A DNA stretch of 43,977 nt from Candidatus Bathyarchaeota archaeon (GTDB lineage Archaea > Thermoproteota > Bathyarchaeia > 40CM-2-53-6), in the NCBI GenBank assembly GCA_005882895.1, contig VBBD01000066.1, forward strand, positions 1 through 43,977. The letters are read 5' to 3'. The position numbers were made by a program, and so were the translations under genes. The notes beneath the pieces are model-generated. The model was given only the letters and a program-made list of their open reading frames with translations. It did not search any database and was not told the DNA's origin. Of the stretch, positions 1 to 43,977 are shown piece by piece. How positions within the stretch are numbered: position 1 is the stretch's first letter; every line of letters begins with the position of its first letter.

Positions 1-474
1 TCCTCGCCCGATGCCAGTTTGGTCCCGGACTCTGCTACCGGCTGCGAGTGACATCTCGAAGATCTCGGATAGGGTCGGGCTCGATGCAGCGAATCCACGT
101 GCTTCTATCAGGGATGACTTTAGCTGGCCTAGAATCTGGCTCTCGCCGACCAGCATTGATTCCAATCCTGAAGCAAGACTCACGAGGTATTCTAGAACTT
201 GATCCCCAGTCCTCTGTTCCGAAATCCTCCGTAACTCGTGGAGCTTGAATCTTGTCTCAAGGGCCCAGTTCCATAGGATCTTTTCGCTTATGTCGGCACC
301 GTCATCAGTGTCGATGAACATGTCTACCCTGTTACAGGTCTGAACTAAAACTGCCCCCTTTACTCGAGGAATGCTTCCGAGTATCTTGTAGAATCCAGGA
401 AGGTCTCGGAGGGTTAACGCGTCAAGCGTTGACAGTGGGGCTTTTCTGTAGCTGACCCCTATGTTGACTAGCAC
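1..474 (-). CDS. hemA: Glutamyl-tRNA reductase, N-terminal part (cut by window edge)
   Basis: This enzyme reduces glutamyl-tRNA(Glu) to glutamate-1-semialdehyde with NADPH, the first committed step of C5-pathway tetrapyrrole synthesis in the cytoplasm. The frame is open to base 1 and gives 158 residues. It starts MLVNIGVSYRKAPLS and carries the catalytic cysteine in VQTCNRV (Cys about residue 47) and the family motif LVGESQILGQ near residues 108-117. The NADP-binding and dimerization domains lie outside the window. GTG at 474 gives the family-like N-terminus; GTG at 483 and 519 are in frame alternatives. A TATA-like element at 521-531 makes a start at 474-483 near leaderless. hemC lies 780 bases upstream on the same strand. 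Confidence 0.93.
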   Translation of the reverse strand, partial: MLVNIGVSYRKAPLSTLDALTLRDLPGFYKILGSIPRVKGAVLVQTCNRVDMFIDTDDGADISEKILWNWALETRFKLHELRRISEQRTGDQVLEYLVSLASGLESMLVGESQILGQLKSSLIEARGFAASSPTLSEIFEMSLAAGSRVRDQTGIGRG

Positions 475-520
475 GCGGAGCACGTCCCAGAGTGGAGCAA
501 AAGTGGTTGGGCGTCCCACT

Positions 521-531
521 TTGATATTAAG
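521..531 (-). promoter_or_regulatory. TATA-like element of hemA
   Basis: On the minus strand this reads CTTAATATCAA. It lies 38-57 bases upstream of the two best GTG starts (483 and 474), the usual archaeal distance for a short leader. It is a sequence match only. Confidence 0.4.
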
Positions 532-730
532 ACTTGACCTCTACTCTCTAGGCAGAGCATAATGCAATCGTACGGTGTGCGATCGGAGGAGGGGGGGTTC
601 GAAAAAACTGCGTTGATGCTCTTAGCTGAAACGGTAGACCTTTAGAAAGACAGCATTGCGTGTCACGATAATGCGCTTGTCTCGGATCTAGGAACGGTCA
701 AGAAACACTGACCATACCGAATCATATCAT

Positions 731-960
731 AAATCGCCCATTTTTAGCCCTGATCTCGATTCTGATACATGGCTAAAATTTCACCCATAATTCGTTCGGG
801 AACCGGCGACGATCTTCCGATTTTTTGCCCCGCGACCCAAGCCTGGATTGCGCCCTGAATCGTCTTTCTCGCCCATTATCCAAGCCGGACAGCAAATTTT
901 CCTCTCAAAAACAAGTGGGGTCTAAGCGATCGCATCTCGCGATGCAAGAGTGGTTGAGGG
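731..960. repeat. Diverged tandem repeat, copy 1
   Basis: Copy 1 matches copy 2 (977-1190) over three blocks in the same order: AAATCGCC...AGCCCTGAT near 731/977, a T6 run near 819/1056, and a long block from 841 matching from 1077. In that long block both copies share GCCCTGA, CTTTCTCGCCC, TCAGCAA/ACAGCAA, TAGCGATCG and TCTCGCGA. The offset drifts from 246 to 231 bases, so small indels have accumulated. Function is unknown. Confidence 0.75.
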
Positions 961-976
961 AACACTCAGGTTTGGA

Positions 977-1190
977 AAATCGCCTATTATCAGCCCTGAT
1001 ATGGAATCTGGGAGGTCACTTCAAGATTATCGCTAGATTCGCTGGACTATTCACGTTTTTTCGCTGAGGCATTCCAGCCCGGATCGTGCCCTGATCAGCC
1101 TTTCTCGCCCGGAATCCATGCCAGTCAGCAAGTGTTCTCGAAACAAGGAGGTCTTAGCGATCGAGTCTCGCGACGCAGGAGCGGTTTCCC
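977..1190. repeat. Diverged tandem repeat, copy 2
   Basis: Second copy of the unit at 731-960, ending about 70 bases before the hemC stop codon. The best-conserved block is 1077-1186. Divergence is substantial, so the duplication is old or the unit evolves fast. No transposase or terminal repeats accompany it. Confidence 0.75.
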
Positions 1191-1257
1191 CGATACATTG
1201 GCGAGGACATGTCTCGTGCCCGAGAGCTTTCTTCCCCAGCTTCCGGATTGCCGTTTT

Positions 1258-2201
1258 TCAGCGACGCGCGTTTCGCCAGCTTTCCCCGATTCTGCCCGCC
1301 CCCTTTGCGATAAGTTCTTCCCCTATCTCATGAGCGAGCCTTATGCCCTCCGCCGCGTTTCCGGATCGTGCCGCGAACAGCCTCTCCTTCCCATCAATAG
1401 AAAGAACGCATGCTTTTACCTGAATCTGACCGCCTCTCACCGTAGCAAGCCCGCCGACCGGAACTTTGCTGGTTTCCTCGAGAATACGGACCAGTTCTCT
1501 CTCCGCATCTACCTCGGCACGTGTAGGAAGATGCTCGATAGATCTCAATATTTCAATGAGTTTCAGATTGTCTCGTCTTGCAACAATTGCCAATGCGCCT
1601 TGGCCTGGTGCTGGAATGAAGTCGTCGATCGGCAACCGTTCCGAAATTCTCTCAGCCATACCGAGCCTTGCCAGCCCCGCCTCGGCAAGTAGGATCGCGT
1701 CGAACTCTCCCTTGTCCAATCTCTCCAGCCTAGTCTCCACGTTTCCGAAGAGAGGCTCTGGCTTCACATCCGGTCTCGCACGTCTCAACTGGGCGACTCT
1801 TATCGGGCTGCTCGTTCCAACCCTGCTACCCACGGCCAAGTCCTTCAACCGTCTGTCTCCGCTACTGACAAGAACCTCTGCTGGAGAACCTCTCTCTGGG
1901 ACGCTCGCGATCACCAGTCGCGTGTTCCTGTCAGTGGCAGGCACGTCCTTCATGTTCTGGACTGCAAAGTCGACCCTGCCTTCCATGAGAGCCTGGTCAA
2001 CTTCTTTGTCGAATATTCCTCTCTGTTGGAGGGAAAACAGAGATCTTCTCTTGCTCATGTCGCTGGAGGTTTCGATGATTTTTCTGTCTATCTTTAGGCC
2101 CGCATTCTTCTGCCTAATCCTCTCGACTACAAGATCGGTTTGAATCAGGGACAGCTTGCTGTTCCGGGCTCCGACCTTGAGAAATATTCTCGGGTCACCA
2201 T
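1258..2201 (-). CDS. hemC: Hydroxymethylbilane synthase-like protein, altered active site, unclear start
   Basis: The family polymerizes four porphobilinogens into hydroxymethylbilane. Recognizable motifs are VGARNSKLSLIQT at the N-terminus, KDVP (catalytic Asp kept), VGTSSPIRVAQL, LLAEAGLARLG and PAPGQGALAI. Two key positions differ. The dipyrromethane-cofactor cysteine (LEGGCQVPIG in E. coli) is Ser in LEETSKVPVG, and the first Arg of GTSSLRR is Ile. HSxKD is also QNMKD. No in-frame ATG, GTG or TTG precedes the conserved N-terminus; the first is an internal ATG at 2058. An ATG at 2201 is in the neighbouring frame and would join with one added base. GGTGACC at 2194-2200 could instead serve an ATA at 2187. 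Function is less certain than family membership. Confidence 0.85.
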
Positions 2202-2321
2202 GGTAGAGCTTTCACGATAGCGTCAACCGCGTTGAGGTTGATGAGACGGCTCGAACACTCGTCGCGATAATAAGACTTGACATCACGATTCTACCGGAAC
2301 AAATCGCGCGTCGAGAGTCGC

Positions 2322-2615
2322 TTAAAGGCCAGTTGAGAGCTCGCTCGACCCTAGAGAATCCTTGTCGGTCTTGTGAGAACCCTGCAATGTTTTCACTATG
2401 TCTTCCAGCCTTGGATGGCTCTTCTGGAGCCGTATCTCGTCCTCTTCGAAACCCAGCTCGGCCATCCCATGCTCGGAGAGAAACTTTGCAGCCCAAGAAA
2501 CAGCGTTACCTGGGATACGCAGCTGCTTCGATATCTCGTCCAGCTTATGCCATGCGCCATCCACAATATGCATCCACACATACCAGAGAAGCATCGGCCG
2601 TGGTCCGCCAGGCAA
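2322..2615 (-). CDS. Small winged-helix DNA-binding protein
   Basis: A 97-residue protein whose residues about 15-60 (HKLDEISKQLRIPGNAVSWA followed by AKFLSEHGMAEL) read as a helix-turn-helix plus wing of the archaeal winged-helix type. It is probably a DNA-binding regulator. It lies about 120 bases upstream of hemC on the same strand and may be co-transcribed with it or control it; both are inference. The start is TTG at 2615 with AGGA just upstream, or ATG at 2594 (MLLWYVW). The specific family is not identified. Confidence 0.65.
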   Translation of the reverse strand: MPGGPRPMLLWYVWMHIVDGAWHKLDEISKQLRIPGNAVSWAAKFLSEHGMAELGFEEDEIRLQKSHPRLEDIVKTLQGSHKTDKDSLGSSELSTGL

Positions 2616-2738
2616 TTCCTAAAGGCTCCCGATTCCCACACCAGCCCACGTATCCTACTAACCCCAGTGTAACTATGCGATTCTTCATCCAGTAACATGC
2701 TGGTGAATCGCTACCCTTGAACGGGAGTCTCAACCTTC

Positions 2739-3274
2739 ATGGGTCCGAGAAGAAAGATTCTCATCTCGATCCTCCTGATCTTCATAGTCATCCTTGCCGT
2801 GTTGCAGTTTACGAGCCCTCGACTGATTCCCTCGGTCGGGACGAAATATCTCCCATCAGTGCAGTACGCCAGCCGCGGAAGCTGGATTCTGCTGGAAATT
2901 TCTAGCCACGGCAGAGTCTTCTTCGCGTTCTCCATTGCCAACCTGACATATCCTCGTACCTCGCTCCAGACCACATACTCGCTCATAATTAGTAAGGTGA
3001 ACGGGACTGCACCATCTTCGTAGGCTCGTGGTTTTGGTTTGAAGATTACCGCTCTTCATTTCTAGGACAACTACGACGGCTCCACCTCGCTCTGGGCGCC
3101 ATCGGCGGATGTTCCGGACGCGGTCCAAGCTTTGACCATCTTCAACTTCAAACCTCGGCAAACTATCAGCTCAGGTTCGCGGTAAGCTACGAGCTCTACG
3201 AGATTCTCGTCCTAGGATCACTCCTGGATCATTCTGCGACCCAGTCGTTCAATGTCACCCAGAACGTTGTTTGA
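2739..3274 (+). pseudogene. Decayed membrane-anchored extracytoplasmic protein
   Basis: The first frame (2739-3023) gives a good start MGPRRKILISILLIFIVILA, a signal anchor or first membrane helix, then an extracellular-looking Ser/Thr-rich stretch to a stop at 3021. Protein-like sequence continues in other frames: VGSWFWFEDYRSSF, then DNYDGSTSLWAPSADVPDAV in the original frame past a stop, then YQLRFAVSYELYEILVLG ending at 3274. At least two or three frame changes are needed to join them. This is either a pseudogene or a locally poor sequence. The family is not recognised. Confidence 0.55.
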
Positions 3275-3296
3275 GCAATCTTCGATCTGCTAAAGG

Positions 3297-3306
3297 ATTA
3301 TTTATC
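3297..3306 (+). promoter_or_regulatory. TATA-like element of the O-methyltransferase gene
   Basis: ATTATTTATC lies 33-42 bases upstream of the TTG start at 3339, which predicts transcription starting some ten bases before the start codon. This geometry supports the TTG start. Confidence 0.5.
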
Positions 3307-3338
3307 CCGCTCCGATGCTCGTCTCCGATTGTTAGATC

Positions 3339-3968
3339 TTGGCCATAACCTACGACTATATTGATGATTATCTGTATCGCATTGCCCAGCCAAGAGATCT
3401 TCTCCTCCAAAAGATGGAGGAGGAAGCAGAGTCCGGAGCAGTCCCTATCATAGGACCCCTGGTTGGCCGGCTCCTATACAACCTCGCCCGCAGCAGCCAG
3501 AGCAAGAACGTCCTCGAGATAGGAACAGCAATTGGCTATTCAGGAATATGGCTCGGTAGAGCCGTTTCACCCTTGAAGGGATTTGTCACAACCATCGACA
3601 AGGATCCGGAACGAGTCAGACGAGCAGAGCAGAACATAGCCGAAGCCAAGCTCCAGAAAGTCATCAAGGTCCTCAAAGGAGACGCCCTAAAGATTCTACC
3701 CACTCTCAAAGACGAGTATGATCTAGTATTCCTCGATTCTGACAAGAACATCTACCTAGACGCGTTCAAGCTGAGCGTGAAAAAGCTCCGCAAAGGCGGC
3801 CTATTCGTCGCCGACAACACATTGTGGGGTGGCGATGTCGCAAAAGGCGGAAAGTCAGAGCTAACTCAAACTATGATCAGGTTCAACAAGGAAGTATCCG
3901 GATACCCAGGACTGTCGACAGTAATTGTCCCGCTCCGCGACGGAGTCCTGGTCGGTCTGAAAGAATAG
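3339..3968 (+). CDS. Class I SAM-dependent O-methyltransferase (catechol/caffeoyl-CoA type)
   Basis: A 209-residue cytosolic methyltransferase of the caffeoyl-CoA/catechol O-methyltransferase family. Visible elements are the SAM-binding motif I LEIGTAIGYSGIWLG (about 59-73), the acidic residue ending strand 2 in TTIDKDPERV, the metal/substrate Asp in VFLDSDKNIY, and VADNTLWGG, which matches the usual VDNxLWxG of this family. The length is typical. The physiological acceptor cannot be deduced. The start is TTG, supported by the promoter 33 bases upstream; no better in-frame start exists. Confidence 0.9.
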   Translation: MAITYDYIDDYLYRIAQPRDLLLQKMEEEAESGAVPIIGPLVGRLLYNLARSSQSKNVLEIGTAIGYSGIWLGRAVSPLKGFVTTIDKDPERVRRAEQNIAEAKLQKVIKVLKGDALKILPTLKDEYDLVFLDSDKNIYLDAFKLSVKKLRKGGLFVADNTLWGGDVAKGGKSELTQTMIRFNKEVSGYPGLSTVIVPLRDGVLVGLKE

Positions 3969-4036
3969 ATGTTTCGAAAACCATTGCACTCTACAGCGCA
4001 TATATGCCGGAAGATTTTTCCAGATTACACTACAAG

Positions 4037-4042
4037 TTTATA
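4037..4042 (+). promoter_or_regulatory. TATA box of nrdJ
   Basis: TTTATA within AAGTTTATACG, in an AT-rich stretch in an otherwise GC-balanced region. It predicts a transcript start near 4065-4070 and a leader of about 80 bases before the ATG at 4152. The 3969-4151 gap holds nothing else recognisable. Confidence 0.55.
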
Positions 4043-4151
4043 CGATTCTGTACAAATCTCTTTAATTAGCGGACACGATGGAAGGGAGCTACTCCTACAG
4101 TTCTCGCTCCGAAGCACGGGGAAGAAGAAGTAGAGGAGTTAGGTAAGAGCA

Positions 4152-6911
4152 ATGGAAATCCAACAAATACCGAAGGTTCCCCAAGCGGAATTCCGATACC
4201 AAAGGTCCTACACGAAACCAGGCGTCCACCCGTACGACGCTGTAAAATGGGAGATCCGGGACGCTGTCATAACCGATCACAAGGGGCAGGTCATCTTCGA
4301 GCAGAAGAACGTCGAAGTTCCCTCGTTCTGGTCCCAGACTGCCGCAAATATTGTCGCCTCGAAATATTTCCGTGGGAGACTCGGGACCCCCGGAAGAGAA
4401 AGTAGTGTCAAACAACTCATAGGCCGTGTCGCGGGAACTATCGCCCGCTGGGGCCGGAAAGGAAGCTACTTCCTCGATGAGGAGGAAGCCGAGACGTTCG
4501 AGTCAGAACTCACCCACGTTCTGCTCCACCAGATGGCCGCGTTCAACAGCCCCGTATGGTTCAACGTTGGTGTCGAGGATCGTCCACAGTGCTCTGCATG
4601 CTTCATCAACTCCGTCCAAGACGATATGCGATCGATAATGCAGCTCGCCCAGACTGAAGGTATGCTCTTCAAGTATGGATCGGGAACTGGATCAAACCTC
4701 TCATCCCTACGATCCTCAAAGGAACACTTGTCGACCGGTGGAAAGGCGAGTGGCCCTGTTTCCTTCATGAAGGGTTTCGACGCGTTTGCAGGCGTCATAA
4801 AATCCGGCGGACGGACCCGTCGAGCTGCGAAGATGGTCATTCTCAACGTTGACCATCCCGATATTGAGGAGTTCATCTGGTCAAAAGCGAAGGAAGAGAA
4901 GAAGGCTTGGGCCTTAATCGACGCGGGCTACGACGGGGCCGTCGACGGCGAAGCATACAGCTCCATCTTCTTCCAAAACGCCAACCACAGCGTCCGTGTT
5001 ACGGACGAATTCATGCACGCGGTGGCAGAGGACAAGGAGTGGAAGACCCGGTACATCACCAACCATCAGGTCGCGGACGTGTACAAGGCCCGGAACCTGA
5101 TGAGAGAGATGGCTGAGGCTGCTTACATCTGCGGCGATCCCGGAATCCAGTTTGACACAATAGTCAACAAGTGGCACCCATGCCCGAACACGAATCGGAT
5201 CAACGCGTCCAACCCGTGTTCTGAGTACATGTTTCTCGACGACTCCGCCTGCAACCTCGCGTCTCTGAACCTCATGAAGTTCAGAACCGTGGATGGGGAG
5301 TTCGACGTCGAATCCTTCGAACACGCAGTTGAGATCGTAATCAGCGCCCAAGAGATTCTCGTCGGCAACGCAGGCTATCCGACCCCTGCGATAGAGAAGA
5401 ACAGCCACGATTTTCGTCCGCTGGGACTTGGCTACGCCAACCTTGGTGCACTATTGATGGCGCGAGGTCTCCCATACGACAGTGACGAGGGCCGAAACTA
5501 TGCCGCAGCCATATCAGCTCTGATGTCCGGTCGAGCATACGCTGCATCATCGCGAGTCGCTAAGAGGCTGGGCCCGTTCAATGGATACGCGGTGAACGAG
5601 AAGCCGTTCCTCAACGTGGTCGATATGCACAGGGCACACGCGTACAAGATTCCTGCTGAGGGAGTCTCCGAGGAGCTCTCGAAAGCCGCCCTCAGATCAT
5701 GGGATGATGCTCTCTCGTTAGGAGAAAGGTTCGGATTCAAGAACGCCCAGATATCGGTCATCGCGCCGACGGGAACTATCGCGTTCATGATGGATTGCGA
5801 CACCACCGGCATCGAACCCGACATTGCCCTGATCAAATACAAGTGGCTCGTAGGAGGCGGCGTGATCAAGATCGTCAACAACACCGTTCCCGAAGCGCTG
5901 ACAAAGCTCGGCTATTCCAAGACCGAGACCAGCGAGATTCTCAAGCATCTCGAAGACCACGACACAATAGAAGGCGCCCCGCACCTCAAACAGGAACACT
6001 TGCCTGTTTTTGATTGCGCGTTCAAGCCCGCTAAAGGGACGAGGAGCATACACTACATGGGCCATGTGAAGATGATGGCGGCTGTTCAGCCGTTCATCTC
6101 TGGAGCTATATCAAAGACGGTGAACATGCCCGGCAATGTCTCCGTGGAAGAAATCGTCGAGACATATATCACCGCGTGGAGGGTGGGATTGAAAGCCATC
6201 GCAATCTACCGGGACGGCTCCAAGAGAACCCAACCGCTAACCACGACGATCCACGACAAGAGCAAAGCTATCGAGAAGACAAAGGAGCAAGTGGTCTTCA
6301 AGCCCTTCCGGCGCCGACTACCGGAAGAGAGAGAAGCAATAATCCACAAGTTTTCGATCGCCCAGAACGAAGGCTACCTCATGGTCGGTCTCTACGATGA
6401 CGGTACTCCCGGTGAGATATTCGTGGTAATGTCGAAGGAGGGAAGCACAATATCGGGATTGATGGACGCGTTCTCAACCTCCATCTCCCTAGCCCTACAG
6501 TATGGTGTCCCATTGAAGGTGCTTGTGAACAAGTTCACCCATACTCGATTCGAGCCGGCGGGGATAACTACCAACCAGGATATCCGATTCGCAAAGTCAG
6601 TAGTCGATTATATCTTCAGATGGCTTGGCTTGAAATTCCTTCCAAAAGAGGAACAGGACGCGCTCGGACTAGCAAGGACAACACTAGAGAACGGGACTCA
6701 GGTAAAACTGGTTGAGCCAGTTGGCTCAAAGACTACGACTCCGATCGTGGCGGAGATAAAATCGCACGAAGCTCCCGAGTTGGCGACTCCTCTCGCGAGC
6801 TTCGATAACCAGTCTGACGCTCCCGCTTGTGACAACTGTGGGATGATTATGGTCCGCGCAGGGTCGTGCTACAAGTGCAACAACTGCGGCAATACGAGCG
6901 GTTGCGGCTAG
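4152..6911 (+). CDS. nrdJ: Adenosylcobalamin-dependent ribonucleotide reductase (class II)
   Basis: Makes deoxyribonucleotides using a radical generated from coenzyme B12, so it needs no oxygen and no small subunit. The 919 residues contain CSACFINSV (first active-site cysteine), the loop SGTGSNLSSLR (about 175-185), NPCSEYMFLDDSACNLASLNL (about 354-374) with the radical cysteine in NPCSEY, and the phosphate-binding APTGTIAF (about 538). A C-terminal zinc-ribbon-like tail CDNCGMIM...CYKCNNCGNTSGCG matches B12-type reductases. No intein or truncation is seen. GAGGAG and AGG lie upstream of the ATG. It is a single gene with its own promoter. The class implies that the cell makes or imports cobalamin. 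Confidence 0.97.
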   Translation: MEIQQIPKVPQAEFRYQRSYTKPGVHPYDAVKWEIRDAVITDHKGQVIFEQKNVEVPSFWSQTAANIVASKYFRGRLGTPGRESSVKQLIGRVAGTIARWGRKGSYFLDEEEAETFESELTHVLLHQMAAFNSPVWFNVGVEDRPQCSACFINSVQDDMRSIMQLAQTEGMLFKYGSGTGSNLSSLRSSKEHLSTGGKASGPVSFMKGFDAFAGVIKSGGRTRRAAKMVILNVDHPDIEEFIWSKAKEEKKAWALIDAGYDGAVDGEAYSSIFFQNANHSVRVTDEFMHAVAEDKEWKTRYITNHQVADVYKARNLMREMAEAAYICGDPGIQFDTIVNKWHPCPNTNRINASNPCSEYMFLDDSACNLASLNLMKFRTVDGEFDVESFEHAVEIVISAQEILVGNAGYPTPAIEKNSHDFRPLGLGYANLGALLMARGLPYDSDEGRNYAAAISALMSGRAYAASSRVAKRLGPFNGYAVNEKPFLNVVDMHRAHAYKIPAEGVSEELSKAALRSWDDALSLGERFGFKNAQISVIAPTGTIAFMMDCDTTGIEPDIALIKYKWLVGGGVIKIVNNTVPEALTKLGYSKTETSEILKHLEDHDTIEGAPHLKQEHLPVFDCAFKPAKGTRSIHYMGHVKMMAAVQPFISGAISKTVNMPGNVSVEEIVETYITAWRVGLKAIAIYRDGSKRTQPLTTTIHDKSKAIEKTKEQVVFKPFRRRLPEEREAIIHKFSIAQNEGYLMVGLYDDGTPGEIFVVMSKEGSTISGLMDAFSTSISLALQYGVPLKVLVNKFTHTRFEPAGITTNQDIRFAKSVVDYIFRWLGLKFLPKEEQDALGLARTTLENGTQVKLVEPVGSKTTTPIVAEIKSHEAPELATPLASFDNQSDAPACDNCGMIMVRAGSCYKCNNCGNTSGCG

Positions 6912-6915
6912 GAAC

Positions 6916-7227
6916 CTAGTCTAGGCCCTTTTCGACCAGTAGTGTTAACCCCTCAGTTTCCCTGACTCTCACATGAGTCCCCTTTTGTATAATCCCTTTC
7001 GACGTCTTCGCTGAGAACTCTTCGCTGTTTACAAGTAACGTGCCAGTGGATTTCGTAATGTCAGAGGTAGCGCGACCTATTGATCCTATCAATCTCTTGA
7101 GAGTCTCCTCAGTCAGGTTAGAGAGCGGCTTAGTCTGGTCAGAAAACGTGTAGAATAGGAGCCAGAGAACGATGCCTCCGACGATTACAGCAATGATACC
7201 GTACAACGCAACGTCGATGGCACTCAT
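6916..7227 (-). CDS. Short NfeD-like membrane protein
   Basis: 103 residues with one N-terminal membrane helix (about 7-30, YGIIAVIVGGIVLWLLFYTF) and a C-terminal domain resembling the NfeD OB fold: GSIGRATSDI, STGTLLVNSEEF, then IQKGTHVRVRETEGLTLLVE. NfeD domains assist membrane proteases and stomatin-type scaffold proteins; no such partner lies next to it. ATG at 7227 is chosen because GAGGAGGA lies about 8 bases upstream; longer in-frame starts reach 7491 but add non-protein-like sequence. It faces nrdJ tail to tail (stops 5 bases apart) and is divergent from the bactofilin-like gene. Confidence 0.75.
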   Translation of the reverse strand: MSAIDVALYGIIAVIVGGIVLWLLFYTFSDQTKPLSNLTEETLKRLIGSIGRATSDITKSTGTLLVNSEEFSAKTSKGIIQKGTHVRVRETEGLTLLVEKGLD

Positions 7228-7386
7228 ACAGCATTCCTCCTCAAACTGCAAAAAACCCGGGATTAAGTCTTGCTGATTACTAGGATTCAGGAGTGTTGAA
7301 TATCTCTCAGAACAGTTTCGCGTCCCGACGATAGAGAGCCAAGATATACGATAATCACATTGTGTGACTACGAGACGTGAACCGAC

Positions 7387-7394
7387 ATTATAAG
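7387..7394 (+). promoter_or_regulatory. TATA box upstream of the bactofilin-like gene
   Basis: ATTATAAG in the divergent region between the NfeD-like gene and the bactofilin-like gene predicts a start near 7415 and a leader of about 120 bases. That leader would contain the small ORF at 7433-7522. Confidence 0.5.
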
Positions 7395-7432
7395 CGGCGA
7401 CAGCACTGTTCCCTTCTTGAGGCGAAAAATTG

Positions 7433-7522
7433 ATGAAATGCGTCACGCGCCAAAACCCCGAGAAGATCGAGACTACAGCCACTTGGATCAACAGGAACCC
7501 GTTGAGGCTAACACTCCGCTAG
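7433..7522 (+). CDS. Possible 29-residue leader peptide
   Basis: ATG at 7433 opens a frame of 29 codons whose TAG stop (7520-7522) forms the first bases of TAGGAGGTGAG, the ribosome site of the next gene. Such placement would couple translation of the two. A second overlapping frame from ATG 7438 also runs through this stretch, so coding potential is unproven. No homology is recognised. Confidence 0.25.
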   Translation: MKCVTRQNPEKIETTATWINRNPLRLTLR

Positions 7523-7530
7523 GAGGTGAG
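7521..7530 (+). promoter_or_regulatory. Strong ribosome-binding site that fixes the bactofilin-like start
   Basis: AGGAGGTGAG is a near-perfect complement to the 16S rRNA 3' end. It lies 4 bases before ATG 7535. It overlaps the GTG at 7526, which argues against using that GTG. Confidence 0.75.
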
Positions 7531-7534
7531 AGGG

Positions 7535-8764
7535 ATGGGCGATGTTACCGTTCCCCGAAACGCCACCGTGAAACTGGCTAAGGTCGAAGGCGAACTTCAC
7601 CTGCTGGAGAGAGCTAGGGTAGAGGCTGAAGGGCAATCACCCGTCGAAGTCTCAGGCGAGGTAATCTGCGAAGGAGATGCTGAGATCGAAGGCAGCCTCA
7701 CCTGCTCAAGACTAAACGTTGATCATGGAAGAGTTGAGATATCGGGAGACCTAAAGTCATCAGGCGAGGTCGATGTGGAACATGGCGAGTTGCGGATCGA
7801 CGGATCGCTAGACGCCAGTGCAGTAGAAGTCGATGCCCGACTGTTTGTTGGGAAGTCCGCGACAGCCCACGATTTTGATGTTGGCGGAACCTTCGATGTT
7901 GGAGGCTCGATCAATGCGACCAAGGTCGAGGTTGGAGGATCGTTTCGGGTCGATGGGGATGCGAATGTCGAAGAAATTGACGTCGGGGGGAGGGTCGAGG
8001 TCAACGGTAAGATAAAGTGCGTGAGACTAGATGCTGGTGGAAGCGCTCAAGTTGGCGGTGGCGAAATCTCCCGAACAATAGACGTAGGGGGATCCTTCGC
8101 ATCCTTGAAACCGTTGAAATTCGACAAGATCGACGTTGGAGGAACCGTAACCCTGGACGAAGGAGGAGAGGGTGGAACTATCGATGTCGGTGGAAGATTC
8201 GAGAGCAAAGGGAACTTGACCTTCGAATCCATAGACGTCGGAGGGACAGTTGACATTAACGGAAACGGGGAAGGAGAAGAAATCGATATCGGAGGCATGC
8301 TTGAAGTCTCCGGCAATCTCCACCTGCAAAGGGATCTCGAGATCGGTGGAAAAGCCCGGATCGGAGGGGTCCTAAAACTCGCCTCACTAGAGGTAGGCGG
8401 CATGATAGAAGCGGATCTGATAGAGGCGGAGGACGAGATAGAAGTCGGAGGACGTTTGCGCACGACGAAGGGGACGAAGGCGAAGACGATAGAGCTCGGT
8501 CATCGATCAGAAGCAATCGGTGTCTTGGTTGGTGGGCGTGTGAAGATTGGTGACAATGCCCGCGTTGAAGACGTCTATGCTGATACTGTGGAGATGGGCG
8601 AGGGGGTCAGGGCCGGAAACGTCTACGCTAAAAATGCACGGTTCGAGTCTCGCTGTCGGATAAGTGGAGAGGTAAGGTACAGCGAGAGGATCGAGGCAGA
8701 ACCTGACGTGGAGTTTGCTAAACCTCCGACAAGGACGGACAATTTGCCCAAGCCCCCTCTCTGA
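7535..8764 (+). CDS. Polymer-forming, bactofilin-like beta-solenoid protein with DVGG repeats
   Basis: 409 residues made almost wholly of short beta repeats. About thirteen copies of a [DE]-[VI]-G-G step (FDVGGTFDVGG, KVEVGGS, EIDVGGR, TIDVGGS, KIDVGGT, SIDVGGT, EIDIGGM, DLEIGGK, EIEVGGR) recur every 17-20 residues between about residue 110 and 340. This resembles the right-handed solenoid of bactofilins (PF04519, polymer-forming cytoskeletal proteins), which assemble into filaments without nucleotide. There is no signal peptide or membrane helix, so it is probably cytoplasmic, and the C-terminal tail is Pro-rich. At 409 residues it is several times longer than a typical single-domain bactofilin. 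The downstream winged-helix gene starts 11 bases later. Confidence 0.8.
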   Translation: MGDVTVPRNATVKLAKVEGELHLLERARVEAEGQSPVEVSGEVICEGDAEIEGSLTCSRLNVDHGRVEISGDLKSSGEVDVEHGELRIDGSLDASAVEVDARLFVGKSATAHDFDVGGTFDVGGSINATKVEVGGSFRVDGDANVEEIDVGGRVEVNGKIKCVRLDAGGSAQVGGGEISRTIDVGGSFASLKPLKFDKIDVGGTVTLDEGGEGGTIDVGGRFESKGNLTFESIDVGGTVDINGNGEGEEIDIGGMLEVSGNLHLQRDLEIGGKARIGGVLKLASLEVGGMIEADLIEAEDEIEVGGRLRTTKGTKAKTIELGHRSEAIGVLVGGRVKIGDNARVEDVYADTVEMGEGVRAGNVYAKNARFESRCRISGEVRYSERIEAEPDVEFAKPPTRTDNLPKPPL

Positions 8765-8775
8765 GTTGGCTGGGC

Positions 8776-9072
8776 GTGGCGAAACGGTCTCGGGTAGACA
8801 TCTATTCTGAGATACTAGAAGCCCTCAAGCGCAGGGGTCCCACGAAGATCACGCGAGTCTCCTATGCCGTTGGTCTTCCAGTGGACCGGATCAAGAGGTT
8901 TCTCACCGACCTTTCTTCTTTCGGATTGGTCAGAATACTCACCGGTGAGGATACGTCGTATTCGATAACCCATCGAGGGCTCGAGTTTCTCGAAGCGTAT
9001 TGGAAGCTTGCGAGCTTCCTGAAATTCTTGGGAGAGAAAACAACGCTCGAAGGCGATTCTGGAGAACTCTAA
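8776..9072 (+). CDS. Winged-helix protein (archaeal HTH type)
   Basis: 98 residues: SRVDIYSEILEALKRRGPTK, then a helix-turn-helix (RVSYAVGLPVDRIKRFLTDL) and a wing (LVRILTGEDTSYSITHRGLEFLEAYWKL). This is the typical layout of small archaeal winged-helix regulators of the PF14947 kind. It starts at GTG 11 bases after the bactofilin-like gene and is probably co-transcribed with it. The stop overlaps the stop of the convergent metalloprotease-like gene by 3 bases. Confidence 0.8.
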   Translation: MAKRSRVDIYSEILEALKRRGPTKITRVSYAVGLPVDRIKRFLTDLSSFGLVRILTGEDTSYSITHRGLEFLEAYWKLASFLKFLGEKTTLEGDSGEL

Positions 9073-9587
9073 GCTACGTAGCTTCTGTATTCTCTCTCGA
9101 ATTCCCTGACAATCTCGAACTTCGGCAACCTTCTAGATCTTGACTCGCCGTGATGCTGGAAGGTTATCTCCGGGAACATTACGGCGGGGCCGTCAACAGC
9201 TAGCCTGGTCGCCGGGTGGTCAGGTCCTAGTATTCTAGAGCAGATCTGGCGGGTTAGTCGTCGGACGTCTCCCTCATCCGCGTAGCCAAGGGTGTGGAGG
9301 TATTCGTGGAGTAGGGTGTAGAAGACGTAGGCGTTGATGTAGCGTCTGTCCTTGGCGAGATGAGTTATCTGGTCTAGTAGGCTTCTGTTCATGACGATGA
9401 AGTTGGATCCCATTTGATGGAATGCTCCGACATAATCGGGCAGGTCCGCGAGTCCCAGCATTAGCCCGGTGCGTCTTCGGCCTATGCTAGTCTTGACTGA
9501 TCTCTTGACGAGTTGGAAGACTTCCGAGAAGTTGAAGCTGCGGTCGAGGCTCTCCGACACATCCATGTTGTTCTGAGATGCTTCCAT
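9069..9587 (-). CDS. Putative zinc metalloprotease-like protein (HEYLH)
   Basis: 172 residues with the zinc-protease signature LLHEYLHTLGYADE near residues 90-103 (HExxH with a downstream acidic residue). The helix before it is YINAYVFYTLLHEY, as in minimal gluzincin/metzincin-like folds. No signal peptide or membrane helix is seen, so any activity would be cytoplasmic. The substrate and exact family are unknown. An ATG start at 9587 is used. It shares a divergent 100-base region, and possibly one TATA element, with the methyltransferase at 9687. Confidence 0.65.
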   Translation of the reverse strand: MEASQNNMDVSESLDRSFNFSEVFQLVKRSVKTSIGRRRTGLMLGLADLPDYVGAFHQMGSNFIVMNRSLLDQITHLAKDRRYINAYVFYTLLHEYLHTLGYADEGDVRRLTRQICSRILGPDHPATRLAVDGPAVMFPEITFQHHGESRSRRLPKFEIVREFEREYRSYVA

Positions 9588-9646
9588 TCGAGAATTTTTT
9601 CCTAAGCACGCAGACCACGTGCTCTAGGATGATTTTTGGCTCAGCG

Positions 9647-9656
9647 CTATATAAGG
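9647..9656 (+). promoter_or_regulatory. TATA box, possibly bidirectional
   Basis: CTATATAAGG lies 31-40 bases upstream of ATG 9687, which would give an almost leaderless transcript. It therefore excludes the upstream TTG at 9636 as start. The reverse complement CCTTATATAG can also act toward the minus-strand metalloprotease gene, with a leader of about 40 bases. Confidence 0.65.
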
Positions 9657-9686
9657 ACTGGATTTTGCATCATCCAATCAGAGGGC

Positions 9687-10415
9687 ATGTCCCTGGACAA
9701 TAGTAGAGACGAGTGGAGTAGCATCATTCGCGCCATCGAGGATGCGCTGCCCGCCTATGAGTCAACTAGCGAGTGGATATCCGTGGGGCTTGCAGGCCCT
9801 TTGAGGCGAAGAGCTGTCGCGTTTCTCCGGTCCCACCGGAGAGAATGGGTGTTGGATGCTGGTACGGGTCCAGGAGTCTCCAGCCGGATGCTGCTGGAGG
9901 ATAGCTTCGAGAAAATTATAGGACTGGATCCCTCAATTCACCTTCTAAGGTTTGCAGGATCTCGTCTAGGACGCAGATTCTGTCCGATTGTTGGAGTTGC
10001 GGAGAATCTGCCCTTGCGACCAGGTTCTTTGGGAGCTGTGATCACCTGCTTCTCGCTAAGAGATGTTGTGAGCCTTGATCGTAGTCTAGATGAGTTCGCG
10101 CGTGCTACAAGGCGTGGCGGTGCTCTCGCGGTTGTTGATATCGGCAAGCCTGACAGCACATTTTGGAGAGCCTTGATCGGCTTCTACATTTTACATGTTA
10201 TGCCCGTTCTAGCCCGCTCTGCGATTCGCGGAAAGACGCCAGGCAATCCGTTCAGGATGATCATTCCGACCTGGAAGAGGCTCCGGACCAACAAGCAACT
10301 CTCAGATCTTATTGGACAGTCATTTGGGCCGTGTGCATTGAAGAGTTTCCTCCTTGGAGGGCTGGTGGTCTTCGAGGCAGACAGACTCTCAGTCTGGAAA
10401 GACGTCCTTCAGTAA
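9687..10415 (+). CDS. SAM-dependent methyltransferase, UbiE/MenG-like
   Basis: 242 residues with a class I methyltransferase core: motif I VLDAGTGPGVSSRML, acidic motif II GLDPS, the VAENLPLRPGSLGAV loop, and the UbiE-like strand CFSLRDVVSLDRSLDEFARATRRGG. A hydrophobic C-terminal half (LIGFYILHVMPVLARS) suggests a lipid or quinone-like substrate, but the acceptor is unknown. The start is ATG 9687 because the TATA box lies just upstream. It is monocistronic, and its 3' side faces amt. Confidence 0.82.
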   Translation: MSLDNSRDEWSSIIRAIEDALPAYESTSEWISVGLAGPLRRRAVAFLRSHRREWVLDAGTGPGVSSRMLLEDSFEKIIGLDPSIHLLRFAGSRLGRRFCPIVGVAENLPLRPGSLGAVITCFSLRDVVSLDRSLDEFARATRRGGALAVVDIGKPDSTFWRALIGFYILHVMPVLARSAIRGKTPGNPFRMIIPTWKRLRTNKQLSDLIGQSFGPCALKSFLLGGLVVFEADRLSVWKDVLQ

Positions 10416-10507
10416 AAACCTAAAGCACTGCTGGATAAAAGTCCAAGTTTGGCATGGCTTCGTGAAGGGCGGGACGCGGGAAAAATCGACCACCCCGGGG
10501 GTCACAT

Positions 10508-10580
10508 AATAGTTAGTGGAAGGGAAAATAGTTACAGGAAAAGAGAAGTTACGAGAAAAAATAGTTACTGAAAAGAGAGA
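10508..10580. repeat. Four short AATAGTTAC repeats; probable amt terminator region
   Basis: On the plus strand, purine-rich units (AATAGTTAGTGGAAGGGA, AATAGTTACAGGAAAAGAG, AAGTTACGAGAAAAA, AATAGTTACTGAAAAGAGA) recur every 16-19 bases. On the minus strand, downstream of the amt stop, they read as successive T-rich tracts (TTTTC, TTTTTTC, TTTTCC, TTTTCCC), the signal archaeal RNA polymerase uses for termination. Confidence 0.5.
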
Positions 10581-10653
10581 TTGTCACGAGAGGAAGCTAG
10601 GGTAGGAATAGGCGATCTTGAAAGAATCACGGGCAGTTCTTGGATATTGAGTG

Positions 10654-11949
10654 CTACAGTTCTTCTCGGTTGAGGATTCCGTGCATTGCTCTACTAATGA
10701 TTCGGACAGAGAGGAAGGAAAGGACGAAGACGGTAGCCATCACGGCAGCTATGCCCAAGGCCTCGATCCCTAGCTGTTGTAGAGCCGCTGTTCCCCCGCC
10801 GAACAGCAGTCCATCGGGAATCGGAGAATTCCCCTGCGCAACCGGGTTTCCTGAGGCAACGGCAAAGGTCTTCTGGGAAAAGAAGGCGATCATCAGGACG
10901 CCGAATAGTCCGCCGAGTAGGTGTCCCGGGAACAAGCCGATAGGGTCGGAGAACCATTTGAATCTCGAGAACCACTTTTCACCGGCAAGGAAGAGGGGTC
11001 CGCCTATCAGCCCTAGAATCACTGCGCTGGCTGGGCTAACGAAGCCTGCGAGCGGGGTTATGATGATGAGCCCCATGAGAACACCGTTCGTGGCATAGAT
11101 TAGGTCAGGCATCTTCTTCGTCATCCGGTAACGGAAGTACATTATTGAGAGAAAAGAAGAGGCGGCAGCAAGGAAGGTCGTGAGGACGACAGTCATGGCC
11201 GAGTTGTTGAACGCGAGAACACTGCCGGGGTTGAAGCCGAACCATCCAATCCAGAGAAGCAGAATCGACAAGGTCAGCCACCCGCTATTCAGCTTGTACG
11301 GTACCTGAATGCTCTCAATCCTTCCCCTCTTCTGCTCCTCTCTCCAAATCTGCAAGACAATTCCAAGCCCTGCCGCTCCTGCCGCCCCGTGGACTACGAG
11401 TCCACCCGCGAAGTCAGCCATGCCCATGCGAGCCAGCCAGCCTTGAGGATTCCAAATCCAGGCTGCAGGGAGATTCCAGATTAGGATGAAGTAGACGATT
11501 GAGTAGGCGAAGAAGGCTTGCAGTTTCATCTTACGCAACACAACGACCCCGACAAGGGCTAGGGTGACGGAGGCAAAGGCTGTCTCGAAAAGAAAGTAGG
11601 TTCCGGTTGTCAGACCTTGCCCGGTGGTAGACCACCAGGCCCCGGTGAGTAGCTGGTTGGCGTCGGACGAGAAACCTCCGAGGAAGAATCCGTTGTAGCT
11701 CGGGTTTCCAATTATCCCGCCTAACGTCGGGGCGAAGGCTGTGTTGAAGCCGATAAACGCCATCAAGAATATGGCTGAGCCCGTGATGATCATCGTTTTC
11801 AGGAGGCTGATCTCCATATCAGTGCCTAGCTCGCCGACCTCGAGGAATCCAACCGAGACCGTCATTATGAAAACAAGAAGTCCGCAGATTATGACCCAGA
11901 GATTATTCGCAAGCATGACGTCTAGGGGAGGAGCCATTATCCCAGTCAT
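10654..11949 (-). CDS. amt: Ammonium transporter
   Basis: An Amt/MEP/Rh family channel that brings ammonium across the membrane. The 431 residues contain eleven hydrophobic helices. The two pore histidines are present: DFAGGLVVHGAAGAAGL (about 180-196) and FPGHLLGGLFG (about 320-330). AFFAYSIVYFILIWNLP and WIGWFGFNPGS are also typical of the family. No GlnB/PII gene adjoins it, though one often accompanies amt. The ATG at 11949 lies about 29 bases from a TATA element, implying an almost leaderless mRNA. The C-terminal tail (ISRAMHGILNREEL) is short. Confidence 0.95.
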   Translation of the reverse strand: MTGIMAPPLDVMLANNLWVIICGLLVFIMTVSVGFLEVGELGTDMEISLLKTMIITGSAIFLMAFIGFNTAFAPTLGGIIGNPSYNGFFLGGFSSDANQLLTGAWWSTTGQGLTTGTYFLFETAFASVTLALVGVVVLRKMKLQAFFAYSIVYFILIWNLPAAWIWNPQGWLARMGMADFAGGLVVHGAAGAAGLGIVLQIWREEQKRGRIESIQVPYKLNSGWLTLSILLLWIGWFGFNPGSVLAFNNSAMTVVLTTFLAAASSFLSIMYFRYRMTKKMPDLIYATNGVLMGLIIITPLAGFVSPASAVILGLIGGPLFLAGEKWFSRFKWFSDPIGLFPGHLLGGLFGVLMIAFFSQKTFAVASGNPVAQGNSPIPDGLLFGGGTAALQQLGIEALGIAAVMATVFVLSFLSVRIISRAMHGILNREEL

Positions 11950-11977
11950 CCTGCTCTGAGTTCTGGAATCGTGTCGA

Positions 11978-11985
11978 GATTTAAG
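11978..11985 (-). promoter_or_regulatory. TATA-like element of amt
   Basis: On the minus strand this reads CTTAAATC. It lies about 29-36 bases upstream of the amt ATG, which fits a near-leaderless transcript. Confidence 0.5.
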
Positions 11986-12294
11986 CTGGGCGCATGTTTC
12001 CGGCAGTTCGCCACCGGGACCAAGTTACATTCAACTTACAATGATCTGGACATCTCTCTTGGAATGAAGATGCCAACTCGGCTAAATCGTCTCTTTCGAT
12101 TTTACGTGTCTAGAAAGACGGCCTCGATCGATAATGTGCGGCCGCCTTCTAATAACGATGGCGAAATAGTGAAGATGAAGAAGAAGAGTCCTAATCGTTC
12201 CCAAACCCGGAAGTCGTCGAAGACCTCACGTAGCTGATAATTCGTTTAGATAAAAAATAAGGGAAGGGTATCTAGGCCTCCCTTTAAGGGGCTT
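11986..12294. other. Interval upstream of amt without a clear gene
   Basis: A plus-strand frame runs from 11971 to 12237 and ends in a very basic tail (GTG 12169: KMKKKSPNRSQTRKSSKTSRS). Its first two thirds do not look like protein and no motif is recognised. The last 22 codons alone might encode a tiny basic peptide. The minus strand carries a T-rich stretch at 12247-12262, the likely terminator of the zinc-ribbon gene. Confidence 0.4.
12247..12262 (-). terminator. T-rich terminator of the zinc-ribbon gene
   Basis: The minus strand reads CCCTTATTTTTTATC about 35-50 bases after the zinc-ribbon stop codon. A T6 run of this type is sufficient for archaeal intrinsic termination. Confidence 0.5.
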
Positions 12295-12441
12295 CTAGTA
12301 CCTTCGATGCTTTTGGTAACAGTCCCTGCAGTAAACTGGTCTACCTTCTGTTGGCTGGAAAGGAACTTCAGTCTCCTTACCACAGTCAGAACAGACGACT
12401 TTGTGCATTGTTCTGGGACCACCATACGACCCACGACTCAT
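12295..12441 (-). CDS. Small CxxC-x17-CxxC zinc-ribbon protein
   Basis: A 48-residue protein, short enough to be missed by length cut-offs. It reads MSRGSYGGPRTMHKVVC, then CSDCGKETEVPF and RPVYCRDCYQKHRRY. Two CxxC pairs (residues 17/20 and 38/41) flank the KETEVPFQP loop. This matches the widespread family of tiny zinc ribbons annotated as CxxC-x17-CxxC domain proteins, which in bacteria and archaea are thought to bind nucleic acid. GGAGGTGT lies upstream of the ATG, and a T-rich terminator follows. Function is not established. Confidence 0.88.
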   Translation of the reverse strand: MSRGSYGGPRTMHKVVCSDCGKETEVPFQPTEGRPVYCRDCYQKHRRY

Positions 12442-12562
12442 CGGCCTAGTACACCTCCTATAATCCGCGATACCCTTCCAGTCCCTTTACTAGGTTATAG
12501 ACCTTCGGAAAGCGAGCAGCGAGCGGAAATCGTGCTCCTAATTAGCGCTCGACAGACGTCTT

Positions 12563-13225
12563 CTAGAGGGCGCCATGCCTTTTCAGTGCCTCCACAACCT
12601 TGGCATGATTCTTCTCTCTGGCAAGACCAAGCGGGGTCTTTCCATCCTTGGTCTTCGCAGTGGGGTCAGCTCCGTTCGCAAGGAGGAAGTTTACAAGTTC
12701 GACGTTTCCGTTCTCAGATGCTCCCATTAGAGGTGAGAACCCGCCTTCGTATCTGTAGTTGACCTGCGCGCCTCGTTTCACGAGTAGCTTTGCTATCTCG
12801 GTGTGATTGTTAGCCACTGCCCCAGTCAATGCTGTGAAACCTGTCGTATTCCTCGCAACTGCATTAACGTCCGCGCCTTTCCCAATGAGATACTCTGTTG
12901 TTTCTTTCTGGCCCAAATATGCTGTGAGAGCGACAAGCGCGAAGCCGTCTGGAGAGTAGGCACTTGCGAGTGAAGGGTTTCGATCTATGATAGATTTGGC
13001 GCGGTCGAGCTTTCCTAGGGTCGAGGCTTCAAAGATATTGAGCTCGGTTTTCTTGGTGGTTATTGCCTCCGCGATATTCCTCTGTCCGTGGTAGAGCGCG
13101 AGGAGTATGACTGAAGTCCCATCCTTTGCCTTGCTGTTTGCGAGGGCTGGGTTTGTTTCTAGAAGTTGGTTGACTTTAGAGAGATTGCCTTTCTGGATGG
13201 CTTCTAGGAACTCATCTGTTTGCAT
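12563..13225 (-). CDS. Ankyrin-repeat protein
   Basis: 220 residues built almost entirely of about six ankyrin repeats: an N-terminal capping helix, degenerate repeats to about 110, then canonical units with TGFTALTGAVANNHTEIAKLLVKRGAQVN, GGFSPLMGASENGNVELVNF and GKTPLGLAREKNHAKVVEAL. These repeats bind other proteins; no catalytic domain, signal peptide or membrane helix is present. ATG 13225 is preferred over ATG 13234 because the likely transcript start lies between them. It is divergent from marR, with a palindrome over its promoter, so it is probably regulated by that MarR protein. Confidence 0.9.
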   Translation of the reverse strand: MQTDEFLEAIQKGNLSKVNQLLETNPALANSKAKDGTSVILLALYHGQRNIAEAITTKKTELNIFEASTLGKLDRAKSIIDRNPSLASAYSPDGFALVALTAYLGQKETTEYLIGKGADVNAVARNTTGFTALTGAVANNHTEIAKLLVKRGAQVNYRYEGGFSPLMGASENGNVELVNFLLANGADPTAKTKDGKTPLGLAREKNHAKVVEALKRHGAL

Positions 13226-13227
13226 AC

Positions 13228-13256
13228 TTAGCATAGCTAATCATTAGCCATGCTAA
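13228..13256. promoter_or_regulatory. 29-bp palindrome, probable MarR operator
   Basis: TTAGCATAGCTAAT, one central C, then ATTAGCCATGCTAA. The arms pair at 13 of 14 positions, and the core GCTAAT-C-ATTAGC is perfect. It covers the region between the TATA element and the start of the ankyrin gene and abuts the TATA element toward marR. Position, symmetry and length fit a dimeric MarR-family repressor site. Binding is inferred. Confidence 0.75.
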
Positions 13257-13264
13257 TATATATA
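13254..13264. promoter_or_regulatory. Shared bidirectional TATA element, ankyrin gene and marR
   Basis: TAATATATATA is nearly self-complementary. Toward the minus strand it is about 30 bases from ATG 13225; toward the plus strand it is about 30 bases from ATG 13294. Both genes would then have almost leaderless transcripts from one element. Confidence 0.6.
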
Positions 13265-13293
13265 CGTTGGTGATACTTATTACTAGAGCGCGA

Positions 13294-13734
13294 ATGACAA
13301 AAGAACTCGGCTTCGAAGAAGTAGCCCGAAGCCTCCATAGCAACGCTATCCATCTGCTTCGTCGCGTTAGAACTGAAGATTCAGCAATGGGAATCGGACC
13401 CGCGCAGGCCTCAGCTCTGTCAGTCGTAGTCTTCGGCGGTCCTCTCACATTGAACGAGCTGGCCGGGGCAGAGCAGGTTCGGCCGCCAACCATGAGCCGC
13501 GTGGTCGAGGCCCTTGTCAGAGAAGGACTCGTCCGACGGGAAATAAACAAGGAGGATCGGCGCTCGGTCAAAATCTTCCCCACAGATAGGGGAACGAAAA
13601 TCCTCCACGAAGGCCGAAACCGCCGAGAAAAACGACTGATCAAGCTACTCTCTCAACTCGGTACTGACGAGGTCAGATGTCTGGGAAGGGCCGCGCGGAT
13701 TCTATCGAGAATCCTAGTCGCAGATCATTCTTAG
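13294..13734 (+). CDS. MarR-family transcriptional regulator
   Basis: 146 residues with a MarR winged helix: LGFEEVARSLHSNAIHLLRR (dimer helix), GPLTLNELAGAEQVRPPTMSRVVEALVREGLVRRE (recognition helix around PPTMSRVVEAL), and the wing DRRSVKIFPTDRGTKILHEG, where the DxRxxxxxLT-like motif is clear. MarR proteins usually repress a divergent gene and themselves until a small molecule binds. The palindrome at 13228-13256 supports this here. ATG 13294 is chosen over TTG 13267 from the promoter position. Confidence 0.9.
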   Translation: MTKELGFEEVARSLHSNAIHLLRRVRTEDSAMGIGPAQASALSVVVFGGPLTLNELAGAEQVRPPTMSRVVEALVREGLVRREINKEDRRSVKIFPTDRGTKILHEGRNRREKRLIKLLSQLGTDEVRCLGRAARILSRILVADHS

Positions 13735-13957
13735 ACAGTACGGGGTTGTCTTTCCCAAGCCGCTAGTTCGTCCTGAATCAGACCCATTTCACTTGATGAA
13801 TCCTCTGCCGCGCCCGAATCTGCCTGTCTTTCTGATAGACACCTCGGATTAGTTCTCTCTTTTGCAGATAGCAGACAAAGAATACTGTCTCCGGATCCTG
13901 GAGAGGAGTATAACTAGGCCCACTGTCCGGATGTAGAATGGCAGATGGCAGAGCCCT

Positions 13958-14146
13958 TTGATCTGCAACGAGTGTGAAGAGTCTCAGGCATTTCCAAAGG
14001 ATATTGTTGAACTCGAATCCTTACTGGGTGTTCCTCGCGAGGAACTGATGGTTGATATGGAGAGGGGGAAGCGATGCATTCTTTGTGGGTCGGTCCTTGA
14101 AGAAGGCAACATAGTAAGGCCGATTGAGAAAGACTCAGCCCAGTAA
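13958..14146 (+). CDS. Small protein with two CxxC pairs
   Basis: A 62-residue frame starting with TTG and reading ICNECEESQAFPKDIVELES, then LLGVPREELMVDMERGKRC and ILCGSVLEEGNIV. The cysteine pairs CNEC and CILC are about 35 residues apart, with a helical middle, suggesting a zinc-binding small protein. A TATA-like GTATAAC at about 13909 fits. No ATG is in frame, and an ATG at 13946 lies in another frame. The family is not recognised. A frame on the opposite strand is also open over 13735-13990 but has no start codon. The stretch 13735-13957 holds nothing else I can support. Confidence 0.45.
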   Translation: MICNECEESQAFPKDIVELESLLGVPREELMVDMERGKRCILCGSVLEEGNIVRPIEKDSAQ

Positions 14147-14353
14147 GTAGTCAAGTCAAGAGCCCTTCAAATTCTCTTATACACGACAGCGGCCAGCTGT
14201 TTGCGGAGTTCTGAATCGCCTTTGAAATACGATCTCCGCCGCGGAACGGACCCTTTTGCCTGAGTGCTATGAAATAGTACAGAAAAGGGAGATTTATGGT
14301 GATTTTAGCTCAAAACATAGGTTGTTTCACCTGATAAGCCCAGAATACAATAG

Positions 14354-14362
14354 TTTTATATC
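14354..14362 (+). promoter_or_regulatory. TATA box of candidate small RNA
   Basis: TTTTATATC is the best TATA match in this interval and has no protein gene behind it within the usual distance. It predicts a transcript start near 14385. Confidence 0.5.
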
Positions 14363-14384
14363 TTTACGACGCATTAGAACGTCA

Positions 14385-14478
14385 TAGGTGAATTCGGACG
14401 CCTAGTAAGCCAAAGAAGAAGAGCAAGAAGTAGAATTAGCCTTCTTACTCTCGATCAAATCTAATACCCACGTTTTTT
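14385..14478 (+). ncRNA. Candidate small noncoding RNA
   Basis: Between the predicted start near 14385 and a T6 run at 14473-14478 lies a transcript of about 90 bases. It contains GAGCAAGAAG, a 10-base loop, and CTTCTTACTC (14421-14450), a 10-bp stem with one mismatch. A second, smaller pairing (ACCC/GGGT) surrounds the T run. No known RNA family is recognised. Transcription is inferred from promoter, hairpin and terminator only. Confidence 0.35.
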
Positions 14479-14621
14479 CGGGTTATTCATGCCTAATCTG
14501 CGCCAGGGGGTTAACTTTCCGACAATGCAGATGAAGAGGGATTTCTACCTCGTATTTTGCCTGGTTTTCTCCCTGAAGAAATCCAACATGCGGTTTCAAA
14601 CGCCTTTGGGTGGAGTGAGGA

Positions 14622-15409
14622 TCACACGCTAATGTCTTTCGACTCTAAAGAGATTCCGCGTCGTTCAGCCATCAGTATCGTCTCGCGCCATAGTTCTTCG
14701 GCGGCATCGAGAAGTTCTGAATCTGTCGATTTCTCAAATCCCGCAACGACGTCGACGAGTTTGCGGAACCCTCTAGGTTGGTCTCGGCACTCGAATAGTT
14801 GTTTCCAAAACCAACTTGTCGTGAGGACATATCTTCGGTTGTAGAGAAACACGACTCTTGCAGTGTCCCAAGCCATGTAGAACGCTCGGGTCCTAAGATC
14901 TCGCTGATCACGTTTGAGGTGCGCGTTGCGGACGGCAGCGAGGGACTCGGTCACGGTTTCGGCGGCCCATCGCAATTCCTCAGTGAAATCTGCCCTGTCG
15001 TTCTCGGCGACGGCCTTCTCCAGTTTTTTCAGCCATTTGTCACGTTCGAATAATACAATCCGGTTCCGGTATTGGTCTGCCCCGAGTGGCCAGTCCCAGC
15101 CTACTCGTTTGGCTTCTTTGAGAAAGTTTGATTCTTGGAAATAGTCTATCTCTACCAGTAGACCATCGTAGACATAGCGCTTGTTTTTGACCTCTAGACC
15201 ATCCGTGGCCACGCAGAATATTTCGAGATCTGAGTAGGGACGGTCCAAATTCTTGGCAGTGGACGCATAGATGCAGATGGCCAAGACTGCGTCCTTGCGG
15301 GTATCAAGGATTTGGGAGGCGATCTTTCGTCCCAGTTCAACCCGTTCTTCATGTGAGACCTTTCTGAGCGGAAACTTCCGTGTCGAGGATCTACCTCTAT
15401 TTTTCGCAT
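14622..15409 (-). CDS. Kanamycin nucleotidyltransferase-like protein, broken or unusual start
   Basis: The frame shows KNTase/ANT(4')-type sequence: AICIYASTAKNLDRPYSDLEIFCV aligns with the GS...DxE nucleotidyltransferase core (Asp and Glu kept, the usual Gly-Ser is Ala-Ser), LVEIDYFQES supplies the third acidic region, and DWPLGADQYRNR follows as in ANT(4'). The family transfers AMP to aminoglycosides, but relatives in archaea have unknown substrates. The conserved N-terminal helix EERVELGRKIASQILDTRKDAV lies upstream of the first in-frame start (TTG 15284). An ATG at 15409, overlapping the previous gene's stop, is in the adjacent frame, and one added base near 15360 would join them. No ATG, GTG or TTG exists in the correct frame. 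Confidence 0.68.
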
Positions 15410-16173
15410 TGCATTATGTGCTCGTAGGGGAGTTCAATTCCTTCTCGTTTCAGCACCGTATCATTACGCCTGAGAAATTTTTCAGTTGCGCCCCAAGTTT
15501 GAAGCTCCTTAAGTGCGTTCTCGTACCCGAAATGGATTGTTCTTTCGAAGTAGGTGACTTGAAAATCGTGAAAGCCATTTTTCCTCATTATCGAAAAGAG
15601 CTGGTCTGGAGTCCAGGACGGCCAGTGTTTGACGAGAAATGCTTGAGGCTCTGCTGCCGGGGAAGATGACCACTCGCCGTGGATCATAAAGCCTCCAGGT
15701 CGGAGGATCCGATAGAACTCTGTCAGAGCCTTTTCCAGCTGAGAATCATATGGTAGGTCGCATAGTAGTTCGTTCGAGACTATGATGTCAACGGATTCAG
15801 CTTCGATTCCTCTGATCCTTCTCGCTTCGGACCTGAACGAGCGAACTCGTTTCTCCAATCCGGCTGTTCGGAGCTCCTGACTTAGCTCCTTCAACCAGCC
15901 AGCGTACGGTCCTTTTGACGAATCTATGGCGATCATTTTGACCTCTCTCGGAAGCCTTCTTAGCAATGGTATTGTGAGCTGCCCCTTCCCACATCCCGCC
16001 TCAAGGATCACCCGGAGCCTTCGCCGACCTATCCGTTCAATAAAGTGCGCCGCCAACAGATCGTAGTATCTGGTCCATGCCTTAGAGAGGTCTGATGGGT
16101 TTCCGGCTATGATCTTCTTCCCCGAAACCTCCAGGCCTCCCGTTTTCAGTGATCTCCTCAAGCTATGGGACAC
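15397..16173 (-). CDS. SAM-dependent methyltransferase
   Basis: 258 residues with a class I core: VILEAGCGKGQLTIPLLRR (motif I, about 55-73), MIAIDSSKGPYAGW (motif II), VDIIVSNELLCDLPYDSQ and EFYRILRPGGFMIHGEW. The extended C-terminal part (about 185-258) is probably substrate-specific. The acceptor is unknown. Its 3' end overlaps the likely start of the nucleotidyltransferase-like gene by about 13 bases, so the two are probably one operon. It is divergent from the thermosome gene. Confidence 0.82.
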   Translation of the reverse strand: MSHSLRRSLKTGGLEVSGKKIIAGNPSDLSKAWTRYYDLLAAHFIERIGRRRLRVILEAGCGKGQLTIPLLRRLPREVKMIAIDSSKGPYAGWLKELSQELRTAGLEKRVRSFRSEARRIRGIEAESVDIIVSNELLCDLPYDSQLEKALTEFYRILRPGGFMIHGEWSSSPAAEPQAFLVKHWPSWTPDQLFSIMRKNGFHDFQVTYFERTIHFGYENALKELQTWGATEKFLRRNDTVLKREGIELPYEHIMQCEK

Positions 16174-16206
16174 GTTCGTTGTTATTCTAAAGAGTCCGCC
16201 TGCATA

Positions 16207-16216
16207 TGTTTATCTT
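16207..16216 (+). promoter_or_regulatory. TATA box of the thermosome gene
   Basis: TGTTTATCTT lies about 40-48 bases upstream of ATG 16255, predicting a leader of some 20 bases. Confidence 0.55.
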
Positions 16217-16254
16217 GGGAAGCACAATCAGCCCTACTAAGAATCTGATTAGAA

Positions 16255-17919
16255 ATGTCTGAAACACCCGTTTTGATACTGAGAGAAGGCACCTCCCGAT
16301 CTAGAGGAAGGGACGCCCAGAGAAGCAACATTATGGCCGCCAAGATAGTTGCGGAGATTGTCCGGTCGACCATAGGTCCTCGAGGGATGGACAAGATGCT
16401 GGTCGCGGGGATGGGGGACATCGTGATCACAAACGATGGGGCTACGATCATGAAGGAAATGGACGTCCAGAACCCTGCTGCCAAAATGATTGTCGAGATA
16501 TCGAAGACCCAGGACAGTGAGGTGGGCGATGGAACGACAACCGCAGTAGTTCTCGCGGGCGAATTGCTCGCGGGCGCCGAGACTCTTCTTGACAAGGATG
16601 TTCATCCCAACGCGATCATCGACGGTTACAGGAATGCTGCAGGAAAGGCGCAAGAGATTCTGGAGAAGATTGCCATTACTATCAAGCCAGACGACGAAGT
16701 ACGTCTAAAGCAGGTCGCGATGACCTCGCTAAACACCAAGGGTATCTTCGGTTCTCAGAATCGTTTCGCCGAGCTTGCTGTCGAGGCGGTCATGCAGGTA
16801 TCAGAGAAGAATAATGGTAAGGTAAAGGCTGACATCGATCTGGTCAAGGTGATGAAGAAGCACGGAAAGAGCCTGGAGGAAAGTGAACTGGTCAACGGGA
16901 TAATTATCGACAAGGAAGTATCTCACTCCCAGATGCCTAAGAGCGTGACTGGCGCCAAGATAGCACTGTTGAATGCGAAGCTGGAGATTGAGAAGACGGA
17001 GACTGATGCAAAGATCAATATCAACAAGCCGGAAGAAATGTACCAGTTCATACAGGAGGAAGAAAAGCTCCTCCGAGAAATGGCGGATCAAGTTGCCAAA
17101 ACTGGTGCGAACGTTCTCTTCTCCGAGAAGAGCATTGACGATGAGGTTCTATCTCTTCTCTCCAAAAAAGGAATTCTCACCCTCAAGAATGTTAGCAGCA
17201 GCGATATGGAGAAGCTGGCCAAGGCTACTGGCGGTAGCGTAGTAGGTACGACTAGGGATCTCTCGAAAGAGGCCCTCGGTTATGCTAAGCTGGTTGAAGA
17301 AGTGAAAATTGGCGATGACAAGCTAGTCTATGTCCGTGAGGCGAAGAACCCTAAGGCGGTAACGATTATGATACGAGGGGGCTCAGAGCACGTTGTTGAC
17401 GAGGCTGAAAGGTCTCTGCATGATGCGCTAAGCGTTGTTAGAAACGCGGTGGAGGACGGGAAGATAGTTGCTGGTGGAGGTGCTCCAGAAATAGAGCTTT
17501 CCAAGCGTCTGCGAGAATATGCGATCAAGGTCGGAGGCAGAGAACAACTCGCCGTGACAGCGTTCGCAGAAGCTCTAGAATCTATACCTGTAGCGATTGC
17601 TCAGAACGCGGGAGTCAACCCGATAGACATACTCGTTGACCTCAAGTCCAAACATAACTCCGTTCAGAACATTTGGTTCGGAGTCAACACCAAGACTGGA
17701 AAGGCAAGCGATATGCTGAAGATGGATGTGGTTGAGCCATTGCGGGTGAAGACACAGGTGATCAAATCCGCGGTTGAAGCTGTGACGATGATCCTTAGGG
17801 TCGACGATGTTTTCGCGTCGAAGGGTGGAAGCGCGTCGGGCCCTGGCCCAGGTGGTCCTGGAGGAATGCCTCCGGGAATGGGCGGTGGTATGCCTCCTGG
17901 TATGATGGGCGGAATGTAG
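16255..17919 (+). CDS. thsA: Thermosome subunit (group II chaperonin)
   Basis: An ATP-driven folding chamber subunit, the archaeal relative of CCT. The 554 residues include [13 protein letters not shown] and [15 protein letters not shown] in the equatorial domain, the ATP-binding [12 protein letters not shown] (about 90-101), an apical domain around 210-370, and [15 protein letters not shown]. The Gly-Met-rich C-terminal tail ([21 protein letters not shown]) is typical of thermosomes and points into the cavity. It has its own promoter and a T8 terminator. Other subunits may exist outside the window. Confidence 0.98.
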
Positions 17920-17978
17920 TAGGCGTCACATCAAGATTACCGACTGACTACTCTCTTCCTCTCCAAATGGGATGGTGG

Positions 17979-18017
17979 AGGGTTTTTTTTCCTAGCGGTT
18001 CTTTCCTTTTTTCGGGC
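17979..18017 (+). terminator. T-rich terminator after the thermosome gene
   Basis: A T8 run (about 17983-17990) followed by CCTTTTTTC within 30 bases, starting about 60 bases after the stop codon. Successive T tracts are typical of archaeal termination. The rest of 17920-18182 is C/T-rich and holds no gene; a TATA-like CTACTTATTT near 18150 may serve ada. Confidence 0.55.
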
Positions 18018-18182
18018 CTTCTCTGCCTGCCATTTTCTTCCTTTTCTTCTGCCAATCGGGGCGAGTCATTGTTCTTCTGTAGCAGAATGCTTGTTCTCTT
18101 GGATATATCTGCCCGATCTTTCGGAGATTGAGGGCAAGATTCGGAGTCAAACTACTTATTTCCTTAAGAGCAGTAGTTCCTC

Positions 18183-19307
18183 ATGCTGACTACTGAGCAG
18201 AATCTCTTCCAATTGCATGGAGCACGAGAGCACCAAGATAGCGCTCTGAGTGACGATGAGAAATGGAAAGCTGTTCTATCTAGAAACGACAGCTTCGACG
18301 GAGCGTTCGTCTTCGCGGTTCGCTCGACGAGCATCTATTGTAGACCTTCGTGTCCAGCCAGACGTCCAATTAAGGAATATGTGACATTCTATTCTGGTTC
18401 GATTGAAGCCGAACAATCTGGTTTCCGGCCGTGTCATCGTTGTCACCCTCGCGAAGTAGGACCGTCTCCTAAAGACAAATTGGTAAGCCATGTTTGCAAA
18501 TACATCGAAGCCAATCTTTCGCACAAACTTACTCTTGGAATCCTTAGTCGTGAAGTTGGCCTTAGCCATTGTCATTTCCAACGGACTTTCAAGAGGGTTC
18601 TCGGGGTTTCGCCTCGCCAGTACGTGGAAGCTCGCCGCCTTGCTCGGATGAAGCAGTTTCTGAGAGATGGGGAGACAGTGAACAATTCTCTTTACAACGC
18701 TGGCTTTTCTTCCCGAAGTCGCGTATACGAAAACGTTAGTGGTGGATTCGGAGTAAATCCTGGAGAATTTCGCCGAGGAGGTGAGGGCTTGCAGATTCTG
18801 TACAGCATCATCGACTCTCCCCTAGGTCGGCTGCTAGTTGCAGCGACAGAGAGAGGTGTGTGCGGTGTCTGCATTGGAGATTCGGACGCGTTTGTTGAGA
18901 GGTCTCTAGCGGAGGACTATCCTTCCGCAGTCTTAATTCGAAACGATCAAGGGATGGAAGAGTGGACTGGAGCGTTCGCGAAGTACTTTGAAGGCGAGCG
19001 TCTAGCCCTCAATCTTCCTCTGGACGTGAAGGCGACAGCGTTCCAATCGCGAGTCTGGAAGGTAATCCAGTCCATTCCATTCGGAAAGACTACCACATAC
19101 GGTAAGATCGCCAAAGAGCTAGGCGAGCCCAAAGGGTCACGAGCTGTAGCAAGAGCTTGCGCAACCAATCCAGTTGCACTTGTAATTCCGTGTCATCGGG
19201 TAATCGGCAAAGACGGTAATCTGCGCGGGTATCGCTGGGGCAAAAGGAGAAAACAGACTCTGCTCAAGCTTGAACAGACTGCTAATCCCGCCACGATCCA
19301 AGAATAA
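18183..19307 (+). CDS. ada: Ada: methylphosphotriester sensor, AraC HTH and O6-methylguanine methyltransferase
   Basis: A three-domain alkylation-repair protein in the E. coli Ada order. Residues about 25-95 form the zinc/methyl-acceptor domain (FVFAVRSTSIYCRPSCPAR...FRPCHRCHP, four cysteines). Residues 105-200 are the AraC helix-turn-helix (LSHCHFQRTFKRVLGVSPRQYV). Residues 205-365 are the suicide methyltransferase with VIPCHRVIG (active Cys about 336) and GYRWG. Methylation of the N-terminal Cys would turn it into an activator. The full fusion is mainly bacterial, so lateral acquisition is likely. The helix-turn-helix second half is degenerate (SLYNAGFSSRSRVYE), but the promoter-binding part is intact. 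Confidence 0.95.
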   Translation: MLTTEQNLFQLHGAREHQDSALSDDEKWKAVLSRNDSFDGAFVFAVRSTSIYCRPSCPARRPIKEYVTFYSGSIEAEQSGFRPCHRCHPREVGPSPKDKLVSHVCKYIEANLSHKLTLGILSREVGLSHCHFQRTFKRVLGVSPRQYVEARRLARMKQFLRDGETVNNSLYNAGFSSRSRVYENVSGGFGVNPGEFRRGGEGLQILYSIIDSPLGRLLVAATERGVCGVCIGDSDAFVERSLAEDYPSAVLIRNDQGMEEWTGAFAKYFEGERLALNLPLDVKATAFQSRVWKVIQSIPFGKTTTYGKIAKELGEPKGSRAVARACATNPVALVIPCHRVIGKDGNLRGYRWGKRRKQTLLKLEQTANPATIQE

Positions 19308-19344
19308 CTTGTTGAGTCCAGCGCATTGCGCTTAGACTTCGACA

Positions 19345-20283
19345 ATGGGAATCAAAACGCACGCACGATTTGAGGGCTCAGGACCTTATCAGTCACATAT
19401 GTTTGTACACAGCGGGTGGAACTTGCCAGAGATCAACGTCGATATGACGGGTAAGACATGTCTCATTACTGGCGGGAATTCTGGGATAGGTAAAGCTACC
19501 GCTCTCGGACTTGCAGGAATGGGAGCGAATGTTGTGGTCGTCTCTCGGAACAGGGAGAAAGGCGACGCAGCTCTAACCGAGATTATCGCCAAGAGTGGAA
19601 ACCGGAACGTTGAGCTGATGCTAGCTGACATGTCATCTCAGGACTCTATCCGCAGATTTGCCGGTGACTTCAAGGCGGGCCACGAAAAGCTTCACCTGCT
19701 CGTCAACAACGCCGGAGTCTATCTAACAAGGCGCACCACCACAGTGGACGGTCTTGAATCGACCTTCGCCACTAACCATCTCGGATCCTTTCTATTAACG
19801 AACCTGCTGCTTGACCTCCTCAAAGCAAGCGCTCCTTCTAGAATAGTCAACGTCACCTCGAACGCCCACAATGGCGCGAAGGTCAAGTTCGAGGATCTTC
19901 AAGGTGAGAAAAAATTCTCAGGGTGGCAGGCATATGGTCAATCAAAACTAGCAATGATACTTTTCACCCACGAGCTAGCGAAGAAGCTCGACGGCACCGG
20001 GGTTACCGTGAATAGTGCGCATCCTGGGGTTGTCAGAACCAATTTTGCCAACAACAATGGCCTCGTTACATTCGGTTTCAGACTCATGCGCCCATTTTTC
20101 ATAAGTCCTGCAACCGCAGCTAAGAGAATTCTCTACGTAGCCACCTCTCGTGACTTGGAAGGCGTGACCGGGGAGTACTTCAGCAAGATGCGCGCGGTGA
20201 AGTCTTCTCAAGAATCATATGATGATGACTCAGCCAAACGGTTGTGGCAAATGAGCGAGCAACTAACGAAACTGCCTAGCTGA
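19345..20283 (+). CDS. Short-chain dehydrogenase/reductase (retinol dehydrogenase-like)
   Basis: 312 residues of the SDR superfamily. Cofactor motif TCLITGGNSGIGKAT (TGxxxGIG, about 36-50), VVVSRNREKG suggesting NADP(H), NNAGVYLTRRTTTVDGLE, and the catalytic Ser in VNVTSNAH with YGQSK (Tyr and Lys of YxxxK). The layout NAG...DGLE...NHLG resembles the retinol dehydrogenase/WW-oxidoreductase subgroup. The substrate is unknown. ATG 19345 is listed; ATG 19399 or 19444 would also give a complete enzyme because the first 33 residues are not conserved in the family. Confidence 0.9.
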   Translation: MGIKTHARFEGSGPYQSHMFVHSGWNLPEINVDMTGKTCLITGGNSGIGKATALGLAGMGANVVVVSRNREKGDAALTEIIAKSGNRNVELMLADMSSQDSIRRFAGDFKAGHEKLHLLVNNAGVYLTRRTTTVDGLESTFATNHLGSFLLTNLLLDLLKASAPSRIVNVTSNAHNGAKVKFEDLQGEKKFSGWQAYGQSKLAMILFTHELAKKLDGTGVTVNSAHPGVVRTNFANNNGLVTFGFRLMRPFFISPATAAKRILYVATSRDLEGVTGEYFSKMRAVKSSQESYDDDSAKRLWQMSEQLTKLPS

Positions 20284-20389
20284 TTCTGTACTCATGAACG
20301 CTTGTGCGAAGGCGCTCCTGAAGGAAGCGGTGATTGGTAAGAGCTTGATTGATTCCGGCGGTTTTCTGGTTCTATTTTCAACTGGTCTT

Positions 20390-20599
20390 CTAGTATGGCA
20401 AGGCCCTGGAAGCGATCTCGCCTTTGCTATCGGTGATTATTGTTGCAAGTCGTTCGGCTCTGACCCGGAGTTCTCTTCCAGACCACGTTGCCCGCAGAGT
20501 CGTCTTTCTAAGCTGTCTCTCATCGTCTTGTCTTAGGAATTCGAGACCAATGAACTCCACCTCGGTTAGTTCGAATGGTCCGACTGAGGGCATTCGCAT
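20390..20599 (-). CDS. Hypothetical small protein
   Basis: A 69-residue minus-strand frame with natural composition and codon use: MPSVGPFELTEVEFIGLEFL, then RQDDERQLRKTTLRATW and ERLATIITDSKGEIASRAL. The alternating charged/hydrophobic pattern suggests a beta-rich fold. GAGGGGAA precedes the ATG. It lies downstream of the three-helix membrane gene on the same strand. A frame on the other strand (20294-20536) overlaps it and looks less like protein. No family is recognised. The rest of 20284-20718 holds nothing I can identify. Confidence 0.42.
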   Translation of the reverse strand: MRMPSVGPFELTEVEFIGLEFLRQDDERQLRKTTLRATWSGRELRVRAERLATIITDSKGEIASRALPY

Positions 20600-20718
20600 T
20601 TCCCCTCGGCTGCGAGTGGCATGTCAAGGTGGGGGATGTATTAGGCGTCATGGTACAGTTGTCTATGTCGGGTCTCGTGCAGACACTCTAAGGTTTCGCA
20701 TTATTCAATTGAATCAGG

Positions 20719-21009
20719 TCAGGTGGTTCCTTTGCCAGGGTCTTGTCTTGGTCTTACGACGATTGCAACGAAGAATAGAGCTAGTGCCGCGAAGTCGATT
20801 CCGACCCTTACGAAATCCTCGGTCGGTGAAGGTAGAATATAGTCTAGGAATGTCTTTATGAAAAAGAGGAAGAATGCTGCGGCCACCATGATCAGGGCAG
20901 GTTGTTTTCTTCTTGACCAAGCGTACAAGGATAACGAGAAGAGGATGAGTGCGAAGATTCCCCTACCTATTTCCAGTAGCTCGGTCGGATCGGTTGGAGA
21001 GCTTGACAT
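20719..21009 (-). CDS. Three-helix membrane protein
   Basis: 96 residues with three predicted membrane helices: IGRGIFALILFSLSLYAW, ALIMVAAAFFLFFIKTFLDY and VGIDFAALALFFVAIVV, with Arg/Lys-rich loops and tail. It follows the winged-helix regulator gene by 45 bases on the same strand. Pairs of a winged-helix regulator and a small membrane protein recur in archaeal genomes, and a sensor or modulator role is possible. Function is unknown. Confidence 0.7.
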   Translation of the reverse strand: MSSSPTDPTELLEIGRGIFALILFSLSLYAWSRRKQPALIMVAAAFFLFFIKTFLDYILPSPTEDFVRVGIDFAALALFFVAIVVRPRQDPGKGTT

Positions 21010-21054
21010 TATCTCACTTCTCTAGCCTTTCCATCCCAATTCGTCTTAGCTGGG

Positions 21055-21597
21055 TTATGCTAGTATGTCGGCTAACCTTTCCGCCCATCTCTCCCATATT
21101 TTCGGATGATAGTTCCTAAGGAGTGCTAGGATCCTTGCTCGGTCCCCTCTAACGGTATAGAACACGAACCCGCCTTCTCTTCTAGGTTGTACGAAGCCCG
21201 CTTGGGATAGCCTCTTCATGTGCCAGTTGGTTGAACTCGCTGAGATTCGGGCGAATTCGGAGAGTTCTTTTTGGGTTGCCAGTGGGTTCTTGATGAGGTA
21301 GAGCACAATATCTCTCTCGGTCTCTTGAGATAGAATGCTTAGAATTTCGCGGTCTTCTACTCTCAGGCCTTTGTCGGCGTAGAAGCGTTTGTAGAGGCCT
21401 TGCCGAACCGAGACTACACTGCGTTCTCGTTCCAGCTTGTACAGGTGATACTGGATGACACCCATGGCTAGGTTGAGTTCTCTCTTGATCTTTCTCAGAT
21501 GGGTGCCGGGATTCGCTTTGATGAACTCTAGAATGCGGACTCTATTAGAGTCCTGGATTTGCACTACCTCGGCCGATTGCGCCGTTGCACGCTCCAC
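21055..21597 (-). CDS. Winged-helix transcription regulator, two HTH domains
   Basis: About 180 residues with two tandem winged helices. The first (NRVRILEFIKANPGTHLRKI, then LNLAMGVIQYHLYKLE) and the second (LSQETERDIVLYLIKNPLAT, then QKELSEFARISASSTNWHMK and RLSQAGFVQPRREGGFVFYT) both match ArsR/MarR-like archaeal regulators. The frame is open back to 21822, but that part overlaps the VOC gene and is low-complexity; GTG 21597 is chosen, with a GTG a few codons inside as alternative. It probably forms an operon with the membrane gene downstream. Confidence 0.85.
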   Translation of the reverse strand: MERATAQSAEVVQIQDSNRVRILEFIKANPGTHLRKIKRELNLAMGVIQYHLYKLERERSVVSVRQGLYKRFYADKGLRVEDREILSILSQETERDIVLYLIKNPLATQKELSEFARISASSTNWHMKRLSQAGFVQPRREGGFVFYTVRGDRARILALLRNYHPKIWERWAERLADILA

Positions 21598-21757
21598 GGA
21601 TACCGTTTGTTGAGGGAGTGAAAAATGTTTGGGGCGTGTCTGGATCCGGGTTTTGTCGATGCTCGGGTAGGGTTTTCTGAAGAATCGGGGTAATCGGGAC
21701 TGTCTTCTGTGGGGATCTAAAGAAAAGAGGGAGTTGGATTGGAATAGGGCTTGTTGG

Positions 21758-22159
21758 CTACATTCTGCCTGTGGACTGGAACAAGGCGAAGATGTTTCCG
21801 TCGGGGTCCTTGAGAACTGCAAAGTATCCCACGGTTGGGATTTCTTGTTTTGCAGTGACCACTTGGGCGCCTAGGCTTGTGGCTTTGGCGGCGGATTCGT
21901 CGATGGAGTTGACGGAGAAATAGTTGACGAATTGTTCGTTTGGGGCGTTGCGTTTGAAGAGTCCGCCCATGGTCTCGTTTGCAGGCGCGTCTTTGTGAGC
22001 TATGAGCCAGTATTCCTGTTCTCCCCATTTGGAGAACTTCCAGTCGAAGAGCTGCTCGTAGAACTTGCTTACAGTTGCGGGGTCGCTGGCGGGTATTTCG
22101 AAGTGAACTAGACTGTGTAGTTTTGGTTGAGGTCGGGTTGTGACTGTTGATGCTTCCAT
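21758..22159 (-). CDS. VOC-family (glyoxalase/bleomycin-resistance-like) protein
   Basis: 133 residues with two beta-alpha-beta-beta-beta modules: LHSLVHFEIPASDPATVSKFYEQLFDWKF, and YFSVNSIDESAAKATSLGAQVV, ending GYFAVLKDPDGNIFALFQ. The His in HFEI and the Glu/Asp-rich end strands are typical of vicinal oxygen chelate folds. Metal and substrate are unknown. A minus-strand TTTAAG at about 22194-22199 lies 35-40 bases upstream of ATG 22159. The interval 22200-22503 holds no gene I can support. Confidence 0.85.
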   Translation of the reverse strand: MEASTVTTRPQPKLHSLVHFEIPASDPATVSKFYEQLFDWKFSKWGEQEYWLIAHKDAPANETMGGLFKRNAPNEQFVNYFSVNSIDESAAKATSLGAQVVTAKQEIPTVGYFAVLKDPDGNIFALFQSTGRM

Positions 22160-22503
22160 GAGATTTCAGCGGTGGATGGAGTTCTGGGGGTCTCTTAAAC
22201 GTGGCCTCTGCTCGCACTACGATGCGGCTTGGAAGGAGGAGTCCTAGGGCGTGCAGCTCGAAATCGTGTTGTGGAACGCCTCCGATCGCAAGGCCAAATG
22301 ATCGCACATTCGGCTCTCGACAGTTGCCGCGTGGGTCCGACTAGAGACGGGCTCGGGACCATGGTCCTGAGGGCTTGCGGATCGGATTCGACTCTTGTCT
22401 TCCAGTGTAACCCTATTGAGTAATTTCTGGTTATGCTAGGGATAAGGGCTGAGTGAGGTGCGCTTCTAATGGGAACGAGGGCCGGCTCGATCGGGAAGAA
22501 GCG

Positions 22504-23067
22504 ATGGCAAAGGGTGCGGCGGCTGTTATTCTAGTGATACTGATCATCGGTGCAATTTCGGGCTATTTCTTCTATACAAGGTATGTTCAGGGGACGGTCG
22601 TTTTGAGTATCTCCGATCCGGCTCAGGCGCAGCCCGGGAGTGGTCGGCAGTATGACACGAGCATTCTTCACATCTATCTCACCTTCGCTAGGATGGAGCT
22701 CCATCAAGGAGGCCTTGGAAACCCTAGCAATAGTAGCTGGTACACGATAGTTGGATCTCAGAAAACGGTGGACATGATTTCGGTTTTGACCGTTCCGGAG
22801 ACTCTAGGTAGCGCGAGACTCGCTACAGGAACCTACGACCAGCTCCGGTTTCCAGTGTCCGCTGCAGTGGTTACTTTTTCCAATATTGGAAACGTGACAT
22901 ACACGATGCCGAGCGGTTCCCTCAAAGTCTCTGTTTCCGGGGGAGGGTTCCAGAGTTCTCCAGGCGCCACCGTGAATCTTCGACTAACACTGTCTTTCGA
23001 CGATAATGAGATCCTTGCCATGAATGGACACTTGACACCTCATGCAACCGCCCAGATAGTAACCTAA
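22504..23067 (+). CDS. DUF4382-like membrane-anchored protein
   Basis: 187 residues with an N-terminal signal anchor (AAAVILVILIIGAISGYFFY) and an extracellular beta domain. TVVLSISDPAQ, then ILHIYLTFARMELHQG, WYTIVGSQKTVDMI, ARLATGTYDQLRFPVSAAVV and GGFQSSPGATVNLRLTLSFD follow the order of DUF4382 domains, beta-sandwich proteins on the surface of archaea and bacteria. ATG 22504 is used because the 17 residues before it are charged and would displace the anchor. Ligand or role unknown. Confidence 0.75.
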   Translation: MAKGAAAVILVILIIGAISGYFFYTRYVQGTVVLSISDPAQAQPGSGRQYDTSILHIYLTFARMELHQGGLGNPSNSSWYTIVGSQKTVDMISVLTVPETLGSARLATGTYDQLRFPVSAAVVTFSNIGNVTYTMPSGSLKVSVSGGGFQSSPGATVNLRLTLSFDDNEILAMNGHLTPHATAQIVT

Positions 23068-23095
23068 TCTTTCCCCTCTTAGAAAGACGATGAGG

Positions 23096-23449
23096 CTATT
23101 TCTTCGTCTTCTTCGGTGGCAGCTTGCTGGTCCAGTCCAGGGACCGGGTGACCCATATTCGGATCGTCTCGTGTTGGTTTCGCCAAGCGTTCGGAAGTAC
23201 GACGTATTCCTTCATGGGCTTGCCCTTCATCGGCTCCAGCAATGAGGCGCCTTTCTTCTCTAGGAGTTCCTTCCGACTCTCATCAGACAATCGCACGAAT
23301 AGGTCGTCTCCAAATAGCCCCGCGAACATGTTTCCGTTAACGAAGGCGGATATGTTTCCGAACATCGGCCGAATCGTGATACGAGCATCGTTAGGTAAAA
23401 TGGATCTGAAAAACTCTTTGGAATCTTCATTGGAACGCGGAATTTTCAT
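23096..23449 (-). CDS. TfoX N-terminal domain protein
   Basis: 117 residues matching the TfoX/Sxy N-terminal domain: ARITIRPMFGNISAFVNGNMFAGLFGDDLFVRLSD (the PMFGx...VNGxxFAxxxxdxLyLR signature), then GKPMKEYVVLPNAW. Only the N-terminal domain is present, as in many small stand-alone proteins; TfoX regulates competence in gamma-proteobacteria, but archaeal members have no known role. It starts 27 bases after the peroxiredoxin stop, so the two are probably co-transcribed. Confidence 0.88.
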   Translation of the reverse strand: MKIPRSNEDSKEFFRSILPNDARITIRPMFGNISAFVNGNMFAGLFGDDLFVRLSDESRKELLEKKGASLLEPMKGKPMKEYVVLPNAWRNQHETIRIWVTRSLDWTSKLPPKKTKK

Positions 23450-23476
23450 TCGAGTGCCTCGAAAGTTAGCGATAAC

Positions 23477-23929
23477 CTAGCTCAGAGACTTTAGGATGTT
23501 CAAAGCTTCTCCAACGTGTGCGGTTGCGCGAGTCTGGGATGAGAAGGCATGTCTGATAATTCCTTTCTTGTCAATTACAAAGCTCACTCGGCCGACAAAA
23601 AGGCCCAGTGTCTTCTTGACCCCGTAGGCTTTCCTCACCGAACCGTCCACGTCACTGAGCAAAATGAAAGGCAAGTGATGCTGTTGAGCGAAGTCTCGAT
23701 GAGAGTTTTGGCTGTCGGAGCTTATTCCAATCACTTCTGCGCCCAGATCCGTGAACGCTTCGTACGAGTCTCGGAACGTGCAAGCTTCCGCGGTGCAGCC
23801 GCGGGTGAAGTCTTTCGGGTAGAAGTAAACGACTATGTTCTTCTTTCCAAGAAAATCCTCCAGAGCAACGTAATTGCCATTGCTGGTGGGTAGGCGGAAA
23901 TTTGGTGCGGTGTCGCCAACGGTGGGCAG
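23477..23929 (-). CDS. bcp: Thiol peroxidase, BCP/PrxQ-type peroxiredoxin (CTG or other noncanonical start)
   Basis: Reduces peroxides with a reactive cysteine. The frame reads PTVGDTAPNFRLPTSNGNYV, then FLGKKNIVVYFYPKDFTRGC and CTAEACTFRD, with peroxidatic and resolving cysteines five apart as in PrxQ. VSFVIDKKGIIRHAF follows near the C-terminus. The first in-frame standard start (23734) would lose the active site. CTG at 23929, with AGGAAG seven to nine bases upstream, gives 150 residues, the family length, and an N-terminus like other BCPs. The in-frame stop before it is TAG at about 23945. A missing base is the alternative. Confidence 0.88.
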   Translation of the reverse strand: MPTVGDTAPNFRLPTSNGNYVALEDFLGKKNIVVYFYPKDFTRGCTAEACTFRDSYEAFTDLGAEVIGISSDSQNSHRDFAQQHHLPFILLSDVDGSVRKAYGVKKTLGLFVGRVSFVIDKKGIIRHAFSSQTRATAHVGEALNILKSLS

Positions 23930-24041
23930 TTTGTTTGCTTCCTACAAAGAAGCTGCGGGAGTGGAGAACAAGAGGCTTTCGTTGATAATTGGCCTAGGAA
24001 AGAGCTAAGCATACTTCGCAGTAGCACTCGTCTCAAAGAAA

Positions 24042-24680
24042 TTGGGCTTTTCCGGGATAATACAAGCGGGATTGACAAAAGCCCGTATTGAAGCACTAAC
24101 AGACGGAATATTCGCCACCGTGATGACCGTGCTAGTCTTGGGACTCAGAGGTCCTGACCCAAACCTTTCTGAGCCGGACCTTGCGAGCAGGATTCTAGGA
24201 CTCTGGCCGAATTATCTCGCCTACGCGTTCAGCTTTGTCGTATTGGGTGTATATTGGATCGGCCACCACAACCAGTTTCACTACATCAAACAGACTGACA
24301 GAGTATTCTTGTGGGTCAACATTCTCTTCCTCTTAACCATCGGTTTCGTACCCTTCTCTACATCATTGCTCGGGCTCTACCCTTTCTCACCTACTGCGGT
24401 CCGAGTCTATGGCGCAAATCTGACGGCGACAGGGCTGGCACTCTATGCTGTATGGTGGTACGCAACCAGCCAGCATCGTCTGGTCGAGAAAGATCTAGAC
24501 CCTCACATTGTGAGTCTAGCCAAGAGGCGGACTATTATCGGGCCAGTGGTCTCGGTGCTCGGAATCGGGTTCTCTTTTCTCGATACTCGTATAAGTCTAG
24601 TACTCTACCTCCTGCTCATTCCGTTCTTTATCCGACCAAGCCACATTGACATTCACTTCAGAGGAGGCTCTCACAACTAA
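24042..24680 (+). CDS. TMEM175-like potassium channel family protein
   Basis: 212 residues with about six membrane helices. The first carries RIEALTDGIFATVMTVLVLGL, a variant of the RxxxFSDGVxAI motif of bacterial and archaeal TMEM175 (DUF1211) channels; the usual Phe-Ser-Asp is Leu-Thr-Asp here. LAYAFSFVVLGVYWIGHHNQF in the third helix is also characteristic. The product is likely a tetramer that leaks K+. ATG 24042 lies 112 bases from the divergent peroxiredoxin gene. No regulatory element is clear. Confidence 0.82.
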   Translation: MGFSGIIQAGLTKARIEALTDGIFATVMTVLVLGLRGPDPNLSEPDLASRILGLWPNYLAYAFSFVVLGVYWIGHHNQFHYIKQTDRVFLWVNILFLLTIGFVPFSTSLLGLYPFSPTAVRVYGANLTATGLALYAVWWYATSQHRLVEKDLDPHIVSLAKRRTIIGPVVSVLGIGFSFLDTRISLVLYLLLIPFFIRPSHIDIHFRGGSHN

Positions 24681-24834
24681 CTCTGCAAGGTTCCTTCGGT
24701 TTGCAGCGCCTAGCTAGTGCGTGAGACCAAGTCCGTCTTCCTCAATGTCGCAATGTCCTTAAAGCCCAATCTCAAATCCGGCGGAGGAAAAATCGCACGA
24801 GTTGAAGTGATTGGGTCTCCGCGACGGTCCATCT

Positions 24835-25524
24835 ATGGTTGAAGCTCAATCTGTCTGGAAGGTCTACCAGACAGGTAAGTTGAAGGTTGAAGCTCTTAGG
24901 GGTCTCGACCTCAAGGTCCGAAAGGGCGAGATGGTTGCCGTAATGGGCCCTTCGGGCTGTGGCAAGACTACGCTTCTCAACTGTCTCTCTGGGCTTGACG
25001 ACATCACCAAGGGCAAGGTAGCGATCGAGGGCGTTGACCTGGCAACCATGTCCGATGATCAAAAGTCCGGATTCAGGGCCCGAAGAATGGGTTTCATCTT
25101 TCAAGCTTACAATCTCCTCCCTGTGCTAAATGCGCAGGAGAACGTAGAGCTTCCCCTGCTGCTCGCAGGCGTATCTGAGGCCGATGCTCGCAAAGAAGCC
25201 TTGAGTGCACTGAAGATGGTCGGGTTGGAGGAGTGGCGGTTACACAAGCCCATGGAGCTTAGCGGTGGACAACAACAGCGCGTTACTATTGCGCGTGCTC
25301 TCGTGAACAAGCCCGCGATAGTATGGGGCGACGAGCCGACCGGGAATCTGGACTCCGAGAACTCTGCGGAAATTGTCAAGTTGTTGAGAAGCTTGAACCG
25401 CGACTATGGGCTGACCTTCGTGATAGTAACCCATGATTCTCAGATTGCCCAGGAGACTGATAGAATAGTCTCAATGAGAAATGGGCAGATAGAGAAAGAA
25501 ACAGCCACCGGAACGAAGTCCTGA
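24835..25524 (+). CDS. ABC transporter ATP-binding protein, MacB/LolD type
   Basis: 229 residues with all ATPase motifs: Walker [14 protein letters not shown] (about 38-50), Q-loop [17 protein letters not shown], signature LSGGQQQR, Walker [14 protein letters not shown] (one residue unlike the common LLADEPTG) and the switch His in IVTHD. It pairs with the FtsX-type permease that follows. Such pairs drive outward movement of lipoproteins, peptides or drugs or transmit force. ATG 24835 ([14 protein letters not shown]) is preferred to TTG 24811. Confidence 0.95.
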
Positions 25525-25543
25525 AGAGCGGGGCGATCGGCCA

Positions 25544-28500
25544 ACGGCAGAATCCAGGTCGCACCGAAGATCACTCCTCCTAGGTCTAGTTGTCTTCCTC
25601 CTGGTAGTCGCTCTCGGGGAGCTATACGCGCTCTATCTGAACTACCAAAACAACTTCTTCCTGCGCCAGTTTGTCTCCGAAAACCAAACCCGACTTCTAG
25701 TCCAGTCCACGGGACTATTGGTCTTCGGTCTTGGCGCTGGCTACCTATCCTATCTGTTTTCCCGAGCCAAGTCTACAAGCAGAGCAGGACGATACTCAAG
25801 GAAAATACTCTCCTTTTCTTCATTTATCATGGTTCTCGCTGCTGTGCTCCTTTGGTTCGGCGGTCTTAGTAGCATTGTTGGAGGCTCGACCATTGGCTTT
25901 GAGGTCTACATCATAGTTGTGCTGTTGTTAATTTCGCTAGGTACGATGCTTCGGGATCGGCTTACTTTCAGAATGGCGCTACGCAATTTTACCCGGAGGA
26001 AGACCAACATGGCGCTGGTCATCGCAGGATTAATGATCGGAACCGCGATGATCTCCGGGTCCCTTGTAACCGGAGACACTCTCACGGAGCTGTTCACCCG
26101 TGGTGCCTACTTCGGCTACGGCCACGCCGATGAAGTTGTCTATGCGAGAAACAGTACCACGATCGGGTTTCAAGGATCCGCCTACCAGTACTTCGGCTAC
26201 AACGTCTACCAGAGCCTCTCGACAGGTCTCTCCAACAATCCCTCCGCAGCACCCGACGTAGTAGGTGTCACCCCGGAAATAATCGAGACAGTCAGCCTCT
26301 ACGATACTAACAAGGGAATAGTCCAGGCAGGATCAGCGCTCATCGGGACCTTCTCCAACGCGTCCCGTGTTCTGGGGGACTTTCATTCCGCATCCGGATC
26401 AGTAATCCCATCCACTTTCCGTGACACCGAGGCCGTGCTGAACGACAAGGCAGCGCGAGACCTAAACGCTACCATAGGAGACACGCTCACCGTCTACTCA
26501 GCGCAACGCCTCACAACTCAACATCTCAATTTCACAGTCGTAGGAATAGCCGCGTCTGACGAGAGGGGCTCGTTCACACAAGGAGACGACGTGTTCGTCA
26601 CGCTTGGCATGGCTCAACAGTTTACTGGCCATCTCAACTCGGCCAACTACATCGCAATCACGAACATTGGAGGGCTAAGGGGGTCCATTCAATACAGCCA
26701 AACCGTGGCTCAGGCGGCAAATCAGACCCTGAACAACCTATACTCGACCACCCCATCGACAACTACCTCGACATCAACAGGATGCAAGACAGACCCTTCG
26801 ATGGCCGTGACGCCCCCCGCGATCCCATGCGCATTTACCGAGAAGAAGATCTCAGTCGATAGCGCCACCAGCGGTGCGAAGCAGCTTTCCATGTTCTTTC
26901 TCATCCTAAGCTCATTCGCAATCCTGGCCGGCATCGTTCTGATTCTCAACATTTTCATCATGTTAGCCGAAGAGCGGAAATCGGAGATGGGAATGGCCCG
27001 GGCAGTCGGGATGAGGAGGGGTCAGCTGACCAAACTGTTCCTGTTTGAAGGAAGTCTCTACTCCGCCGGTGCCTCAATCGTCGGGGTGCTAGTAGGAATC
27101 GGCGTCGCATACGGCATTCTATACGCGATCGGGAACATTTTCAGTTCCTTCATCACGGGTTTGAACGAGTCATTGGTTCTCAGTAGCTTCACCGTCTCCT
27201 CAGAGTCACTGTTTACCGCGTTCACCGCAGGAGTTCTGATAACCTACCTTACGATCCTTCTCACCTCCTGGCGCATAAGCAAGCTCAACATCATTAGAGC
27301 GATACGAAACATTCCCGAACCGCCAAGGGGAAAGAGAACCTACACTCTACTACTCGTGACTGGCTTCGCGATGGCACTCGCAGGAATCTTGGTTTTCCAA
27401 GCATCGTTCGCGGCCAAGTCGGCCATAGAAGCGCTCGTGGGACCAAGCCTCGTTATTTTCGGTGCAGGGCTCGTCCTGTCAAGGTTCCTCCGCAACCGTT
27501 ACGCCTTCACCCTCTCAGGTTTCGGGCTCCTTGTTCAGTGGGCGGTTCCGAGCCTGTCATTTGACAGTCCGCTGGTCTCGAACTACAGTTTCGGTCCTGA
27601 GGTGTTCATAATTGGAGGAATAATCATGGTCGTCGCCGCCGTTATGGTTGTAATGTACAATGTCGATCTTCCCTTGAAGGCGCTGCGTTTCCTCCTTCGC
27701 AAGAGGCGAACTCTGACCGCCATCTTCAAGATCGCCCTATCCTATCCTGAAAACAAACGCTTCCGGACGGCCGCTACCGTTGCAATGTTCGCTCTCGTCC
27801 TGTTCACCGTGTCGGCCGTTGCCGGCATTCAAGCCGAGCTGAATGCATCTATCAGCCAAAGCGCCAAAGATCAGTCCGGTGGATATGATATCGCCACCAA
27901 CACTGCTCCGATAGCAAACCTGACCTCGTCAGTGATGGCTGATGCAACATTGAGCAGTAAGGTCTCAGCAGTCATCCCATTTAGCACAGTTCTGCTCGAC
28001 GTGGCACATGATTCGTCCACGTCCCAGGATTTCCCTTATACCCTTCTAGTCGGAGCGGATCCGAACGCGCCGGAGACTGATAATTTCTTCACGACGAATT
28101 CGTTCAAGATGCTCAGCGTGGCTGCTGGCTACGTGTCCGCTACGGAGGTCTGGAATGCTGTCAGAAGCAACGAGTCCTACGTCGTATGGTCAGTGTCATT
28201 TGGAGGAAACGGGCATCCGAACCCCGGCGACAACCTCGTGCTCGCTGCGAGGCCTGCTGGGAATCTGGTGTTGAAGTCGGTGAAGGTTCTCGGGGTTCTG
28301 CGTGGACTGTTTGACGGAATACTAGGAGTAAGGGGACTTCTGAAAGACTCGTTCAACGTCGACTCCGGTACCTTGGGGCTTGTAAACGTAGCAAAGGGTC
28401 TGGATCCTGTTAATGTTGCCAACCTGTTGAAGAAGGATTTCATTCAGCTAGGCATGCAGACCATAGTTATCGAAGTGAGTATTGAACAAGGAGAGAGGAT

Positions 28501-28903
28501 TTTCCTATCATTCTTCGGATTGTTCGAAGGCTACCTAGCTTTGGGCTTGGTCGTTGGAGTTGCGGGCGTCGGAATTATATCGATACGCTCGGTTGTCGAA
28601 CGGAGGAATGAGATAGGTATTCTTCGCGCCCTAGGCTTCAGAAAGAGAATGGTCATGTTAGCGTTTCTTGTTGAGAGTAGTTACATTGCGCTTCTGGGAA
28701 TCATAATCGGAGTTTCGCTAGGCGTAGACTTAGCTTACGCGTTTACGGCCCAGCCCAACTCGGGCCTCTCTTTCGTGATCCCTTGGACGCAGATTATCGA
28801 AATCTCGGTGGCATCATACGCATTGGCGATGTTGTCCGTGATCAGCTCGGCCCGCAAGGCTTCAAGGATTCCACCCGCGGAAGCCCTTAGATACACTGAG
28901 TAG
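25544..28903 (+). CDS. ABC transporter permease, large FtsX/MacB type
   Basis: About 1120 residues. One membrane helix near the start (LLLGLVVFLLVVALGELYAL) and a second helix pair before residue 110 precede the FtsX-like halves. Each half has a large extracytoplasmic MacB-PCD-like domain (about 140-370 and 740-910), with membrane helices around 390-520, 590-690 and 930-1100. MALRNFTRRKTNMALVIAGL opens the first half. The frame has no ATG, GTG or TTG before 25718, which lies inside the second helix. ACG 25544, preceded by GGGGCGATC, is one possible start, as is a single missing base near 25570. It follows the ATPase gene directly. Confidence 0.88.
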   Translation, partial: TAESRSHRRSLLLGLVVFLLVVALGELYALYLNYQNNFFLRQFVSENQTRLLVQSTGLLVFGLGAGYLSYLFSRAKSTSRAGRYSRKILSFSSFIMVLAAVLLWFGGLSSIVGGSTIGFEVYIIVVLLLISLGTMLRDRLTFRMALRNFTRRKTNMALVIAGLMIGTAMISGSLVTGDTLTELFTRGAYFGYGHADEVVYARNSTTIGFQGSAYQYFGYNVYQSLSTGLSNNPSAAPDVVGVTPEIIETVSLYDTNKGIVQAGSALIGTFSNASRVLGDFHSASGSVIPSTFRDTEAVLNDKAARDLNATIGDTLTVYSAQRLTTQHLNFTVVGIAASDERGSFTQGDDVFVTLGMAQQFTGHLNSANYIAITNIGGLRGSIQYSQTVAQAANQTLNNLYSTTPSTTTSTSTGCKTDPSMAVTPPAIPCAFTEKKISVDSATSGAKQLSMFFLILSSFAILAGIVLILNIFIMLAEERKSEMGMARAVGMRRGQLTKLFLFEGSLYSAGASIVGVLVGIGVAYGILYAIGNIFSSFITGLNESLVLSSFTVSSESLFTAFTAGVLITYLTILLTSWRISKLNIIRAIRNIPEPPRGKRTYTLLLVTGFAMALAGILVFQASFAAKSAIEALVGPSLVIFGAGLVLSRFLRNRYAFTLSGFGLLVQWAVPSLSFDSPLVSNYSFGPEVFIIGGIIMVVAAVMVVMYNVDLPLKALRFLLRKRRTLTAIFKIALSYPENKRFRTAATVAMFALVLFTVSAVAGIQAELNASISQSAKDQSGGYDIATNTAPIANLTSSVMADATLSSKVSAVIPFSTVLLDVAHDSSTSQDFPYTLLVGADPNAPETDNFFTTNSFKMLSVAAGYVSATEVWNAVRSNESYVVWSVSFGGNGHPNPGDNLVLAARPAGNLVLKSVKVLGVLRGLFDGILGVRGLLKDSFNVDSGTLGLVNVAKGLDPVNVANLLKKDFIQLGMQTIVIEVSIEQGERIFLSFFGLFEGYLALGLVVGVAGVGIISIRSVVERRNEIGILRALGFRKRMVMLAFLVESSYIALLGIIIGVSLGVDLAYAFTAQPNSGLSFVIPWTQIIEISVASYALAMLSVISSARKASRIPPAEALRYTE

Positions 28904-28911
28904 CCTTAGAT

Positions 28912-30051
28912 CTACTTTCCTCTAGTCCTCTTCGTGGTTTCGCTCGCGGCTTCTTTGAGGAGCCTGTTGGTGCTCTCTGTGCTTCCTCCGAGCTTGAGGG
29001 TTTGTTCGTGTTGATCGGATAGTCGTTTTGTAGCCTCGATGAGATCGGTGCGACGCGTCTGTTCAGCATTCGCAGATAATTGGTTCATTGTTTTGGTGGC
29101 TTCCTTTAGTTGTCCCGCGGCTAGATGCTGGTAGTATTCTTCTAGCCCTTGGTAGTATGTGAATTCCGAGGTGAGGTTGTTGTTGATTCCTTCTGAGAAT
29201 TGCTCATCGTTCTTGGCCAGTCTGACCTCGACCGGGGCGTTGATGGTCTTCTTTTTGTCATCGATTGTGTCAGAGTATGTGACTTGAATGTTGAGTAGTC
29301 TCCCGTTGAATCCTGCGGGTATTGGGACTCGGCCCCAGATTTTTGCGACTGTTTCTACGGCATTGATTGATACCGGTGGGCCTTTGTAGTTGAGGATCTT
29401 GACATCGGGGGTTCCAAAATCTACGTTTATGTTTCTGGCGCCGACCTCGTTTACTGCGCTCTCCTGCATCAGGCTGGGGAGTTTGAGTTTCTGGGCGTCG
29501 GTGATGTTGTGGAGCGTTCCGCCGGATGCGTCGGCGAGAGCCTTCAAGATGGACTGGTTGTAGTCTGCGCCGATCCCGAATTCGATCATCTGGAATCCCG
29601 TGGGCATTTTTAGTTTCGAGTACTGTTCGGGTTTGGTGACGTCGGTGGGTTCGCCATCCGTTAGGAGGACGATCCATCCTGGGAGTCGGCTCTTTTGTGC
29701 TATTTCGAACGCTGATTGGAGCGCAGCGTAGAGAGCGGTCAACCCTGAGGCTCTGATCTTGGGAATAACCTCTGAAAGCCTGGTTTCCGGATAGGCTTGG
29801 ACTGTGCTTGAAAACAAGACGACAGAAACTATGTTTCCCGAGGGAATACTCTTCACGTATTCCTGGGCACCGTTCTTTGCCAGCTCGATTTTCTGGCCGT
29901 CCATCGACTTGCTAGTGTCGAGCACTATTATGTGGTGGAACCCTTTCGCTTCGGTGCGCCTCTCGGCGACGAGCGTGATCTTGAATATCGCGTCTATCTT
30001 GGAGTCGAACGAGTATGAGTGGCTGAGCTCGGTTCTTGCCGACAGTGTCAT
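28912..30051 (-). CDS. VWA-domain protein
   Basis: 379 residues. A von Willebrand factor A domain (about 38-205) carries the full metal site: DTSKS (DxSxS), SGLTALYAAL (Thr) and VLLTDGEPTD (Asp). A beta-sandwich-like region follows (about 210-305, VDFGTPDVKILNYKGPPVSI), then an Ala/Gln-rich helical tail (SEFTYYQGLEEYYQHLA onward). There is no signal peptide or membrane helix, so it is cytoplasmic. Its ATG overlaps the phosphatase stop by 4 bases, so it is the last gene of the FHA-phosphatase-VWA operon. A scaffold or phosphorylation target role is inferred. Confidence 0.92.
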   Translation of the reverse strand: MTLSARTELSHSYSFDSKIDAIFKITLVAERRTEAKGFHHIIVLDTSKSMDGQKIELAKNGAQEYVKSIPSGNIVSVVLFSSTVQAYPETRLSEVIPKIRASGLTALYAALQSAFEIAQKSRLPGWIVLLTDGEPTDVTKPEQYSKLKMPTGFQMIEFGIGADYNQSILKALADASGGTLHNITDAQKLKLPSLMQESAVNEVGARNINVDFGTPDVKILNYKGPPVSINAVETVAKIWGRVPIPAGFNGRLLNIQVTYSDTIDDKKKTINAPVEVRLAKNDEQFSEGINNNLTSEFTYYQGLEEYYQHLAAGQLKEATKTMNQLSANAEQTRRTDLIEATKRLSDQHEQTLKLGGSTESTNRLLKEAASETTKRTRGK

Positions 30052-30833
30052 AGTCTGATCTGCTCCATTTTGTCGCCGTCGAGAACCAATACGCCTGCGG
30101 ACCCGCCGTGATATTTGCTGGAAAATATCGTGATCACCTTTCCACCAAGGTCTTCTCTGAAGCCGTCAACGACCTCGTGGCCTCTGATGATTCCTTTTAG
30201 CGCGTTGTTAGCTAGGAACTTTTCTGTTACGTCGCTTCCGTAGTAGTATGCTCCGTCTCCTCGTACGCTTGGCAGGAAGCCATCTATCATGTCTCTGGGG
30301 TCGTTCCAGAGCAGTTGGAACGCCGTCGGGTCGTCAGGGTTCAGGTCGGGAAATGGTAAGTCTGCTATCTGGGATACGGTATCAAGTGTGGTGGCTATTC
30401 CGCCATGGAGGCAGAGATAGTTGTTCACAACGACAGCGTAGGGCATGGCCTGGAAGAACTCTTTGAAACTATCATAACTGGCCTCACCTAACTTCTCTGT
30501 AACCTCTTCGAGAAAGCCGTAGTAGGGGTTCGTCAGAGGGCTCTCATGATTTCCCCTCAACATTATGATCTTGTTAGGGTCGTCTAGAAACTTTGAAGCG
30601 ATTAGTCCGAGGTTCTCCACGCCGGTCTCTCCCCTGTCAACGTAGTCGCCTAGGAAGACAACTAGGTCGGCATCGCTGTAGAATTTGTCGAATACCGTTT
30701 GTGTAACATCAACCGCGGTATGCGTGTCTCCGACGAAGATGACTCTGTTCACGTCTCTGGGCTCGAGGAGTGGTTTTCCCATTTTCTCCTTTGCCTCTCT
30801 GATGAGCTGGGGAGTTTCCAGGGCTTCAATCAT
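30048..30833 (-). CDS. PPP-family protein serine/threonine phosphatase
   Basis: 261 residues of the PP1/PP2A-like metallophosphatase family with every two-metal motif: VGDTHTAVD (GDxHG variant, last Gly is Thr), FLGDYVDRG, MLRGNHESP, LHGGIA and IIRGHEVVDGF, with the C-terminal YHGGSAGVLVLD strand. RGNHE and DYVDRG mark true protein phosphatases rather than generic phosphoesterases. It would dephosphorylate targets of the neighbouring kinase. Its ATG overlaps the FHA gene's stop by 4 bases, so the two are translationally coupled. Confidence 0.95.
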   Translation of the reverse strand: MIEALETPQLIREAKEKMGKPLLEPRDVNRVIFVGDTHTAVDVTQTVFDKFYSDADLVVFLGDYVDRGETGVENLGLIASKFLDDPNKIIMLRGNHESPLTNPYYGFLEEVTEKLGEASYDSFKEFFQAMPYAVVVNNYLCLHGGIATTLDTVSQIADLPFPDLNPDDPTAFQLLWNDPRDMIDGFLPSVRGDGAYYYGSDVTEKFLANNALKGIIRGHEVVDGFREDLGGKVITIFSSKYHGGSAGVLVLDGDKMEQIRL

Positions 30834-31573
30834 TCACTCGTGAGCCTCACGATAGTGCCGGTACCGAACTTTACTATACTGTTCGGTTTAACCTCGACGC
30901 TATCGTGAACCTGCTGGAATTCCTTTCCGTTGTAGAGGAATGTGCCGTTCTTGCTGTTCAGGTCTTTCAGCATCAGCTTTGCCCCGTCCATTGTGAGTTC
31001 CGCATGTTTTCTCGAGACTTCTTGATCTGGTATGACGACCACGTTTTCGGGACTACGTCCGATACTGACGACTGGGAAGTCGTCGAACTCTATCGGGACC
31101 TTTGACTTGATGAGGGATTGGGCGGGAGTGTTCACGAAAACCATGTAGTATCGTCCGTGCCCGATCGCTGGGGTGGTGGCCGATGGGCTGAATGGGGTGT
31201 ATGGGGTAGGGGTTGGCAGGAAGGGGGTAATTTCAGGTTCTGGCAATGGGGGCTCCGGATTTTTCTCACTAGTGTCGAAAGAGAAAATTGTCGGTTCAGG
31301 GGGTGTTTCCTCAGCATCTATCTTCTCAGGTTCTGAAGCTTCTAGCGGTTCAGGTTCTTCTAGTTCCTTCGGTTCCTGTTCTTCTAGTGGTTCTGGGGCC
31401 TTCGGGGTCGCCGTGTCTCCAGCTCTGGCTCCACCGCATGATATGCATGCTTGTTTAGAGTCAGGATTGTCGGCCCCGCACGCTGAGCACGTCCAGATGA
31501 GAGTCTCCGCGGACTCCGCATCCAGATCAGGGTCTTTCTGCTTCGACTTACGCTTCATAGATGGACGCTTCAT
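30830..31573 (-). CDS. Zinc ribbon-FHA protein
   Basis: 247 residues. A basic N-terminus and a zinc ribbon (WTCSACGADNPDSKQACISC, about 28-47) precede a 100-residue Glu/Pro-rich linker (about 55-145) and a C-terminal FHA domain (about 165-247). The FHA phosphothreonine-binding residues are present: SIGRSPEN, SRKHAEL and NSKNGTF. FHA domains read phospho-Thr, so this is the likely reader of the neighbouring kinase. It is the first gene of the operon; ATG 31573 or 31558 may be used. It diverges from the kinase gene across about 136 bases where I could not fix promoters. Confidence 0.93.
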   Translation of the reverse strand: MKRPSMKRKSKQKDPDLDAESAETLIWTCSACGADNPDSKQACISCGGARAGDTATPKAPEPLEEQEPKELEEPEPLEASEPEKIDAEETPPEPTIFSFDTSEKNPEPPLPEPEITPFLPTPTPYTPFSPSATTPAIGHGRYYMVFVNTPAQSLIKSKVPIEFDDFPVVSIGRSPENVVVIPDQEVSRKHAELTMDGAKLMLKDLNSKNGTFLYNGKEFQQVHDSVEVKPNSIVKFGTGTIVRLTSE

Positions 31574-31709
31574 GGCTGCACTCTTCGGTTCTACTGCGTT
31601 GCGGGCATGTAATTGCGCTGGAACGAAAACCGCCCGGTGTCGGTCACACCGTTGATTACTAGGAATTTGAGTATGGCAAGTCTACCTTTAGGAAGGCGCT
31701 TGCTCCGCG

Positions 31710-33881
31710 TTGCCGCAGTTGAAGAAAGCCCGCAGGCTTCCCTTCACGCGGGACTCTTTCGGACCATTTCTCACCGTAGTGCTCTCTGTGCCGATCGCCT
31801 TTCTCTTCGGTCTAGGAATACAAGGTGATCCCTCAGCGTACATCATCGGGCTGGTCAGCCTCGGCGTTCTGACGTCTCTGGATCTGCGAGGCGGGATTCC
31901 AAGGGTCGGGGTCGGATTCGTTGTTTCGTTTCTCGCTTCTCTTTATGTCATTGGACACTCAGTCGCTGGACAAGGCCTGTCGCCGTTGTCGTTTGGGGAT
32001 CTATCCCTACTCCTCGTTGCCTTTCCACCCTCAATCGCGGTCCTCGTGGCGGGACTTCTCTTCTCGCGGGCGACACCCTACAAGATGATCAAATCAAACG
32101 TCGTTGCCTCGGTCGCGTTGGCGGTTGGGCTCGGCTTGGGGTCGGCTTTGAAGGCGGGTTCGGCTTTGTCAATAGACTCGCTTACTATACTGTTCTTCAT
32201 CGCGCTTGGTGCAGCCGCGAACATTGTCCAGATGGTTCTCTTCCATTTCCTCGACAAGGTGTGGCGCACCAAGAATCTCTCGATGTCAATGATGCCTACC
32301 GCTTTCTTCACGTTCAATCTGTTGGCCGTCCTCGGGTTTGTCGCCTCTCAGGATCTTAACCAGCTCTACCCGTTCGTTTCATCTCTCGGGTTCTTGCCTG
32401 CATTGGCGTTGGTCGGAGTTGGCTCTAACAATCTCGCGCAGAGAATATCGCTGGGACCCAGCCTTGGACCAACAATTAGCATAACGGGAGCACCGATCCT
32501 TCGACAGGGCAAAGAACAGACAATCAAGATCGCCACCCATTTTAGTGGGCATGCGATGAAAATGGCTAGGATCGTAGCGACAATTACAAGGCCTGGAGGT
32601 AAGATCGAGTCCCTGAAGGTATCTCAGGTTTCGGCTGGAGAGTACAGCGCGCACTATAGGCCTGGAGGCTCAGGCAACTATGCTGTGCATATTACTGCTA
32701 CAAGCAAGGAACACCAGACAGCCAGTCAATCATTTTCCTTCGATGTCCAATCGCCTCAGTCAAGTCCTCCTCCCCCGGCATCAAATCCACCTCCTCAGAT
32801 TCGTCCGCCGCCTCCGCCTCCCGTAATGCCCTCACTTGTGCAACTCCCTCCACGTCCTTCGATACCCTTTGTCAAGGGAAACCTTCCACGCTTGGATAAT
32901 TGGGACCCGAGAGTCTGGGTCGGCCAGGAGGTTCACAGTTACAAGATAACTGAGCATCTCGCCACGGGGCTCACCGGTTATGTTTTCCGTGCTAGCTTCG
33001 GGCAGGCGGGGACTGAAATGGCGATAAAGATTCCTATCCTCAGAACCGGGGCAGGGGCCGCTGCTCTCGAAGAAACCATGTCAGAGGCCACACGGCTCTT
33101 GGAACTGTCGGAGCAGTCGAAATATGTCGTCCAGCTCAGGGGAATCTTAGTTGACCGACTCAACATTCAGGAGATTGTGAGAGGCGATACGCAATTGTAT
33201 CTGCGCAGTCCTCCCGCGATAGTAATGGAATTGATGAAGGGCGGGGCTGCCAAGGGACTTCTGGAAGATGCGTCGTACGACTCGTTGTACTATTCCGAGA
33301 AGTGGGGTGGTATTGTCATGCTCATCGGCTATATGATAGCTACTGGACTGGAGACAATTCACAACGCGGGCTTCGTACATCTTGACGTCAAGCCGCAGAA
33401 CATTCTGTTCAACCTCAAACCCCCGGCCACTGGACAGGAGATGAGGGATCAGATGAAGTCTGGAACTCTCGTCCCGAAGCTAGCTGACCTCGGTTCCGCC
33501 GTGCGTATCGGAGGAAAAGTCGGCCAGTTCACATCGGAATATGCTCCCGGCGAACAAGTCTTGGGGGATAGCACGGCATCTTCCATGGACATCTACGCGC
33601 TGGGAGCTACACTATACAATATGCTGACGAAGACCCCTGTGAATTCCAAGAAGCTGATCGAGTTGATGAACACGATGACAAGTAATCCCGGGTCTGGTAG
33701 AACGGCGAGCGATCTGAAGTCGGCTTGGAACTCGTTCAACCCTGATTTCGATAGGATTGCCAAGCTCGCATCATCGGTTCCTGTCCTCAAGAAAATGTTG
33801 GATAAGGACCCTCGGCACAGGCCATCTGCCGGGTCTGCAGCTGCTTTGCTCCGAGACCTCGGAGACAAGACGCTATCCTAG
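31710..33881 (+). CDS. Eight-helix membrane Ser/Thr protein kinase
   Basis: 723 residues. About eight membrane helices (15-250) come first, then an Ig-like beta domain (GPTISITGAP...GGSGNYAVHITATS, about 253-345), a proline-rich hinge (350-390) and a kinase domain (405-723). Kinase residues present are a Gly-rich loop (ATGLTGYVF), Lys in MAIKIP, Glu in EETMSEA, the catalytic HLDVKPQN (non-RD, Leu for Arg), DLGSA in place of DFG, and EYAPGEQ. A basic N-terminus plus an even helix number puts the kinase in the cytoplasm. TTG 31710 is used. It is divergent from zinc ribbon-FHA, phosphatase and VWA genes. Confidence 0.92.
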   Translation: MPQLKKARRLPFTRDSFGPFLTVVLSVPIAFLFGLGIQGDPSAYIIGLVSLGVLTSLDLRGGIPRVGVGFVVSFLASLYVIGHSVAGQGLSPLSFGDLSLLLVAFPPSIAVLVAGLLFSRATPYKMIKSNVVASVALAVGLGLGSALKAGSALSIDSLTILFFIALGAAANIVQMVLFHFLDKVWRTKNLSMSMMPTAFFTFNLLAVLGFVASQDLNQLYPFVSSLGFLPALALVGVGSNNLAQRISLGPSLGPTISITGAPILRQGKEQTIKIATHFSGHAMKMARIVATITRPGGKIESLKVSQVSAGEYSAHYRPGGSGNYAVHITATSKEHQTASQSFSFDVQSPQSSPPPPASNPPPQIRPPPPPPVMPSLVQLPPRPSIPFVKGNLPRLDNWDPRVWVGQEVHSYKITEHLATGLTGYVFRASFGQAGTEMAIKIPILRTGAGAAALEETMSEATRLLELSEQSKYVVQLRGILVDRLNIQEIVRGDTQLYLRSPPAIVMELMKGGAAKGLLEDASYDSLYYSEKWGGIVMLIGYMIATGLETIHNAGFVHLDVKPQNILFNLKPPATGQEMRDQMKSGTLVPKLADLGSAVRIGGKVGQFTSEYAPGEQVLGDSTASSMDIYALGATLYNMLTKTPVNSKKLIELMNTMTSNPGSGRTASDLKSAWNSFNPDFDRIAKLASSVPVLKKMLDKDPRHRPSAGSAAALLRDLGDKTLS

Positions 33882-33980
33882 ATGATCGATCGAGAGCGTT
33901 GACGGAGCGATCTCGCGGATAGTCTGGGACACTCAACCTAGGAAAATGCTGAAGTACGCTGGCTCGTTGAAAATTGTTCA

Positions 33981-34532
33981 ATGCGTAGCTGTCCTATTTG
34001 CGGAAAAGAGGTCCAGGCGGCGACGGCGTACTGCCCGTCCTGCGGCACAGACCTTCGACAGATCTCAGCTGGTCCCACGATGCCGACCGGAAGCTATCCG
34101 CCAGCCTATTCCTATCCACAGCAAGGAACGATGATTCCGGCAGGAGGCCAGTCGCATAGTCATAGAAAGTACATTCTGGCAATCGTCGCCGTAGGCATAA
34201 TTGCTCTCCTAATAGGCGGATTGATCGGTTACTCACTCCCGATACCGCCCGACTTCACTACTCTAACTGGAACAGTTACTCTGAGCAGCCAATTTAACGG
34301 AGCTCCCCACCTGATAATATTCGACAGTTCCGCCACGGGCAATCTGAGCTCGGCTGTGTTCCCTAACCACTCTTACGCGGTCAATCTCCCTATCGGAGGA
34401 CCAGCATATTCTGTCACAATCGAGTGGCAGAACCTAACGAGCAGCCCCAGTATAGCAGCCCACTGGTGCAACGCCTCTCCGAGCACTTTCAGTTCGTCTA
34501 ATTCCAACGCTACTCAGAACTTTAGTTGCTAG
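33981..34532 (+). CDS. Zinc-ribbon membrane protein
   Basis: 183 residues: an N-terminal zinc ribbon (MRSCPICGKEVQAATAYCPSC, two CxxC), a Pro/Tyr-rich linker (about 30-58), one membrane helix (KYILAIVAVGIIALLIGGLI, about 63-84) and an extracellular beta-rich Ser/Asn domain with two late cysteines. It lies 100 bases after the kinase gene on the same strand and may share its transcript. The cytoplasmic ribbon plus outside domain suits a surface sensor or anchor, but this is inference. Confidence 0.75.
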   Translation: MRSCPICGKEVQAATAYCPSCGTDLRQISAGPTMPTGSYPPAYSYPQQGTMIPAGGQSHSHRKYILAIVAVGIIALLIGGLIGYSLPIPPDFTTLTGTVTLSSQFNGAPHLIIFDSSATGNLSSAVFPNHSYAVNLPIGGPAYSVTIEWQNLTSSPSIAAHWCNASPSTFSSSNSNATQNFSC

Positions 34533-34660
34533 ATAACTCTACGAGACAAGAATGGAGCAGATAGATTGAGGATTTGAGGTGGACCGCGGCGTGATCGAAA
34601 CCCGTCTTCTTTGATTTTGAGGGAGTTCGATGTGTTCTAGAGAAGGGTGATGCCGGGACC

Positions 34661-35140
34661 CTACCGTGTGGGCTGCGAAACATTGTACTCGAGCTTTTGT
34701 TCTCCCTGGACTTTGAGCTCGCAGTATTTGTAGAGCGCATCATAGGTTGGGAACTGAAGTCGCATGTTGTCGAAGTCGTCCTTGGCAAGGTTTCGGAAAC
34801 CGTGCGCTATAGCTTCGAGACCAGCTGATTCAGGTGGGGCATCGGGAATCTTCGCATCAGCTCCTCTGACTATCCTCGCTAGCTCCAAGAGCGCAGGATC
34901 CTTGAGTTTGTACTTCCTAATGATAGCGTCGAAGCTGACGTATTCCTTGCCGTCCTCTTTGTAATGCGTAAGTTCTATGCCCTTGGCGTCGTACGGTATC
35001 GCCCCTGTTTCCTTGACCACTCGGGATATATTTTCCGGGGGGACGAAGAGGAATTCCGGACTCTTATCTACGAACTTCTTGATCAGCCAGGGACAGGCTA
35101 TCCTGTCAACTTTTGCTTTTTCTCGGGTGACCCATTTCAT
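34661..35140 (-). CDS. ChrB C-terminal domain protein (chromate-resistance family)
   Basis: 159 residues matching the ChrB C-terminal domain (PF09828): MKWVTREKAKVDRIACPWLI is the family's diagnostic opening, followed by FLFVPPENI, LTHYKEDGKEYVSFD, IVRGADAKIPDAPPESAGLEAIAHGFR. ChrB regulates or aids chromate export, but many stand-alone C-terminal proteins occur without ChrA, and no ChrA is in this window. ATG 35140 is followed by the usual MKWVTR motif. It is divergent from an MFS transporter gene, so a shared role is possible. Confidence 0.88.
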   Translation of the reverse strand: MKWVTREKAKVDRIACPWLIKKFVDKSPEFLFVPPENISRVVKETGAIPYDAKGIELTHYKEDGKEYVSFDAIIRKYKLKDPALLELARIVRGADAKIPDAPPESAGLEAIAHGFRNLAKDDFDNMRLQFPTYDALYKYCELKVQGEQKLEYNVSQPTR

Positions 35141-35301
35141 TCATTTAACACCCATAGACGTTCTACATGGATAGAAGATCTCCCATATGAGGCTAACTCA
35201 CCAACCCCAAATGCCGCGCGGATTTCCCTTACTGAACCAGTCAGGTTGAAGTTTCTTTATGCCAAGGAGAACCACAAGTTTGAGATTCACATGGAGCTTG
35301 A

Positions 35302-36591
35302 ATGGTTGCCCACCCAGAAACAAATCTCCTCTCGTTAGTAGAGGGCACCCAAGTTCCAGGACCTAGAATAACAAGCAAGGGCCGCTGTTTGCCTTTCGAC
35401 TGGATGACTAAAGACGGAAAAGTTGTCCTCATCGAGAAAGCGGTCCGCACAGTCCCCTATGGTTTCTTAGGAGTCCTTTTTTCAGTTTACCTGAGCCAGT
35501 TAGGTCTCGACGCCTTTCTCATAGGCATGGTCCTGGCCTTGACGGTTGCTTCGAGTGCGATCTACACTCTCGTCGCAAGCGTATTCGCTGACCGCCTCGG
35601 CCGCAAGCGGACATTGATCTTCTTCGCGCTTACTGACGCGCTGGCTGGCGCTATTCTCTTCTCTTCAGATTCTTTGTGGGCGCCAGTAGCTGCCGGGATT
35701 GTAGGCAACATGACTGTGGGAGCGGGAGAGGTTGGCCCTTTTCTGACATTGGAACAGGCGATTCTTCCAGGAGCGTCTTATAGCAGGCGGAGAACCCTGG
35801 GGTTTAGCGTCTACAATCTTGTAGGGTACGTTTCATCTTCAGCCGGAGCCTTTCTGGTCGGCCTCCCTCAATACATCGGTCCTGGTATTGGAGGATATCG
35901 CCCTCTGTTCTTGGCATATCTTGCGTCAGGCTTGTTGGGAGCATATCTCTACTCTAAGCTCTCGACAAGGATCGAGAAGGAAAAGACCGCCACCCCGAGG
36001 ATCAGCGTCTTGTCTGAGGCCTCGAAGCCAGTCGTAAGGAGATTGTCAGCATTGTTCGCGTTGGACTCGTTCGGTGGAGGCTTCATCGGCATAAGCATAC
36101 TCTCGTACTATTTCTACGAGAGGTATTCTTTGCAGCTCAGCTCGCTCGGATTGCTGTTCGCCGGCACGCAGATCATAACCGCAATCTCGTTTTTGATTGC
36201 TGAACGTATCGCTCGCCAAATTGGCTTGATCAAGACAATGGTCTACACTCATATCCCATCAAATCTTTTGTTGGCGTTCATACCGTTTGTCTCTTCGGCT
36301 CCAATCGCTGTTGGTCTACTTCTCTCTCGGCAATCCCTCTCTCAAATGGATGTGCCTACTCGTCAGTCATACCTGATGAGTGTTGTGCCAGAATCTGACC
36401 GCACCCCTGCTGCTGGGTTCACTAATGTTTCCCGGAGTATCGCCCAGACTTTTAGCCCCTCAATCGCCGGCTACGCCATCGCCACGCTGTGGCTGGGATC
36501 TCCATTCATTATCGCAGGTGGACTAAAGATGGCCTATGACCTGTCCCTCTACAAGATCTTCCACAGGTTGAAACCGCCTCAGGAAGACTAG
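35302..36591 (+). CDS. MFS transporter
   Basis: 429 residues with twelve membrane helices. ADRLGRKRTLIF (the loop 2-3 motif), FLTLEQAILPG, RRTLGFSVYNLVGYVSSSAGAFLVG and the second-half helices from FALDSFGGGF to the C-terminus fit major facilitator exporters. The substrate is unknown. ATG 35302 is listed, but ATG 35404 (MTKDGKVVLIEKAV) may be the true start because the first 34 residues are not typical. It diverges from the ChrB-type gene across 161 bases. Confidence 0.88.
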   Translation: MVAHPETNLLSLVEGTQVPGPRITSKGRCLPFDWMTKDGKVVLIEKAVRTVPYGFLGVLFSVYLSQLGLDAFLIGMVLALTVASSAIYTLVASVFADRLGRKRTLIFFALTDALAGAILFSSDSLWAPVAAGIVGNMTVGAGEVGPFLTLEQAILPGASYSRRRTLGFSVYNLVGYVSSSAGAFLVGLPQYIGPGIGGYRPLFLAYLASGLLGAYLYSKLSTRIEKEKTATPRISVLSEASKPVVRRLSALFALDSFGGGFIGISILSYYFYERYSLQLSSLGLLFAGTQIITAISFLIAERIARQIGLIKTMVYTHIPSNLLLAFIPFVSSAPIAVGLLLSRQSLSQMDVPTRQSYLMSVVPESDRTPAAGFTNVSRSIAQTFSPSIAGYAIATLWLGSPFIIAGGLKMAYDLSLYKIFHRLKPPQED

Positions 36592-36690
36592 GTGAGTAGG
36601 TGCAGTCTTGGATTCCAGTGACGGATTCTTTGTACGAAGGCAAGGTTTTCGGACCACGCTTCCAGCATGTGTACCGAGAAGGGATGAGAA

Positions 36691-37191
36691 CTGTCTGATC
36701 TGTTTGCGCTTCTAGTACAAATCGTCAGCGTCGTCGCCCTTTGGGCAATTGTTGGCGAGTTGTTTCGTCGAGGGCTCATTGCGATAGCCAAAAAGGCAGG
36801 CGCTTCCAGGCAGCTTGTCAGGAACATCCGTGATGGTGTCCGGATAGCCTGGATTGTAGTCGCCGTTGCCGCTGTCTTGATAGTTACGGGTATCGCTTCC
36901 GAGTTTCAGGCTCTGACCGTGACAGGGTTGGCAGGCCTCACAATTTCCTTGGCCCTTCAGACAACCCTTTCCAATATTATTGCGGGTGTACTCCTCTTCT
37001 CGGATAAGACACTTCGATTGAACGATGTCATTTCGTACAGCGGGATAAAGGGCACTGTTGTCAGGGTGGGTCTGAGGTCGACCCTGATCAGGACTCAGGA
37101 GGGAAACATTGCGATAATCGGCAACAGCACACTGATGAGTGGACCCTTCATCAACTATTCGGCCGAAGAACGTCTCGTCGGAAAACCCTGA
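36691..37191 (+). CDS. Minimal mechanosensitive channel, MscS family
   Basis: About 166 residues. Two or three membrane helices (LVQIVSVVALWAIVGELF, IRIAWIVVAVAAVLIVTG-like, then pore helix GLAGLTISLALQTTLSNIIAGV) and the beta domain (LRLNDVISYSGIKGTVVRVGLRSTLI) are present. The large C-terminal cage of E. coli MscS is absent: it stops soon after the beta domain. Opening at 36760 (TTG) would lose the first helix; CTG 36691, after GAAGGGATGA, restores it, and a TGA stop lies just upstream. It is convergent with DUF6295. The fold suggests an osmotic release valve. Confidence 0.85.
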   Translation: MSDLFALLVQIVSVVALWAIVGELFRRGLIAIAKKAGASRQLVRNIRDGVRIAWIVVAVAAVLIVTGIASEFQALTVTGLAGLTISLALQTTLSNIIAGVLLFSDKTLRLNDVISYSGIKGTVVRVGLRSTLIRTQEGNIAIIGNSTLMSGPFINYSAEERLVGKP

Positions 37192-37223
37192 GACCAGTTT
37201 CTAGAAAAGGGACGTGTTGAAGA

Positions 37224-37508
37224 TCACTGAACACTCTCGTTTCTTGCTCCCCCTCCGTCGCCCTCTCCTCGGGACAGGGAGGCAAGGATCGCGCGAACGA
37301 GGTCTCTTGCAGATTGGGGTGTCAGTTCTACTGCGATCCTATATTCTGGCCCAGCCGTCTCGCTGAGGAGGTCAATGATTACGGCTCGTTCAGCTCGGGC
37401 GTGATCGGGATGGTCATAGGAAACGCTCGCCTGGTCTAGAGGGAACCAGCCATTTGGGCCCTTACCGTTTCCCGAGACTCTTGCGTTCTCGACGATCCCG
37501 GTGCACAT
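37224..37508 (-). CDS. DUF6295-type protein
   Basis: 94 residues: MCTGIVENARVSGNGKGPNG, WFPLDQASVSYDHPDHARAE and GPEYRIAVELTPQSARDLVRAI. The MCT start, GKGP-GWF and YDHP-HA blocks match a small family annotated as DUF6295 from memory, so the name should be checked. The function is unknown. It follows the dienelactone hydrolase gene by 35 bases on the same strand and is probably co-transcribed. Confidence 0.7.
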   Translation of the reverse strand: MCTGIVENARVSGNGKGPNGWFPLDQASVSYDHPDHARAERAVIIDLLSETAGPEYRIAVELTPQSARDLVRAILASLSRGEGDGGGARNESVQ

Positions 37509-37543
37509 GGTTTCTCACATCATCCTTCCTGACAAAATGATTG

Positions 37544-38320
37544 TCAACGTTTGTCAGTTGTCCCAAGGTATTTTTCGAAGAAAGCCCAAACCTTGTTCCA
37601 GCCATCGACAGCCTGTTCTTGCCTATAACCCGACTTGTCGTAGTAAAAAAAACCGTGGCCGGCTTTCGGGTACATGTGAAACTCGTATGTCTTCCCATAC
37701 TTCTTCAACTCTTGCTCATGTTGGGCAACCTGTTGCGGGGTCGGGAACTGGTCCTCCTCGCCGAATAGCCCGAGAAGCGGGCATGACAAATCCTTCGTAT
37801 AGTCTATGGGTGCAACGGGATACTTGGGGGTCAATTCCTGCTGGGACATAACCACTCTTCCGCCCCAGCAATCCACGACGGCATCGAAACCCTTGGTTCT
37901 GCAGGCCACGAGAAACGCTTGTCTCCCACCCGAGCACGTGCCGAATACTCCAGCCTTGCCATTACTCTGCGGGAGAGATTTCAGATATCCCAAACTTTCT
38001 GTCATATCGCCTACGACATCATCATCGGGCACTCCTCCTGCCGCTCGTGCCTTAGCAGCAATATCCTCTGGCGCACCGTGGCCGAATTGGTAGTAGATGT
38101 TGGGGCTAATTGCTAGGTAGCCATGGTGGGCGAACTTTCGAGTGGTCTCCCGATACCATTCGTCCCAACCAGGGGCGTGATGGATTAGCACAACTCCAGG
38201 GAAGGGTCCTGAGCCCAGAGGCCGTGCGAAGTACGCGTTGATAATCGTGCCATTATGTCCCGGAACCGTTACGGTTTCTGCTATCATCCCTTCGTACATA
38301 TCAGTCCGATACTTGTGCAT
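37544..38320 (-). CDS. Dienelactone hydrolase-family protein
   Basis: 258 residues of the alpha/beta hydrolase fold: oxyanion region VVLIHHAPGWDEWYRETTRKFA, nucleophile elbow FGTCSGGRQAF (Cys, as in true dienelactone hydrolases), Asp in GLFGEEDQFPTP and His in AGHGFFYYDKSGYR. The family opens lactones or hydrolyses esters; the substrate here is unknown. No secretion signal is seen. The length is typical. ATG 38320 is used; ATG 38285 (MIAETV) is a shorter alternative. Confidence 0.92.
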   Translation of the reverse strand: MHKYRTDMYEGMIAETVTVPGHNGTIINAYFARPLGSGPFPGVVLIHHAPGWDEWYRETTRKFAHHGYLAISPNIYYQFGHGAPEDIAAKARAAGGVPDDDVVGDMTESLGYLKSLPQSNGKAGVFGTCSGGRQAFLVACRTKGFDAVVDCWGGRVVMSQQELTPKYPVAPIDYTKDLSCPLLGLFGEEDQFPTPQQVAQHEQELKKYGKTYEFHMYPKAGHGFFYYDKSGYRQEQAVDGWNKVWAFFEKYLGTTDKR

Positions 38321-38533
38321 GTTCGATGCTCGCCCGTTGTGGACGGAGAAGGGTAGGTTTGTTTAGCTTTTCCTCAAATTGTTTGACGAGCATGTCAAGA
38401 GGGGCGGCTATAGGGGAGGCGGTTTCGACGAGGCCTAGTCATTTTCGCCAAGCTACTCCTTGTGATAGTCGGATTCTGACGTTCCTCGATGGCCCTTAAG
38501 TACTCGATTGCAAATTCGAGCGTTTGGATTGTA

Positions 38534-40927
38534 ATGCAGGCAACTGCTCAAGCTGGAAGGGCTGTCCAACAGGTCAAAGAATACGACCTATTTCTTGACA
38601 TCGATTTTGACGCTCTGAAATTCTCAGGGAAAGTAAGAATCGACATGAGCTCTACTGGAGACATCAGCCTCGACGCATTAGGTCTAGAGGTTACGAGCGT
38701 CAAAACCAGTGGTCGAACCGTTCCGTTCAAGCATCACGGAAATGTCGTGGATATTCAGATTGGCCAATTCTCCGGTATGCTAGAAGTTGAATACCAAGGA
38801 AAGGTCTCTGAGAGCCTGACCGGGTTCTACAAGGCTCCATACGGAGACAAGTACGTTCTGACGACACACTTTGAAGCGGGACATGCTCGTAGACTTCTGC
38901 CTTGCATCGATCATCCAGCCTACAAGGCAGACTTTAGACTAACAGTACGCGCGAGAAGTGACCTCTCTGTAATCTCGAACATGCCAGTTGAATCCGAGAG
39001 GAGGGAGGGGAACAAGAAGACGGTAATTTTCCAGAAGACTCCGAAGATGTCAACTTATCTTCTCTACGTTGGAATCGGCAGGTTCGAGGAGGACAAGAAC
39101 CGCCATAACAAAACAGAGTTGTATACAGCCTCTGTTGTCAAACCTGATGGCAAGATCAAGACCGGTCTCGCCTTCGAGGCAGCGCAGAAATCTCTAGAAT
39201 TCTACGAAAAGTATTTCGGTATTCCATATGATCTGCCCAAGCTCCACTTAATCGCTGTCCCCGAGTTCGCTTATGGGGCGATGGAGAACTGGGGCGCGAT
39301 AACCTTCCGAGAGATCTTGTTGCATGCCGACAAGGACACGAGCACCTCGACTAAGAAGAGCATCGTTGAAGTAATCGCGCACGAGATTGCTCACATGTGG
39401 TTCGGTGATCTCGTCACGATGAAATGGTGGGACGATCTCTGGCTCAACGAGAGCTTCGCGACCTTCATGGCCTACAAAGTGGTCGACTGGGCATATCCAC
39501 AATGGAAGATTTGGCAAGACTTCGTCAAGAACAGCACAGGTGGAGCGATGGCTCGAGATGCTCTGAAGAGCACACATCCCATCGAGGCCAAAGTCCGCTC
39601 TCCAGAAGAGGTTGAGGAACTGTTCGACGAGATTAGCTATGGCAAGGGTGCTAGCATTCTTCGAATGATCGAAGCATACATAGGTCCCGACGAGTTCCAG
39701 AAGGGTGTTAGCAACTATCTGAAACAGTTCCGTTATTCCAACGCAGCCGGCCGCGACCTGTGGAACCATCTTCAGCAAGCGTCGGGTGTTGACGTTAGCC
39801 GCGTTATGGAGGAGTGGATCAGCAAGGTCGGATACCCAGTTGTCAAAGCTTCGCTGTCGCACGGCAACCTAGTGCTGGAGCAGGAGAGGTTCTTGCTATC
39901 CGGGTCCAGAGAGCGCCAGACTTGGCCTATCCCTGTCTCAATACTGATAGACGGAAAGACTCAGCAGCTCTTGCTTGACAAAGAGAAAGCTGACGTCAGA
40001 GTTTCCAATCCAAAATCCGTGAAGCTCAATGTTGAACGAACCGGTTTCTATAGAGTCGACTATCGTGGCGGCGATCTACAATCACTCGTCTGGGCCAGCA
40101 AGCTCTCCGGGCTCGACCGGTATGGGCTTGCAAACGACGCTTGGGCCTTCCTCAACTCCGGCAACATGAGTTGGAAAGAATACCAGAGCCTCCTCGAACG
40201 ATTCTCTAAAGAAGAAGAGTATCTACCTGCCTTTGAGGTGTCTGAACGGCTCACCACCTTATTCCAGATTGCCCCGAGAAAGATCGTCGATCTCTCGCGA
40301 AGGTATCACAAGTCACAGCTGAGAATACTTGAGGGGAAAAAGGACGAGAACAGCTCCCTGCTCAAGGGAACCGTCGCTGTACGACTCGCTCTCCTAGATG
40401 ATACATACGCACAAGAGGCGGGGGCGAAATTCAAGGAACTATCCACAGTAGAACCGGATATGAAACGAGCGGTGATCGTAGGTTATGCAAGATCGTCCGA
40501 CGATTACGACGGGCTCATCGAGCAGTACAATAAGAGTACCACAGACGAGGAACGCCTCAGATACTTGGAAGGACTCGCCAGTTTCAAGCGACCTGACTTA
40601 GTCAGAAAAGTTCAGGACTGGGCGATGGCCGGCAATGTGAAGCGTCAAGACATCGGGCGTGGACTACTCCAGTTCGCCACCTCAAACCCGGATGCACACG
40701 CCGTTACTTGGGAATGGTTCAAGGACAATGTTGAGAAGCTTGACAAGATGTACGAAGGGACAGCCACACTCTCCGCCTATATGCGTGCATACATCTCGAT
40801 CCTAGGAGTCGGTCGGGTCGGGGAAGTCGAGAAATTCTTCAGCGAACATAGACTAGCTGGAGCAGACGCAACACTTGAGAGGCTAAAGATTAACGATCGG
40901 CTTGCAAAGGAGATAACAAAAGCTTAG
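38534..40927 (+). CDS. M1 aminopeptidase, tricorn interacting factor F2/F3 type
   Basis: A zinc aminopeptidase that trims peptides made by the proteasome or tricorn. The 797 residues align well with Thermoplasma F3: VKEYDLFLDIDFD, LTTHFEAGHARRLLPCIDHPAYKADF, the exopeptidase motif GAMENWGAITFRE (about 253-266) and zinc motif VIAHEIAHMWFGD plus NESFATF. The C-terminal HEAT-like superhelix is complete. The frame is open back to ATG 38489, but the 15 extra residues are not family-like, so ATG 38534 is preferred. Confidence 0.95.
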   Translation: MQATAQAGRAVQQVKEYDLFLDIDFDALKFSGKVRIDMSSTGDISLDALGLEVTSVKTSGRTVPFKHHGNVVDIQIGQFSGMLEVEYQGKVSESLTGFYKAPYGDKYVLTTHFEAGHARRLLPCIDHPAYKADFRLTVRARSDLSVISNMPVESERREGNKKTVIFQKTPKMSTYLLYVGIGRFEEDKNRHNKTELYTASVVKPDGKIKTGLAFEAAQKSLEFYEKYFGIPYDLPKLHLIAVPEFAYGAMENWGAITFREILLHADKDTSTSTKKSIVEVIAHEIAHMWFGDLVTMKWWDDLWLNESFATFMAYKVVDWAYPQWKIWQDFVKNSTGGAMARDALKSTHPIEAKVRSPEEVEELFDEISYGKGASILRMIEAYIGPDEFQKGVSNYLKQFRYSNAAGRDLWNHLQQASGVDVSRVMEEWISKVGYPVVKASLSHGNLVLEQERFLLSGSRERQTWPIPVSILIDGKTQQLLLDKEKADVRVSNPKSVKLNVERTGFYRVDYRGGDLQSLVWASKLSGLDRYGLANDAWAFLNSGNMSWKEYQSLLERFSKEEEYLPAFEVSERLTTLFQIAPRKIVDLSRRYHKSQLRILEGKKDENSSLLKGTVAVRLALLDDTYAQEAGAKFKELSTVEPDMKRAVIVGYARSSDDYDGLIEQYNKSTTDEERLRYLEGLASFKRPDLVRKVQDWAMAGNVKRQDIGRGLLQFATSNPDAHAVTWEWFKDNVEKLDKMYEGTATLSAYMRAYISILGVGRVGEVEKFFSEHRLAGADATLERLKINDRLAKEITKA

Positions 40928-41113
40928 ACTTCAGAGTCGCCTAAACGCCGCTCCAGTCAGACAGGCTCAGATAGAGACGTTCTAACTCTAATTTCGTCCT
41001 AGACTATCAGGAACGTTCTCGCAAGCTCAAGAATTCTGCACAAGTAGTATCGAAGCGCTTTTGAGACAGCCTTCCCCTCGGAAGCATGACGCGTCGGAGT
41101 AGAGTTAGGATTC

Positions 41114-42967
41114 TTGTCTGATAGGGTGGATTCCGCGGGCGGTTACAAGCCCATCAGCGATTATGGGGTCATCGGAGATATGCACTCAGCAGCGCTCGTT
41201 GGACTTGACGGTTCCATTGACTGGTACTGTGCGCCGAGGTTCGACTCTCCCAGTGTGTTCGCGGCTCTGCTCGACTCGCAAAAGGGAGGCAGATTCCAGC
41301 TGTCTCCGACGGGGAAGTTCACGACAAAGCAGAGCTATGGAGGCGACACGAATGTGTTGGCGACCACGTTCGATTCTCGAGAGGGACGCATCAGGCTTAC
41401 AGACTTCATGCCTTGTTTCATGGAGAAGGGAGAGCTGAAAGGGTTTCAGGAACTCCACAGAATTGTCGATTGCCTCGATGGTGATCCTGGGCTTAGAATT
41501 ACTTTTCAACCACGTTTCAACTATGCTCGCGGAAATACGATCATACGAGAAACCCGAGACGGATGCTTGGCGAGGAATCAGAGACACCACGTCAGTCTAG
41601 CCTCGTCCGTAAAGCTACTTGTCTCAGACAAGGATCTACTGGTCAACGATTTCAGGCTGTCCCGAGGTCAGAGAATCGTCTTTGTCCTCAAGTGGGGAAA
41701 CAGCTCGCCAACACCTGCGGCGAGATATGAAACGAGTAGGAAGCTATCCAAGACATTATCCTACTGGAAACGATGGGTTAGTCACGTCAAGTACCGGGGC
41801 CCGTATCGGGCACATGTCGTAAGATCATGCCTCGTGCTGAAAATGCTACAGTATGCTCCTACCGGGGCTATGGTGGCGGCTGTTACCACCTCTCTACCGG
41901 AGAGTATTGGTACGCTGCGGAATTGGGACTATCGATATTCTTGGATCAGGGACAACGCTCTTTCAGTCTGGGCGTTAAGTGAGGCTGGAGCCACAAGGGA
42001 GGCCCAAGATTACACTAGATGGATGATCAATGTTCGACGGCATTCCAAGGAGAGGTTGCAGATAATGATGGGCATTGGAGGTGAAAGGGAGATCCCGGAG
42101 ATTACCCTGGACCATCTTGAAGGCTACCGGCGTTCGAGCCCAGTGCGGGTCGGCAACGCGGCGTACAAGCAGTTGCAGTTGGACATATACGGTATTCTCG
42201 CTGATTCCATGTATTATCTGCATCGCGCGCTAGGATGGACAACCAAGCAAGTATACGAAAATCTGGTAAAGTATTCTGCTGATCAGGCGGCAGCGGAATG
42301 GGAAAAATCCGACAGCGGAATATGGGAGATGCGTGAGGCGAGATCGTTCGTGGAGTCGAAGATGTGGTGCTATGTCGCCCTCGACCGGGCGATGAAGATA
42401 GCTCGAGAACTAGGATACGACGAAGACTGGCGGAGATGGGAGCCCGTGAAGAAGAAGATCAAGAGTCAGATTCTGTCCGATGGATGGTCAAGCAAGAAGA
42501 AGGCTTTCACGATGGTTCTCGGGGGGGACGACCTCGATGCAGCTAATCTCCTCATGCCCCTAGTGGGGTTTCTGCCGGCTAGGGATCCCAAGATGACCTC
42601 GACAATCCAGCGCATCCGAGAAGAGCTATCCAAGGGCGATCTAGTCTACAGATACAACGTGGATGATGGCCAACTGGGAAAGGAGGGGGCTTTCACTGTG
42701 TGCAGCTTCTGGATGGTAGACTGCCTAACACGGCTAGGGAAGTTAGGTGAAGCAGAGGGACTGTTGAATCAGTTATTGAAACGAGCTAATCACTTGGGAT
42801 TGTACTCCGAAGAGATTGATCCTGACACCGGTGAAGCATTGGGGAACTTTCCGCAAGCCTATACTCACATGGGTTTGATAACAGCCTCCGTTCGTCTCGA
42901 GGAGGCACGTCGAAAGACCGGGTTCATGCGCTATGCCCGTGCTCTATCTAACAGAATCAGTGGCTAG
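41114..42967 (+). CDS. GH15 glycosidase (trehalase/glucoamylase type)
   Basis: 617 residues of glycoside hydrolase family 15. Motifs: YKPISDYGVIGDMHSAALVG, GSIDWYCAPRFDSPSVFAAL, NWDYRYSWIRD, and two catalytic glutamates in LDHLEGYRRSSPVRVGNAAY and LYSEEIDPDTGEALGNFPQA. Archaeal family members of this length are often trehalases, and the next gene makes trehalose phosphate, so trehalose breakdown is the best guess; glucoamylase remains possible. It starts at TTG after TAGGA. The gap 40928-41113 shows nothing clear. The stop is 26 bases from the convergent trehalose gene's stop. Confidence 0.92.
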   Translation: MSDRVDSAGGYKPISDYGVIGDMHSAALVGLDGSIDWYCAPRFDSPSVFAALLDSQKGGRFQLSPTGKFTTKQSYGGDTNVLATTFDSREGRIRLTDFMPCFMEKGELKGFQELHRIVDCLDGDPGLRITFQPRFNYARGNTIIRETRDGCLARNQRHHVSLASSVKLLVSDKDLLVNDFRLSRGQRIVFVLKWGNSSPTPAARYETSRKLSKTLSYWKRWVSHVKYRGPYRAHVVRSCLVLKMLQYAPTGAMVAAVTTSLPESIGTLRNWDYRYSWIRDNALSVWALSEAGATREAQDYTRWMINVRRHSKERLQIMMGIGGEREIPEITLDHLEGYRRSSPVRVGNAAYKQLQLDIYGILADSMYYLHRALGWTTKQVYENLVKYSADQAAAEWEKSDSGIWEMREARSFVESKMWCYVALDRAMKIARELGYDEDWRRWEPVKKKIKSQILSDGWSSKKKAFTMVLGGDDLDAANLLMPLVGFLPARDPKMTSTIQRIREELSKGDLVYRYNVDDGQLGKEGAFTVCSFWMVDCLTRLGKLGEAEGLLNQLLKRANHLGLYSEEIDPDTGEALGNFPQAYTHMGLITASVRLEEARRKTGFMRYARALSNRISG

Positions 42968-42993
42968 TGAGCACCCCGGATAGGGAAGAGCTT

Positions 42994-43977
42994 CTACGAC
43001 TTGCCGGTCTTGTACAGATCAGTGAGAAGTTGGATGACTTCCCGATGGTTTCTCAGGTTGAACCTTGCATAGGATTTCGCAAGTCCTACCTTGATCGAAT
43101 AGGCCTGATCTGGAATCGCCTCGAAGAGGTCTTCGTCAGCCCAATCGTCACCCATAGCCAACACGAAGTCGAAGTTCGTCTCTGCGAGAAGCAGCTTCGC
43201 GGCCATACCTTTGTTTATTCCAACGTTTCTCACCTCTATTGACTTACTGCCCTGTAATACTTGGAGGTCCGTGTTTTCAGTGAAATAGGACAATTCGTCC
43301 GCAAGTTCTTTTGATCGTACGTATGCGAGTTCTGGGTCTGCTGCTCGGAAGTGCCAGACGAGGGAGAACTCCTTTTCCTCCAAGAGAGATCCTGGCAGTC
43401 GGTCTTCATACCCTCTAAGGGTAGGTCGCACCTTCTCCTTCCAGTTGCTTTCTACCTTTATCGTCGGAACCCAGTCTTTGCCTCTTTGTCTGATCCAGGC
43501 TCCATGCTCAGCGACGATTCCTAGATTGAGGGCCCCGAACCAATCCTGCAAGAGACTTCGATTGCGTCCGCTGATTATTACCAGGTTGTTCCGTGGATCT
43601 TCTGAGAGCGCGTTGAGGACGGCTAGCAAGGTCTTTTCAGGGACTGCTGTTTCGGGACGTGCCTTGAATGGCGATAATGTCCCGTCGTAGTCTAGAAAGA
43701 GTATCCTGCTGCGTGAGGTGTCATAATCTCTGATCATCTTCTCTCTAGTCGCAGCGTCAAGTAGTTTGGCACTGAACTTCTCCTGTTGTTGTTTGATCGA
43801 GTGTAGTTTGCCCATGAAGTCCTGGCCCCATTTGATGACATCGTAGCGCTCCAGTCTGGTCTGCATTGCTTGGTTGCGGCGTACTTGCTCATCTTCAGGC
43901 ATCTCAAGGGCGGTCTTGATGGCGTCTACTATTTCGGAGGTGTCGTTGGGGTTAATGATGAGCGCCTCGCCAAGCTC
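42994..43977 (-). CDS. otsBA: Trehalose-6-phosphate synthase/phosphatase fusion, C-terminal part
   Basis: The frame is open to the window edge (328 residues visible). The part from the edge to about 43790 is the C-terminus of a GT20 synthase (EALIINPNDTSEIVDAIKTA, RLERYDVIKWGQDFM). It continues into an HAD-type trehalose phosphatase: FLDYDGTLSPF (nucleophile Asp), IISGRNRSLL, EHGAWIRQRG, FSLVWHFRAAD, SIEVRNVGINKG and MGDDWADEDLF. Such two-domain enzymes form trehalose from UDP-glucose and glucose-6-phosphate. The synthase domain lies outside. It is convergent with GH15. The symbol otsBA is descriptive. Confidence 0.93.
   Translation of the reverse strand, partial: ELGEALIINPNDTSEIVDAIKTALEMPEDEQVRRNQAMQTRLERYDVIKWGQDFMGKLHSIKQQQEKFSAKLLDAATREKMIRDYDTSRSRILFLDYDGTLSPFKARPETAVPEKTLLAVLNALSEDPRNNLVIISGRNRSLLQDWFGALNLGIVAEHGAWIRQRGKDWVPTIKVESNWKEKVRPTLRGYEDRLPGSLLEEKEFSLVWHFRAADPELAYVRSKELADELSYFTENTDLQVLQGSKSIEVRNVGINKGMAAKLLLAETNFDFVLAMGDDWADEDLFEAIPDQAYSIKVGLAKSYARFNLRNHREVIQLLTDLYKTGKS

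Follow-up and report, generated by a model that had tools for sequence, protein, structure and literature searches.

Likely transfer of a Sulfolobales-type Arn switch into a Bathyarchaeia family, where it sits beside a membrane kinase

Introduction

Which signaling system is encoded by a Bathyarchaeial locus that holds a zinc finger-FHA protein, a PPP phosphatase, a VWA protein, and a membrane Ser/Thr kinase, and what might it control? The whole stretch of DNA that was analyzed, called the window here, is 43,977 nucleotides long, and all positions refer to it (Table 1). An initial annotation regarded the combination as undescribed in archaea and named comparable groups in bacteria, where TerY-type groups bring together a kinase, a PP2C phosphatase, and a VWA protein.

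Results

Layout of the locus

All five ORFs were open as annotated, in the divergent arrangement that had been proposed, and the phosphatase gene overlaps both arnA and arnB by 4 bases. When the window was aligned with seven genus relatives, the intergenic region showed long conserved stretches; it presumably holds both promoters. The kinase had been described as an eight-helix protein. It is a membrane kinase, but the number of helices is unsettled, as a hydropathy scan gave seven hydrophobic segments in the window protein and six to eight in family relatives.

Table 1. Positions of the genes, domains, and intergenic region of the locus in the window
Feature	Position	Strand	Evidence
arnB (VWA + ArnB_C)	28912-30051	-	ORF open
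arnB VWA domain	29482-29931	-	Pfam VWA 1.8e-13; MIDAS residues intact
arnB C-terminal ArnB_C helical bundle	28921-29178	-	Pfam ArnB_C 3.2e-20; holds expected phosphorylation sites
PP2A-type PPP phosphatase	30048-30833	-	ORF open; Metallophos 4.3e-29
arnA (zinc finger-FHA)	30830-31573	-	ORF open; zinc finger, linker, FHA
arnA RanBP2-type zinc finger	31424-31495	-	Pfam Zn_ribbon_RanBP 5.3e-07
arnA FHA domain	30863-31069	-	Pfam FHA 1.6e-17
Divergent intergenic region, 136 bases	31574-31709	.	Long conserved alignment blocks
Membrane Ser/Thr kinase	31710-33881	+	ORF open; Pfam Pkinase 4.5e-25
Kinase hydrophobic N-terminal part	about 31752-32420	+	7 segments by hydropathy
Kinase weak filamin/Ig-like stretch	32502-32711	+	Filamin 0.0022, below its cut-off
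Kinase proline-rich linker	between filamin/Ig-like stretch and kinase domain	+	
Kinase domain	32940-33839	+	Pkinase
Zinc-ribbon membrane protein	33981-34532	+	ORF open; Pfam zinc-ribbon matches all below cut-offs

Identity of ArnB, ArnA, and PP2A

The VWA protein, with its MIDAS and C-terminal ArnB_C domain, was matched by sequence to PDB 8s05_A over residues 2-377 (E 3e-98), which identifies it as ArnB. The MIDAS residues D45, S47, S49, T105, and D132 were invariant in 14/14 aligned rows. T322, T335, T363, and T375 of Sulfolobus acidocaldarius ArnB were kept, and T319, T332, T361, and T373 of the window protein align with four of the five threonines reported as ArnC sites in that species. The bundle thus holds phosphorylatable threonines, and this lends support to the initial suggestion that phosphorylation targets the tail of the VWA protein. 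The fast phosphosite T353 of S. acidocaldarius ArnB is replaced by Q350. Mutating single phosphosite pairs in S. acidocaldarius did not eliminate the ArnA-ArnB interaction (PMC6509490, PMC12852372).

The zinc finger-FHA protein, whose FHA domain was the only one found across the window genome, was identified as ArnA through sequence matches to PDB 5a8i and 8s05_C (E 4e-43). It combines a RanBP2-type zinc finger with an FHA domain whose phospho-threonine pocket keeps R132, S146, and R147. Where S. acidocaldarius ArnA has the phosphate contact Thr-167, the window protein has Lys208, and the five family rows used for comparison have K, A, or S. Since both this contact and phosphosite T353 are changed, ArnA-ArnB binding may differ in detail.

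The phosphatase matched PP1, PP2A, and PP5 structures by sequence with E values down to 1.5e-34 and was 52-56% identical to the sole PPP match in S. acidocaldarius, which identifies it as the PP2A of Sulfolobales type that acts on ArnB in Sulfolobus. It is the one full PPP of the window genome; a second, weak PPP-like fragment elsewhere (E 4.9e-4) contains an internal stop. With the three proteins assigned to ArnA, ArnB, and PP2A, the claim that the combination had not been described in archaea was wrong. Its core is the archaellum regulatory network (Arn), an already described regulator of motility in the heat-loving Sulfolobus.

Conservation of the neighborhood

ArnB_C was found in 18 of the 256 class genomes searched, all 18 in the window's family of 21, and in none of the remaining 235; the window genome had one such place. 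arnA, the PPP gene, and arnB were contiguous in 16 of these 18 genomes, and the remaining two loci (L091 and L094) were cut by contig ends. The membrane kinase lay beside the three genes in 16/16 assessable family genomes, although in one of them (G019) it was behind arnB and not divergent. The PPP/arnB overlap was 4 bases in all 16 family loci holding both genes, and the arnA/PPP overlap was 4 bases in 14/15 loci and 8 in the other (G019). This arrangement is far beyond chance. In Sulfolobus, ArnA, ArnB, and PP2A work on each other (PMC7472852, PMC12852372); this and the conserved neighborhood support the proposal that writer, reader, eraser, and VWA protein belong together.

The named family relatives are two 'Candidatus Bathyarchaeota' and one labeled only 'bacterium', and on this ground a Group I.1c thaumarchaeon was rejected as the host. 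Among the best 80 of 258 loci, three held ArnB (66-96% identical over 379 residues) and 77 held generic VWA proteins, which were not used. No Sulfolobales record was among these best 80 of 258, which says nothing about absence. A tblastn search of 17 family loci with the zinc-ribbon membrane protein found nothing at E <= 0.01 (several of these loci stop short of the position concerned), and the protein was therefore not counted in the cluster. Of the conserved five-gene neighborhood that had been suggested, arnA, PPP, arnB, and the kinase stand and the zinc-ribbon gene drops out. The window genome is 86.6% complete, so absences from it are soft. Bin contamination is unlikely since nine family loci (L081-L086, L089, L091, and L092) share flanking genes of the ABC, FtsX, ChrB, or MFS type.

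Origin of the module

Frames shorter than 225 aa, copies with the same sequence, and the re-fetched loci L125, L126, and L145 were excluded from the PPP tree. In this tree, the PP2A of the locus joined Sulfolobaceae and not its own class (AU test, p-AU 1.1e-7), and no class-type PPP was found in 11/11 family genomes. These two results suggest that the module was transferred, and arnA-PP2A-arnB was apparently acquired horizontally from a Sulfolobales lineage. The ArnB tree, which left out frames of 330 aa or less, did not resolve the branching order of the family, Sulfolobaceae, and f40; thus, which way the module moved is not proven.

The membrane kinase

The membrane kinase was the only PF00069 match over the cut-off in the window genome, with one further weak place below it. 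Residues K440, E459, D559, K561, N564, and D593 were invariant in 14/14 family rows, and the whole kinase had no PDB sequence match at E <= 1e-8. An Arn module would include ArnC, a soluble TPR kinase; the sole over-cut-off kinase here is of the membrane type and falls outside the ArnC clade. A precedent for kinase adjacency to arnA-arnB is found in G527, where the two genes are immediately followed by one for an ArnC-clade TPR kinase. We infer that the membrane kinase is the ArnB kinase.

Another possible, though rather improbable, explanation is that the Arn core works as described while the membrane kinase is a stable neighbor with another substrate, ArnB being phosphorylated by a RIO/Bud32-type enzyme or by one encoded in sequence that the genome assembly lacks. 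The placement outside the ArnC clade, the changed position in G019, and the weak additional PF00069 places, including the one in the window genome, are consistent with this. Moreover, other kinases could act, given a second strong kinase match in G010 and weak RIO/Bud32-sized matches in several relatives. The adjacency in every assessable genome and the lone over-cut-off match in the window genome argue against it.

Output of the switch

PF01917 archaellin was found in 0/21 family and order genomes searched and was detected in four control archaea. Judged by PF01917, no archaellum operon with an archaellin was present as a target, and the archaellum is not supported as the output. A type IV pilus-like cluster was present, with an ATPase, a T2SSF protein, KaiC-like ATPases, and prepilin-like proteins. 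These components, the 37% identity of the ATPase to S. acidocaldarius ArlI in the intact relatives, and the control of the archaellum by Arn in Sulfolobus would fit a module that controls a true but divergent archaellum, with the KaiC-containing cluster as the motility organelle. We consider this doubtful in view of the archaellin result, and also because the ATPase is closer to its counterpart in the pilus-like cluster of an order-mate (51-52% identical) than to ArlI, and this order-mate has no ArnB_C. More probably, the switch controls a stress response or surface structures, for which the type IV pilus-like system is a candidate.

A defense system was rejected: PADLOC gave only generic kinase matches (mad6, PD-T4-6, MkoA, and others) and one marginal match for ArnB (CARF_HEPN, E 0.009), while ArnA, PPP, and the zinc-ribbon protein had no match at E <= 0.01. 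A TerY-type triad, which the initial annotation had offered by analogy, shares the VWA protein sitting together with a kinase and a phosphatase, but is very improbable and finds no support as the nearest relative, since the phosphatase is a PPP from a different superfamily than PP2C, the VWA protein is a full-length match to ArnB with the ArnB_C domain that TerY-type groups are not known to have, and no TerY-named model was among the Pfam or NCBIfam results.

Discussion

It is likely that one Bathyarchaeia family carries a Sulfolobales-type Arn switch after horizontal transfer and that the switch has been placed beside a membrane kinase. The kinase, whose hydrophobic domain may act as a sensor, would phosphorylate threonines of the ArnB C-terminal helical bundle. 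Before phosphorylation, ArnA and ArnB would form a loose complex held by the ArnA zinc finger; phosphorylated ArnB would form a tight one, with the ArnA FHA domain gripping the phospho-threonines. The complex would repress target genes, and PP2A, translated from a gene that overlaps those of both partners, would strip the phosphates and release it. Complex formation, phosphosites, dephosphorylation, and repression are taken from Sulfolobus experiments; the identities of ArnA, ArnB, and PP2A, the gene order and overlaps, the conserved residues, and the PP2A phylogeny were obtained here, as were the negative results for an ArnC-clade kinase and for PF01917 archaellin in the genomes searched. The chances seem about even for a broader scenario, in which a soil Bathyarchaeial family captured a Sulfolobales-type arnA-PP2A-arnB operon, lost its class-type PP2A, and connected the switch with a sensor kinase in the membrane. 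A 5 kb locus would then contain almost all of the cell's Hanks-kinase/PPP/FHA signaling and would control surface structures or stress genes without an archaellum.

Several observations look new in the literature searched: the operon beside a membrane Ser/Thr kinase in 16/16 assessable genomes of one family, the membrane-type kinase beside an Arn operon but outside the ArnC clade, the PP2A grouping with Sulfolobaceae where class-type PPP was not found (11/11 family genomes), and an Arn switch with a pilus-like cluster and no PF01917 archaellin in 21/21 family and order genomes searched. The wiring of ArnA and ArnB in Sulfolobus is hard to read, with many kinases (11 are predicted; PMC5300886) and, in S. 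acidocaldarius, a PP2A away from arnA and arnB. Here, kinase, phosphatase, reader, and target share one locus. This arrangement points to a specific pair of kinase and substrate and sets the switch apart from the archaellum. Should the transfer interpretation hold, a switch of this kind can pass from one archaeal class to another as an operon and replace the PP2A already there.

Comparison with known systems

The Arn network of S. acidocaldarius (PMC6509490, PMC7472852, PMC12852372) has the same three proteins at full length with the same domains, and the MIDAS and most phosphosites are common to both. The differences are that PP2A lies between arnA and arnB here and elsewhere in the genome there, that a membrane kinase is by the operon in place of the TPR kinase ArnC, that T167 and T353 are changed, and that the host is of another class and no PF01917 archaellin was found. 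In Saccharolobus islandicus (PMC10470591), which has SisArnA, ArnB, ArnE, and PP2A, ArnA and ArnB repress non-archaellum genes and PP2A acts on ArnB; the output there is the DNA-damage response and ups pili, and no ArnE was found in the window genome.

A similar arrangement is found in operons of other Sulfolobaceae-type genomes. For 19 genomes of this type, the ArnB_C place beside arnA was fetched with its flanks, though not every extra place, and 11 showed the arnA-PP2A-arnB order, mostly with the same 4-base overlaps as the window. Unlike the window, these 11 loci have no kinase directly beside the operon. An ArnE-type VWA paralog is often next door, and a separate ArnC-type kinase was found in both of the genomes among these 11 that were searched with the kinase (G480 and G575). 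The position of PP2A within these 11 operons provides a genomic argument for the interaction of ArnA and ArnB with PP2A that had been found biochemically.

Three genes of the locus belong to the Arn network

All five open reading frames described in the initial annotation were found at the positions it gave in the window. The VWA protein carries ArnB_C, a C-terminal domain named 'Archaellum regulatory network B', and in sequence comparison its residues 2-377 matched the solved S. acidocaldarius ArnB (8s05_A, E 3e-98). The FHA protein likewise matched solved ArnA (5a8i and 8s05_C, E 4e-43). The phosphatase is a PPP enzyme, similar to PP1, PP2A, and PP5, and was 52-56% identical to the sole PPP match in G325. 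That genome is S. acidocaldarius or a near copy, since its ArnB and 8s05_A are identical across residues 2-380. Because of these domain, solved-structure, and G325 matches, three of the five genes are identified at the sequence level as arnA, PP2A, and arnB.

The ArnB MIDAS residues D45, S47, S49, T105, and D132 were invariant (14/14 rows). Phosphatase residues D36, H38, D63, R67, N95, H96, H143, R191, H219, and Y241 (10/10 rows) and kinase residues K440, E459, D559, K561, N564, and D593 (14/14 rows) were also retained, and we take these to have the catalytic roles familiar from their families.

Table. Features of the locus and of compared loci, with Pfam matches (positions are in the window unless a locus or contig is named)
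Feature	Position	Strand	Pfam match
arnB	28912-30051	-	VWA + ArnB_C
PPP (PP2A)	30048-30833	-	Metallophos
arnA	30830-31573	-	RanBP zinc finger + FHA
Membrane kinase	31710-33881	+	Pkinase
Zinc-ribbon membrane gene	33981-34532	+	Zinc-ribbon matches, all sub-threshold
arnA-kinase intergenic region	31574-31709		
FtsX/MacB-like permease	25718-28903		
ArnB_C/kinase neighbourhood	L048:1048-3537 with 8930-10135		
ArnB_C/kinase neighbourhood	L058:993-3485 with 8827-10011		
Second kinase of G010 (L288)	G010:C52:3370-4161		
Cluster ATPase, window assembly (contig C5)	L078:1608-3016		

Distribution of the module

ArnB_C was detected in 18/21 genomes of the window's family (f1) and had no match in the other 235 class genomes searched. 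The three family genomes lacking it (G003, G008, and G020) have completeness values of 67-79%; in G008, an FHA match whose frame contains a stop shares its contig with a kinase fragment. The window genome itself is 86.6% complete in 92 contigs. The order arnA-PPP-arnB was contiguous in 16 of the 18, the remaining two loci being cut by contig ends, and the gene overlaps were kept in relatives. The kinase adjoined the module in 16/16. In G019 it follows arnB; in the other 15 it is divergent from arnA, with one kinase cut off at a contig end. Nine family loci shared flanking ABC, FtsX, ChrB, or MFS genes that the others lacked; thus, the conserved unit is the module, not the whole region. Of 21 genomes searched for FHA, the 10 with a match had one place each; all 10 are among the 13 family members, and none is among the 8 genomes from other families of the order. 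The best 80 of 258 matches listed for an ArnB query, mostly generic VWA proteins, included ArnB proteins 94% and 96% identical in 'Candidatus Bathyarchaeota' isolates BA_22 and BA_23 and one 66% identical in a Centralia MAG labelled 'bacterium'.

A search of the 17 fetched family loci gave no match to the zinc-ribbon membrane gene; its product, a single-span membrane protein, may be genus-specific or strain-specific. Between arnA and the kinase, long blocks are conserved in the window and seven genus relatives, perhaps as promoters or an operator. The large permease beside arnB is ~90% identical in loci L083 and L085 and ~60% in L081, L082, L084, L086, and L091, whereas its adjoining ATPase is 94-98% identical where present, a hint in the sequences of gene replacement.

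In a draw across the phylum, ArnB_C was found in 25/398 genomes: 19 of f42 (the S. acidocaldarius family, Sulfolobaceae-type genomes), four of f1, one of f40, and one of f60, the last below the cut-off. Eleven of the 19 f42 genomes have arnA-PPP-arnB (L050, L056, L059, L060, L062, L065, L067, and L071-L074) and eight have arnA-arnB without PPP; those of the eight that were searched for PP2A carry it elsewhere in the genome. One of the eight, G527, has a TPR kinase directly behind arnA-arnB. A looser form of the set is seen outside the Sulfolobaceae in L076 (G431, f40), where PPP adjoins an ArnB-like protein, with ArnA ~5 kb and a kinase ~10 kb off.

Origin of the module

In the PPP tree (69 rows), 16 family PPPs joined 19 Sulfolobaceae-type PPPs (support 95/96), within a wider group containing families f40, f37, and f59 (98/94). 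Far from these, seven PPPs of the window's class from outside its family formed a clade of their own (97/90). Vertical descent predicts that family and class PPPs group together; constraining them to do so cost 111 log-likelihood units (p-AU 1.1e-7, in a test run after the tree was seen). A class-type PPP query yielded only the Arn-locus PPP in 11/11 family genomes, at 34-42% identity, and reached 52% in G024, from another family of the order. A further PPP-like fragment in the window genome is weak and interrupted by a stop. The tree, the AU test, and the class-type search point to a Sulfolobales-like lineage as the most likely source of the arnA-PP2A-arnB operon, which would have displaced the resident PP2A. 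In the ArnB tree (59 rows), family f1 was one clade on the ArnB side, apart from a 13-row group with the divergent S. acidocaldarius paralog taken to be ArnE; no branching order was settled among f1, Sulfolobaceae, and f40.

The membrane kinase

In a kinase-domain tree (n=35), the 15 family kinases grouped in a single clade on a long stem. The G527 kinase fell in a different clade, with full support, together with the TPR kinases from G325, G480, and G575. The G325 kinase is ArnC (Saci_1193): it has no membrane segment, its TPR repeats agree with Table 1 of PMC5300886, and it lies ~17 kb from arnA. The family kinase is instead similar to Sulfolobaceae membrane kinases; its best match in S. acidocaldarius, in a frame of 717 aa, reached 40%, and no clear ortholog was found among those compared. 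PF00069 matched the window genome over the cut-off at one place, the Arn-locus kinase, and at one weak place below it; weak matches of ~220 aa in relatives may be Bud32-like. In G010, a further kinase match (E 2e-48, in a 1018-aa frame) is stronger than that of the Arn-locus kinase; this second kinase may be foreign or a contaminant.

A second VWA-kinase neighbourhood occurs in the Sulfolobaceae-type genomes G480 and G426, where a further ArnB_C protein lies ~5 kb from a ~830-aa membrane kinase matching the window kinase over residues 272-706.

Possible output

Archaellin PF01917, the sole archaellum family searched, had 0/21 matches in family and order genomes and matched four control archaea. 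A pilus-like cluster was found in the window genome. Its genes encode an ATPase, two KaiC-like ATPases, a T2SSF protein, a prepilin peptidase together with prepilin-like proteins, and a regulator of the TrmB type. The cluster ATPase lies in two open frames in the window assembly and is intact in G017 and G015 (one 534-aa frame in relatives). Intact copies were 51-52% identical to the ATPase of a pilus-like cluster from another family of the order and 37% to ArlI. Since PF01917 was not matched and the ATPase was closer to the pilus-like one, the output is inferred to be more likely a pilus or a stress response than an archaellum.

Comparison with the Sulfolobales network

The initial annotation held this combination to be undescribed in archaea. 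That is wrong, since the ArnA/ArnB/PP2A network has been published for Sulfolobales, in S. acidocaldarius and S. islandicus. Among the titles and abstract starts covered, we found no report of the arnA/arnB module outside Sulfolobales. A literature search on ArnA and ArnB in Bathyarchaeota gave no paper, and one on these proteins with PP2A and Thaumarchaeota gave a single review.

ArnA and ArnB repress the S. acidocaldarius archaellum and are both bound by PP2A; ArnC phosphorylates ArnB more strongly with ArnA present, giving larger ArnA/B complexes that PP2A dissolves (PMC7472852). The searched text of that paper does not mention PP2A adjoining arnA/arnB. In Saccharolobus islandicus, genes of the DNA-damage response are repressed by ArnA together with ArnB, and PP2A takes phosphate off ArnB (PMC10470591). 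ArnA/ArnB also occur in Sulfolobales without an archaellum, and additional roles have already been proposed (PMC5300886).

The ArnB C-terminus is the target of ArnC and ArnD (PMC5300886). Phosphorylation of its helical bundle turns a loose zinc-finger-held complex into a tight FHA-held one, with T353, T363, and T375 modified first and T322 and T335 later; in single-pair mutants, binding persists after long phosphorylation (PMC12852372). ArnA R132, S146, and R147 are retained in the window protein; at the phosphate contact T167 it has K208, and the five family rows have K, A, or S. Four of the five ArnC sites of S. acidocaldarius ArnB, T322, T335, T363, and T375, correspond to T319, T332, T361, and T373 of the window protein; the fifth, T353, is Q350, and the neighbouring T354 is retained as T351.
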